This document shows, piece by piece, positions 1-46,748 of a stretch of DNA of 46,748 bases; within the stretch, counting starts at the first letter, position 1, and every line of letters starts with the position of its first letter. The stretch is from an uncultured beta proteobacterium (GTDB lineage: Bacteria; Pseudomonadota; Gammaproteobacteria; Burkholderiales; Burkholderiaceae_C), in the NCBI GenBank assembly GCA_903929815.1, contig CAIYWD010000174.1, positions 1 to 46,748 on the forward strand, given 5' to 3'. A program made the translations under genes and the position numbers. The notes under the pieces were generated by a model. It worked only from the letters and a program-made list of their open reading frames with translations. It was not told the origin of the DNA and made no database searches.

Positions 1-39
1 CCAGAAGTGAGTTTTGTTTGGTGTCGTTGAAACGCACCC
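1..39 (-). repeat. Terminal fragment of family-B repeat (ccagaagtgagttttgtttggtgtcgttgaaacgcaccc), cut by window edge
   Basis: Near-identical to the reverse complement of 13657-13695 (gggtgcgtttcaacgacaccaaacaaaactcacctctgg), the end of the full-length B element near xerD. Confidence 0.85.
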
Positions 40-98
40 CTGATCAATTCAAATCGAATTGTTTGCCACTTTTCAGATACACTCAAGACTTCACGACC

Positions 99-131
99 AA
101 ACGGGCGAGTTACTTCCGCCCGTTTTTTTTG
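99..131 (+). terminator. Rho-independent terminator upstream of rimP
   Basis: aacgggcg-agttacttc-cgcccgtt hairpin followed by a T8 run. Confidence 0.8.
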
Positions 132-171
132 GTCTTTTGTTTTTGAATGAATTGAGGTTTTTTGGGAGTTG

Positions 172-789
172 ATGGTGGCGTTTGGGGAATTAGTAGCACA
201 AACAGTAAAAGGCTTGGGGTATGACCTGGTGGATGTCCAACGGTCTGTGGGCGGGTTGTTGCGTGTGACCATTGATTTTCCATGGCTACCTTCCTCACAG
301 GTGCTATCAGTCACTGTGGAAGATTGCGAGAAAGTAACTCGGCAATTGCAGTATGTGTTGGAAGTGGAAGGTGTGAATTACAAACGACTTGAAGTGTCTT
401 CACCTGGCATTGACAGGCCTTTGCGCCATCAGCAGGATTTTGAGCGATTTACTGGTCAAGTTGTTGATATTACATTAAAACTTCCATTGCAGTTTCCTTT
501 GGGTAGTGTGACCAATGGTCAGGCTAATGGTCGTCGCAAGAAATTTCGTGGTGTGCTTGAGTGCCTGGATAATGTGGGTGCGGAGATAGGGACCGAGCCT
601 CATTGGCAAATTGTCTGGCGTGACGAACTGCCCATGAAGCCAGGTCAGAAACCAGGAAAAAAACGTCAGTTGCCGCCTTTACAAGCGCTGGATTTTGTTT
701 TGAGTGATCTGAAAGATGCCCGTTTGGCACCTATGGTGAGTTTTAAGGAGCATGCATCCATACTAAATGATGCATCGCAAATACCATAA
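172..789 (+). CDS. rimP: Ribosome maturation factor RimP
   Basis: GYDLVDVQ...SSPGIDRPL motif; located directly upstream of nusA-infB. ATG at 172 chosen over the TTG at 169. Confidence 0.9.
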   Translation: MVAFGELVAQTVKGLGYDLVDVQRSVGGLLRVTIDFPWLPSSQVLSVTVEDCEKVTRQLQYVLEVEGVNYKRLEVSSPGIDRPLRHQQDFERFTGQVVDITLKLPLQFPLGSVTNGQANGRRKKFRGVLECLDNVGAEIGTEPHWQIVWRDELPMKPGQKPGKKRQLPPLQALDFVLSDLKDARLAPMVSFKEHASILNDASQIP

Positions 790-825
790 ATGTGAATTGA
801 CCAAAAAAAACAGGAGAGTGATGGT

Positions 826-2322
826 ATGAATCGGGAAATGTTAATGTTGGTTGATGCTATTTCACGCGAAAAGAATGTCGAGCGTGATGTGGTTTTTTCT
901 GCTGTAGAGCAAGCGTTGGCACAGGCCACCAGAAAAGTTTATTCTGGCGATGTGGATATTCGTGTCGCTCTTGACCGTGACAGCGGCCAATATGAAACCT
1001 TCAGGCGCTGGCATGTGGTGCCCGATGAAGCGGGCTTGCAACTGCCTGATCAGGAAATTTTGCTGTTTGAAGCCAAAGAGCAAATTTCTGATATTGAAGT
1101 TGATGAATATATTGAGGAATCTGTTGAATCTCTGCCTATTGGACGCATTGGTGCTATGGCTGCCAAGCAGGTCATTTTGCAAAAGATTCGTGATGCCGAG
1201 CGTGAAATGTTGCTCAATGACTTCATGTCTCGCGGTGACAAAATTTTTGTGGGCACCGTCAAGCGCATGGACAAGGGTGATTTGATTGTGGAATCAGGTC
1301 GAGTTGAGGGAAGACTTCGGCGTAACGAGATGATCCCAAAAGAAAATTTTCGTACCGGTGACAGGGTACGTGCTATGATAATGTCGGTTGATCTCACTTT
1401 GCGCGGCGCGCCCATTTTATTGTCTCGTTCAGCGCCCGAATTTATGATGGAACTGTTTCGCAACGAGGTGCCAGAAATTGAACAGGGTCTTCTGGAGCTT
1501 AAATCCTGTGCTCGTGATGCAGGCTCTCGTGCCAAGGTGGCTGTGTTGTCGCACGACAAACGCATTGACCCTATTGGAACTTGTGTGGGTGTGCGGGGGA
1601 CGCGTGTGACGGCTGTCACCAACGAACTGGCGGGTGAACGTGTGGATATTGTGTTGTGGAGCGAAGACCCCGCACAGTTTGTGATTGGTGCATTGGCACC
1701 TGCCAATGTTTCAAGCATTGTGGTCGATGAAGAACGTCACTCCATGGATGTGGTGGTTGACGAGGAAAACCTGGCCATCGCCATTGGTCGTGGTGGTCAA
1801 AATGTACGTTTGACATCTGAATTGACCGGTTGGAGAATCAATATTCTAGACATGGCAGAGTCTGCCAAAAAGCATTCAGATGAAGTTGATAGCAGCCGCA
1901 GCCTGTTCATGCAAAAGCTCGATGTGGATGAAGAAATGGCAGACTTGCTGATTGCTGAGGGTTTTACCAGTTTAGAGCAAGTGGCTTATGTTCCACTGGA
2001 GGAAATGCTTGAAATTGAGAGCTTTGATCAAGACACTGTGAATGAACTTCGTGCGCGTGCCAAAGATGCTTTGCTTAATCAGGAAATTGCCAGTGAGGAA
2101 TCTGTTGCCAGGGTGGCCTACGAATTGCAGGATATTGAAGGCGTGAACTCCGATTTACTCCAGTTATTGGCAGACAAAGGTCTTTGTACGATTGACGATT
2201 TGGCAGACCTCGCGGTGGATGAACTCATCGAAATAACGGGACAATCCGAAGACGATGCCAAAAAATTGATTCTCAAAGCGCGTGAGCATTGGTTTACCGA
2301 TGAAACTGCGGTGCATGGATGA
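826..2322 (+). CDS. nusA: Transcription termination/antitermination protein NusA
   Basis: NusA N-terminal, S1, KH domains ([18 protein letters not shown]) and C-terminal acidic repeats. Confidence 0.97.
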
Positions 2323-2370
2323 TTCTGTGAAGCAGTTTGGGATGTGTCAGAACTAAAGGTTACTTAAAAA

Positions 2371-5367
2371 ATGTCCAGTATGACAGTCGCAGAGTTTGCC
2401 AGCGAACTCAAAAAATCAACCGAAACCTTGCTCGAACAGTTGCGATCGGCAGGGATTGCCAAGTCGGTGGCGTCCGATGAACTCTCAGAGGCTGACAAAC
2501 AGCGTTTGTTGAGTTATCTCAAGGTCAGTCATGGCACTGCGCCGGTTGAGCGCAAAAAAATCACCATGGTCACAAAATCGACCACTGAAATCAAGCAGGC
2601 CGACGCGACAGGCAAGGCCCGCACGATTCAAGTGGAGGTGCGTAAAAAACGCACGTTTATTCGTCGTGATGACAATCCCGATCCGAGCGTTGAAACTTGT
2701 ATTGCACCTGAAGAAGATGCAGCGCAAGTGATTCATCAAGCTGAGTTGGCACGGCGTGAAGAAGAAGTGCGTCATCAGGCAGAATTGATACGTCGTCAGG
2801 AAGAAGACTTGGCGTTGCGCAGACAACAACGGGAAGCTCAAGAAGCTCAAGAGGCGCAAGAAGCCAGAGCTCGCGAGCAGGCAGAACGCGATGCTGCGGC
2901 TGCGCAGGCTGCTGCTGCGGCCGCCGTTGCTGCGGCTGAAAAAGCCAGGCAGGCGGCCATCACTGCACCAGCCGTTCAATCTGCATCTGATGCAAAGACA
3001 ACGAACAACACAGTGGTTGATCTTCATGCAGCGGCACAAATGCTCGCTCAAAAGCATGCTGCAGCACAGGTCGCCGTGCAAGCGGCTGTGCAAGCAGCAA
3101 AAAAGGTGGATGCTGACAATGCGATCATCAAGTCTAAAGCCACGGCTGCCCAGGAAAAGGTTAAAGCTGCTGATTTGATGGATCGTAGGCGCAAGGCTGA
3201 GGCCGAAGCTGCAGACATCCGTCGCATGATGTCATCGCCAGGCATTAAAACCGCGCCCAAAAAAGTTGAAGAACCCAAGCCTGTCGTAGTCAAACCACCT
3301 AGCGTTGGCACAGTCAAAGCCGGCATCAAAGGCACTTTGCACAAGCCCGCAGGCAAAGTTGCCAAACCTGCTGCAACGCCAGCCCAGACCTCCAGTCCCG
3401 GGACAACGGCAGGCAAAGAAGTCAAGTCCGCCAAATTGTCAAGCAGTTGGGCAGGAGATCATGGCAAGAAAAAAGCCATTCCTACACGTGGCGACACAGG
3501 TGCAGGCGCAGGGCGAGCCAGCAATTGGCGTGGTGGCCCGCGTGGCAAACGGGGGGCTAACGATCGGGAGAACGATCGCCACATTCACCAGTCTGCACCG
3601 GTCGAGGCGCGTGTCCTCGAAGTGCATGTGCCAGAAACCATTACCGTGGCTGAATTGGCGCACAAAATGGCCGTCAAGGCCTCAGAAGTGATCAAACAGT
3701 TGATGAAACTGGGTCAAATGGTCACCATCAACCAGCCGCTCGACCAGGATACCGCCATGATTTTGGTGGAAGAAATGGGGCATAAAGCCATTGTGGCCGA
3801 GTTGGATGATCCTGAAGCCTTTACCGATGACGAAGTTGCACGCCAGCACTCTGAATCTTTGCCACGCGCACCGGTGGTCACTGTCATGGGTCACGTCGAT
3901 CACGGAAAAACTTCGTTGCTTGACTACATTCGCCGCACCAAAGTGGCATCAGGCGAGGCCGGTGGCATTACCCAGCACATTGGGGCCTACCATGTTGAAA
4001 CCGATCGTGGCATGGTGTGTTTCCTGGATACCCCAGGTCACGAAGCCTTTACAGCCATGCGCGCACGCGGCGCTAAGGCCACCGACATTGTGATTTTGGT
4101 GGTGGCCGCTGACGACGGTGTGATGCCACAAACCAAAGAAGCCATCAAGCACGCCAAAGCTGCCGGTGTTCCGATTGTGGTGGCTATGAACAAGATGGAC
4201 AAACCCGATGCTAATCCTGATCGTGTCAAAAACGAACTGGTGGTTGAAGATGTGATTCCCGAAGATTTTGGGGGTAGCTCGCCGTTTGTGCTGGTTTCGG
4301 CCAAAACAGGTCGCGGCATTGATGATCTGCTGGAGCGCGTTCTGTTGCAAGCCGTTATTTTGGAACTGAAAGCACCCGTGGATGCCATGGCCAAGGGTTT
4401 GGTCATTGAAGCCCGTCTTGACAAAGGTCGCGGCCCGGTTGCCACGGTGCTGGTTCAAAGTGGCACGCTGAAAACGGGTGATGTGGTGCTGGCTGGTCAA
4501 ACTTATGGTCGTGTTCGCGCCATGCTTGATGAAAATGGCAAATCCATCAAATCGGCTGGTCCCTCCATTCCAGTTGAAATTCAGGGCTTGACCGAAGTGC
4601 CACACGCTGGTGATGAGTTTATGGTGTTGTCTGACGAGCGCCGTGCGCGTGAAATTGCCACTTACCGTTCTGGCAAATTCCGTCACACCAAGCTAGCCAA
4701 ACAGCAAGCTGCCAAACTTGAAAACATGTTTACCGACATGACTGCCGGTGAAGTCAAAATGGTGCCCATCATCGTCAAGGCCGATGTGCAAGGTTCACAA
4801 GAGGCTCTGGCTCAGTCCCTGTTGAAGCTATCCACTGCTGAAATCAAGGTTCAACTGGTCTATGCCGCTGTGGGCGGCATCAGTGAATCTGATGTCAATC
4901 TGGCCATTGCTGCCAAAGCTGTCATCATTGGCTTTAATACGCGTGCCGATGCTGGCGCTCGCAAGCTGGCTGAAAACAGCGGGATTGACATTCGCTATTA
5001 CGACATCATTTATGACGCTGTGGATGATCTCAAACTGGCCATGTCGGGCATGTTGACACCTGACAAGAAAGAGGAAATCATCGGCTGCGCTGAAATTCGC
5101 CAGATTTTCAAAGTCGCCAAAATTGGTTCTATTGCAGGGTGCATGGTCACGTCCGGTGTGGTTCGCCGCACGGCACGTTTGCGTGTGCTGCGTAGCAATA
5201 TGGTGGTTTATACCGGCGAGCTTGATTCTCTCAAGCGCTTCAAAGACGATGCCAAAGAAGTACGTGAAGGCTTTGAGTGCGGCTTGAACATCAAAAATTA
5301 CAATGACATTCAAGAGGGTGATGTGCTTGAATTCTTTGAAATTCGCGAAGTTGCGCGCACACTGTGA
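2371..5367 (+). CDS. infB: Translation initiation factor IF-2
   Basis: GTPase motifs [30 protein letters not shown]; Ala/Glu-rich N-terminal region. Confidence 0.98.
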
Positions 5368-5382
5368 GTGGGGATATGAACT

Positions 5383-5751
5383 GTGCATAAAAAGTCTGCC
5401 ACACCCAACCGTGCCTTCAAAGTTGCCGATCAAATTCAACGTGATTTGACAGAGCTGATTGCGCGTGAGTTAAAAGACCCGCGTGTCGGCATGATCACGG
5501 TTCAAGGCGTCGAGGTTACGCCCGATTACGCGCATGCCAAAGTCTATTTCAGTCAACTCTCAGGCGATATCAAAACCTGTACCGAGGGACTGAACCAGGC
5601 TGCCGGTTTTTTGCGCGCCGGCTTGTTCAAACGTTTGCACATTCATACTGTGCCCACGCTGCACTTTATCTATGACCAAACCCCCCAAAATGCAGCAGAC
5701 ATGAACGCCTTGATTGCGCGTGCTGTGGCTTCACGGGTCAAGGAAGACTGA
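5383..5751 (+). CDS. rbfA: Ribosome-binding factor A (GTG start)
   Basis: [28 protein letters not shown]-type sequence; nusA-infB-rbfA-truB synteny. Confidence 0.95.
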
Positions 5752-5756
5752 GCTTT

Positions 5757-6704
5757 ATGCACGCGTCGCCTCAAGCACGGGTTGCCAGGCACCCTGTGCA
5801 TGGGGTGTTACTGTTGGATAAGCCTCTGGGTTGGTCGAGCAATGACGTCTTGCAAAAGGTGAAATGGCTGCTGCGTGCTGAAAAAGCAGGTCATACCGGA
5901 ACGCTTGACCCCCTGGCCACCGGTGTGTTGCTGCTGTGTTTTGGAGCGGCCACCAAATTCGGTCAAGGGCAGCTTGATGCCGACAAAACCTACACTGCCA
6001 CGATGCAACTCGGCATCAAAACCAGCACGGGTGACGCTGAAGGGGATGTGATTGAAACTCGCCCTGTTGCTGTGTCAAGCGACGATGTGGCGCGAGCTGC
6101 TGTGCAGTTCACGGGTGCTCTGATGCAAGTGCCGCCCATGTACAGTGCCTTGAAGAAAAATGGCCGTCCTCTGTACGAATATGCCAGAGCAGGCGTGCTG
6201 GTCGAACGCATCCCCCGACCTGTTCATATTTATACACTCAATATGGCGCTAGAGCTGATGGATAAAGCACAGGCAGCTATCAATTTAATAGTTAAATGCA
6301 GCAAGGGAACGTACATCAGGACCTTGTGTGAAGACATTGGCGAGGCATTGGGTTGTGGAGCGCATGTGCGGGAATTGCGTCGCACGGGCACAGGGGGCTT
6401 TGATGTGTCGCAATGCGTGACGCTCGAAGCTCTGGAAGCCATGACACAAGAGCAGCGTTTGGCTTGCCTGCAACCGGTGTCCGTACTGCTATCAGACCAC
6501 ACTGTCGTGATCTTGAACGACGACCATACCGCCCGATTTTTAAGTGGCTTGTCCAGGCGGGGAGCTTGGCCAGACGCAGATCAAGTGGCGGTGTATGCCA
6601 ACAACGGTCACGCCTTGCTGGGCACAGCCTGCGTAAAAGCTGGCGAACTCATTCCTGTGCGACTTCTTAATCCTTTTGAAATTCAACAACAAACATCTTT
6701 TTAA
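5757..6704 (+). CDS. truB: tRNA pseudouridine(55) synthase TruB
   Basis: [59 protein letters not shown] motifs. Confidence 0.97.
6245..6292 (-). repeat. Family-C palindromic repeat inside truB
   Basis: Reverse complement ACTATTAAATTGATAGCTGCCTGTGCTTTATCCATCAGCTCTAGCGCC aligns with the intergenic C copy at 32613-32664. Confidence 0.65.
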
Positions 6705-6711
6705 GTAAATT

Positions 6712-8544
6712 ATGACCACCAGACAAATCCGAAACATCGCCATCATTGCTCACGTTGACCACGGTAAAACCACTTTGGTAGATAACCTGCTGCGCCAAAG
6801 TGGCACTTTTCGAGCCAACGAAAAAGTGACTGAGCGGGTGATGGATAACAACGATCTTGAAAAAGAGCGTGGCATCACCATCCTGGCCAAAAATTGTGCT
6901 GTGAGCTGGAAAGACACCCACATCAACATTGTCGATACCCCGGGTCATGCCGATTTTGGCGGCGAAGTGGAACGTGCCTTGTCGATGGTCGATGGGGTGA
7001 TGCTGCTGATTGATGCTGTTGAAGGCCCCATGCCCCAAACCCGTTTTGTGACTAAAAAAGCGCTTGCGCTGGGGTTAAAGCCGATTGTGGTGGTCAATAA
7101 AGTCGATCGCCCTGGCGCACGTCCTGATTACGTCATCAATGCAGCCTTTGATTTGTTTGACAAACTCGGGGCAACGGAGGAACAGCTTGATTTTCCGGTG
7201 GTGTATGCCTCTGGCCTGAACGGCTGGGCATCGATGGAGGAAGGTACGCCTGGTGAGCAATGGGGTCATGATTTATCGCCCTTGTTTGACACGGTTCTTA
7301 CCCATGTTCCTGCCAATCAGGGCAACCCTGCTGCGCCGTTGCAATTGCAAATCAGCTCGCTGGACTACTCTACTTATGTGGGGCGCATTGGTGTGGGACG
7401 CATTACCCAGGGTACGCTAAAAACTAATCAAGATGTTTTGGTGATGGAGGGCATGGATGGCAAATCGTCGCGGGCACGCATTCAGCAGATGTTGACCTTT
7501 GAGGGTTTGGAGCGCATAGCCACCGATGAAGCCGGCCCTGGCGACATTGTTCTCATCAGCGGTATAGAGCAAATCAACATTGGTGTGACGCTCACAGACC
7601 CGATCACTCCCACGCCGCTGCCCATGCTTGAGATTGACGAGCCAACGCTTACCATGAATTTTTGCGTGAACACATCACCACTGGCGGGGCGCGAAGGCAA
7701 ATTTGTCACCAGTCGCCAGTTGCGTGACCGTTTGACGAGGGAACTGCAAGCCAATGTCGCCTTGCGTGTGCGTGACACCGACGAGGAAGGCATTTATGAA
7801 GTGTCAGGCCGTGGCGAATTGCACTTGACCATTTTGCTGGAAAACATGCGCCGTGAAGGGTATGAGATGGCCGTTTCCAAGCCCCGCGTGGTCTATAAAC
7901 TGGTTCATGGCGAAAAACATGAACCCATCGAACTACTGACCGTTGATGTGGAAGACGAACATCAGGGTGGCGTGATGCAGGCTTTGGGCTTGCGCCGTGG
8001 GGAATTGCTCAATATGGAACCCGATGGTCGAGGTCGTACCCGTCTGGAGTACCGCATTCCTGCACGTGGGTTGATTGGTTTTCAAAATGAATTTTTGAAC
8101 CTGACCCGTGGCACGGGCTTGGTCAGCAACATTTTTGACAGCTACGAAGCCTACAAAGGCGATATTGAATCACGCAAAAGTGGCGTGCTTATCAGCATGG
8201 ACAGCGGTGAAATTGTGACCTATGCCCTAGGCAAGCTCGATGACCGTGGCCGCATGTTTGTCAAGGCCGGTGACCCCGTCTATGAGGGCATGATTGTTGG
8301 AATTCACAGCCGCGACAACGACTTGGTTGTCAATGCCGTTCGCATGAAACAGTTGACCAATTTTCGGGTGTCAGGCAAGGAAGATGCCATCAAAATCACC
8401 CCGCCCATTCAATTGACACTGGAATATGCGGTTGAATTTATTGAAGATGATGAGTTGGTGGAAATCACGCCCAAGTCCATTCGCCTGCGCAAACGCTACT
8501 TAAAAGAGCACGAGCGCAAAAAAGCCAGCCGCGAGTCGCTGTAG
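6712..8544 (+). CDS. typA: Ribosome-associated GTPase TypA/BipA
   Basis: [24 protein letters not shown]-like domains; [20 protein letters not shown]-terminal motif. Confidence 0.96.
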
Positions 8545-8577
8545 AGAAAAACAGCGGGTCTCACGCCATTTTGCACT

Positions 8578-10158
8578 GTGAGTCTTTTCAAATCCGCCTC
8601 CATTGTGTCTTTATGGACACTGCTTTCACGCATCACAGGGCTGGTGCGTGAACTGTTGATCGCCTCTGCCTTCGGTGCATCCGCCATGACCGATGCGTTT
8701 AACGTTGCGTTTCGTATCCCCAATCTATTCCGGCGTTTTTTTGGTGAAGGTGCTTTTAGTCAGGCTTTTGTGCCGGTGCTGGCAGCCTCCAAAGCGCAGC
8801 ACGGCGACGAGGCCACCCGCATGGTGATGGACAGGGTGGCTACAGTACTGGCTTGGGCGCTGTTGTGCCTGAGTGTGCTGGGGGTTTTGTGTGCTGGTGG
8901 CCTGGTATGGGTCATGGCGAGTGGGTTGCAGAGGCCGCAGGGGTTTGATGCGGCAGTGGTCATGACACGCTGGATGTTTCCCTATATCGCCTTCATGTCA
9001 CTGGTAGCCTTGGGGGCTGGCATTTTGAACACCTACAAGCGCTTTGCCGTGCCCGCAGCCACGCCTGTGTTGTTGAACCTGAGCATGATCGTGGCCGTCA
9101 CCTTGGGTGCGCCCTGGTTCAAAACGTTGGGACTGGAGCCTGTTTATGCCCTTGCAGGAGGTGTTTTATTGGGGGGGGTGGCGCAATTCACGCTGCAATG
9201 GTCGGCACTGCAAAGGCTCAACTTGCGACCCCGTGTGGCCTGGCGATGGCAGGCTGTCCGTGCGGCCTGGGCTGATCACGCCACCCAAAATATTCTTCAC
9301 CTGATGGGGCCTGCCTTGCTGGGGGTTAGCGTCGCCCATTTGTCCATGCTGATCAACACCCAGATAGCCTCACACCTGAAACCTGGCAGCGTGAGCTGGA
9401 TCACTTACGCCGATCGGCTGATGGAGTTTCCCACGGCCATGTTGGGTGTGGCTTTGGGGGTGGTGCTGATGCCACAGCTATCTAGCGCACGTGCGAGTGG
9501 CGACAGTGCCCAATACTCTGCCATGCTGGACTGGGGCTTGCGGCTGGTGGTGGTACTGGCGCTCCCCTGCGCTGTGGCGCTGCTGGTGTTCCCGATGCCG
9601 TTGGTCGCCGCGCTTTACCACTATGGTGTCATGACCGATTTTGATGTGCAGCAGGTTACCCATGCACTGATGGGGTGGGGTGTGGGTTTGATGGGTATTG
9701 TGGCCATCAAGGTGCTGACCCCCGGCTACTATGCCAGTCAAGATACAAAAACTCCAGTCAAAGTAGCTCTGATCGTGCTGGTTTTAACCCAAGTGCTCAA
9801 TGTGATGCTGGTGCCCTGGCTGGCCCATGCAGCACTCACTTTGTCGATTAGCCTGGGTGCTTTGGTGAACGCGGTGTGGTTGCTCTTGGGCTTGTTAAAG
9901 CGCGGTAGCTATCAACCACAGACCGGTTGGGGCGTTTTTATTCTACAGGTGTTGGTCGCCTGTGCTGTGTTGGCTATTTTTTTGATGTGGGCCAATAGCC
10001 ACTTTGCCTGGGTAGCGCTGCGCACTGAAAGTTTCAAGAGAATTTGGCTTCTAGGGCTTATGCTGCTTGCGTCGGTAGCTATTTATTTTATAGTGCTTTG
10101 GGTGACGGGTTTAAAATTTCGCGCACTGCTGCAGCACGGCAGTTTGTCGGAAAAATAG
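8578..10158 (+). CDS. murJ: Lipid II flippase MurJ (GTG start)
   Basis: SIVSLWTLLSRITGLVRELLIASAFGASAMTDAFNVAFRIPNLFRRFFGEGAFSQAF is diagnostic for MurJ/MviN. Confidence 0.96.
   Translation: MSLFKSASIVSLWTLLSRITGLVRELLIASAFGASAMTDAFNVAFRIPNLFRRFFGEGAFSQAFVPVLAASKAQHGDEATRMVMDRVATVLAWALLCLSVLGVLCAGGLVWVMASGLQRPQGFDAAVVMTRWMFPYIAFMSLVALGAGILNTYKRFAVPAATPVLLNLSMIVAVTLGAPWFKTLGLEPVYALAGGVLLGGVAQFTLQWSALQRLNLRPRVAWRWQAVRAAWADHATQNILHLMGPALLGVSVAHLSMLINTQIASHLKPGSVSWITYADRLMEFPTAMLGVALGVVLMPQLSSARASGDSAQYSAMLDWGLRLVVVLALPCAVALLVFPMPLVAALYHYGVMTDFDVQQVTHALMGWGVGLMGIVAIKVLTPGYYASQDTKTPVKVALIVLVLTQVLNVMLVPWLAHAALTLSISLGALVNAVWLLLGLLKRGSYQPQTGWGVFILQVLVACAVLAIFLMWANSHFAWVALRTESFKRIWLLGLMLLASVAIYFIVLWVTGLKFRALLQHGSLSEK
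10046..10095 (+). repeat. Family-C palindromic repeat inside the 3' end of murJ
   Basis: ggcttctagggcttatgctgcttgcgtcggtagctatttattttatagt aligns with ggcctctaaggcttatggaataagcgtgagtagctatttattttatagc at 32613; about 38/49 identical by hand count. Confidence 0.8.
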
Positions 10159-10285
10159 ACCTACTCATCGATTGATGGACACTACGAGCTTGAAGTCATA
10201 GGGTTTCGAGTAGCACGCTTTTCTGGCGCAAAATGCCACTCTTTTAACAAACGGACCGAGCCATCATTCAGCTCTGACAATCCCC

Positions 10286-12154
10286 TTGGTCATCGAAAAA
10301 TCATCCCTCAGGGCACTGACGCTGGGCGCTATCGGTGTGGTCTATGGCGATATTGGCACCAGTGTGCTCTACGCCGTCAAAGAAGTCTTTGGCTTTGGCC
10401 ATGTGCCCTTCACCCACGACAACGTTCTTGGCATTTTGTCCATCTTTTTCTGGACGCTCACCTTCATCATTTCGCTCAAATATGTCACTTTGGTGCTGCG
10501 TGCCGACAACCACGGCGAAGGGGGACTGGTCGCCATGCTGGCGTTGGCCTCGCAGTCGGTTAAAGACAAACCCGCTGTGCGAAATGTGTTGTTGCTGGTT
10601 GGCATTTTTGGCACCTGTCTTTTTTATGGCGATGGTGTTATTACACCGGCCATTTCGGTGTTGTCGGCCGTTGAAGGGCTGGAGGTTGTCTCGCCTGCAT
10701 TCAAAAAGGCCGTGATACCGCTGACTTTGTTGATTTTGTTTGGTTTATTTGCTGTGCAAAAGCGCGGCACGGCAGACATTGGCAAATTTTTTGGCCCCAT
10801 CACGCTGGTGTGGTTTGCAACGATTGCTGTGTTGGGGCTGTCGCACATTGTGCATACCCCCGAAGTGCTGTGGGCCATCAGCCCACACTTGGCGCTGCGC
10901 TTTATGTGGGGCAACCCGGCTACCACGTTCATTATTTTGGGTGCTGTGGTGTTGTGCGTGACAGGCGGTGAAGCCCTGTATGCTGACATGGGACATTTTG
11001 GCAAGAAGCCTATTCGCATGGCCTGGTTTTGTATTGTGATGCCAGCGCTTACGCTGAACTATTTTGGCCAGGGCGCTCTGTTGCTGGCTAACCCTGCGGC
11101 CATGAAAAACCCTTTTTTCATGATGGCCCCAAGTTGGGCCTTGCTGCCCTTGGTTGTATTGGCCACACTGGCGACTGTGATTGCCTCGCAAGCGCTGATT
11201 ACCGGTGCATTTTCTGTCACCAAACAAGTGATTCAACTGGGCTATTTACCACGATTCCAGGTGTGGCACACCAATGTCAAGGAAGCCGGCCAAATTTTCA
11301 TGCCGTTTGTGAACTGGGGGCTTTTTGTGGCGATTGTGCTGGCGGTTTTGATGTTCAAGTCATCAAGCAACCTGGCAGCAGCCTACGGCATTGCGGTCAC
11401 GCTTGACATGCTTATCACCACCATTTTGACGTTTTTTGTCATCCGCTACACCTGGCATTACCCTCTGCCCTTGTGTATTGCTGCCACTGCTATTTTTTTT
11501 ACGGTTGACTTGGCATTTTTTACATCCAATGTGGTCAAACTGGTCGATGGCGGCTGGTTTCCCTTGTTGATTGCCAGTGGCGTGTTTACCTTGATGCTGA
11601 CATGGAAACAGGGACGTCGCCTGTTAAAACGCAAATTGCAAGACAACGCCATCGACCTCGACAGCTTTTTGGAATCCGTCTTTGTCTGCCCGCCTGCCCG
11701 AGTGTCGGGAACAGCAGTTTTTTTAACCGCAGAGCCGGGCACCGTACCCAATGCCATGCTGCACAACCTCAAGCACAACAAGGTGTTGCATGACATCAAT
11801 GTGTTTGTCACGGTCGTGAACCACGAAGTGCCCTGGATTGGCATGGACAAGCGTTTGACGATTGAATCTTTGGGGCACGACTGCTGGCAGGTGGTGGTCA
11901 ACTACGGCTTTAAAAATGACCCCGACCTGCCCAAAGCTTTGCAGCACATGAAGGGCAGGGGCTGCGAGATTGAAGTGATGACCACCAGCTATTTTTTAAG
12001 CCGAGATTCCATCACCCCCACGCCTGGCGGCGGCATGGCGCATTGGCGTGAAAAAATCTTTGCCCAAATGCACCTGAACGCCAGTGGTGCAGCAGACTTT
12101 CTGAACCTGCCCAGCAACGCAGTGGTGGAACTAGGTGGCAAGATTGAGATTTGA
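10286..12154 (+). CDS. kup: KUP-family potassium uptake protein (TTG start)
   Basis: [40 protein letters not shown]. Confidence 0.95.
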
Positions 12155-12155
12155 C

Positions 12156-12280
12156 TAAGGATATGGTTAATAATAAGTTGTGCATTTGGCCGTCAGATTT
12201 GGGCACCACTGCGTCGTTAAAAATCCGATTATGTGGCTGGGCCACACCGCACGATTTATGCCTAGCATTGCATCTTTAAC
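12156..12280. repeat. Family-A repeat copy 1 (one TIR plus internal core), immediately after the kup stop
   Basis: ctaaggatatggttaataataagttgtgcatttggccgtcagatttgggc...ggctgggccacaccgcacgattt...cctagcattgcatc matches 46627-46748 nearly base for base. Confidence 0.9.
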
Positions 12281-12303
12281 TTTGACCAAATCACCCTGAA
12301 TGA

Positions 12304-12450
12304 GGGTGCGTTTCACAGTGATGTGGTGCATGCCATGTCTGACCTAAGTTGCAAAAACCATATCCATAGTGCTCTATGCAAGTGGGACGTGCGTTAGAGG
12401 CCGATTTCTTAATGTGAAATACCGCAAAAATCATAGCATCATTCCTGGGA
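12304..12450 (+). repeat. Family-B repeat copy 1 (3' end degenerate), containing a C-like core
   Basis: gggtgcgtttcacagtgatgtggtgcatgccatgtctga...gcaagtgggacgtgcgttagaggccgatttctta...atcatagcatcattcctgg matches the reverse complement of 13720-13860. Confidence 0.9.
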
Positions 12451-12458
12451 GTGTTTCA

Positions 12459-12510
12459 TCCTGGATTCCTCAGTAGCCCACTCGGGCGCGTTCAACTGAG
12501 GAATCCAGGA
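12459..12510. terminator. 16-bp perfect inverted repeat abutting the xerD stop codon (hairpin; no T-run seen)
   Basis: TCCTGGATTCCTCAGT (12459-12474) and ACTGAGGAATCCAGGA (12495-12510) are perfect reverse complements; xerD stop is at 12511-12513. Confidence 0.6.
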
Positions 12511-13449
12511 TTATCCACGTGGATGGTGCAAGGCATGCAGCGCATTCAGCCGTTCGCGGGCAACGTGGGTGTAGATGGTGGTGGTGGAAATATCAACATG
12601 CCCTAGCAGCAATTGCACGGCACGCAAATCAGCACCGTGGTTAAGCAAATGGGTGGCAAACGCATGGCGCAAGGTGTGTGGCGACAGCGGCTGCGTGATG
12701 CCTGCCACTTGTGCGTATTTTTTAACCAGCATCCAAAACATCACCCGGCTCATGGCCGTCCCGGGCGTTCTACCCTTGTGCGTCACAAACACATCATCGG
12801 TGGAGTGACCTGCCAGAAGTTCCGTTCTCGGCTGTTGAAAATAGCGTTGAAGCCACATACTGGCCACCTCCCCAAAAGGCACTAACCGCTCTTTGCTTCC
12901 TTTGCCAAAAACCCGAAGCACGTGATCTGCCAAACTGATGTTGAGCACTTTAAGCGACACCAGTTCACTCACCCGCAAGCCGCTGGCGTACATCAACTCC
13001 AGCATGGTGCGGTCGCGCACGCCCTGGGCGGTGCTGACATCAGGTGCTGCCAGCAAGGCTTCCACCTGAGGCTCCGTCAAGGAACTGGGCATTCGCAAAG
13101 GCTGCTTGGCCGTCAGAAGTTTCAGTGTGGGGTCATTGTGAATCAGGTGTTCACGCAATGCCCATCGAAAAAACCGCTTGAGAACTGTCAATCGTCGATT
13201 GGCAGTGGTGGCTTTGGTTTCAGCATGTCGGGCTGCAAAGTAACCATTGATGTCGTTTTGAGTGGTGCTGATGAGCGTCTGACTTTGTGTTACCAGCCAG
13301 GCGGCAAACAAGGTCAGGTCTTGCCGGTACGCACCAAGCGTGTTTTTAGACAGTCCATCTTCTAGCCATAGTGCGTCAATAAAGCTGTCAATCAGGGGAT
13401 CGGGAAGAGTCTCTGGCGATGTGTGTTGTATTAGAGTCTGTGTATTCAT
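12511..13449 (-). CDS. xerD: Site-specific tyrosine recombinase XerD
   Basis: Catalytic motifs: R in YASGLRVSELVSL, HTLRHAFATHLLNHGADLRAVQLLLGHVDISTTTIYTHV. Confidence 0.95.
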   Translation of the reverse strand: MNTQTLIQHTSPETLPDPLIDSFIDALWLEDGLSKNTLGAYRQDLTLFAAWLVTQSQTLISTTQNDINGYFAARHAETKATTANRRLTVLKRFFRWALREHLIHNDPTLKLLTAKQPLRMPSSLTEPQVEALLAAPDVSTAQGVRDRTMLELMYASGLRVSELVSLKVLNISLADHVLRVFGKGSKERLVPFGEVASMWLQRYFQQPRTELLAGHSTDDVFVTHKGRTPGTAMSRVMFWMLVKKYAQVAGITQPLSPHTLRHAFATHLLNHGADLRAVQLLLGHVDISTTTIYTHVARERLNALHALHHPRG

Positions 13450-13488
13450 GCTATAAATTTAATAGCTATCAACGCTTATTCCATGCGA
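13450..13488. repeat. Family-C repeat (partial) directly at the xerD start codon
   Basis: gctataaatttaatagctatcaacgcttattccatgcga. Confidence 0.65.
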
Positions 13489-13489
13489 C

Positions 13490-13597
13490 TTAGGATATGG
13501 TCAACAATAAGTTTTGCTTATGGCCGTCAGAGTTAACGACGCAGTGCGCCCAAATCTGACGAGACAAATGCACAACTTATTCTTGACCCTATCCTTA
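13490..13597. repeat. Family-A repeat copy 2 (both TIRs, core deleted)
   Basis: ttaggatatggtcaacaataag...ccgtcagag and ctctgacg-like...cacaacttattcttgaccctatccttag are inverted terminal repeats. Confidence 0.9.
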
Positions 13598-13615
13598 GTG
13601 AAGGTAATAAGCGGT

Positions 13616-13632
13616 CAACTGAGGAATCCAGG
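13616..13632 (+). repeat. Third copy of the motif caactgaggaatccagg
   Basis: Identical to 12494-12508 and inverted relative to 12459-12474. Confidence 0.85.
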
Positions 13633-13656
13633 TTCATGATTTGGGGTGGCACAACT

Positions 13657-13860
13657 GGGTGCGTTTCAACGACACCAAACAAAACTCACCTCTGGAAGCG
13701 CGGGCAAGATGCCCTCGCTTCCAGGAATGATGCTATGATTTTTTGTGATATTTTATGTTAAGAAATCGGCCTCTAACGCACGTCCCACTTGCATAGTTTG
13801 CTATGATTTTTGCAACTTGGATCGGACATGGCAGTCACCACATCACTTTGAAACGCACCC
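13657..13860 (-). repeat. Family-B repeat copy 2, full-length 204 bp with terminal inverted repeats
   Basis: gggtgcgtttcaa ... ttgaaacgcaccc ends; internal hairpin ggaagcgcgggcaagatgccctcgcttcc; C-like core ggcctctaacgcacgtcccacttgcatagtttgctatg. Confidence 0.92.
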
Positions 13861-13890
13861 GGCACAACTGGCGTGACAGTTAGGCTGGTA

Positions 13891-15429
13891 TTAGCCTTGT
13901 GCGGCCACGCGACTGGCCTGGTTTTGCAATTTATTCAATGCGCTCAAATAAGCTTTGGCGGAAGCCACCACAATGTCGGGGTCATCGCCCACGCCGTTGA
14001 CCACACGTCCGCTTTTTTGCAAACGCACAGTGACCTCTGCCTGGCTCTCGGTTGATCCACTGATGGCATTGACAGAGTACAACACCATTTCAGCCCCACT
14101 TTTGGCATGTATTTCAATCGCTTTCAGTGATGCATCGACAGGGCCGTTGCCGTTGGCCGATCCGGTGACTTCCTTGCCTGCCATGGTCATGATCACGGTG
14201 GCTTGTGGCGTTTCACCGGTCTCACTGTGTTGCGACAATGAAACCAAAGCATACTGGTCATGGCGATGTGCCACATTGTCTTCACTGACCAAAGCCAAAA
14301 TATCTTCGTCAAAAATTTCACTTTTTCGATCGGCCAATTCCTTGAATTTTGCAAACGCGGCGTTGGTGTCAGCTTCACTGTCCATTTGAATACCCAACTC
14401 CAGCAAGCGCTGTTTGAAAGCATTGCGCCCGCTTAATTTTCCCAAAACGATTTTGTTGGCTGACCACCCTACATCTTCAGCCCGCATGATTTCATAAGTA
14501 TCACGCGCCTTCATGATGCCATCTTGATGAATGCCTGAAGCATGGGCAAAGGCGTTTGCTCCCACCACGGCTTTGTTGGGCTGCACCACAAAGCCTGTGG
14601 TTTGACTGACTAAGCGGCTGGCTGCCAAAATTTGCGTCGTCTCAACACCCACATCCAGCCCAAAGTAGTCGCGCCGGGTGCGAACAGCCATGACCACTTC
14701 TTCCAGGCTGCAATTGCCGGCACGCTCACCCAAGCCGTTGATGGTGCATTCCACCTGGCGTGCACCACCAATTTTTACACCTGCCAGTGAGTTGGCAACG
14801 GCCATGCCCAAATCGTTATGGCAGTGAACCGACCAGATGGCCTTGTCCGAATTAGGAACACGTTCGCGCAAGCGCTGAATAAAGTTGCCATAGAGCGCTG
14901 GAATGGCGTAGCCCACCGTGTCTGGCATGTTGACCGTGGTAGCGCCCTCATGAATGACGGCCTCAATCACACGGCACAGAAAATCTTCTTCGCTGCGGTA
15001 GGCATCTTCAGCGCTGAACTCTACATCTGACACTCTATTTTTGGCCAGGCGAACCGACTGCACGGCCTGTTCCAACACCTGATCGGGTGTCATGCAGAGC
15101 TTTTTGGCCATATGCAAGGGCGATGTTGAAATAAAAACGTGAATGCGCGAGTTCTTGGCGTATTGCAAAGCGTCTGCCGCTAAAGTGATGTCACGTTCCA
15201 TGGCGCGTGCGAGTGAACACACTGTCACATCACGAACGGCATGAGCAATCGCCTGAATGGCATCAAAGTCGCCAGGAGAGCTAGCAGCAAAACCCGCTTC
15301 CATCACATCAACTTTCAAACGTTCGAGTTGGCGTGCAATACGAAGTTTTTCATCACGCGTCATGGATGCACCCGGCGACTGCTCGCCATCGCGCAAGGTG
15401 GTATCAAAAATGATCAATCGGTCAGACAT
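13891..15429 (-). CDS. leuA: 2-isopropylmalate synthase
   Basis: [37 protein letters not shown] motifs. Confidence 0.97.
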
Positions 15430-15455
15430 TTTGTTTCTCCTGGAAAATTTTCAAC

Positions 15456-15487
15456 AAAAAAAAGCCCGTTGTAAAAACAGACGGGCT
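15456..15487 (-). terminator. Attenuator terminator hairpin upstream of leuA
   Basis: Minus strand AGCCCGT-ctgtttttaca-ACGGGCT followed by TTTTTTT, about 27 nt before the leuA ATG. Confidence 0.85.
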
Positions 15488-15525
15488 GATGTGGTGCATA
15501 CAGACGTGTACTAGCCACTTCGCCC
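15483..15525 (-). promoter_or_regulatory. Putative antiterminator pairing GGGCgaaGTGG with CCACatcaGCCC
   Basis: Minus strand GGGCGAAGTGG (15515-15525) is complementary to CCACATCAGCCC (15483-15494), which overlaps the 5' arm of the terminator. Confidence 0.6.
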
Positions 15526-15576
15526 AAGGAAATCTAGCGACAGGAACATGGACAGAAATGGCGACAAGGTTTGCAT
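15511..15576 (-). CDS. leuA leader peptide MQTLSPFLSMFLSLDFLGRSG (21 aa, 5 Leu)
   Basis: Direct translation of the minus strand; Leu codons TTG, CTG, CTG, CTA, CTT; ends just before the terminator; too short for the ORF track. Confidence 0.75.
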   Translation of the reverse strand: MQTLSPFLSMFLSLDFLGRSG

Positions 15577-15597
15577 GGTGTCAATGTAACACACCCC

Positions 15598-16434
15598 TCA
15601 CTGATGCAAACCGCGTTCTTCGGGTTCATCGGTCGAAATACTGATGACGCTGGTGGGAATGCCTTTGATTTTGCGACGGACGTAGATGACATAACCACTC
15701 AAACCATAAGTGACGATCAAACTGAACATCACAATGGGCGGTGCCAGGTTGATGACTGCGATGCCAAGGGCAATCAATACCATCACCACAAAAGGCACAC
15801 TTCGCTTCATCTGAATATCTTTGAAACTGTAAAACGGCACGTTGGTGACCATGGTCAGGCCAGCATACAAAGACACCACAAACATGGGCCACGCCATTTT
15901 CGCACCCGTCACATTCAAGTCTGTGGAAATCCATATCAAACCGGCCACCAGTGCTGCGGCGGCGGGAGAGGGCAGACCCTGAAAATAGCGTTTGTCAACC
16001 ACGCAGGTGTTGACATTAAAGCGCGCCAGGCGCAGCGCAGCGCAAGAGCAATAGACAAAAGCGGCAATCCAGCCCCAGCGCCCCAAACCCTTGAGCGCCC
16101 ACACATAGGCCATCAAGGCGGGGGCCGCACCAAACGACACCATGTCTGCCAGAGAATCCATTTGCTCACCAAAAGCGCTTTGGGTGTTGGTCAAACGCGC
16201 CACGCGGCCATCCAGGCTGTCTAGCACCATGGCACAAAATATTCCCACAGTGGCCATGTCAAAACGCCCGTCAATGGCCATCACAATGGCATAAAACCCG
16301 CCAAACAAGGCAGCCAAGGTGAACAGATTGGGCAGAATGTAAATGCCTTTGCGGCGCTTTTTGGTATCAGCGTCTGTGGCAAGGGATTCGTTGGGCGTGG
16401 TCATATCGTTGATTGGCATGACGCAGATCCTCAT
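15598..16434 (-). CDS. pssA: CDP-diacylglycerol--serine O-phosphatidyltransferase
   Basis: DGRVARLTNTQSAFGEQMDSLADMVSFGAAPA (CDP-alcohol phosphotransferase motif); start may be internal. Confidence 0.93.
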   Translation of the reverse strand: MRICVMPINDMTTPNESLATDADTKKRRKGIYILPNLFTLAALFGGFYAIVMAIDGRFDMATVGIFCAMVLDSLDGRVARLTNTQSAFGEQMDSLADMVSFGAAPALMAYVWALKGLGRWGWIAAFVYCSCAALRLARFNVNTCVVDKRYFQGLPSPAAAALVAGLIWISTDLNVTGAKMAWPMFVVSLYAGLTMVTNVPFYSFKDIQMKRSVPFVVMVLIALGIAVINLAPPIVMFSLIVTYGLSGYVIYVRRKIKGIPTSVISISTDEPEERGLHQ

Positions 16435-16476
16435 CGTAAACAGGAAACAAACATTATCATTTTGCTGACCTTATCC

Positions 16477-17598
16477 CTATGATGCACCCAGCCCCGCCAC
16501 CAAGCTCCCCGCGGGGTGGGTACTCTTCATGAGCGTGGTAAAGCTCAGCATCCGATCAATAGGCTGACGCGCACGCTGTCCCAAGGCTGGATCGATATGG
16601 ATTTCATTGACCCCTGTTTCCAGTGCATTCGCAACACCTGCCAGACCATTCATGGCCATCCATGGGCAATGCGCGCAGCTCTTGCAAGTGGCACTATCGC
16701 CGGCGGTAGGGGCCTCCAAAAAGGTTTTACCTGGGTTTTGTATTCGCAATTTGTGCATCAGTCCATTGTCTGTGGCCACGATAAAGGTGCTGGCCTGCAT
16801 GGCATGGGCTGCCTTCAAAATCATGGAGGTAGAGCCGACGACATGGGCCAGCGCAATCACCGGTTCGGAAGACTCGGGGTGAACCAGCACTTTTGCATCA
16901 GGATGCTCGCGCATCAGGACACCCAACTCAAAGGCTTTGAACTCGTTGTGCACAATGCATGAGCCGCGCCACATCAGCATGTCCGCACCGGTTTGACGCT
17001 GAACATACCCCCCCAAATGACGATCGGGTGCCCACAAAATTTTGTGCCCCTGATGGGTCAGCGCCTGCACAATGTTCAGCGCACAACTGGAGGTGACCAC
17101 CCAGTCAGCGCGAGCTTTCACAGCAGCACTGGTATTGGCATAAACCACCACCGTGCGATCAGGGTTGGCATCACAAAAAGCACTGAACTCATCTGCAGGG
17201 CAACCAAGGTCCAGCGAACAAGTGGCATCAGGGTCGGGCATCACTACACGTTTGTCAGGCGACAAAATTTTGGCCGTTTCACCCATGAAACGTACCCCTG
17301 ACACCACCAGCGTCGAAGCTGCGTGGTCGCGGCCAAAACGTGCCATTTCCAGGGAGTCGCTCACCAAGCCACCGGTTTCTTCGGCGATGTCTTGCAAATC
17401 AGGATGGACATAAAAATGTGACACCATGACAGCGTTTTTTTCTTTCAGTAGCCGGCGAATTTTGTGTTTCAGTGCGGATCGCTGCGCAGCATCAGGTTCG
17501 TTTTGCACCCTCGCCCAGGCGTGCCGCGTTGTGAGGACATCATGTTGCGGTTGTTCGTAGTCAACTTCTTTGACAGTCTCGGTTTCAATGTGCATCAA
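16477..17598 (-). CDS. nadA: Quinolinate synthase A
   Basis: [34 protein letters not shown]-terminal [13 protein letters not shown] Fe-S motif. Confidence 0.96.
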
Positions 17599-17611
17599 AA
17601 GAGTCCATAAA

Positions 17612-17660
17612 GCTATATTTTTAATAGCTACCAGCGCTTATGGGATAAGCGTTAGAGGCT
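17612..17660. repeat. Family-C repeat spanning the nadC stop codon and nadA-nadC gap
   Basis: gctatatttttaatagctaccagcgcttatgggataagcgttagaggct: two hairpins, consensus match. Confidence 0.85.
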
Positions 17661-18522
17661 TAAAACGCATGGAAAAATCAATCGCCCTGACATTTTTGGT
17701 CAAACTGCCAATCGAGATGCGATCCACACCCGTCGCAGCAATGGCCTGCACGGCAGAGAGCTTGACACCTCCAGAGGCTTCCAGTGTGGCACGACCTGCA
17801 TTGATATTGACCGCCGCGGCCATTTGCGCCAGACTCATATTGTCTAGAAGAATCATGCCAGCACCAGCATCCAGGGCATCTTGCAGTTGATCCAGGGTTT
17901 CAACCTCAATCTCGATGAAACTCGCTTGCTCTGCCATGCATAACGCCCGCTGCAATGCGGCTTTCACACTACCGGCTGCGGCAATGTGGTTTTCCTTGAT
18001 CAGCACAGCATCGTACAAACCAAGTCTGTGATTGCCGCCACCGCCTGTGCGTACAGCATATTTTTGGGCCAGTCTCAGGCCTGGCAGTGTCTTGCGGGTA
18101 TCGACAATCTGCGCACGTGCATTTTTGACCTCTTTGACTGCGGTCACATAGTCGTGAGTTTTGGTGGCTACAGCACTGAGCAATTGCAAAAAATTCAACG
18201 CAGTACGCTCGGCACTCAACATGGCACGGGCAAAGCCTTCCAACTCCAGAACAATCTGATCTGCTTCGCATTTTTGCCCTTCTTTCACATGCCAGATGAT
18301 TTGCATGGCAGGGTCAAGCTGGCGAAATGCAGCTTCTGTCCAGAAGGTGCCACAGATCACAGCAGCTTCGCGCGAACGTACAGTGGCGTGCGCTCGCTGC
18401 TCTGAGTCAATCAAACTGGCACTCAAGTCCCCCGTACCTACGTCTTCTTGCAAAGATCGTGCAACATCAGACTGTGCCAGTGCTGCGATAGATTCTGTAG
18501 AAAAATCAAAAAAATCAGCCAT
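17638..18522 (-). CDS. nadC: Nicotinate-nucleotide pyrophosphorylase (carboxylating)
   Basis: DTRKTLPGLRLAQKYAVRTGGGGNHRLGLYDAVLIKENHI; EASGGV; adjacent to nadA. Confidence 0.97.
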   Translation of the reverse strand: MADFFDFSTESIAALAQSDVARSLQEDVGTGDLSASLIDSEQRAHATVRSREAAVICGTFWTEAAFRQLDPAMQIIWHVKEGQKCEADQIVLELEGFARAMLSAERTALNFLQLLSAVATKTHDYVTAVKEVKNARAQIVDTRKTLPGLRLAQKYAVRTGGGGNHRLGLYDAVLIKENHIAAAGSVKAALQRALCMAEQASFIEIEVETLDQLQDALDAGAGMILLDNMSLAQMAAAVNINAGRATLEASGGVKLSAVQAIAATGVDRISIGSLTKNVRAIDFSMRFKPLTLIP

Positions 18523-18572
18523 TTGTATTCTCTTTTCATGCTGTTTAAAAATGGATTGCCAAAGCTGACTTT

Positions 18573-19583
18573 TTATGTCAGTTCGACCGTCGGTTCTCTG
18601 CTCATCAATTCAGTCAGCGCTTGCCGGGGTGACCAGTGTCCCTTCAGCACAGCCACCACGGCTTGTGCAATGGGCATCTCAACACCCAACTGAGCCGCAC
18701 GCAGCACCACGGTGCGGGCACTATAGACACCCTCAGCCACATGTCCCAACGCAGCAACAGCCTGTGCAACAGACTGCCCAGCAGCCAGGGACAAACCCAC
18801 TTGCCGATTGCGAGACAAGTGACCCGTCGCAGTTAAAACCAAATCACCCAGGCCACTGAGTCCCCTGAAGGTTTCGGCCTGCGCACCGAGCGCTACCCCT
18901 AGACGGGTCATTTCGGCCAATCCACGCGTGATCAATGCTGCACGTGCATTCAGACCCAAACTCAGACCATCACACAAACCTGTGGCAATGGCCAGCACAT
19001 TTTTAACCGCGCCGGCCACTTCAACACCCGTCACGTCATCATGGGCATAAACGCGCAGTGTGTTGCTGTGAAATGCGGCTACCACGGTCTGGCGCACTGA
19101 GTCATGCACACTGGCAGCCACCAGGGCAGTAGGCTGCGCCATCGCAACCTCTTGAGCAAAACTGGGGCCACTGAGCACGCATGTTTTCAAGTTGGGAGCG
19201 ATGGTTGCTTGAATTTCATGGGCAAGAAGCCCAACATGTTCAAAAACAGGGGCTTCAAACCCCTTGCAAAGCCAGACAACGGGAGTCTGAATAGACTGCA
19301 CATACCCCAACATTTCTCGAATGGCCGACATGGGAGTGGCCAACACAACCAGGTCTGCTGCGTTGAGCCAGGCGGTCGATGTTGCCAAACCTGACGAACA
19401 AAACACCAGACTTCGAGGCAAATTCACCTGAGGCAGATAACGCCGATTTTCATGATCGGCCTGCAAGTGGTGTTGGTGACATGGGTTGCGCGTCCACAAA
19501 ATAACCTCATGTTGCAAGCCGGACGCGGCATGAACCGCGAGTGCTGTGCCCCACGAACCTGCTCCAAGAACTATGATTTTCAT
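18573..19583 (-). CDS. gpsA: Glycerol-3-phosphate dehydrogenase [NAD(P)+]
   Basis: [56 protein letters not shown]. Confidence 0.96.
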
Positions 19584-19618
19584 AGCTGCTAACGCAATGT
19601 GGACGTGCCTTGCAGGCC
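19571..19618. repeat. Family-C repeat overlapping the gpsA start codon and gpsA-secB gap
   Basis: ctatgattttcatagctgctaacgcaatgtggacgtgccttgcaggcc; ATG of gpsA at 19581-19583 lies inside the first hairpin. Confidence 0.7.
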
Positions 19619-19633
19619 AAAAACATCCACAAA

Positions 19634-20128
19634 TTATTGTGGCAAAACAGGCGCAGCCGGTTCTGGTGGTGTGCCGACTGGGGATGCAGGTGGATTGGTT
19701 TGTTGATTGGCTTGTTGCTGCGCGTACATCGCCTGAAAATTGATTTCTGATAAATGCACGGGTGCAAAACCACCGCGCTGAACCAGGTCAGCCACGTTGC
19801 CACGCAGGTAGGGATAGACAATTTGTGGACAGGCAATGCCCAAAATAGGGCCAACTTGCTCTTGGGGCATGTGACGAATTTCAAAAATGCCGGCTTGGGT
19901 GGCTTCGACCAAAAACACAGTTTTGTCTTTGATTTTGGTATGCACAGTCGCTGTGATGGTGACCTCGTAAATGCCATCGATCACGGGCGCTGCGTTCACA
20001 CTCAGTTGAATATCAACGGCAGGTTGCTCTTTTTCAAGCAAAATGGCCGGCGAATTAGGTTGTTCTAGCGATGCTTCTTTGAGATAGACGCGCTGAATTT
20101 GGAAAATGGGGTCTTGGGTTTCTGCCAT
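19634..20128 (-). CDS. secB: Protein-export chaperone SecB
   Basis: [51 protein letters not shown]. Confidence 0.96.
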
Positions 20129-20250
20129 AAAGTACTTTCAGTTTAAAAATCAGGTTTGAAGATCAAAGAATTTGCCAGAAAAAGCCATGGAGCATTTAAA
20201 GGCAGCCGCGATGATAGGTGCAAAGTGCGACACGGATATGTTGTGCTGAG

Positions 20251-20511
20251 TCAAGTCGCTTGTAGCAATGGCGATAGGCCACCGCGAGCATCAAGTGCCA
20301 TCAGGTCGTCGCAACCACCCACATGCACATCACCCACAAAAATCTGAGGCACGGTACGCCGTCCGGTGAGGCGCATCATGGTATCGCGTTCGGCAGGCAG
20401 CAAGTCGATGCGAATTTCTTCCAGTTCGGTCACACCACGCGCTCTTAAAAACTGTTTGGCGCGAATGCAGTACGGGCACACAGCGGTGGTGTAAAGTAGG
20501 ACGCGTTGCAT
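20251..20511 (-). CDS. grxC: Glutaredoxin 3
   Basis: YTTAVCPYCIRAKQFL (CPYC); TVPQIFVGDVHVGGCDDL. Confidence 0.93.
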   Translation of the reverse strand: MQRVLLYTTAVCPYCIRAKQFLRARGVTELEEIRIDLLPAERDTMMRLTGRRTVPQIFVGDVHVGGCDDLMALDARGGLSPLLQAT

Positions 20512-20525
20512 TCAGATTCAAAAAT

Positions 20526-20954
20526 TCAGGCGCGTTCAACCGGTAAATTGGCGCTGCGCCAGGCGTTCAGACCACCGCTGAGCGACAAAGCCTGTGCGTA
20601 GCCCAGCTTTTTGGCCATGTCCACAGCACGGTTGCTGCGCCCCCCCGATTGGCACACCAAAATCAACGGCACAGTCTTGTTTTTGACCGTGTGAGTCAAT
20701 TTATTTTCAAGTTGGTCGAGAGGGATATTTTTTGCACCCACAATGTGGCCTGCTGCATATTCTGGAGGCTGACACACATCAACCACCACCGCTCGTTCCC
20801 GATTGATCAAGCGTACCGCATCATCCGCAGTCAGCGCCCCCTGGCCAGCCTTTTGAAGCGCTGGCATCATCAACATGCCGCCTGAAGAGAGTGCCACTGC
20901 AATCAACAGCCAGTTATCAAGGAAAAATTTCATTGTTGTTACCTTATTCATCAC
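20526..20954 (-). CDS. Rhodanese-like domain protein with N-terminal TM segment
   Basis: VVVDVCQPPEYAAGHIVGAKNIPL...LVCQSGGRSNRAVDMAKKLGYAQALSLSGGLNAW. Confidence 0.9.
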   Translation of the reverse strand: MMNKVTTMKFFLDNWLLIAVALSSGGMLMMPALQKAGQGALTADDAVRLINRERAVVVDVCQPPEYAAGHIVGAKNIPLDQLENKLTHTVKNKTVPLILVCQSGGRSNRAVDMAKKLGYAQALSLSGGLNAWRSANLPVERA

Positions 20955-21050
20955 TTAGAGTCGTGTGGCGCATTTTAGAATGCACAATGCTCGCGTTTAT
21001 GCGCTGCGTTGATATTCACATCCCCCGTTGATTTTTTTCTACTTCACATC

Positions 21051-21794
21051 ATGCACAAACTTGTTCTGATCCGCCATGGCGAATCCACCTGGAATCTTGA
21101 AAACCGCTTTACCGGCTGGACTGATGTCGATTTGACACCTGCCGGACTCGAACAGGCCAAGAACGCAGGTCGCTTGCTCAAGGCCGAAGCTTACGAATTT
21201 GACATCGCCTATACCAGTGTGCTCAAACGTGCTACCCGTACCCTTTGGCATGTTCTTGACGAAATGGATCGAACCTGGCTGCCTGTGGTCAACAGTTGGC
21301 GTTTGAACGAGCGCCACTATGGCGCCTTGCAGGGCCTGAACAAAATTGACATGGCCAAACAATATGGTGATGACCAAGTGCTTATTTGGCGGCGCAGTTA
21401 CGATACTGCACCCCCCGCGTTAGAACCCACTGACGTGCGCAGCGAACGCAGCGATTTGCGCTATGCCACCTTACAGCCAGAGCAAGTTCCTTTGACCGAG
21501 TGCCTTAAAGACACAGTGGCCCGCGTTATGCCATTCTGGAACGATATATTGGCATCCGCCTTGCAGCAAGACAAACGGGTCTTGATTGCTGCGCACGGCA
21601 ACTCCATCCGGGCATTGGTCAAATACCTAGACAATATCTCTGATAACGACATCGTGGGCTTGAACATTCCCAATGGCATACCTTTGGTCTATGAGTTAGA
21701 TGATGCACTCCAACCCATTCGGCACTATTATCTGGGTGATGCCACGGAAATCGCCAAGGCAGCCGCCGCTGTGGCTGCTCAAGGCAAGGCTTAA
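21051..21794 (+). CDS. gpmA: 2,3-bisphosphoglycerate-dependent phosphoglycerate mutase
   Basis: [28 protein letters not shown]; start at ATG 21051 preferred over the 5'-extended ORF. Confidence 0.97.
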
Positions 21795-21885
21795 CGCTTC
21801 GTCAAGTCATGCATTGATCAATGCCCACGTTCGCTTCAAACATCTTCTTCTTTTCTTTTTACTTAATTTGCGCTGAAAACTCATC

Positions 21886-23358
21886 ATGGGCCAAAAACTG
21901 AAAATCATCGGCTGGGTATCTGCCGGTATCGTTGCCGGTGCGCTGACCACGGTTTCCTTGCAAACCATGGCGCGTGGTGCTTTGGCACCCTTGCCATTGG
22001 AGGAACTGCAGCAATTGGCCGCAGTCTTTGGCATGATCAAGTCCAATTATGTCGAGCCTGTGGATGATAAAAAACTGATTACCGATGCCATTGCCGGCAT
22101 GGTAGCCGGCCTGGATCCGCACTCGGTCTATTTGGACAAAAAAGCGCTCAAAGACTTTAACGAAGGCACGACGGGTAAATTTGTCGGTGTGGGCATTGAA
22201 ATTTCGCAAGAAGACGGGGTGATCAAGGTGGTCTCGCCGATTGAAGACTCTCCTGCCTTTCGTGCAGGCCTCAAACCCAATGATTTGATTGTAAAAATTG
22301 ACAACACGCCCGTCAAGGGCATGACCCTCACCGAAGGGGTCAAGCGTATGCGCGGAGAACCCAACACCAAAGTATTGCTCAGCATTTTCAGAAAGGACGA
22401 AAGCCGCACTTTCTCTGTCACCATCGTGCGTGAAGAAATCAAAACCCAAAGCGTTAAAGCACGCCTTATCGAGCCTGGTTATGGCTGGATTCGAATCAGC
22501 CAGTTCCAGGAACGCACTGTCGCCGACTTTGCCCGCAAAATGCAAGACATCTACAAACAAGAGCCTCACATCAAGGGATTGGTGCTTGATTTGCGCAACG
22601 ACCCCGGAGGTTATCTAGATGCCGCAGTGGCCATTTCAGCAGCGTTTTTACCTGAAAATGTGACCGTTGTTTCTGCCAATGGGCAACTGCAAGACAGCAA
22701 GTTCACCTACAAGGCCTCACCGCGTTACTACCTGCGTCGCGGGGGTGTCGATCCACTCAAACAGTTGCAAAACCAAACGCACGGAGCACTCAAAACTGTG
22801 AAATTGGTGGTGCTGGTCAATGAAGGATCGGCTTCAGCCAGTGAAATTGTGGCAGGTGCCATGCAAGACTATAAACGTGCCAAACTGATGGGTAGTCAGA
22901 CTTTTGGCAAGGGTTCGGTGCAAACTGCTGTCTGTTTGGAATTAGCGTATCGCATGGACAACTGCCCCACGGCTGCGCTCAAACTAACCACCAGCCGCTA
23001 TTACACGCCAAGCGGGCGATCCATCCAGGCCAAGGGCATAGTGCCTGATGTGATGATTGATGAAACGGCAGAAGGTAACCCTTTTGCAGCCCTGCGTACC
23101 CGTGAGGCCGACCTCGAAAAACATTTGCTCAGTGGCCCTGATGAAAATGTCAAAGATGCCGAACGAGAAAAAGAGCGTGAAGTTGCACGCCAGAAGATTG
23201 AAGAAGAAATGAAAAAACCGCTCTCGGATCGCAAAATCCCGGAATTTGGCTCTGACAAGGATTTTCAGCTTATCCAGGCACTCAAACAGCTCAAAGGCGA
23301 AAGCATCATGGTCAGCAAAACCCAAATGGAGCGACCTGAAGTGAAGAAGGAGAATTAA
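21886..23358 (+). CDS. ctpA: S41 family C-terminal processing peptidase
   Basis: PDZ domain; GLVLDLRNDPGGYLDAAV; NEGSASASEIVAGAMQDYKRAKLMGSQTFGKGSVQ. Confidence 0.93.
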   Translation: MGQKLKIIGWVSAGIVAGALTTVSLQTMARGALAPLPLEELQQLAAVFGMIKSNYVEPVDDKKLITDAIAGMVAGLDPHSVYLDKKALKDFNEGTTGKFVGVGIEISQEDGVIKVVSPIEDSPAFRAGLKPNDLIVKIDNTPVKGMTLTEGVKRMRGEPNTKVLLSIFRKDESRTFSVTIVREEIKTQSVKARLIEPGYGWIRISQFQERTVADFARKMQDIYKQEPHIKGLVLDLRNDPGGYLDAAVAISAAFLPENVTVVSANGQLQDSKFTYKASPRYYLRRGGVDPLKQLQNQTHGALKTVKLVVLVNEGSASASEIVAGAMQDYKRAKLMGSQTFGKGSVQTAVCLELAYRMDNCPTAALKLTTSRYYTPSGRSIQAKGIVPDVMIDETAEGNPFAALRTREADLEKHLLSGPDENVKDAEREKEREVARQKIEEEMKKPLSDRKIPEFGSDKDFQLIQALKQLKGESIMVSKTQMERPEVKKEN

Positions 23359-23493
23359 GGGTGACGGAAATTGCCAAAACAGTGAGATTGGCAATTCTCC
23401 GCCGATGAAGGTGCGATATCAAAAGTGTTGGACGCCATCAAACCGACGATGAGGGCGCACATCGGGTTTTCAGTGTTCAACCAGCAGTCACAA

Positions 23494-24789
23494 TCAATCG
23501 ACACCACGACGATTTGACGTGACAGCGGCTTGGTTTTGTGCCTTGAGTTTCCTCAACTTCTCAGCAATTTTGATCTCCAGCCCACGCTCAACAGGTCTGT
23601 AAAAATCTGGCTCGGCCATGCCATCGGGCAAATAACGCTCTCCTGCGGCAAATCCTCCTTCTTCGTCGTGTGCATAACGGTAGCCTTTGCCGTAGTTCAG
23701 GTCTTTCATGAGCTGGGTGGGTGCATTGCGCAAGTGCATGGGTACAGGGCGCGTGCTGTCGGTTTTGACAAACGCACGGGCTTCATTGAAGGCTTTATAG
23801 ACTGCGTTTGATTTGGGCGCAATAGCTAAATAAACCACGCATTCGGCCAGCGCCAGTTCGCCCTCTGGCGTGCCCAAACGTTCGTAAACCTCCGCTGCAT
23901 CCAGTGCCAGGCGCAGCGCGCGCAAGTCAGCCAGACCAATGTCTTCACTTGCCATGCGAATCAGTCGCCGTGCCAAATAGCGGGGGTCAGCGCCGCCGTC
24001 GAGCATACGCACCAGCCAGTACAGCGCAGCATCGGGGTCACTTCCGCGAACACTTTTATGCAGGGCAGAAATGGTGTCGTAAAACTGCTCTCCGCCTTTG
24101 TCGTAACGGCGCATGCGCTCGCCCAAAACCTTGATCAACCAGTCGTCTTTGATGTCGGTGCGCTTTTCCTGTGTGGCCGCTACGGCCAGGGTTTCAAGCG
24201 TGTTGAGCAAACGCCTTGCATCCCCGTCTGCATGAGCCACCAATCGGTCAATTGCTACGTTTTCAATAGCTGGAAACGCTTGCTGGGCTTGGGCTACAGC
24301 CATTATTTGCCTTAAATCTTCATCGCCAAGAGCCTGCAAAACATAGACCGTTGCGCGTGAGAGCAAGGCAGAATTTACTTCAAACGAGGGGTTTTCTGTC
24401 GTCGCCCCAATGAAGGTGAACAGGCCACTTTCTACATGCGGCAAAAACGCATCCTGCTGGCTTTTGTTAAAGCGGTGAACTTCATCGACAAACACCAGCG
24501 TGTGACGATGCTGACATTGTTGGGCGCGATCTACCGCTTCACGAATGTCCTTGATGCCACCGAGCACTGCACTGATGGCAATGAACTGCGCATCAAACGC
24601 ATTTGCCATGAGCCGTGCAATAGTGGTCTTTCCCGTGCCTGGTGGCCCCCACAAAATACAACTGTGCGGCTGTCCGGACTCTAACGCCAGCCGCAGTGCC
24701 ATTCCCTCACCCAGCAAATGCTGCTGCCCGACTACATCGCTTAAAACTTTGGGGCGCAGCCTCTCGGCTAGGGGAATGTGTGTTGTCAT
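23494..24789 (-). CDS. rarA: Replication-associated recombination protein RarA (AAA+ ATPase)
   Basis: [59 protein letters not shown]. Confidence 0.95.
24254..24301. repeat. Family-C repeat inside rarA
   Basis: gctacgttttcaatagctggaaacgcttgctgggcttgggctacagcc matches the C consensus; encodes [16 protein letters not shown]. Confidence 0.7.
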
Positions 24790-24795
24790 GCCCTG

Positions 24796-25878
24796 TTAAG
24801 GTGCTTTTTTGCTTGTCGCTTTGGGGGCTGCTGCTGCTTCTTCGGTGCCAGCGAGCAAGGGAATGCCCAATGAGGTACGCACCTTGTTTTCAATCTCGCG
24901 GGAAAGTGCAGTGTTTTCGCGCAGGAATTCGCGTGCATTGTCACGGCCTTGGCCAATTTTTTCGCCGTTGTAAGCGTACCATGAACCCGATTTTTCGAGA
25001 ATGTTGGCATTCACGCCCATGTCGATGATTTCGCCTTCACGACTGATGCCTGTGCCAAACATGATGTCGAATTCTGCGGTTTTAAACGGAGGCGCTACCT
25101 TGTTTTTGACCACCTTGACTTTGGTTTCGTTACCAATGGATTCATCGCCTTTTTTGATGGTGCCGGTGCGGCGAATATCCAGCCGAACCGATGCATAAAA
25201 CTTCAGGGCGTTGCCACCCGTGGTGGTTTCAGGAGAGCCAAACATCACACCAATTTTCATGCGAATCTGGTTGATGAAAATCACCATGCAGTTGGTTTTT
25301 TTAATGTGTGCGGTCAGTTTGCGCAGCGCTTGGCTCATCAACCGAGCCTGCAAACCTGGCAGACTGTCGCCCATTTCGCCTTCGAGTTCGGCCTTGGGTG
25401 TGAGGGCTGCTACAGAATCAATCACAATCAAATCCACCGCGCCTGAGCGTACCAAACTATCGACAATTTCGAGAGCTTGTTCCCCAGTATCAGGCTGACT
25501 GATCAGCAGGTCGGGCAGGTTCACACCCAGGTTTTGGGCATATTGAATGTCAAGCGCATGTTCAGCATCCACAAACGCGCATTGACCGCCTGTTTTTTGC
25601 ATTTCAGCAATCACCTGCAAGGTCAATGTGGTTTTACCCGATGATTCAGGGCCATAAATTTCAACAACCCGACCGCGAGGCAGTCCGCCCACACCGAGCG
25701 CAATGTCCAACCCCAGCGAGCCTGTGGACACCACTTGAATATCCTCAATCACCTCGCCCTCGCCCAAACGCATGATGGTGCCTTTGCCAAATTGTTTTTC
25801 AATTTGTGCCAACGCTACTTGCAAGGCCTTGGCTTTTTCTGGATTGACAGGGATGGAGCTTTTGAGAGGTGTTTCCAC
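24796..25878 (-). CDS. recA: Recombinase RecA (GTG start at 25878)
   Basis: [59 protein letters not shown] aaggaaa precedes GTG; upstream ORF extension is repeat-derived. Confidence 0.97.
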
Positions 25879-25947
25879 GTGAATTTCCTTGATGTGAAAG
25901 GGGTTGTTGAAGAGATTCATCCAAAAAGAACTGACGGTGCTTTGACT

Positions 25948-25963
25948 CTGGATGTTTGAACAG
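25948..25963 (-). promoter_or_regulatory. Putative LexA (SOS) operator upstream of recA
   Basis: CTGTTCAAACATCCAG on the minus strand (CTG-N10-CAG), about 70 bp before the recA GTG. Confidence 0.65.
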
Positions 25964-26009
25964 TAGTTTAACTCGCCGCTCAAGTTTTGATGGACACCCC
26001 CTGCATTCG

Positions 26010-26060
26010 AGTGCGATTCAAAGTGATGTGACTTTGCTTGGGCTTGCGACATCCATATCC
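26010..26060. repeat. Family-B fragment followed by a family-A terminus upstream of recA
   Basis: gtgcgattcaaagtgatgtgactttgcttgggcttgcgacat resembles 30127-30163; ccatatcctaa matches the terminus of A copy 3. Confidence 0.65.
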
Positions 26061-26121
26061 TAAACTACCATGGCCTTGTCAGCCGCCTCGAATGATGAAA
26101 GAATTTTTACCAATAAAAAGT

Positions 26122-26171
26122 GCCTATAACCCTTATGGGATAAGGATAGTTTGCTACCATTTTTATGGTAT
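26122..26171. repeat. Family-C repeat between recA and comM
   Basis: gcctataacccttatgggataaggatagtttgctaccatttttatggta: double hairpin. Confidence 0.7.
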
Positions 26172-26246
26172 TTCACGTTAACCCACTTTGGCAAAAGGGG
26201 GAACAAATACGCTGCTTTTCCAGAGTGATGTCAGTACTGGAATCTA

Positions 26247-27776
26247 TCACTTCAGGGCGCGACGGTATTGCATGGCTTCGGCCACATGTGTCACTTGAGT
26301 GGTTTTGGCGCCGGCTAGGTCGGCGATGGTGCGTGCCACCTTTAACGCACGGTGTGTGCTGCGTGCTGACCAGCCTAAACGGGCAGCGGCCACATTCAAA
26401 AATTTTGCAGCGGCTTCGTCAAGCAGCACAAACTGGTCGATTTCTCGTCCCTGCAAGGCTTGGTTGGACTTGCCTTGACGCACAAACGCTCGCTCGCGGG
26501 CACTTGTGCAACGTGTACGGATGGCAGAACTTGACTCGCCGGGCTGTGCCTGCATCAGTTCTGTGGTCACCACGGCAGGCACTTCGATGTGCAAATCAAT
26601 CCGATCTATCAATGGGCCGCTGATTTTGCTTTGGTATCTTGCCACTTGGTCTGGTGTGCATCGGCAGGCTTTTTGATTGGAACCCAAATAGCCGCAAGGA
26701 CAAGGGTTCATGGCAGCAATCAGTTGAAATTTGGCGGGAAATTCGGCTCGCATCGCTGCACGCGAAATAGCAATGACCCCGCTCTCCAAAGGCTCACGCA
26801 GTGCTTCAAGGGCAGCTCTTGGAAATTCAGGCAGTTCATCCAGAAACAACACGCCGTGATGTGCTAGTGAAATTTCGCCCGGACGGGGTGGCGACCCTCC
26901 TCCTACCAAAGCGACGGCACTTGCTGTGTGGTGAGGATGGCGGGTGGGGCGTTGTGCCCATTGGTCTATCGAAAATTGCCCTCCCAAACTGGCAACAGCA
27001 GCACTTTCCAGTGACTCATCCGTGGTCATGGGAGGTAATAAGCCGGCAAAACGCTGTGCCAGCATGGATTTGCCAGACCCCGGCGGCCCAATCAACAACA
27101 GACTGTGGTGACCTGCCGCAGCAATTTCCAATGCACGTTTGGCACCCAACTGACCTTTGACATCTGCCATGTCCGGATACTGTGCCACATACGCAAAAGG
27201 TTGAGTAGTGAGGCGTGTGAAACCATCAGAAGGTTCATGAGCCACACCCTCTTGAGGGGATGGCAGGAAATGCCGCACTACATCAAGCAAATGGCGTGCC
27301 CGATAGACCTGTGCGGTAGGCACCAAAGCAGCTTCTTCGGCACTGTCGGGAGGCAACACCAGTTGTGTGACCACTTTGCTGGCATGAAGGGCCAGGCTCA
27401 TGGCCAATGCACCTCGTATGGGACGCAGTTCGCCCGAGAGCGAGAGTTCTCCTGCAAATTCATAGCCTGCCAGACGAGCCTTGTCAATTTGCCCACTCGC
27501 AGCCAAAATGCCCAGCGCAATGGGCAGATCAAAACGCCCTGAATCTTTGGGCAGATCGGCAGGGGCCAGGTTGACCGTGATGCGTTTGTTGTGGGGAAAT
27601 TCCAGCCCCGAGTTTTGAATGGCCGAGCGAACCCGTTCACGTGCTTCCTTGACTTCAATGTCGGCTAAACCTACCAAGGTAAAACTGGGCAGGCCGTTAG
27701 CCAGGTGAACCTCCACCACTACCGCTGCAGCCTCCAGCCCCAAAAGGGCACGGCTTTGCACCAAAGACAAGCTCAT
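26247..27776 (-). CDS. comM: YifB/ComM-family Mg-chelatase-like AAA ATPase
   Basis: VEVHLANGLPSFTLVGLADIEVKEARERVRSAI; LLIGPPGSGKSMLAQRFAGLLPPM; NPCPCGYLG. Confidence 0.95.
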   Translation of the reverse strand: MSLSLVQSRALLGLEAAAVVVEVHLANGLPSFTLVGLADIEVKEARERVRSAIQNSGLEFPHNKRITVNLAPADLPKDSGRFDLPIALGILAASGQIDKARLAGYEFAGELSLSGELRPIRGALAMSLALHASKVVTQLVLPPDSAEEAALVPTAQVYRARHLLDVVRHFLPSPQEGVAHEPSDGFTRLTTQPFAYVAQYPDMADVKGQLGAKRALEIAAAGHHSLLLIGPPGSGKSMLAQRFAGLLPPMTTDESLESAAVASLGGQFSIDQWAQRPTRHPHHTASAVALVGGGSPPRPGEISLAHHGVLFLDELPEFPRAALEALREPLESGVIAISRAAMRAEFPAKFQLIAAMNPCPCGYLGSNQKACRCTPDQVARYQSKISGPLIDRIDLHIEVPAVVTTELMQAQPGESSSAIRTRCTSARERAFVRQGKSNQALQGREIDQFVLLDEAAAKFLNVAAARLGWSARSTHRALKVARTIADLAGAKTTQVTHVAEAMQYRRALK

Positions 27777-27907
27777 GATATCTGCCTTGTTTGAATGGCA
27801 TGAATGGGAAATGACGGAAATAATGTATCTTTATCCATATTGACGGGGCAGAGTTAATCCGTGCATTTTTACATGACGGTCAAGACCATCCGTCATTTTG
27901 AGTGATG

Positions 27908-27922
27908 GCACTGTGTTGGTGC
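27908..27922 (+). promoter_or_regulatory. Putative NtrC binding site
   Basis: GCACTGTGTTGGTGC vs consensus GCACYA-N3-TGGTGC, upstream of a sigma-54-like element. Confidence 0.6.
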
Positions 27923-27950
27923 AACAGATGTGAGAAACGGCACATGTGAG

Positions 27951-27968
27951 TTGGCATGATCCCTGCTT
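27951..27968 (+). promoter_or_regulatory. Putative sigma-54 (-24/-12) promoter for glnK-amtB
   Basis: TTGGCATGATCCCTGCTT: GG and GC dinucleotides separated by 10 bp. Confidence 0.65.
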
Positions 27969-27970
27969 AA

Positions 27971-28393
<423 letters not shown>

Positions 28394-28419
28394 CCTTTAT
28401 TAAGAAATGAGATGACCCA

Positions 28420-29988
28420 ATGAAAAAACTACTCGCGTCCCTTGGCCTGGGCTTGTGTTTGTTGATGGGGGGACATGCACAAACCCCTGCTGCACCAGCG
28501 TCAACTACATTATCTGCAGCCTCTGAATCAGTATCCGAGGCTTCAGTTGTTCTGGCTGTTGAACCTGCGTCATCCCCTGTTGCGGTGATGGCCACACCTG
28601 CTGCTGTCGTGCCTGCACAGCTTGCCTCAGCACCAACACCTGCGCTTGTTCCTGTACCCAACAAGGGTGACACCGCCTGGATGATGGTCTCTACCCTGTT
28701 GGTCATTTTAATGACTGTACCAGGACTGGCGCTGTTTTATGGCGGGCTGGTTCGTTCCAAAAACATGCTGTCGGTGTTGATGCAGGTGATGGTGACCTTC
28801 TCGATGATTGTGGTGTTGTGGTTTCTCTACGGCTACAGTTTGGCGTTTACAGAAGGCAATGCGTTCTTTGGAGGGTTTGACAGGTTGTTGATGTCAGGTA
28901 TATGGGACAACGCAGCGGGCACTTTTGTCAATGCTGCCACGTTCAGCAAGGGTGTGGTCATTCCTGAAATTGTTTTTGCTGCTTTTCAGGCCACCTTTGC
29001 AGGCATTACCTGCTCGCTCATCGTCGGTGCATTTGCAGAGCGTATGAAATTTTCTGCAGTGCTGACCTTCATGGCGCTGTGGTTTACCTTCAGTTATGCG
29101 CCCATTGCCCATATGGTGTGGTTCTGGATGGGACCTGACGCTTACGCTGCCAAAGATGTGGTAGATGTCATGAACGCCAAGGCCGGTTGGGTCTGGCAAA
29201 CAGGCGCTCTTGACTTTGCGGGTGGTACTGTGGTGCATATCAACGCTGCCGTCGCAGGTTTGATTGGTGCTTACATGGTCGGCCGGCGCATTGGCTACGG
29301 CAAGGAATCGATGGCGCCTCACAGTTTGACCTTAACCATGGTGGGTGCATCACTGTTGTGGGTGGGCTGGTTTGGTTTTAATGCAGGATCTGCCCTGGAA
29401 GCCAATGGTTTTGCAGCACTGGCTTTTATCAATACCTTTGGCGCTACCGCCGCCGCAGTCTTGGCTTGGTGCATTGGTGAAAGTCTGATGCGTGGCAAGG
29501 CTTCCATGTTGGGTGCTGCCTCTGGCTGTGTGGCGGGCTTGGTGGCCATCACTCCTGCCGCAGGCAATGTGGGCATTGGTGGAGCGCTGGTCATTGGTTT
29601 CCTGTCCGGCTTTGCAGGGTTGTGGGGTGTGAATGGCCTGAAGAAACTGCTGGGCGCTGATGACTCTCTGGATGTGTTTGGCGTGCATGGCGTATGCGGC
29701 ATTTTGGGTGCCATCCTGACCGGCGTGTTCAACAGCCCTGCGCTGGGTGGCCCTGGCTATGTGGCTGACTGGGTCACTGCCTCCATGGTAAGCGCTGCTG
29801 ATTATTCGATTGCTGCGCAAGTCTGGATTCAAACCAAAGCCGTCTTGACTACCGTGGTTTGGTCAGGCGTGGTGTCACTGGCAGCTTATAAAATTGTTGA
29901 CATGACCATTGGCTTGCGTGCCCCCGAAGAAGCCGAGCGCGAAGGTTTGGACATTACCTCGCACGGCGAGTCCGCATACGGTCATTAA
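28420..29988 (+). CDS. amtB: Ammonium transporter with signal peptide and Ala/Pro-rich N-terminal extension
   Basis: MVSTLLVILMTVPGLALFYGGLVRSKNMLSVLMQ; HINAAVAGLIGAYMVGRRIGYGKE; GVHGVCGILGAILTGVF. Confidence 0.96.
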   Translation: MKKLLASLGLGLCLLMGGHAQTPAAPASTTLSAASESVSEASVVLAVEPASSPVAVMATPAAVVPAQLASAPTPALVPVPNKGDTAWMMVSTLLVILMTVPGLALFYGGLVRSKNMLSVLMQVMVTFSMIVVLWFLYGYSLAFTEGNAFFGGFDRLLMSGIWDNAAGTFVNAATFSKGVVIPEIVFAAFQATFAGITCSLIVGAFAERMKFSAVLTFMALWFTFSYAPIAHMVWFWMGPDAYAAKDVVDVMNAKAGWVWQTGALDFAGGTVVHINAAVAGLIGAYMVGRRIGYGKESMAPHSLTLTMVGASLLWVGWFGFNAGSALEANGFAALAFINTFGATAAAVLAWCIGESLMRGKASMLGAASGCVAGLVAITPAAGNVGIGGALVIGFLSGFAGLWGVNGLKKLLGADDSLDVFGVHGVCGILGAILTGVFNSPALGGPGYVADWVTASMVSAADYSIAAQVWIQTKAVLTTVVWSGVVSLAAYKIVDMTIGLRAPEEAEREGLDITSHGESAYGH

Positions 29989-30004
29989 GCAAAAGTATCG
30001 TGCA

Positions 30005-30113
30005 TTATTGAGGATTTGGTTCATTAATAAATTCCCGAAATCAGCCTTTCATCGAGAAGGCTGAGAAGTACCAGAGGGCATATCCATATCGGGAAGTAAT
30101 TTTTAGCCCTATC
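30005..30113. repeat. Diverged family-A-like inverted-repeat element downstream of amtB
   Basis: gaggatttggttcattaataaattcccga ... tcgggaagtaatttttagccctatcctt inverted ends; inner hairpin cagcctt..aaggctg. Confidence 0.55.
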
Positions 30114-30132
30114 CTTCACCCTACTGGGTGTG

Positions 30133-30194
30133 ATTCAAAGTGATGTGGCTTGGCTTGGATGTCGCACCCAAGCCAAGCCACATCACTTTGGAAT
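30133..30194. repeat. Near-perfect 26-27-bp hairpin made of inverted family-B ends
   Basis: attcaaagtgatgtggcttggcttgg (30133-30158) vs reverse complement of ccaagccaagccacatcactttggaat (30168-30194); 9-nt loop. Confidence 0.9.
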
Positions 30195-30319
30195 TCTTGA
30201 GCCTGTTGATTGCATAAACTAAAGGGTGAAAGCAGCCGTTTGCTGCGTTGTAGCGCCATCAAGTTGATTTTTCAAGCGCCGATAAAGTTGATGTCACTTC
30301 ACAAGTCAATAGGTGCATT

Positions 30320-31135
30320 ATGTATAAATCTTCTCTTTCAACTACCTCGTCCAATGGTATTGAGTCATGTACTGCGTCGCGCAGTGGGTATGATTTGGTC
30401 ACGTTGCTCTACGATGGTTTTCTTGACCGCCTGCAATTGGCAATACAAGCCACAGAGCGTGGTGATGTCTTGTCCAAGCTGCATTACATCGGCAAGTCGC
30501 TCCAAATTCTGACGGAAGGGTTACAAACAAACCTTGACATGGAGGCCGGTGGTGAGTTGGCGAAAAACCTCGATGCCCTGTATGATTATTGTGGCGTGCG
30601 ATTGATTCTGGCTAATGCACACAATGATCCTGCTCTATTACGTGAGGTTTATCAATTGATTGAGCCACTGGTGAGTGCATGGAAGCAAAACCGCCCCATC
30701 TTCTCTGAGGAAACCATGCATCAGGGAGGTAGCGACAATGCTTTGTCTTTAGATACAAACGCATTGAACGGGTTTAGCAATGTCCGCGTGGTGGGTGCGA
30801 GTATTTATTCAAATTTAGTTTCACAGGGGTACGAAATGTCTCAACAGTTGATTGATTATTACAAAGCCATCGAAGACAGCAGCCGTCAGATGCTAGACGC
30901 TGCCAAATTGGAAGATTGGGATCAGGTGGTGCGCTTTGAGGGAGTTTGCGCCGTGTTGATTGGGCAATTGCGTGAGCGTGCGCATGATGAGACCTTAAAG
31001 CCTGAGCAACGTGCAGAAAAAACTCGTATCATGCAGCGCATTTTGAGCAATGATGCAGAGATTCGCTACCTTGCAGAGCCTTGGCTCAACCATTTTGAGC
31101 AAAACATGGACGGTCCCTGCCGGTATCTTCACTGA
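30320..31135 (+). CDS. Fused flagellar chaperone: FliS-like N-terminus plus FliT-like C-terminus
   Basis: N-term LVTLLYDGFLDRLQLAIQATERGDVLSKLHYIGKSLQILTEGLQTNLDMEAGGELAKNLDALYDYC (FliS); C-term LLIDYYKAIEDSSRQMLDAAKLEDWDQVVRFEGVCAVLIGQLRE...RIMQRILSNDAEIRYLAEPWL (FliT), one uninterrupted frame. Confidence 0.8.
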   Translation: MYKSSLSTTSSNGIESCTASRSGYDLVTLLYDGFLDRLQLAIQATERGDVLSKLHYIGKSLQILTEGLQTNLDMEAGGELAKNLDALYDYCGVRLILANAHNDPALLREVYQLIEPLVSAWKQNRPIFSEETMHQGGSDNALSLDTNALNGFSNVRVVGASIYSNLVSQGYEMSQQLIDYYKAIEDSSRQMLDAAKLEDWDQVVRFEGVCAVLIGQLRERAHDETLKPEQRAEKTRIMQRILSNDAEIRYLAEPWLNHFEQNMDGPCRYLH

Positions 31136-31177
31136 TTTAGGGTCAGGCGGCACAAAAAAGGCCATCAGAGAATTTTC

Positions 31178-32566
31178 ATGACCGAGACCGCAGATGTTAT
31201 TTCCGAGAGTTTGATTCGTCAATACGACGTGTCGGGTCCGCGTTACACGTCCTATCCAACGGCTGACCGTTTTGTAGAAACATTTACCGCGCAAGATTAT
31301 GTGCGGGCATTGGAGATGCGCTGTTGCGATGCAGCGGCGTTGCCACTGTCGCTGTATGTTCACATTCCGTTTTGTGATTCTCTGTGCTATTTTTGCGCAT
31401 GTAACAAAATCATTACCAGGCATCATGATCGCACGGCGGACTACTTGCGTTATTTGAGTCTGGAGGCTGATTTGCACACCAACTGCATGGGGTTGGGGCA
31501 AATGGTCTCACAAGTGCATCTGGGCGGAGGTTCTCCTACTTTTTTGTCAGATGATGAATTGCGCCAACTGGTGGATATGTTGCGTTGCCATTTCAGTTGG
31601 GCTGCAAAAGGCGAATATTCCATCGAAATTGACCCCAGAGCGGTTGATGCAGCAAGGCTTGATGTGCTGGCCGATCTGGGGTTTAACCGGTTGAGTTTTG
31701 GGGTTCAAGACTTTGATGTCACTGTACAAAAAGCAGTTCATCGCATACAACCGTCAGAACAGGTTTTTGCAGTGATGGAGGCTGCACGACAGCGCCATTT
31801 CAAGTCGGTTAATATGGATCTGATTTATGGGCTGCCCAGGCAAACACCAGAGTCTTTTGCGCACACACTTGCACTCATCATTCAATTGCGCCCTGACCGG
31901 ATTGCCTTGTACGCGTATGCCCATCTGCCAGATCGGTTCAAGCCCCAGCGAAAAATAGTGTCAGAAGATATCCCCCAAGCGGCTACCAAAGTGACCTTGC
32001 TCGCACAATCCATGGCAGCACTCATGAAGGCTGGGTACGTTTATATCGGCATGGATCATTTTGCATTGCCGGATGATTCTTTGGCTATTGCCAAACGCGA
32101 AGGACGATTGAACCGCAACTTTCAGGGTTACAGCACACAGCCTGATGGTGATTTGGTGGGTTTGGGCGTATCTTCCATTGGTCGTGTGGGTGCAACCTAC
32201 AGTCAAAATGCCAAAACCATGGAAGCGTATTGCAAGAGTCTGGATCAGGGTCAATTCCCGGTGGTGCGGGGCTTGGCGTTGTCTTGTGATGATGTGGTGC
32301 GACGTGCAGTCATCATGGCGCTGATGTGTCAGGGCAGATTGACGTTTGCGTCCATTGAATTGGCTTATTTGATCGACTTCAAAGCGTACTTTGCCACGGA
32401 ATTAAGTCTTCTTCAAGAGAAGGTGGATCAGGGCTTGGTCACATGCAACGCGATTGAGATTGAAGTCACAGCCAAAGGCTGGTTTTTTGTTCGTGCCATT
32501 GCCATGGTGTTTGACCGCTATTTACAAACAGACCGCACAGGGGCGAGGTTTTCAAAAATTTTATAG
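31178..32566 (+). CDS. hemN: Oxygen-independent coproporphyrinogen III oxidase
   Basis: YDVSGPRYTSYPTADRF; radical-SAM CDSLCYFCACNKI; NMDLIYGLPRQTPESF. Confidence 0.93.
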   Translation: MTETADVISESLIRQYDVSGPRYTSYPTADRFVETFTAQDYVRALEMRCCDAAALPLSLYVHIPFCDSLCYFCACNKIITRHHDRTADYLRYLSLEADLHTNCMGLGQMVSQVHLGGGSPTFLSDDELRQLVDMLRCHFSWAAKGEYSIEIDPRAVDAARLDVLADLGFNRLSFGVQDFDVTVQKAVHRIQPSEQVFAVMEAARQRHFKSVNMDLIYGLPRQTPESFAHTLALIIQLRPDRIALYAYAHLPDRFKPQRKIVSEDIPQAATKVTLLAQSMAALMKAGYVYIGMDHFALPDDSLAIAKREGRLNRNFQGYSTQPDGDLVGLGVSSIGRVGATYSQNAKTMEAYCKSLDQGQFPVVRGLALSCDDVVRRAVIMALMCQGRLTFASIELAYLIDFKAYFATELSLLQEKVDQGLVTCNAIEIEVTAKGWFFVRAIAMVFDRYLQTDRTGARFSKIL

Positions 32567-32612
32567 GTGGTCAGTTTGCCACCCAGCAAAAGTAAAAAAT
32601 AAGTGACAAATT

Positions 32613-32664
32613 GGCCTCTAAGGCTTATGGAATAAGCGTGAGTAGCTATTTATTTTATAGCTAT
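32613..32664. repeat. Family-C repeat, intergenic reference copy
   Basis: ggcctctaaggcttatggaataagcgtgagtagctatttattttatagctat. Confidence 0.85.
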
Positions 32665-32691
32665 ATGACACCCAGCATCCGAGGTTGATCA

Positions 32692-33354
32692 TCACAATTC
32701 ACCATATTGGGTGTGACTCAAGGGCAGCGGCGCACCATCTGGATCGATCATTTCTGTGTCTGCAAAGCCTGTAGGTGGAGTCGGGAAACGAGGCCCTGAC
32801 TTGACGGGTTGTCCTGCGTTTTTGACAGTGGCAGCGGGTTGGGACGCTGTCAGTGCCCTTTTGAAAGCCAGAACTTCGTCTTGTTGAATGGGATCAAAAG
32901 CTCCTGTCCGGGCAGGGCTGCGCTTGGCTGGCCTTGCAGGTGGCTGTTGGATGGCAAGGACAGGGACAGGTGCTACGGAGGGTGGCAGTGCAGTGCAGCG
33001 CCAATAAACCGATTTGACGCGCAAGTCAAACCGTGACAACGCGCTGCTGATCATCAGCTTTTCCATGCCGTCAAGAATGTCAATTTGCATCAATTCTGGC
33101 TGTCGCAAGTCCATCATAATCACAAACTGCCGCCCTTCACCATCGAGCGACAAGACCTTGAAACTGTAATTGGCCGCCAGCACTTCGCTGCGTAACATCA
33201 CGTCACGCACGATTTGATAGGCATGTTGGCGGTGATCCATGCGCTGAATCTTGAGAGGTGCGTGTGCATCAACGGTTTTCGGTTGAACGTGATCAGATTG
33301 TGGGACATCTTGCTGATGTACGGATTTAGAAAATAACCAGTTAAAAATTGACAT
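32692..33354 (-). CDS. Conserved-looking hypothetical protein
   Basis: 220-aa ORF in the hemN-mnmE gap with coherent sequence; family not recognised. Confidence 0.7.
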   Translation of the reverse strand: MSIFNWLFSKSVHQQDVPQSDHVQPKTVDAHAPLKIQRMDHRQHAYQIVRDVMLRSEVLAANYSFKVLSLDGEGRQFVIMMDLRQPELMQIDILDGMEKLMISSALSRFDLRVKSVYWRCTALPPSVAPVPVLAIQQPPARPAKRSPARTGAFDPIQQDEVLAFKRALTASQPAATVKNAGQPVKSGPRFPTPPTGFADTEMIDPDGAPLPLSHTQYGEL

Positions 33355-33387
33355 GACTTACCCATCCTAGTGACCAAAATTGTTCAA

Positions 33388-34788
33388 TTACTTGCCAATA
33401 CAGAATTGGGAGAAGATGGCTCCCAATAAATCATCCGAAGAAAATTCCCCTGTCATTTCACAAAGCATATTGTGTGCCAAGCGCAGTTCTTCTGCAACCA
33501 TTTCCAACACCTGTGCTGCAAGCTGTGTTTGCGCCCACGCCAAATGCTGCTTCACTTGTTGCAAAGCGTTAACATGGCGTTGGCGCGCCATGTTAACGCC
33601 TTCCGAAACGCCTTGCCACCCTGCTGCTTGCAGTAAACGCAGGCGCAAGACATCTAGCCCCTGTCCTGTCCTGGCAGACAGCAGCAAGCCATTCACACAG
33701 GGCGGGTGGGTCACGGCATCCACTTTATTCCAGATGTCGATGATGCTGACATTTTGAGGTATCTTTTCGGCGATAGAGCACGCCAGCATTGCGTCGGCAG
33801 CTCTGTATTCAGTAGCATCCATACGGGTTAAATCGTGCATCAGCAACACAGCATCCGCCTGTTTCATCGCTTCCCAAGTGCGTGCCATACCCAGTTGCTC
33901 AATTTCGTCGTGGCTGTCACGCAGACCGGCAGTGTCGATGACATGCACAGGCACACCTTGAATCTGGATTGTCTGCGCAATTTTGTCTCGTGTGGTGCCT
34001 GGCACGGGCGTGACGATAGCCAGCTCTGCCCCCGCCAAGGCATTGAGCAGCGACGATTTACCCACATTGGGTTGCCCTGCAATGACCACCGTCATCCCAT
34101 CACGCAACAAAACACCTTGGCCAGAGTGGCGCAGCACAGTATCGACACATTGCTCTAATTTTAATAGCTGCTCACGCGCATCCGTATTGAGCAGGAAGTC
34201 AATTTCTTCTTCAGAAAAATCCAGCGCAGCCTCGACTTGCGTGCGAAGTTGAAGCAACGCTTTTTGTAATTGGGCAATTTCCTGCGAAAAAGCACCCGAT
34301 AAAGAACGAGAGGCACTAAGAACAGCGGCCTCTGTGCTGGCATCGATCAAATCGGCAATGGCTTCGGCCTGCACCAAGTCCATTTTGTCGTTCAAATAAG
34401 CCCGAAGAGAAAACTCACCCGGCATGGCAAAGCGCAAGTGGGCCAGAACAGGCAAGCCATCGGCCTGATGTTGAGCGGCTGCTTCCAGGCAACGTGCCAT
34501 CAACAATTGCATCACCACAGGGCCACCATGCGCTTGCAACTCCAACACATCTTCACCAGTGAACGAGTGGGGAGCTTCAAAGTAAATGGCCAGGCCGCGG
34601 TCGATGGCGCTACCACTGCCATCCAGAAAAGCGGTGTAGGTGGCCTCCCGGGGCTTGAGGTGGCGTTGACATAGTGCATGTGCCAGCGCAGACAGACCAC
34701 GACCGCTGATACGAACAATGCCAACAGCAGCACGCCCAGGCGCTGTAGCAATCGCCACAATGGGGTCATGTTGCTGTGACAAATTCAT
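33388..34788 (-). CDS. mnmE: tRNA modification GTPase MnmE (TrmE)
   Basis: [43 protein letters not shown]-terminal CIGK. Confidence 0.97.
33566..33599. repeat. 14-bp perfect hairpin inside mnmE
   Basis: GCGTTAACATGGCG-ttggcg-CGCCATGTTAACGC. Confidence 0.95.
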
Positions 34789-34807
34789 GGCAACTGACTA
34801 CCAACTC

Positions 34808-36505
34808 TTAAAACTTTGGCAGGTTAAATTGTGGAGGAACCCCCATGCGGGTGTTGATGATCCATTGCTGAAGGATAGACAAAATGTTGTTGGTAATCCA
34901 GTACAGCACCAGGCCTGATGGGAAAAAGAAAAACATCACACTGAAAGCCAGCGGCATGATCCACATCATTTTGGCTTGCAGGGGGTCAGGCGGCGCAGGG
35001 TTGAGCGACGTTTGCAACACGGTGGTCAAAGTCATGACCAAGGGCAAGATGTACAAAGGGTCAGGAGACGACAAATCATGAATCCAGCCCAGCCAGGGGG
35101 CGTTGCGCATTTCCACGCTAGAGAGCAGCACCCAATACAAGGCAATGAACACGGGAATCTGAACCATGATGGGCAAACAGCCACCCATGGGGTTCACTTT
35201 TTCTTCACGGTAAATGCGCATTATTTCCTGCTGCATCTGTTGTGGGTTATCTTTCAGGCGATCGCGCATTTCCATGATGCGCGGATTGACGGCTTTCATT
35301 TTGGCCATGCTGGCGTAGGCCTTGGCGTTAAGCCAGTAAAACGCAACTTTCAGCAAAACCACCAAAGCCACAATCGCCCAACCCCAGTTGCTCATCATTG
35401 CGTGTAACTTGACGAGCAGCCAGTACAAGGGTTTAGCAAGAATGGTCAGCCAGCCATAGTCCTTGACCAACTCCAGCCCGGGGGTCAGTGATTCAAGTAT
35501 TTTTTCTTCTTGTGGCCCTGCAAAGAAGCGCGATTCAACCGTTTTGCGCGCACCAGGTGCCAGCGTCTCAAGAGGCGTAATCATGCCCACAGCGTACAAA
35601 TTGGTATCAATTTTGCGCATGAAAAAATCACGCACCATGCCGGTATCGAGCAGCCACGCGCTGGCAAAGTAATGCTGCACCATGGCTACATAGCCCGTGT
35701 CAGATGATTTTTCAATCTCGAAATTGTTTTTTTCAATGGCCGAAAACTCCACTTTCTGGTATTTTTTGAGGTCGGTATAAACAGCAGGCCCCGTAAAAGT
35801 CGAGTAAAAAGACGATTCACCCAAGGGTTTATTGCCATCACGCACCAATTGCAGGTAAAGCTGGGGTGTGATGGCGGCGCTGCTCTGGTTAATGACTTCA
35901 TGCCGTACTGCTACGGCGTAACTGCCACGCGTCAGGGTATAAATTTTTACCAACTGAACCCCCCCCACAACGGGGGATTCAAAGCGTAATTCCAGGGTTT
36001 GACGGCCATTTTGAAGATGACGTTCACCAGATTGCAGGTGCATGACTGACTTGTGAGTTGGCAAAGCAGGGCCACCGGCTTGCGCAATCAAACCGGACTG
36101 CGCCAGATAGACACGATCCTGGCTGTGATCCAACAAGGTGAATCCTCGGTTTTTGTCTGACATATCGTGGTACTTGAGGAATTGCGCCCGCACCAGTGAC
36201 CCCCCCTCGGTATCGAAGTCAAGTTTGAAAACGTCTGTTTCAACCTGCACCACCTCGTGCGCTACAGGCGATAGATCAGCAGCTTCCAAGGTATTGGCCA
36301 AAGGTTGAGCAGGCACACGCGACGATTTGGGTACGCTATCGTTTATGCTGTTTGCCCTGACAGAAGGCCTGGAATGTGTTGCAGTGGGAACCTGGTTTGG
36401 AAAAAAGGTGGCTAGGCGACCGTTGTAAATCTGCCATTGGTCCCACAGCATGACCAGCGAGAAAGCAAAAATCACCCACAAAATGGTGTGACGAATATCG
36501 TTCAT
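34808..36505 (-). CDS. yidC: Membrane protein insertase YidC
   Basis: MNDIRHTILWVIFAFSLVMLWDQWQIYNG; GWAIVALVVLLKVAFYWLNAKAYASMAKMKAVNPRI; ATGA overlap with yidD. Confidence 0.97.
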   Translation of the reverse strand: MNDIRHTILWVIFAFSLVMLWDQWQIYNGRLATFFPNQVPTATHSRPSVRANSINDSVPKSSRVPAQPLANTLEAADLSPVAHEVVQVETDVFKLDFDTEGGSLVRAQFLKYHDMSDKNRGFTLLDHSQDRVYLAQSGLIAQAGGPALPTHKSVMHLQSGERHLQNGRQTLELRFESPVVGGVQLVKIYTLTRGSYAVAVRHEVINQSSAAITPQLYLQLVRDGNKPLGESSFYSTFTGPAVYTDLKKYQKVEFSAIEKNNFEIEKSSDTGYVAMVQHYFASAWLLDTGMVRDFFMRKIDTNLYAVGMITPLETLAPGARKTVESRFFAGPQEEKILESLTPGLELVKDYGWLTILAKPLYWLLVKLHAMMSNWGWAIVALVVLLKVAFYWLNAKAYASMAKMKAVNPRIMEMRDRLKDNPQQMQQEIMRIYREEKVNPMGGCLPIMVQIPVFIALYWVLLSSVEMRNAPWLGWIHDLSSPDPLYILPLVMTLTTVLQTSLNPAPPDPLQAKMMWIMPLAFSVMFFFFPSGLVLYWITNNILSILQQWIINTRMGVPPQFNLPKF

Positions 36506-36789
36506 GAGGATTTCTTTGAATTGAAAGAAGAAAACAAGCGGGCAACCAAACCAGTGGATAGGGAAGGAACACAAGGTGGAACGGGGTCAAAACCGCCTTC
36601 ACACCAAGGGTGGCAGCGCGCCATACGTTTGAGTGTCAGGTAAATGCCCCAAATAGCACCATGCCATTGCAAGGCATCCAGCGCAAAAGCAGAACAACTG
36701 GGTTGAAAACGGCAAGACGATCCCAGTGAAGGGCTTAATAAAAGACGGTAGGCTTTGACGAGTGCCATCAGGAAGTGCTTCATGAGCAT
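36502..36789 (-). CDS. yidD: Membrane protein insertion efficiency factor YidD
   Basis: LVKAYRLLLSPSLGSSCRFQPSCSAFALDALQWHGAIWGIYLTLKRMARCHPWCEGGFDPVP. Confidence 0.96.
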   Translation of the reverse strand: MLMKHFLMALVKAYRLLLSPSLGSSCRFQPSCSAFALDALQWHGAIWGIYLTLKRMARCHPWCEGGFDPVPPCVPSLSTGLVARLFSSFNSKKSS

Positions 36790-37199
36790 ACCTTTGGCGC
36801 AACAGGCATCAGACGACTGGCAGCTTCGGTGAATAAACTTGTCAATTCGTCACGCACAGCCTCTTTCAACGCTTTGGAAGTGGCACTGACGTATTGAGCA
36901 CGATCAAAACCACGACGTAATCGGACAACGTAAGCAGACGACACCAGGGAAGTTTCATAGTCACGGCCTAACGTGTAAATTTGTCGTTTGATGGTGTTGC
37001 GGGTGACTGCCCTTTTAGCAAAGCGCTTGGGCACCATCACGCCCATCCAGACAGCATGACCTGAAAACAAGTCACGATGGGGAGTGTCAAGAGAAGAATA
37101 ATCCAGACCATGCAGAACAAAATGCGACGTTCGAGCCAAAACCATGCCCGATAACACCAATTGGAACTGACGATGGCTGGTCAGGTGTTTCAACATCAA
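36780..37199 (-). CDS. rnpA: Ribonuclease P protein component
   Basis: VMVPKRFAKRAVTRNTIKRQIY (RNPA signature); position between rpmH and yidD. Confidence 0.95.
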   Translation of the reverse strand: MMLKHLTSHRQFQLVLSGMVLARTSHFVLHGLDYSSLDTPHRDLFSGHAVWMGVMVPKRFAKRAVTRNTIKRQIYTLGRDYETSLVSSAYVVRLRRGFDRAQYVSATSKALKEAVRDELTSLFTEAASRLMPVAPKVCS

Positions 37200-37241
37200 C
37201 CAGCCCCTGAGGCGGTGTCTTAGGCTCAGACCAAAAGACGA

Positions 37242-37376
37242 TTAAACCGCAAGACGTTTGCGCCCCTTGGCGCGACGAGCGTTGATGACAGCACGTCCGC
37301 CGCGTGTTTTCATGCGAACCAGAAAGCCGTGTGTGCGTGCGCGACGTGTTTTGGAAGGTTGGTAGGTGCGTTTCAT
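37242..37376 (-). CDS. rpmH: 50S ribosomal protein L34 (44 aa; absent from the ORF track)
   Basis: Direct translation [44 protein letters not shown]. Confidence 0.98.
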
Positions 37377-37527
37377 TGTTTGGAAATTCCTCAAAAAGGG
37401 CTAAAGTGCCCCGGTGTGTTGATCACACCAGGTCAATGTTGGTGTGGTAGTGTGGCCTGCTTCAGGCCAGGTGAGCCGTCGATTATGGCAAATTTCAACA
37501 CACCGTCTGTCACGATGAATCCAAATG

Positions 37528-37742
37528 GGGTGCGATTCAAAGTGATGTGGAGCGGCCAACATGACCACATACAAAGATACGAGTTGGGCGAATTTATTCC
37601 CCCATTTAACTATAAAAAAGATAGCTACATACGCAAGCAGGACGGGCGATAGAGGCCGATTTGTTATACCAAAAAACTCACTCAGGTTCGTGCAGCGTGA
37701 CAGGTGAATATTGCTGCATCCCAATCACTTTGAATCGCACCC
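37528..37742. repeat. Family-B repeat, 215 bp, with 19-bp perfect TIRs, in the rpmH-dnaA intergenic region
   Basis: gggtgcgattcaaagtgat ... atcactttgaatcgcaccc; internal C repeat at 37610-37656 (ctataaaaaagatagctacatacgcaagcaggacgggcgatagaggc). Confidence 0.93.
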
Positions 37743-37831
37743 GTCTGGTTTCTGATATTTTGATCGCAGATCGGATAAATTAGAATGAACGTTGCAGCAA
37801 TTGATAACGATTAACAGAAGCTGATATCACA

Positions 37832-39244
37832 ATGACATCGGGATCTCACCCCCAACACCTTTCCTCCCCCAATGAAGCAGTCACAGATGTTTGGCAGTGC
37901 TGCGTTGATCTGCTTGAACAGGAATTGTCTCCAGAGCTGTTCCATACCTGGATCAAGCCTTTGTCCGCTCGTGTTGCAGATGATTTGTCCAAAGTGACCA
38001 TTTTTGTAGCCAATCGTTTCAAACTCGACTGGATCAGGGTTCAGTACAGTCCCCGTCTGGCTATTCTGATGGAGCGTTTGACAGGACACCCCGTACAGAT
38101 TGAACTGGCCTTGTTGGCCCGCGAAGCTAAAACCCGCGTTCATGCCGTCAAAATGGAGCACCAGACCGAAGAAGGTTCGGACAAGATCAGTGAGACGAAG
38201 ACGGTGCGCCCCCCTGCGCTTCCCAAACACAGACTCAACACCGCTTTAACTTTTGATGCGTTGGTGGAGGGCAGTGCCAATCGTATGGCACGAGCAGCCG
38301 CACTGCATGTCGCTGACATGCCAGGTTCGATGTACAACCCTCTGTTTATTTATGGTGGCGTTGGGTTGGGCAAGACGCACTTGATGCACGCTATTGGAAA
38401 CCATCTGCTCGCCCAACAACCCGATGCCAAAATTCTCTACATCCACGCTGAACAATTCGTGACCGATGTGGTCAAAGCCTATCAGCGCAAGGCCTTCGAT
38501 GAATTCAAGGAATACTATCACTCGCTCGATTTGTTGTTGATTGATGATGTTCAGTTTTTTGCCAACAAAGAGCGATCACAAGAAGAATTTTTTAATGCTT
38601 TTGAGGCCTTGTTGGCCAAAAAATCACACATTGTGATGACCAGTGACACCTACCCTAAAGCCCTGACTGCCATTCATGAGCGCCTGGTATCACGTTTTGC
38701 ATCTGGGCTGACGGTCGCCATTGAACCTCCTGAGCTTGAAATGCGTGTGGCTATTCTGATCAGCAAAGCTTTGCTAGAGGGGATAACGATGCCTGAAGAT
38801 GTCTCCTTTTTTGTGGCAAAAAATGTACGATCCAATGTTCGTGAGCTAGAAGGTGCGTTGAGTAAAATTTTGGCGTACACACGTTTCAATCACAAGGAAA
38901 TCACCATCACATCGGCACGCGAAGCGTTGCGCGATTTATTGTCGATTCAAAATCGGCAAATTTCGGTCGAAAATATTCAGAAAACTGTAGCAGACTATTA
39001 CAAAATCAAAGTAGCGGACATGTATTCCAAAAAGCGTCCCGCCAACATTGCAAGGCCACGCCAGATTGCCATGTACCTCGCCAAGGAATTAACGCAAAAG
39101 AGCTTACCGGAGATTGGCGAACTCTTCGGCGGTCGCGATCACACCACGGTGCTGCATGCCGTTCGCAAAATGAGCAGCGAGCGACAACAATCCACCGATT
39201 TGAATCAGCAATTACATCTGCTTGAACAAACGCTCAAAGGGTGA
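37832..39244 (+). CDS. dnaA: Chromosomal replication initiator DnaA
   Basis: [58 protein letters not shown]. Confidence 0.98.
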
Positions 39245-39338
39245 TCAAAATCGCCCACAGATTTGCCCTGAATGAGTGGGAAAATAGCCTTTTTATTATC
39301 CAGAAACGCTGTGTTTTATTGACTTCTATGAGGACATC

Positions 39339-40445
39339 ATGATTATTTTAAAAACGACCCAAGACCGGGTATTGTCAGTTTTACAGGCGGTTTGCGGCAT
39401 TGTGGAGCGCCGTCATACCTTGCCCATTTTGGCCAACGTTTTGCTGCGCAAAATGGGAAATATCCTGCAATTCACGACCAGCGATCTGGAAATTCAGATT
39501 CGCACAGAATCTGATCTTGGCGGCGATGATGGCGACTTTTCTACCACCGTCGGCGCACGCAAGTTGATTGATATTTTGCGTTCCATGCCGTCCGAGCAAT
39601 CGGTGTCGCTTGAGTTAAACGCTGCCAAGCTGATTTTGAAAGGCGGCAAAAGCAAGTTCACACTGCAAACCCTGCCGTCCGAAGATTTCCCCCTGGTGCA
39701 AGAATCTGCCAGTTTTGGTCCCATCTTCAGTGTTCCGCAAAAAACGCTCAAATCATTGTTAAGTCAGGTGTCATTTTCCATGGCTGTGCATGACATTCGC
39801 TACTACTTGAACGGTATTTTGTTTGTGGCAGAAGGTCAGCAACTTAGCCTGGTAGCAACTGACGGCCACCGACTGGCGTTTGCTGCTGCCACGCTCGATG
39901 TGGAAGTGCCCAAACAAGAGGTGATTTTGCCGCGCAAAACTGTTCTTGAATTGCAGCGCCTTTTGTCAGATGCTGAAGGTGCGATTGAGATGCAATTTGC
40001 CAACAACCAAGCTAAATTCATGTTTGATGGCATGGAATTTGTTACCAAACTCGTTGAAGGCAAGTTCCCAGATTACAACCGCGTCATCCCGCGCAATCAC
40101 CAAAATTGCATCACCTTGGGCCGGTCAGCTTTGCTCTCTACACTGCAACGCACTGCCATTTTGACAAGTGAAAAATTCAAAGGTGTTCGACTGAACATTG
40201 AACCCGGCACCTTGCAAGTGGCCGCCAACAATGCAGAGCAGGAAGAAGCCGTCGATGAACTTGACATTGATTACAGCGGCGACAGCATTGAGATTGGTTT
40301 TAACGTCACTTACTTGATTGACGTCTTGACCAACATGGCTCAAGACATGGTCACTTTCGAGTTGTCTGATGGCAACAGTTCTGTTTTATTCACCATTCCT
40401 GACAACCCCAACTTCAAATACGTTGTCATGCCCATGCGCATTTAA
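39339..40445 (+). CDS. dnaN: DNA polymerase III subunit beta
   Basis: Sliding clamp sequence ending YVVMPMRI; dnaA-dnaN-gyrB synteny. Confidence 0.98.
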   Translation: MIILKTTQDRVLSVLQAVCGIVERRHTLPILANVLLRKMGNILQFTTSDLEIQIRTESDLGGDDGDFSTTVGARKLIDILRSMPSEQSVSLELNAAKLILKGGKSKFTLQTLPSEDFPLVQESASFGPIFSVPQKTLKSLLSQVSFSMAVHDIRYYLNGILFVAEGQQLSLVATDGHRLAFAAATLDVEVPKQEVILPRKTVLELQRLLSDAEGAIEMQFANNQAKFMFDGMEFVTKLVEGKFPDYNRVIPRNHQNCITLGRSALLSTLQRTAILTSEKFKGVRLNIEPGTLQVAANNAEQEEAVDELDIDYSGDSIEIGFNVTYLIDVLTNMAQDMVTFELSDGNSSVLFTIPDNPNFKYVVMPMRI

Positions 40446-40527
40446 AGATACCAAACATTTTCATTTATTTTTGTGTGCATTGATGGAGCAAACCGCACCT
40501 GTCGCACCTGTCACACTGACTGATTGA

Positions 40528-43250
<2,723 letters not shown>

Positions 43251-43334
43251 GTGCGCAATGCCAAGAAGTTGCTTTTGAAATGAGCGAACCGTGAGTACAT
43301 ACTGCCAGCAACCATGGTGCATTCATCGCTCATA

Positions 43335-43348
43335 GGGTGCGTTTCAAA
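43335..43348. repeat. Family-B left end, truncated by the next element
   Basis: gggtgcgtttcaaa followed immediately by the TIR of element D. Confidence 0.65.
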
Positions 43349-43467
43349 GGTAACCGTTTAGACCCCCCCCTCCTGCGATTTTTGGCCCAGCATTCCCCAA
43401 GTGAATGATTTTTATTGGACGCTGTTTTGTCATGGCCTAAAAACGGAGGGGTGTCTAAACGGTTACC
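43349..43467. repeat. Element D: 119-bp non-autonomous element with TIR GGTAACCGTTTAGAC(a)CCCCTCC
   Basis: ggtaaccgtttagacccccccctcc ... ggaggggtgtctaaacggttacc; no ORF. Confidence 0.8.
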
Positions 43468-43469
43468 TG

Positions 43470-43638
43470 TCAACTGAACCAGTGCCTTGGAATGTATTGG
43501 GTTTGAAAATGGCCTCGACGACAGGAATCGAACCTGTATTTCACGCTTAGGAGGCATGCGCACTATCCATTGTGCTACGACGAGACTACCCTGATTGTAA
43601 AGATGTGCCATCAAAAAGTGCGGTACTGGTTCAGTTGA
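43470..43638. repeat. Inverted repeat pair flanking the tRNA-Arg gene
   Basis: tcaactgaaccagtgcct (43470-43487) vs reverse complement of cggtactggttcagttga (43621-43638). Confidence 0.8.
43510..43584 (-). tRNA. tRNA-Arg (anticodon CCT)
   Basis: Minus strand CTCGTCGTAGCACAATGGATAGTGCGCATGCCTCCTAAGCGTGAAATACAGGTTCGATTCCTGTCGTCGAGGCCA; anticodon loop CTCCTAA, T arm ACAGG-TTCGATT-CCTGT, encoded CCA. Confidence 0.93.
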
Positions 43639-43641
43639 ATG

Positions 43642-43662
43642 AGTTATTGTTGACCCTATCCT
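43642..43662. repeat. Family-A terminal fragment
   Basis: gttattgttgaccctatcctt matches the right terminus of A copy 2. Confidence 0.6.
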
Positions 43663-43721
43663 TCAATGAGGTGGTTTCTGGTTATGCCATACAGGCATGT
43701 CCTTGTGGTTGGAATGTCTGC

Positions 43722-43749
43722 CTAATGACTAATGACTAATGACTAATGA
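43722..43749 (+). repeat. Tandem repeat (CTAATGA)x4
   Basis: ctaatgactaatgactaatgactaatga. Confidence 0.97.
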
Positions 43750-43795
43750 CCATTGGGACTCTCACTTTCAATCAACCATGAAATAGCCCTCCAGT

Positions 43796-43834
43796 GCATA
43801 CTGGTACTGCGTTAGCCGCTATCTTTAAAAGAGC
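43796..43834. repeat. Family-C repeat downstream of the hemerythrin-like gene
   Basis: Reverse complement GCTCTTTTAAAGATAGCGGCTAACGCAGTACCAGTATGCACTGGAGGGC fits the C consensus. Confidence 0.65.
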
Positions 43835-43846
43835 ACCGCAACCCCA

Positions 43847-44338
43847 TCAACCCTGGCGCTTGGCACGCTCTGCCAGTTCTTGTGCAAGCATTGACTTGGC
43901 TTTTGGGTAAATCAGGGCTTCTTCAAGCGTGATGTGGTCGTGGCACAAAGATACAAAGACTTCAACATAATGTTTGAGTTCAGCGAGGTCAGGCCAGTCT
44001 TCACTTTGTGCGATACCGCGCAGCATGGGGCCTAGTTCCAGCCAGTTTTGCTCAATCCAGCAGTGATCTTGTTGCAAGGTTTTGACAGTATGGACTAGTT
44101 CGGCATCGGTGCTGGCCAGCAGCGTTGGAAAGACGTTTTTTTCTTCATCTTCGTGATGCTGGCGCGATGTGCCGGAAAAAAAGGCCTCAATTGTTTTGGC
44201 CTGTTCTCGGCAGTTGGCAGCGTGACTGTCAAGTTCAAGCTGTTTCAACAGGTCGGACAAGGCATTCAAATGCTGATAAATTTGCAGATGGCAAGCGTCT
44301 AGCGCCTGGAATTTCTGAGCGGATACATTGTGTGTCAT
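43847..44338 (-). CDS. Hemerythrin HHE cation-binding domain protein
   Basis: HHEDEEKNVFPTLL ... LCHDHITLEEALIYPKA; start at ATG 44338 preferred. Confidence 0.85.
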   Translation of the reverse strand: MTHNVSAQKFQALDACHLQIYQHLNALSDLLKQLELDSHAANCREQAKTIEAFFSGTSRQHHEDEEKNVFPTLLASTDAELVHTVKTLQQDHCWIEQNWLELGPMLRGIAQSEDWPDLAELKHYVEVFVSLCHDHITLEEALIYPKAKSMLAQELAERAKRQG

Positions 44339-44485
44339 GGGGAGCTTCCAGAATACAGCGCACTGAGGTTGGAATAGGGTCAGCAAAGGCTGTCCAAAAA
44401 TTGAATGGTGAGCGATTATTACGTTAATCTGCACGAATTGTCATTCATTGCAATGATGGTTTTATCACACAATTGACATCCTTTG

Positions 44486-44503
44486 CTGTCATACCCGTGA
44501 CAC
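44486..44503 (+). promoter_or_regulatory. Possible PhoB (Pho box) site upstream of ppk1
   Basis: CTGTCATACCCGTGACAC, half sites 11 bp apart; further TTGACAT motifs on either side. Confidence 0.35.
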
Positions 44504-44520
44504 TTTTGACATTGCTCTAA

Positions 44521-46629
44521 ATGACCACGACTGCCTCTCTCAAAACAACACCCAGACCTGTCGCTACAAACTGGCTTGACCGTGACATGAGCTTGTTGGC
44601 TTTCAATTCGCGTGTGCTGCATTGGGCTAGACGACCTGACGTGCCTTTGCTGGAGCGATTGCGTTACCTGTGCATTGTGTCTTCCAACCTAGACGAGTTT
44701 TTTGAGGTGCGCGCAGTCCTCTACACCAGCCTGGCCAAGCCTAAAGCCGCGCTCAATGCCATTGATACACAGGCACAAGAAGCCTTGAGTAAAGTAGCCC
44801 ATGCTCTGGTGGATGAGCAATATGCGTTGTACAACGATGTGCTGATGCCTGCTTTTATCAAGGAAGGTGTTCGTGTTGTGTCGCACGGCGAACGTTCCTT
44901 GGCGCAAAAGCGTTGGGTCAAGTCGTTTTTTGAGCGCGAAGTGCGGCCTTTGCTGCTGCCCATAGGCCTTGATCCTGCGCATCCATTTCCACAGGTGGCC
45001 AACAAGTCGCTCAATTTCATTGTGCATTTGTCAGGACATGATGCTTTTGGGCGCGAGATTGAAATCGCCATCGTTAAAGTGCCACGCAGCCTGCCTCGCT
45101 TTATTCGCCTGCCTGATAACCTGTCGGGAAAACGCACGTTGTTTGTATCCATATCCAGCGTGATTCGTGCGCATCTGGTTGATTTATTTCCGGGACGAAC
45201 CGTGGGTGATTTTTCACAGTTTCGCGTCACACGCCACTCTGACTTGTCTGTCGATGAAGAAGATGTCAATAACCTTCGCACAGCCCTGCGTCAGGGTCTG
45301 GTTCACCGCAACTATGGTCAGTCTGTTCGATTGGAAGTATCAGCAGGGTGTGCCGAACGTTTGACTGATTTGTTGCTGCGCCAGTTTGAGTTACCGGCAT
45401 CAGCCTTGTACCGTGTGCATGGTCCGGTGAATCTGGTTCGGCTGACTCAACTGATTGATTTGGTGGATCAGCCCAAATGGTTGTTTCCACCCTATGAGGC
45501 CAGTTTTCCCCATCAGTTGACCCCCAGCATGTCGATTTTTGAGCAGATTCAAACCGGTGATGTGCTGATTCATCAGCCTTTTGAGAGCTTTGAAGGTGTA
45601 CTGGCATTTTTGCGCGAAGCCGTGCTTGACCCCGATGTCCTAGCCATCAAACAAACCATTTACCGCACAGGCTCAGATTCTGTATTGATGGAACTTTTGC
45701 GACAAGCCGTTCAGCGCGGCAAAGAAGTCACCGTGGTCGTGGAACTGAAAGCCCGATTTGACGAGGAGGCCAACATCAACTGGGCAGAAAAACTGGAATA
45801 CATTGGGACACAGGTGGTTTATGGCATTGTTGGCCTGAAAACCCACGCAAAAATGCTGTTGGTATCACGCCGTGAAAAGAGGGTCATTCGCCGCTACGCC
45901 CACCTTTCTACCGGAAATTACAACCCAAAAACGGCCAGTCTCTATACCGATTTAAGCTACCTGACCTGCAATCCCAAGATCACGCAAGACATTGAAAATG
46001 TCTTTAGCCTGCTGGCCAACCAAAGCCGCATTCCCCGCCTAAACAAGCTTATTTTGGCACCCTTTCATCTGCAACGCAGCCTGTTGGACTGGATTGAAAA
46101 AATAGCCAAGGGCGCAGCATTGGGGATACCTAGCCGAATCATCCTGAAAATGAATGCACTGACCGACGAGAAGCTGATGGAAGCCCTGGTTCGAGCTGGA
46201 CAGGCGGGTGTCGAAATTGATTTGATTATTCGCGGTGCCTGCATGTTGCCAGCGCAGCGCCCAGGCCTCACCGACCACATTCGAGTGCGCTCCATCATTG
46301 GGCGCTTTCTTGAACATTCACGCGTGTTCTACTTTCTCTCGGGCAGCGATGAAGCGCTGTATCTGTCGAGTGCCGACTGGATGAACCGCAACATGCTGCG
46401 TCGCGTGGAACTGGCATGGCCCATAGAAGACGCTGCCCTGCGCCACCGTATCATGGACGAATGTTTGCAAACCTATTTGAACGACACGGTAGATGCCTGG
46501 ACGCTCAATGCCGATGGCCATTACACACAGGTGCTGCCCGCCAAAAGCCGATCCAACGCCAAGCCTAAAGTGCCTTTGAGTGCGCAGGCACAATTGACGG
46601 CGATATATCAAACGAGACAGGCAGTATAA
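44521..46629 (+). CDS. ppk1: Polyphosphate kinase 1
   Basis: RDMSLLAFNSRVL; SSNLDEFFEVR; GLKTHAKMLLVSRREKRVIRRYAHLSTGNYNPKTASLYTDLSYLT. Confidence 0.97.
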   Translation: MTTTASLKTTPRPVATNWLDRDMSLLAFNSRVLHWARRPDVPLLERLRYLCIVSSNLDEFFEVRAVLYTSLAKPKAALNAIDTQAQEALSKVAHALVDEQYALYNDVLMPAFIKEGVRVVSHGERSLAQKRWVKSFFEREVRPLLLPIGLDPAHPFPQVANKSLNFIVHLSGHDAFGREIEIAIVKVPRSLPRFIRLPDNLSGKRTLFVSISSVIRAHLVDLFPGRTVGDFSQFRVTRHSDLSVDEEDVNNLRTALRQGLVHRNYGQSVRLEVSAGCAERLTDLLLRQFELPASALYRVHGPVNLVRLTQLIDLVDQPKWLFPPYEASFPHQLTPSMSIFEQIQTGDVLIHQPFESFEGVLAFLREAVLDPDVLAIKQTIYRTGSDSVLMELLRQAVQRGKEVTVVVELKARFDEEANINWAEKLEYIGTQVVYGIVGLKTHAKMLLVSRREKRVIRRYAHLSTGNYNPKTASLYTDLSYLTCNPKITQDIENVFSLLANQSRIPRLNKLILAPFHLQRSLLDWIEKIAKGAALGIPSRIILKMNALTDEKLMEALVRAGQAGVEIDLIIRGACMLPAQRPGLTDHIRVRSIIGRFLEHSRVFYFLSGSDEALYLSSADWMNRNMLRRVELAWPIEDAALRHRIMDECLQTYLNDTVDAWTLNADGHYTQVLPAKSRSNAKPKVPLSAQAQLTAIYQTRQAV

Positions 46630-46748
46630 GGATATGGTCAATAATAAGTTGTGCATTTGGCTCGTCAGATTTGGGCGCACTGCGTCGTTACAAATCGCTT
46701 ATGTGGCTGGGCCACACCGCACGATTTGCGCCTAGCATTGCATCCCAA
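46627..46748. repeat. Family-A repeat copy 4, beginning at the ppk1 stop codon and running off the window
   Basis: taaggatatggtcaataataagttgtgcatttggctcgtcagatttgggcgcactgcgtcgtta...ggctgggccacaccgcacgatttgcgcctagcattgcatc. Confidence 0.92.

Follow-up and report, generated by a model that had tools for sequence, protein, structure and literature searches.

The window – by which we mean the whole analysed stretch of 46,748 nucleotides – carries on its minus strand, in order of transcription, pssA (15598..16434, above the cut-off of TIGR00473), a short open reading frame (ORF; 15511..15576) and leuA (13891..15429), which encodes 2-isopropylmalate synthase, scores above the cut-offs of NF002087 and TIGR00973 and has a Shine–Dalgarno (SD) sequence of its own, AGGAG. 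The short ORF, whose ATG follows the end of pssA by 21 nucleotides, encodes a leuL-like leader of 21 amino acids, MQTLSPFLSMFLSLDFLGRSG*, with homologues in related genomes. Its codons are ATG CAA ACC TTG TCG CCA TTT CTG TCC ATG TTC CTG TCG CTA GAT TTC CTT GGG CGA AGT GGC TAG, the five for Leu standing at −14, −10, −6, −4 and −1 relative to GGG. An earlier sequence-only reading had claimed just such a leader between pssA and leuA, followed by a terminator of the form AGCCCGT..ACGGGCT-T7 and a competing pairing with its 5′ arm; every one of these elements lies in the window where that reading put it.

The intrinsic terminator (15456..15487, minus strand), situated between the leader ORF and leuA as the first structural gene, consists of the arms AGCCCGT (15487–15481) and ACGGGCT (15469–15463), three extra TGT:ACA pairs in the loop and a run of seven T (15462–15456). 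Its 5′ arm overlaps region 3 (CCACATCAGCCC; 15483..15494, minus strand), the 3′ side of a putative antiterminator whose 5′ side is region 2 (GGGCGAAGTGG; 15515..15525, minus strand), the two pairing through GGGC:GCCC and GTGG:CCAC; both assignments draw on folds and pair counts. In the minimum-energy fold, region 2 is hidden by a 1:2 protector hairpin (15514..15562, minus strand), in which 15562–15555 and 15553–15549 pair with 15526–15514. The sequence-only reading had no counterpart to this predicted stem, with which the usual three-stem design is complete.

Statistics on the window alone are modest. The proposed check of folding the minus-strand RNA of 15430–15600 recovered the stems with a z-score of −1.77, which is weak by itself; one terminator-like site was found, and shuffles give 1.0; and when the leader is shuffled with its dinucleotides preserved, 10% of the open shuffles have at least five Leu codons. 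Rfam Leu_leader (RF00512) had no match at E up to 10 in 15300–15800 and none at gathering score in the whole window, nor did any Rfam leader family reach threshold in 15300–15800. Two sub-threshold candidates were rejected as falling below the curated score: Trp_leader (E 0.99) and anti-hemB (15544–15456, minus strand; E 0.016, 20.7 bits vs 49.5 needed), the latter probably reflecting a shared G+C-rich terminator. By itself, the window is thus weak evidence for an attenuator, and it is the comparison between genomes that is decisive and excludes chance.

Conservation and distribution of the leader

Homologous leaders are found at 27 of 30 leuA loci of the same genus, and homologous short ORFs – for example MKQILLALLLSPDGRRR and MHTFSLLLLLTSFGRSG – precede leuA in Rhodoferax, Limnohabitans, Polaromonas, Acidovorax, Variovorax, Ramlibacter, Hydrogenophaga and others. 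Across 69 distinct members, these short upstream ORFs of 16–21 codons contain several codons for the end product: Leu accounts for 60% of the codons from −10 to −4 before the conserved GGG and for 4% of the other codons before it. As Ile (3%) and Val (1%) show no enrichment, the sensor is, by its sequence, leucine-specific. Two same-genus loci, L014 and L026, have leuA without the element, and in L026 the upstream sequence is unlike pssA.

Within this block, Leu is most constant at codon −6 (65 of 69 members; CTG at 15541..15543, minus strand, in the window), which would be the main control codon, followed by codon −4 (55 of 69, CTA in 43; CTA at 15535..15537, minus strand, in the window). CTA makes up 165 of the 304 leader Leu codons (54%) vs 3.8% of Leu codons in nine genes of the window, the only genes from which the comparison usage was drawn; the codon is also common at −8 and −4. 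Its reverse complement is TAG, the usual stop codon, and in several members codon −6 pairs with the stop in the 1:2 stem; both tRNA rarity and RNA pairing may therefore lie behind the bias.

The terminator core GCCCG/CGGGC is invariant among the 69 members and its closing pairs covary (GC 36, AU 30; UA 54, AU 6). In almost every member the GGG of region 2 pairs with the CCC of region 3, and 68 of 69 members use GGG itself and no other Gly codon, a preference that speaks for pairing and not for the peptide; the core GGGC:GCCC cannot covary, since region 3 is shared with the terminator, and gives no covariation support of its own. Inner antiterminator pairs vary between members (GGTT:AACC, GTGG:CCAC, GGGA:TCCC). 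RNAalifold over all members yielded no consensus for the inner 2:3 and 1:2 stems because these shift register between clades, and they were assessed sequence by sequence. The comparison of related intergenic regions that the sequence-only reading had suggested thus bore out conserved Leu codons and covarying terminator pairs, but not covariation of the invariant antiterminator core; the result named as fatal to it – homologous regions lacking both the Leu-rich ORF and the competing stems – was not observed.

Against this background the window copy is diverged, with 21 amino acids against the usual 17 (four codons more), dispersed Leu codons and a single CTA. It retains Leu at −6 and −4, region 2, both competing stems and the promoter, and we judge it to be functional, perhaps with altered or reduced sensitivity, given its dispersed Leu codons and one CTA.

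A covariance model built from 40 members, the window being one of them, gave the window 79.5 bits (E 8.8e-14). It located the element in 160 of 201 genomes of the family (the window and 159 more) and in 117 of 141 genera, nearly always as one copy per genome; in an order-wide sample, it was found in only 9 of 150 genomes, four of them from the window's own family. Twenty further places, mostly weak matches, nearly all have a leader directly preceded by a −10 element and, where the sequence could be read, followed by a leuA start. In Polaromonas JS666 (L061, 599–4039), the order is pssA, leader, a leuA of the yeast type (TIGR00970) and a leuA of the bacterial type (TIGR00973), that is, tandem paralogues behind one attenuator, so that the predicted switch persists while the first controlled gene changes. 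The model match lies similarly far upstream in L063, L067, L077, L087, L094, L100, L111–L113, L117 and L123.

Ribosome position and the predicted choice between stems

Folds with a stalled ribosome were computed by masking an assumed ribosome footprint, on the RNA as it stands before arm 4 is transcribed. In the family, the antiterminator probability is 0.32 without a ribosome, 0.95 with a stall at −6, 0.03 with a stall at −4 and 0.00 with a ribosome at the stop codon; the corresponding values for the window are 0.00, 1.00, 0.38 and 0.00. In these predicted folds, terminator and antiterminator are thus mutually exclusive, the antiterminator overlapping the terminator's 5′ arm and the position of the ribosome choosing between them, in agreement with the earlier idea that a stalled ribosome frees the competing pairing and one at the stop codon covers it. 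Not all five Leu codons of the window, which that reading had treated as stall sites, behave alike: stalls at −14, −10 or −6 free GGGC before arm 4 is made (0.99–1.0), a stall at the CTA of −4 frees region 2 in part, and one at the CTT of −1 does not.

Once the RNA is complete and at equilibrium, the terminator prevails in almost every member at any ribosome position, the window with a stall at −6 being an exception (antiterminator 0.77 vs 0.22). The switch must therefore act by the order of transcription, as in classical attenuators.

Promoter, mechanism and alternatives

An extended −10 promoter, TGTGT-TACATT (TGTGTTACATT; 15583..15593, minus strand), ends 6 nucleotides before the leader ATG. 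Among 69 family members, 68 have TRTGN-TANNNT ending 6–8 nucleotides upstream of the leader start, a count biased by the fact that most leaders had been picked with a promoter criterion; recounted without one, the motif stands at 6–7 nucleotides in 73 of 89 loci, most of the remainder having a slightly weaker motif or another spacing. Nine of the 89 are without the full motif: seven of these keep a −10 element near the leader (in six only the first T of TRTG is missing, and the seventh has an alternative start), none remains in L006, and the ORF of L115 is probably spurious. Among all 11,067 ATGs in the loci, leaders included, only 66 carry the motif at this 6–7-nucleotide spacing. SD-like sequences stand before the leader in 1 of 69 members, as against 66 of 69 before leuA. 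The leader thus combines a −10 element placed for a start at the start codon with the lack of an SD site, and from this fixed spacing, which matches the usual −10-to-start distance, we infer transcription from the A of the ATG (predicted start 15576..15576, minus strand) and a probably leaderless mRNA.

Upstream of leuA in L006 and L053, leader and terminator are retained and the −10 element is replaced (GTGTGGCCCATGG); the attenuator of these loci may have lost its own promoter. In the window, a promoter-like TTTACA-17-GAAAAT (15475–15447, minus strand; 9/12 matches, with 0.6 such sites expected by chance) overlaps the terminator and, if real, could provide attenuator-independent transcription of leuA.

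We consider it very probable that leuA is controlled by a leucine transcription attenuator of the ribosome-mediated type, served by an extended −10 promoter of its own. The sequence-only reading, which had likewise seen a leucine attenuator here, thus finds support in the family-wide conservation of the leader, in the competing stems and in the masked folds. Its placement of the attenuator inside a pssA–leuA transcription unit holds for the gene order pssA–leader–leuA, but not for leuA being driven by pssA transcription alone, since the element has its own family-conserved promoter.

Read from the leader, the promoter motif and its spacing, the alternative stems and their conservation, the start site, translation and leucine response can be predicted as follows. 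RNA polymerase would start at the A of the leader ATG, and the leaderless mRNA would be read by a ribosome without an SD site. With Leu-tRNA plentiful, the ribosome would reach the stop codon and cover region 2, leaving regions 3 and 4 to pair as the intrinsic terminator, so that transcription would end before leuA. With Leu-tRNA scarce, it would stall at the Leu codons, above all at −6, and block the 1:2 stem; region 2 (GGGC...GTGG) would then pair with region 3 (CCAC...GCCC), and transcription would enter leuA.

The same attenuator might be translated on a longer RNA, arising from a promoter further upstream or from read-through of pssA (a possible minor source), and so not be leaderless. 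The gap of only 21 nucleotides after pssA would suit such an RNA, as would the in-frame GTG at 15594, which lengthens the window ORF to 27 amino acids. However, this GTG lies upstream of the −10 element and no sign of its conservation was seen; the extended −10 keeps its fixed distance of 6–7 nucleotides family-wide, 68 of 69 leaders are without an SD site, and L003, L010, L012, L018, L020 and others keep the unit from −10 to ATG despite differing sequence in the spacer between pssA and the element. We therefore hold translation on a longer RNA to be unlikely.

Compatible with the attenuator, though in our estimate quite unlikely, is an additional action in trans of the terminated leader RNA or of its peptide, like that of rnTrpL/peTrpL in Sinorhizobium meliloti: rnTrpL, too, is reported as a short RNA that begins with AUG and has a terminator at its end (PMC7298713), but beyond the Leu block the peptide residues differ greatly between members, seemingly governed by RNA pairing and not by protein sequence. 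It is hardly tenable that the hairpin merely terminates the pssA mRNA and that the ORF is open by chance: a terminator would be unremarkable after pssA and the Leu content is not significant in the window alone, but 69 distinct members share the leader ORF, the positions of its Leu codons and the GGG anchor, as do weak model matches with diverged leaders, and Polaromonas JS666 retains the unit although a different leuA paralogue follows it.

Known attenuators and a second leader form

The mechanism of this probable attenuator of a Rhodoferax-like bacterium is itself already known; no description of a betaproteobacterial leu attenuator was found in the openly accessible literature. The leuL of Escherichia coli and Salmonella is alike in its Leu-rich leader before leuA, its CUA control codons, its competing stems and its intrinsic terminator (PMC6123439; PMC1183508), whereas the leader described here has 17–21 amino acids rather than 28, no match to Rfam Leu_leader, another sequence and other stems, probably no 5′ leader of its own, and pssA upstream. 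The LeuL of Campylobacter and other Epsilonproteobacteria also uses rare Leu codons before leuABCD (PMC3847290), but has 28 amino acids and, having been found through a search for upstream ribosome binding sites, is leadered.

Streptomyces leuL1/leuL2 and the Corynebacterium leuA leader are likewise Leu-rich and precede leuA, those of Streptomyces being leaderless (PMC8079986; PMC4046766); leuL1 is without an intrinsic terminator (PMC8079986), unlike the three-stem intrinsic-terminator design proposed here. A leader without a ribosome binding site is mentioned for Corynebacterium ilvB, as cited in PMC4046766. The LEU element of Actinobacteria, a pseudoknot in which a run of Leu codons pairs with the SD site of leuA (PMC1262725), is set apart from the present design by that description. 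Among Proteobacteria, the S. meliloti trpL (rnTrpL) is similar as an attenuator RNA that begins at the leader AUG (PMC7298713), with Trp codons and trpE in place of Leu codons and leuA.

In other families of the order, a different leader occupies the gap before leuA in 12 of 20 leuA upstream regions, a count that is not unbiased, as these leaders were picked by a criterion combining promoter and end motif. Its −10 element lies 6–8 nucleotides before the start, there is no SD site, and the ORF of 22–37 codons mostly ends in ..LLLRPAR, LLLRLAR or similar. The ORF closes with a short, tight hairpin, after which comes a C-rich, G-poor stretch, mostly with no U-tract, a composition after the stop codon that resembles a Rho site and possibly indicates a Rho-dependent leucine switch. 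Leaders of this kind, ending ..LLLRxxR* (CTGCTGCTGCGCCnnGCGCGC TAA), occur in L034–L043, L047–L049 and L152–L169. This second form looks more novel than that of the window. The chances are about even, in our view, that leaderless Leu leaders control betaproteobacterial leuA across many families, as a common promoter–ATG unit joined to at least two downstream switches, one the intrinsic-terminator form and the other the ..LLLRxxR* form, perhaps Rho-dependent.

For the biology of these bacteria, the predicted attenuator would place the leucine biosynthesis of a large freshwater and soil group under a simple, testable RNA switch, and would add a probably leaderless leader peptide to those of Proteobacteria. 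The covariance model and the promoter–start motif offer a means to name unannotated leaders in many genomes, and the two leader forms in neighbouring families would be a naturally occurring example of a single sensor coupled to different expression platforms.
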